Of a DNA stretch of 5,808 nt, positions 1-5,808 are shown piece by piece. A program made the position numbers and the translations under genes. Source of the DNA: a bacterium. GTDB lineage: Bacteria; JAJVIF01; JAGGVT01. Within the stretch, counting starts at the first letter, position 1. Each line of letters starts with the position of its first letter. The stretch covers positions 1-5,808 of the forward strand of contig JAGGVT010000095.1 in assembly GCA_021157815.1 (NCBI GenBank). The letters run 5' to 3'. The notes beneath the pieces are model-generated. The model had not been told where the DNA came from and searched no databases. It saw only the letters and a program-made list of their open reading frames with translations.

Positions 1-152
1 AAGCTGCTATAAACCTTGCTTACCCCTCACTAACGTTTGGGGCTCTGATTTCAATGTCCGGCTTTACAGTTCATTGCGATTTTACAGTAGTTTAAAGTAG
101 CTTTTTCAAGGATAAATAACTTAGCGCTTATGCCCCCCAATCCTCCCCAACC

Positions 153-182
153 CGTTCGGCTACGCTCAGGGCCTTCGACAAG
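153..182. repeat. Fragment of a dispersed intergenic repeat
   Basis: This stretch contains a run reading GTTCGGCTACGCTCAGG, followed by GCCTTCGACAAGC. Its reverse complement, CCTGAGCGTAGCCGAAC, resembles CCTGAGCGCAGCGAAG in the left arm of the element at 241-350. It therefore looks like a broken relative of that dispersed repeat class in opposite orientation. The rest of 1-240 shows no convincing reading frame, RNA gene or promoter. The assignment rests on partial similarity only. Confidence 0.3.
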
Positions 183-240
183 CGGAGAGGAAGCAGGGAA
201 AGTGCTTTGGAACCTCCCTCCCTCGTAAGACGATAGTTCC

Positions 241-350
241 TGTCATCCTGAGCGCAGCGAAGAATCTATAAGTTGCTGTGTTGATGATTAAACCTGATGA
301 AATTAATCCACGCTATCGAGAATAGATTCTTCACTTCGTTCAGAATGACA
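241..350. repeat. 110-bp element with degenerate 28-bp terminal inverted repeats
   Basis: The left arm (241-268, beginning TGTCATCCTGAGCGCAGCGA) and the reverse complement of the right arm (323-350, beginning TGTCATTCTGAACGAAGTGA) match at 24 of 28 positions. The interior of about 54 bp is AT-rich and has no reading frame. The arms contain the 'CTGAGCGCAGCGAAGAATCT' type of sequence that I recall as common between genes in many environmental bacterial genomes. It is probably an old non-autonomous mobile element or a dispersed palindromic repeat. It lies beyond the 3' end of the minus-strand gene at 472-756. Confidence 0.65.
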
Positions 351-420
351 AAATTTATGCATTTAATGGAGTTTTGAGATATTCTTTATTGAAATTCTGG
401 AGATATTTTTTAGGTTGTCT

Positions 421-438
421 CCCCCCGCTCGCGGGGGG
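421..438. repeat. G/C-only hairpin of dispersed-repeat type, downstream of the minus-strand gene
   Basis: Six C, GCTCGC and six G form a perfect hairpin: a 7-bp CCCCCCG/CGGGGGG stem with a CTCG loop. It is followed by ATTAA and another run of six G (443-448). It lies about 34 bp beyond the stop of the minus-strand small gene, so it could hinder transcription there. However, the minus-strand sequence after the hairpin (AGACAACCTAAAAAAT) has no U-tract, so it is not called an intrinsic terminator. The C-run, TTAAT, C-run pattern is typical of dispersed intergenic repeats. Confidence 0.5.
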
Positions 439-471
439 ATTAAGGGGGGAAATGAGAATAGCAAACTAATC

Positions 472-756
472 TTAACTCGGCGGATACACTTTCCCGATAA
501 AATAGCTGCCGTCCGGATATAGTTTCGACATCTTAAAAAATAGATCGAGCCTTTGTTTTGACTTGCCCACGATTTCATTCTCATGAACCGCGACAAAGTT
601 ATTTTGAAATTCAGGATTGCCAGTCAACTCCGGTTTCATGCGACGGAAGTTATCCCTCTCCCGCTTAAAAGCATTGATTGCCTCATGCTTATCTCGCGGA
701 GGAGCATCCTCTCCGCCTGTAGGAGTCATTGATCCGTATTTTCCCGTTCCAGTCAT
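472..756 (-). CDS. Small DUF5678-like protein
   Basis: This encodes 94 residues. The last 45 or so (about 50-91) have the look of the short DUF5678 family: FQNNFVAVHENEIVGKSKQR, a helix through KMSKLYPDGS, and a final strand FIGKVY. In that family a short beta hairpin ('y-v-A-v-..-g-e-v-v-g') leads into a helix and ends in 'f-i-g-k-v'; the function is unknown and many members are single-domain proteins under 100 residues. Residues 1-45 are charged and probably disordered or helical (KHEAINAFKRERDNFRRMKP). There is no signal peptide, membrane segment or cysteine. The ATG at 756 is preferred over the in-frame ATG at 729 because an extended -10 box lies just upstream; neither has a strong ribosome binding site. 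It diverges from ruvX. A DNA-, RNA- or toxin-related role is not supported by anything seen. Confidence 0.7.
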   Translation of the reverse strand: MTGTGKYGSMTPTGGEDAPPRDKHEAINAFKRERDNFRRMKPELTGNPEFQNNFVAVHENEIVGKSKQRLDLFFKMSKLYPDGSYFIGKVYPPS

Positions 757-765
757 ATCTTTAAT

Positions 766-774
766 ATCATACCA
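766..774 (-). promoter_or_regulatory. Extended -10 promoter of the small minus-strand gene, probably leaderless
   Basis: Read on the minus strand, positions 774-766 are TGGTATGAT, which fits the TGnTATAAT extended -10 pattern with one mismatch. The -35 region about 17 bp upstream (794-789, TTTTTA) is poor, as extended -10 promoters allow. Transcription would begin near 759-760, only 3-4 nt before the ATG at 756, leaving no room for a Shine-Dalgarno site. Confidence 0.45.
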
Positions 775-881
775 CTAAAAAGGCTATATAAAAAGGTATA
801 AAATTGAATTGTCATCCCTGATCACAATAATAATCAAATGTATCCGAACCAACTATTTATATTATCGGGCTATGCTCAACC

Positions 882-890
882 TGATATAAT
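882..890 (+). promoter_or_regulatory. Perfect extended -10 promoter of ruvX
   Basis: Positions 882-890 read TGATATAAT, an exact TGnTATAAT extended -10 element. The -35 region (862-867, TTATCG) is weak, as is usual for this promoter type. The expected start point is near 896-897. That lies downstream of the possible GTG start at 894 and 3-4 nt before the ATG at 900, so the transcript would be leaderless or nearly so. Because the upstream gene runs the other way, ruvX needs a promoter in this gap. Confidence 0.5.
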
Positions 891-899
891 TACGTGGCA

Positions 900-1292
900 A
901 TGAAAATGCTCGGACTGGATATTGGCGACAAAAAAATCGGAGTCGCGATTTGCGGTTCAGGTTTGGCTATTGCCATCCCCAAAGGAGTTATCGATTCAGG
1001 CGGTCGGGATGACAAGCTCCACGCAATCGCAAACCTGATTGAAAGCGAGGATATCGAACTTGTTGTTGTCGGCCTGCCTCTTAACATGAAAGGTGAAATC
1101 GCGCATCAGGCAAAAAAGGTGCAGGGATTTATCAGGCATTTGAAGAAAGTGATATCAATTCCTGTCGAGATGATTGATGAGCGACTGACCAGTAAAATCG
1201 CGGGCGGCGGCGATGATGACGCTCAGGCTGCCGCTTTGATTCTTCAAACTTATATCGATAAAACAAATTTTGGAATGGGAGAAGAAAAATAA
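900..1292 (+). CDS. ruvX: RuvX/YqgF family pre-16S rRNA nuclease (Holliday junction resolvase-like)
   Basis: The product is 130 residues from ATG 900, close to the usual 135-150. It has the RNase H-like fold signature in order: strand with the first catalytic aspartate in MLGLDIGDKKIGVAI (D7), the VVVGLPLNMKGE motif (about 55-66), the IDERLTS motif (92-98, D93/E94) and the late acidic-helix motif DDAQAAALILQ with D107. YqgF/RuvX proteins are cytoplasmic nucleases that mature the 5' end of 16S rRNA and were first annotated as putative Holliday junction resolvases. A GTG at 894 would add two residues (M-A), but it would lie upstream of the predicted transcription start, so 900 is preferred. A third in-frame ATG at 906 is also possible. 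No Shine-Dalgarno site is seen. The stop overlaps a possible unusual start of the next gene, so the two are probably co-transcribed. Confidence 0.93.
   Translation: MKMLGLDIGDKKIGVAICGSGLAIAIPKGVIDSGGRDDKLHAIANLIESEDIELVVVGLPLNMKGEIAHQAKKVQGFIRHLKKVISIPVEMIDERLTSKIAGGGDDDAQAAALILQTYIDKTNFGMGEEK
1277..1282 (+). promoter_or_regulatory. Shine-Dalgarno-like GGGAGA near the end of ruvX
   Basis: GGGAGA lies within the last codons of ruvX, correctly placed for a start near 1289-1292. In the frame of the downstream PLC-like gene those codons are ATA (1289) and ATC (1292), not a standard start. The TTG at 1319 is 36 bases away and has no such site of its own. This makes the true start of the next gene uncertain. 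Confidence 0.35.
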
Positions 1293-1318
1293 TCGCCAGC
1301 ATAAAAAAGCAAGTTCGC

Positions 1319-2629
1319 TTGTTATTAAAACTGCTGCCATCGCTGCTGCTGTATCCAATCCTGCCGCTTTTGGACTGGGGACCAATCACACACGCGTATA
1401 TCAACGAAAAGGTTTTAAAACATCTTCGGGATATGTCCGGCCCCGATGATGCCACCGCCAGAAAAGCGCTTGAACAGGACAATGCGGAGGAGTATTTTAT
1501 CCAGACCGCCGGATATCCCGACATTATAAAAACAAAGGGATTTCTCAAAGGCGATGCCTCCTACGATTACGCTCACAACCCGATTCCCAACCGCTACTAT
1601 GGCCAGCCGAAATTTGCTCATGAGATATTTGAACATTCAATCAAATCCGGCGACCTCGAATTAACCACTCTCGCATTGAGCTGGAGAACTCACCAGATTT
1701 GCGATGTTTTCGCTCATCACGCGCCCATTGATGAATTCTGGGGATACGCAAATCGTGAAACTTTCTTCGGCGCATTCTGGCATGAGGTGCTGGACCATTT
1801 CGGCGAGGAAAATGTAGGCGAACTGCCCGGCGCGTTCTATCGCGCTGACCACTGGATATGCGAACTTATAATTGACCTTTTTTGTTATCTCGAAAAAGGA
1901 AGGGACTGGGGATACACTTTTTTGCGCGACGCCCCTCTCAAACCGCTTGCGATACTGCCCGGCATAAGCCGTGATTTTATCAATAAATACGCAGATACAT
2001 TCCGCCATGAATATAAAAAAATCGAACCGATTGAATACAAGCAGGTGCTTCGCGGAAAACTGTTCAGCGATGTCCTTAATAACGCGACCTTGAGATATTG
2101 CGATTCGCTTGTAAAAAAACGATCCGGCAAAACTCTGATGAACATGATTAACAATCATGCGAAATTCGATGGATTAAAAGGCATGCTGGACAAAGTGGCA
2201 TACATTACTGCCAAAGCGCTGATGAATCCAACGGCGCCATGGGCAGCGCCAAAAATCGTTCAGGATCTTTTCCTTTCGGATAACGCCTCTTACGATGATA
2301 CTTTCCCGGGCATCCTGGAATCCGCTGATTATGACAACTACTACTCGGAGCATATAGAAAAGGAATGCCAGAGATACACGCCAAAACGCAACGGTATTGT
2401 AAAACTGGTTCTGGAGCGTATGCCAATCACTCCAATCAGATGGTTTGTAAAACACACTCCGCTGGTTACAGGCGGCAATGCTGTCAATCGATACCTGTTG
2501 CCAAACACTCATGATTCATACTCACTCAGCCTTAGATTTTCATACAACCTGCGTGAGCGTAATGAAGAGGATTTCATGGTGATACTCCGTCGCTCGCTGG
2601 AAGAAGCGGATATCATCGCCAAATCGTAG
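1319..2629 (+). CDS. Zinc-dependent phospholipase C-like secreted or membrane-anchored protein
   Basis: The protein is 436 residues from TTG 1319. A hydrophobic N-terminal segment (residues 1-18, LLKLLPSLLLYPILPLL) resembles a signal peptide and ends just before D19-W20. Residues 20-165 carry the pattern of the zinc-dependent phospholipase C family (Pfam PF00882): W20, THAYI with H25, GYPDI with D68, YDYAH with H86, THQICDVFAHH with H125, D129 and H133/H134, and WHEVLDH with H155 and D159. The H-x3-D and H-x3-D/E spacing matches the three-zinc site of Bacillus cereus PLC (H118/D122 and H142/E146). Such enzymes cleave phospholipids to diacylglycerol and a phosphorylated head group outside the cytoplasm; many environmental relatives are uncharacterised. 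Residues about 190-436 are not recognised. Start is uncertain: an upstream extension from ATA 1289 would add KKQVR before the hydrophobic stretch and has a better ribosome binding site. It lies 26 bp after ruvX and 78 bp before cdsA. Confidence 0.8.
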   Translation: MLLKLLPSLLLYPILPLLDWGPITHAYINEKVLKHLRDMSGPDDATARKALEQDNAEEYFIQTAGYPDIIKTKGFLKGDASYDYAHNPIPNRYYGQPKFAHEIFEHSIKSGDLELTTLALSWRTHQICDVFAHHAPIDEFWGYANRETFFGAFWHEVLDHFGEENVGELPGAFYRADHWICELIIDLFCYLEKGRDWGYTFLRDAPLKPLAILPGISRDFINKYADTFRHEYKKIEPIEYKQVLRGKLFSDVLNNATLRYCDSLVKKRSGKTLMNMINNHAKFDGLKGMLDKVAYITAKALMNPTAPWAAPKIVQDLFLSDNASYDDTFPGILESADYDNYYSEHIEKECQRYTPKRNGIVKLVLERMPITPIRWFVKHTPLVTGGNAVNRYLLPNTHDSYSLSLRFSYNLRERNEEDFMVILRRSLEEADIIAKS

Positions 2630-2643
2630 AATGAAATCCGATT

Positions 2644-2669
2644 TGGAATTCCCGTACTGGAATCCGTAC
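2644..2669 (+). repeat. Short imperfect tandem duplication
   Basis: TGGAATTCCCGTAC (2644-2657) is followed at once by TGGAATCCGTAC (2658-2669), the same unit less two bases. It lies in the 78-bp gap between the PLC-like gene and cdsA. It is probably a slippage product; no regulatory role can be shown. No clear promoter or terminator was found in this gap. Confidence 0.45.
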
Positions 2670-2707
2670 GCTGAAATGTGTAAACTTGCGATGAACATTC
2701 GCCAATC

Positions 2708-3667
2708 ATGATGAAGCAACGTATAAAATATGGATACCCTCTCGGTACAATTGCAATAGCGATTCTGGCGTATGGCAATACGCTGCTGTTCATCAGCTTG
2801 TGTATTTTTGCAACCTATTTGTTAATCGAATTCTATCAGTTGACAGGCCTGCGTTCAGATCGCCGATTATTCCCCATGAGACGATGGGGATATATCCTCG
2901 GATTGATTATCCTGTCTCTTGTATATTTAAATCTGACAAATTATTTCGATTTCGCAATCGCGTTTTTCATTGTGGGCGCGATGATTTACCGCATGGCGAA
3001 TTTCCATTCTCGAAGCGATGCTTTCCTGCATGATCTGGCTGTTTCAATTCTTGGTGGAATCTATATTGGAGGATTTTTGTCTTATTTTCTCAGGCTCAGA
3101 ATTCTCGGCATCGCGCTCAAGAACGCTGATATTATTCCCACAGGCAGCGGATGGCTTGCGACTATCCCGCTTTTGGGCAATGTCCTCGAAAACGCCGGAT
3201 GGACATCCGGTCTCGGACAGGCTATGGCAATGGGTCCCAACTGGCTTGTGCTTCTGCCAATCCTGGGAAGCTGGGGGTATGATTTCTCCGCAATATTCAC
3301 CGGCGTCCTTCTGGGAAAAACTCCACTTGCGCCAGCGATAAGCCCGAAGAAAACAATAGAGGGAATGGCGGGCGGAGTAATCGGCTGCGGAGTATCAATT
3401 GTAGTTCTCTCAATAATAATCGGGATTTCGTCGAAGTATTATCTTTTTCTTTTCGTGATAGGACTTGTCATGGGGACATTTTCACAGCTGGGCGATTTGT
3501 GTGTCTCCTCAATCAAGCGCGAGGCTGGAGTCAAGGATTCATACCATCGAATAATCCCCGGGCACGGCGGATTGCTGGATAAATGCGATGGCCTGCTGTT
3601 TGTCCTGCCGGTTTGCTACTATTTAATTTATTTTGCGATGATGATAGCCGGGATTCCGACGAGTTAG
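2708..3667 (+). CDS. cdsA: Phosphatidate cytidylyltransferase (CDP-diacylglycerol synthase)
   Basis: CdsA is an integral membrane enzyme that joins CTP and phosphatidate to give CDP-diacylglycerol and pyrophosphate, the branch point for most phospholipids. The 319 residues contain many hydrophobic segments (about 11-41, 60-75, 82-95, 110-128, 178-190, 222-240, 243-258, 296-314). The catalytic half is clear: GSWGYDFSAIFTG with D192, SPKKTIEG (212-219), then QLGDL and SSIKR (267-271), VKDS (275-278) and PGHGGLLDKCD (284-294). Two departures stand out: the final D-R-x-D of the family signature reads D-K-C-D, and one extra residue separates KDS from PGHGG. It is also longer than the usual 260-290 residues, mainly through a stretch at about 131-180. 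Upstream in-frame sequence reaches a stop at 2681 with no other start, so ATG 2708 (or 2711) is fixed; no ribosome binding site is visible. Probably in an operon with the two genes before it. Confidence 0.9.
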   Translation: MMKQRIKYGYPLGTIAIAILAYGNTLLFISLCIFATYLLIEFYQLTGLRSDRRLFPMRRWGYILGLIILSLVYLNLTNYFDFAIAFFIVGAMIYRMANFHSRSDAFLHDLAVSILGGIYIGGFLSYFLRLRILGIALKNADIIPTGSGWLATIPLLGNVLENAGWTSGLGQAMAMGPNWLVLLPILGSWGYDFSAIFTGVLLGKTPLAPAISPKKTIEGMAGGVIGCGVSIVVLSIIIGISSKYYLFLFVIGLVMGTFSQLGDLCVSSIKREAGVKDSYHRIIPGHGGLLDKCDGLLFVLPVCYYLIYFAMMIAGIPTS

Positions 3668-3835
3668 CGGCAATTGGAAATTATTGGAAATGGAATATCC
3701 ATATATTATCCGAGCCTCGAACGTGAGAGAGTGTCGGAGAGCCAAGGAATTTTATTTGTAGAGGATAAAGATAAAATTGGCCACTGAAATCATTATTCGT
3801 CAATTAACCCGTCATTCCGGCGAAACAAAGTTTCC

Positions 3836-3862
3836 GTCATTCCCGCGAAAGCGGGAATCCAT
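3836..3862 (-). repeat. Intact palindromic unit (ATTCCCGC-GAAA-GCGGGAAT)
   Basis: An 8-bp perfect stem (3839-3846 with 3851-3858) encloses the 4-nt loop GAAA, and the unit is flanked by GTC on one side and CCAT on the other. It is an uninterrupted copy of the unit split at 3899-4060, in opposite orientation. A decayed further copy, beginning GTCATTCCGGCGAAA, is visible at 3811-3825. The hairpin resembles short palindromes found scattered between genes in many bacteria, such as the ATTCCC/GGGAAT repeats of Neisseria. The preceding stretch 3668-3810 shows no gene or terminator, only a short ATTGGAAAT direct repeat at 3673-3691. Confidence 0.75.
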
Positions 3863-3898
3863 TTAAAATGAGAGATGCCAACTCACAATAAAAGAAAA

Positions 3899-4060
3899 AT
3901 GGATTCCCGCTTTCGGGGCTGTTGAAAAAGGGCTGAATGTAGGGGGTAGGTTTCTGTGCCTACCCTAAATATTGGCATAAATACAGGGCAACCACGTAGA
4001 GTTGCCCCTACGGTCTGGGATATAATAAGCTTTTTCAACAGCCCCTTTCGCGGGAATGAC
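3899..4060 (+). repeat. Palindromic unit interrupted by a 131-bp insertion
   Basis: The left half, ATGGATTCCCGC then TTTC (3899-3914), and the right half, TTTC then GCGGGAATGAC (4046-4060), rejoin into a perfect copy of the unit seen at 3836-3862 if the insertion and one TTTC are removed. With that unit it forms a head-to-head pair with a spacer of about 36 bp, an arrangement like a bacterial interspersed mosaic element. Confidence 0.75.
3915..4045. mobile_element. MITE-like element, copy 1
   Basis: This 131-bp element has perfect 16-bp terminal inverted repeats: GGGGCTGTTGAAAAAG (3915-3930) and CTTTTTCAACAGCCCC (4030-4045). It is bounded by a 4-bp direct duplication TTTC (3911-3914, 4046-4049). 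Inside are two 7-bp hairpins with 8-nt loops: GGGTAGG/CCTACCC (3944-3965) and GGGCAAC/GTTGCCC (3986-4007). There is no transposase; the only open frame is a roughly 69-codon minus-strand run reading through the repeat, which I regard as non-coding. It is therefore a non-autonomous element moved by a transposase elsewhere. Ends beginning GGGGCTGTTG may point to an IS family, but I cannot name it safely. A TATAAT at 4021-4026 lacks a proper -35. Confidence 0.8.
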
Positions 4061-4183
4061 AGAGTATTATTCTCAGTCTGGCTTAAAAACAATTAAATGG
4101 TGTCAGTCGTCAATTATTACGGCTTTCTCGACAGGCTTGTTAGTGAGAGATGGGTTTGACAGTAGATGAGATTAAATATTTCC

Positions 4184-4197
4184 TTGCATTAATGCAA
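4184..4197. promoter_or_regulatory. 14-bp perfect palindrome, possible operator for the DUF362 gene
   Basis: TTGCATTAATGCAA is a perfect dyad centred about 35-36 bp before the transcription start predicted from the TATAAT at 4214-4219, so it covers the -35 position. This placement suits a dimeric regulator, either an activator contacting polymerase or a repressor. The regulator is not identifiable from the window. Confidence 0.4.
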
Positions 4198-4213
4198 TTT
4201 ATTTTTGAGAATG

Positions 4214-4219
4214 TATAAT
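4214..4219 (+). promoter_or_regulatory. -10 box (TATAAT) upstream of the DUF362 gene
   Basis: This is a perfect TATAAT preceded directly by TG, with an expected start near 4226 and a 5' leader of about 29 nt that includes the ribosome binding site. No good -35 lies 16-18 bp upstream (4191-4196 is AATGCA), which may mean that the promoter relies on the palindrome just there. A perfect TTGACA at 4156-4161 is too far upstream to pair with it. Confidence 0.45.
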
Positions 4220-4244
4220 ATTGATGACTTACATTAAAAGCATC

Positions 4245-4249
4245 GAGGT
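4245..4249 (+). promoter_or_regulatory. Ribosome binding site GAGGT of the DUF362 gene
   Basis: GAGGT ends 5 nt before the ATG at 4255. It is the only clear Shine-Dalgarno site directly in front of a standard start codon in this window, and it fixes the start of the DUF362 gene. Confidence 0.7.
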
Positions 4250-4254
4250 AAATA

Positions 4255-5391
4255 ATGAATCAGAATATTTCAGAACCAGTTGAAGAAAAAAAACAAACTA
4301 AAAAAAGCAAAGTCGCGATTATCAAAACGACACCTGAAACTGCTGTTGAAGATTATATCCGCCTGATGGAAATGGCCGACTTCACCGATGCCCTTCCAAA
4401 AGATAAACACACCATAATCAAGAACAACATCTCATGGCATCTCTTCTTCCCGGGAGCAAACACAACTCCGTGGCAGATGGAGGGCACCATAAAAGCGCTG
4501 GATAAACACGGCTATAAATACACTTGTGTCCAGAATAAAACCGTTGTAACTGATGCTTATGCCGGGCAGAAATTGAATAAATACACCGGCATCTATGATA
4601 AATACAATGTCGAGGTCAAATTTAATTTCAATCCCGATGACATGAAATGGATTAGATATGAGCCGAAGGGAAAGATGCTCGTGCTCAATAAAATTTACCC
4701 CAAAGGGATTTTCATTCCCGATTATTTCATTGGGAAAAACATTATCCATCAGCCGACAATTAAATGCCATATCTACACAACCACGACCGGCTCGATGAAA
4801 AATGCGTTCGGCGGACTTCTCGGCACAAATCGACACTACTGCCATACCGACATCCATGAAACAGTCAACGACCTTCTCACGATTCAAAAAGAGATTCATC
4901 CCGGCATATTTACTGTCATGGATGGCACAACGGCGGGCAACGGCCCTGGTCCACGGACCATGATTCCCATCATAAAGGATGTCATTCTCGCAAGTTCAGA
5001 TCCGGTCGCGATTGACGCTGTCGCCGCAAAGATGATGGGATACGACCCCATGGAATTGAAATACATCCGACTCGCTCATGAAAGCGGGCTTGGATGCGGG
5101 GTCATCGATGAAATGGAAATTGTCGGTGAGGATATCAACGATTTTAACTGGAAATTCCATGTCGGCGACAACATCGCAAGCATAGCCGGCGATCTATTCT
5201 GGTTCGGCCCGCTTAAATTCCTGCAGAATCTAATGTTCCATACTCCCATCGTTTATATTTTCGTCTGGGCAAGCGCGATTTATCATGACAAGTGGTGGTA
5301 TCCAACAACGGGCAAGAAAAGAATCAACGAATGGTATAAAACCCGCTGGGGCAAAAAATTCCTCGATTGGGACAAGCAGTTCGAGGATTAG
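4255..5391 (+). CDS. DUF362 domain-containing protein
   Basis: The protein has 378 residues and fits the DUF362 family (PF04015), whose biochemical role is not settled. Family features in order: VAIIKTTP (20-27), an IKNNISWH stretch (55-62), NTTPWQMEGTIKALDKHGY (69-87, the usual 'T.p..v.a.i..l...G'), IIHQPTIKCH (163-172), MKNAFGGLLG (181-190), a histidine-rich segment HYCHTDIHE (194-202), VMDGTTAGNGPGPR (221-234) and ILASSDPVAIDAVAAKMMGY (244-263), then GLGCGVIDEMEIVG (278-291). Many relatives carry an added 4Fe-4S ferredoxin domain; here the four cysteines (91, 171, 196, 281) are scattered, so none is present. Residues about 300-378 form a C-terminal extension with a hydrophobic stretch around 327-343 (MFHTPIVYIFVWASAIY) and an aromatic/basic tail, suggesting membrane association. 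No signal peptide; the first 18 residues are polar and lysine-rich. It stands alone with its own promoter and lies between two direct copies of a MITE-like element. Confidence 0.85.
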   Translation: MNQNISEPVEEKKQTKKSKVAIIKTTPETAVEDYIRLMEMADFTDALPKDKHTIIKNNISWHLFFPGANTTPWQMEGTIKALDKHGYKYTCVQNKTVVTDAYAGQKLNKYTGIYDKYNVEVKFNFNPDDMKWIRYEPKGKMLVLNKIYPKGIFIPDYFIGKNIIHQPTIKCHIYTTTTGSMKNAFGGLLGTNRHYCHTDIHETVNDLLTIQKEIHPGIFTVMDGTTAGNGPGPRTMIPIIKDVILASSDPVAIDAVAAKMMGYDPMELKYIRLAHESGLGCGVIDEMEIVGEDINDFNWKFHVGDNIASIAGDLFWFGPLKFLQNLMFHTPIVYIFVWASAIYHDKWWYPTTGKKRINEWYKTRWGKKFLDWDKQFED

Positions 5392-5455
5392 AATTAAACA
5401 GTTGATGCTAAATTGCACTCGAATATAGAGTAAAGAAAAATGGATTCCCGCTTTC

Positions 5456-5586
5456 GCGGCTGTTGAAAAAGCTCTGAATGTAGGGGGTAGGTCTCTGTGC
5501 CTACCCTAAATATTGGCATAAATACAGGGCAACCACGGAGAGTTACCCCTACGGTCTGGGATATAATGGGCTTTTTCAACATCCCC
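5456..5586. mobile_element. MITE-like element, copy 2
   Basis: This is the second 131-bp copy, in the same orientation as the one at 3915-4045. Its ends, GCGGCTGTTGAAAAAG (5456-5471) and CTTTTTCAACATCCCC (5571-5586), carry two mismatches. TTTC flanks both sides (5452-5455, 5587-5590). Compared over 160 bases including flanks (3891-4050 against 5432-5591) I count 9 differences, about 94% identity. The left flank again has the left half of the palindromic unit (ATTCCCGC, 5444-5451), but the expected right arm GCGGGAAT reads GCTCGACT, so it is decayed or replaced. It starts 64 bp after the DUF362 stop. Confidence 0.75.
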
Positions 5587-5632
5587 TTTCGCTCGACTTT
5601 CGACATTTAAGGCTGCCTAAATACAATTAAAC

Positions 5633-5735
5633 CGGGTGCCGCCCATACAGCCGTCCCGGCTTTATGGGTGTTTGAAGCAAGGTTACGCATTTCACCCACA
5701 AATCACAAAAAGACGTGATGTGTGGGCGGCACCCG
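5633..5735. repeat. 103-bp structured element that can fold into a three-way junction
   Basis: An outer perfect 13-bp inverted repeat, CGGGTGCCGCCCA (5633-5645) and TGGGCGGCACCCG (5723-5735), encloses two further hairpins. Hairpin 1 (5642-5668) pairs CCCATACAGCCG with CGGCTTTATGGG around a TCC loop, 11 of 12 pairs. Hairpin 2 (5695-5726) pairs CCCACAAATCAC with GTGATGTGTGGG around AAAAAGAC, again 11 of 12. If both form, a 9-bp outer stem (5633-5641/5727-5735) remains and abuts both hairpins exactly, with a 26-nt single strand between them. There is no reading frame. It may be a mobile palindromic element or a structured RNA; copies elsewhere would favour the former. The bases after it, to the window end, show no gene. 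Confidence 0.6.
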
Positions 5736-5808
5736 AGGTTTATAAATTCGATCTCTTGTTGTTTTACTACACTCAAATAAAAACACAGCCGAATTTAAAG
5801 TCGTTTCT

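Follow-up and report, generated by a model that had tools for sequence, protein, structure and literature searches.

The 131-bp element at positions 3915–4045 of the window (the whole 5,808-nt stretch analysed here, contig C121 of a 3.2-Mb assembly of 221 contigs) is very probably a MITE, a non-autonomous derivative of an IS1182-family insertion sequence (IS) with a DDE transposase that inserts at the dyad of short palindromes. The element is present in many copies, and the duplications that flank it coincide exactly with the loops of hairpins. Its palindromic targets are unrelated in sequence and occur empty as well as occupied, and an intact IS1182 transposase is found elsewhere between what are, by sequence comparison, the same ends. 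Hairpin targeting is already known in the IS1182 family, from IS1272; the present case differs in that the loop is duplicated and both arms are kept.

The occupied site is read on the forward strand. It consists of the left arm of the target hairpin, ATTCCCGC (3903–3910); a first copy of the loop and target duplication, TTTC (3911–3914); the MITE, to which no strand is assigned; a second TTTC (4046–4049); and the right arm, GCGGGAAT (4050–4057). The 16-bp terminal inverted repeats of the element are GGGGCTGTTGAAAAAG and CTTTTTCAACAGCCCC. When the element and one TTTC are excised in silico, the result is ATTCCCGC-TTTC-GCGGGAAT, which folds as a single strand into an 8-bp stem free of mismatches, closed by a 4-nt loop (−8.8 kcal/mol, z −4.4). 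The first-pass annotation had claimed as much—a perfect hairpin on excision, with the duplicated TTTC as its loop—and the coordinates of arms, loops and element all agree with it. It had also placed an intact copy of the hairpin 36 bp away. The copy exists, empty, at 3839–3858 (ATTCCCGC-GAAA-GCGGGAAT, forward strand, oriented opposite to the occupied site), and belongs to the same REP family; the distance needs correcting, as the stems are 44 bp apart and the gap depends on the repeat boundary chosen. With up to two mismatches allowed, this is the sole near match to the restored hairpin in the window (exact, on the other strand), against 0 expected from a shuffle control. Both insertions in the window, this one and a second at 5456–5586, lie between genes. 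The genes themselves (894–1292, 1319–2629, 2708–3667 and 4255–5391) have what we take to be an ordinary chromosomal look; presumably their products include a YqgF/RuvX-type protein, a zinc-dependent phospholipase-like protein, a CdsA-type transferase and a DUF362-type protein.

Members of the CGTC-1 class of REPs have a CGTC head, an 8-bp stem, a 4-nt loop and a CCA tail (PMC3733652). Compared with that description, the target hairpin belongs to this class: read from the head it is CGTC-ATTCCCGC-GAAA-GCGGGAAT-CCA. The REP family is the main target of the element and is distinct from the element itself; the study that described the class found no transposase regularly associated with CGTC repeats (PMC3733652). 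In the intact CGTC-type copies that were read from the head, the loop is nearly always GAAA, and occupied sites of this type carry a duplicated GAAA in 11 cases and, where read in the opposite direction, a duplicated TTTC in 8. The main hairpin (ATTCCCGCGAAAGCGGGAAT) occurs empty at 61 places, and a second hairpin (GCGGGCATCCTGCCTGC, i.e. GCGGGC-ATCCT-GCCTGC) occurs empty at 59, both with up to two mismatches; the reversed control of each gave 0. ‘Empty sites’ here are paralogous repeats, rather than the same locus of a sister strain. Since these hairpins are intact and empty at many places, element and hairpin are separate repeats.

That the element is a MITE with 16-bp ends, as first annotated, holds true. 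It is short (131 bp), it encodes no transposase, it has terminal inverted repeats and target-site duplications, it shares its ends with an autonomous IS, and it is present in dozens of copies. Its 15-bp end is matched at 216 places in the 3.2-Mb source assembly with no more than one mismatch (reversed control, 0), and the same ends enclose different interiors in forms of about 166, 190, 210 and 453 bp in the genome from which the window comes. A first set of 69 distinct complete insertions, from three genomes, comprised 55 from the window genome and 14 from two genomes of the same class. Exact duplications of 4–6 nt flank 44 of the 66 complete insertions of the window genome. The tables of copies were built from regions around the matches, and the counts of insertions drawn from them refer to samples rather than to a census.

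Tabulating the flanks, as the first-pass annotation had suggested, shows that most copies occupy the loop of a hairpin and have that loop repeated on either side, in many hairpins of unrelated sequence. To score the sites, we counted complementary pairs among the five positions immediately outside each exact 4–6 nt duplication, and called a site palindromic if at least four of the five could pair. By this measure 35 of the 44 duplication-bearing insertions of the window genome are palindromic about their duplication, versus 1.7% of 40,000 random sites (binomial, 1e-53); across all genomes, 44 of 67 do. As a single REP family accounts for many sites (28 of the 44 with a duplication in the window genome), the 22 target families were also sampled at one random member apiece, and about 10 of these 22 are palindromic (1e-12). 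When the two large REP families are left out altogether, 14 of 30 insertions still are (2e-17). A separate stem score agrees, being at least 7 in 33 of 55 insertions versus 0.7% of 20,000 random sites.

The target sequences are unrelated to one another: CCCGC-(GAAA)-GCGGG, GCGGGC-(ATCCT)-GCCTGC, ACCATGC-(TTTA)-GCATGGT, GCGCCGCA-(GTAGCC)-TGCGGCGC, TGTGC-(TGGAA)-GCACA, GGGC-(GTCTC)-GCCC, GGGG-(GTTGT)-CCCC and GGGG-(TCAGA)-CCCC, where brackets mark the duplicated letters. At every one of them the duplication covers either the loop alone or the loop together with the pair that closes it, and its midpoint falls on the dyad. The loop is duplicated in the same way at ATCCT, TTTA/TAAA, TTAAA, GTAGCC, TGGAA, GTCTC, GTTGT and TCAGA targets. 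The parity of the duplication tracks the dyad: it is 4 or 6 nt long at even-centred palindromes and 5 nt at odd-centred ones. At least ten unrelated palindromes hold the same element, and the same ends are also found in unrelated palindromes of other genomes. Two observations count against palindrome targeting: in a cross-phylum set only 5 of 15 duplication-bearing sites reach four of five pairs, and a few duplications, such as GCAT, TCAA, TGAC and CCGGA, lie outside any palindrome.

A second hairpin of the same family is occupied further along the window. Its left arm (5444–5451, forward strand) is followed by the loop and duplication TTTC (5452–5455, with the second copy at 5587–5590, forward strand), which enclose a further 131-bp MITE (5456–5586, no strand assigned), one on which the first-pass annotation of the hairpin insertion is silent. 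This copy is about 94% identical to that at 3915–4045 and sits in the same type of site, where another MITE begins in place of the right arm. The newcomer (5592–5808, no strand assigned) stands directly behind the first MITE and is cut by the end of the contig; it represents a second family, 286 bp long with ends CTCGACTTTCGACATTT, that has no sequence relation to the 131-bp family yet occupies the same hairpin loops. On contig C146 the two stand in tandem, as GCGGGC-ATCCT-[MITE2]-ATCCT-[MITE1]-ATCCT-GCCTGC, MITE1 being the 131-bp family and MITE2 the second. Further sites of the second family are L213:1501–1786, L220 and L215. A search for a partner transposase with CTCGACTTTCGACATTT ends identified none.

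The full-length IS with the same ends, for which the first-pass annotation had proposed to look, was found in a Hydrogenedentota MAG. Two 1593-bp elements there have exact GGGGCTGTTGAAAAA ends (identical over 15 bp) and a full, intact IS1182-family transposase, scoring 344.6 and 338.5 bits against NCBIfam NF033551 (cut-off, 270). One of the two sits in CATGGGC-(GTCTC)-GCCCATG with a 5-nt duplication. The same MAG has an intact CATGGGC-GTCTC-GCCCATG palindrome inside a MITE (L176:1238–1257). A 1564-bp relative with nearly the same ends occupies TGGGG-(GTTGT)-CCCCA in a Proteobacteria MAG. In all, the elements of two genomes other than that of the window exceed the NF033551 cut-off. The partner transposase has the Pfam domains DUF772 and DDE_Tnp_1_6. 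A scan of the named genomes for paired ends of the element returned 21 contigs, mainly from MAGs labelled Planctomycetota or Phycisphaerae, and also from Deltaproteobacteria, Armatimonadota, Hydrogenedentota, Actinomycetota and Proteobacteria; a protein scan of the named genomes with the degenerate C-terminal piece described below gave no matches.

In the window genome (assembly 90.9% complete) no intact partner transposase with these ends was found, only degenerate relatives. One of these, 995 bp long and bounded by the same ends, retains two collinear pieces of an IS1182 transposase (NCBIfam 1.8e-32 and 1.1e-19; Pfam DUF772 and DDE_Tnp_1_6); this transposase is interrupted and internally deleted, and is 41–44% identical to the intact one. 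A further IS1182 transposase fragment lies on contig C56. The link between these ends and IS1182 is therefore direct in other genomes, through the intact elements, and is made in the window genome by the remnant. An IS1182/IS5-like element on contig C155 (L088), with an open transposase frame, was considered as the partner and set aside, its ends being different (GGTACCGTTGCAAAAG). The first-pass annotation had likened the case to IS1397, which is an IS3-family element. No IS3-family transposase lies between these ends, and IS1397 is ruled out as the closest relative, for the same-ended partner transposase is of the IS1182 family, where IS1272 already targets hairpins.

How might such insertions arise? 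Most likely, a transposase dimer would transfer the strands at positions placed evenly about the dyad, namely the two stem/loop junctions, one on each strand of the palindrome; gap repair would then duplicate the 4–6 nt loop and leave one hairpin arm on each side of the element. We infer that an IS1182-type transposase moved the copies of the window genome, that its cuts fall at the stem/loop junctions, and that the enzyme reads palindromy, or an extruded hairpin, rather than sequence. A likely benefit to the element is that its insertions should do the host little harm, since REP hairpins are numerous and lie for the most part in intergenic DNA.

The earlier proposal of a transposase that recognises DNA hairpins is supported, with a reservation: palindromic hairpins are indeed the targets, and recognition of the hairpin as such is suggested rather than read off the sites, because a palindromic duplex bound by a symmetric transposase gives the same pattern. 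In its broadest form the proposal is that a widespread subgroup of IS1182 transposases reads shape: such enzymes would accept extruded hairpins or cruciforms of any sequence, join the element where stem and loop meet, and double precisely the unpaired nucleotides of the loop, 4–6 in number. We put this at just under an even chance. Alternatively, and to our minds quite possibly, if at rather less than even, a symmetric dimer binds the palindromic duplex with no extrusion at all, and the loop is duplicated by cuts symmetric about the dyad. The parity of duplication lengths follows the dyad, as symmetry alone would give, and Tobes and Pareja propose that REP-targeting transposases may bind palindromes in the manner of regulators (PMC1525189). 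Parity fits hairpin and duplex equally, however, and the targets have palindromy in common and nothing of their sequence, which is unusual for duplex binding and favours the recognition of shape. The positions of the cuts also shift with the size of the loop, and for IS1272, another IS1182-family member, the choice of hairpins is reported to be independent of their primary sequence.

Other explanations dispense with a palindrome-seeking IS1182 transposase. Loops might be generally fragile or hot sites—through extruded hairpins, breaks or replication stalls—that are open to several elements, so that specificity resides in the hairpin. The presence of the second MITE family, with its unrelated CTCGACTTTCGACATTT ends, in the same loops and sometimes in tandem with the first, is what one would expect of such sites; the transposase of that family could, however, itself be a relative of the first. 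Elsewhere, moreover, elements with the same ends choose palindromes of different sequence, and IS1272 does likewise in staphylococci, so the preference travels with the family, and we consider fragility alone unlikely. That the pattern is an artefact of assembling repeats in a short-read MAG is very improbable: many contigs do end within the element, and mixed flanks occur in a number of copies, but misjoining would not yield matching arms and an exactly doubled loop in 35 cases, and the same pattern recurs in independent assemblies. Least probable of all, to the point of being hardly credible, is that the element and the hairpin halves around it are parts of a single larger repeat and transpose together, an outcome that the first-pass annotation had named as fatal to its proposal. 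The concentration of 28 duplication-bearing copies in a single REP family, and the short composite repeats around the REP that copies have in common, could be read in this way. The idea fails because the hairpins occur empty and the element occurs in unrelated hairpins with unrelated outer flanks: over 100 places carry the two main hairpins without the element, the same element is found in ten or more different palindromes, the flanks beyond the hairpin vary from copy to copy, and the duplications are those of the host hairpin's own loop.

To our knowledge, few DDE transposases choose their targets by palindromic structure, and IS1272 is the best case. IS1272 and TnSha1, IS1182-family elements of staphylococci, insert into hairpins of unrelated sequence and make no duplication (PMC5678879, PMC4923244). 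They resemble the present element in transposase family and in their use of hairpin or inverted-repeat targets that are unrelated in sequence. They differ in outcome: IS1272 removes the stem-loop wholly or partly, whereas the present element keeps both arms and doubles the loop, most copies retaining all three parts rather than showing a replaced stem-loop. In PMC5678879 loop duplication is drawn solely as a hypothetical alternative, ‘pathway c’, and some IS1182 members target palindromes according to a review cited in the same paper. In the openly accessible papers searched, we found no description of loop-duplicating insertion by the IS1182 family. A MITE derived from ISMac2 in Methanosarcina acetivorans is likewise of the IS1182 family (160 bp, with 4-bp direct repeats), and is listed without a target structure (PMC3852290). 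Insertion within REP palindromes is shared with IS1397 and ISKpn1 (IS3 family), ISPpu9, ISPpu10, IS621 and ISPa11 (IS110) and ISRm22 (IS4) (PMC1525189); these have transposases of other families and are each described as tied to the REP sequence of their host, whereas the present element uses many unrelated palindromes.

Because IS1272 destroys its target, the points at which it joins have to be worked out from the deletions that it leaves. In the present case both arms survive together with the doubled loop, and the positions of the cuts can be taken straight from the sequence of dozens of sites, with loops of 4, 5 and 6 nt. The preserved sites, together with an identified intact element, make the question ‘hairpin or duplex palindrome’ testable. 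If shape is indeed what the enzyme reads, then the present element and IS1272 would exemplify one structure-guided mechanism of transposition with two outcomes, loop duplication and stem-loop replacement. The window genome is also an example of MITEs filling the REP hairpins of a genome, with two MITE families using the same loops.

It also counts against this reading that the remaining 22 of the 66 complete insertions of the window genome, a third, have no exact duplication. In some the flanks differ by a single letter; others join halves of two different hairpins, or two head halves (GAAA..TTTC). Some apparently mixed flanks are double insertions with the second MITE family (CTCGACTTTCGACATTT), and several cases of mixed or head-head flanks could result from copies recombining with each other, from insertion of one element into another, or from misassembly of short reads. 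We first read the head-head copies as the product of arm-copying repair of a quasi-palindrome. This reading has lost favour: since the symmetry ends near the edge of the repeat, an exchange between inverted copies, or an assembly error, is at least as good an explanation. Copies with perfectly or near-perfectly inverted flanks and no duplication occur at L011, L009, L016, L017, L053 and L079 in the window genome, and at L194 and L178 in other genomes.
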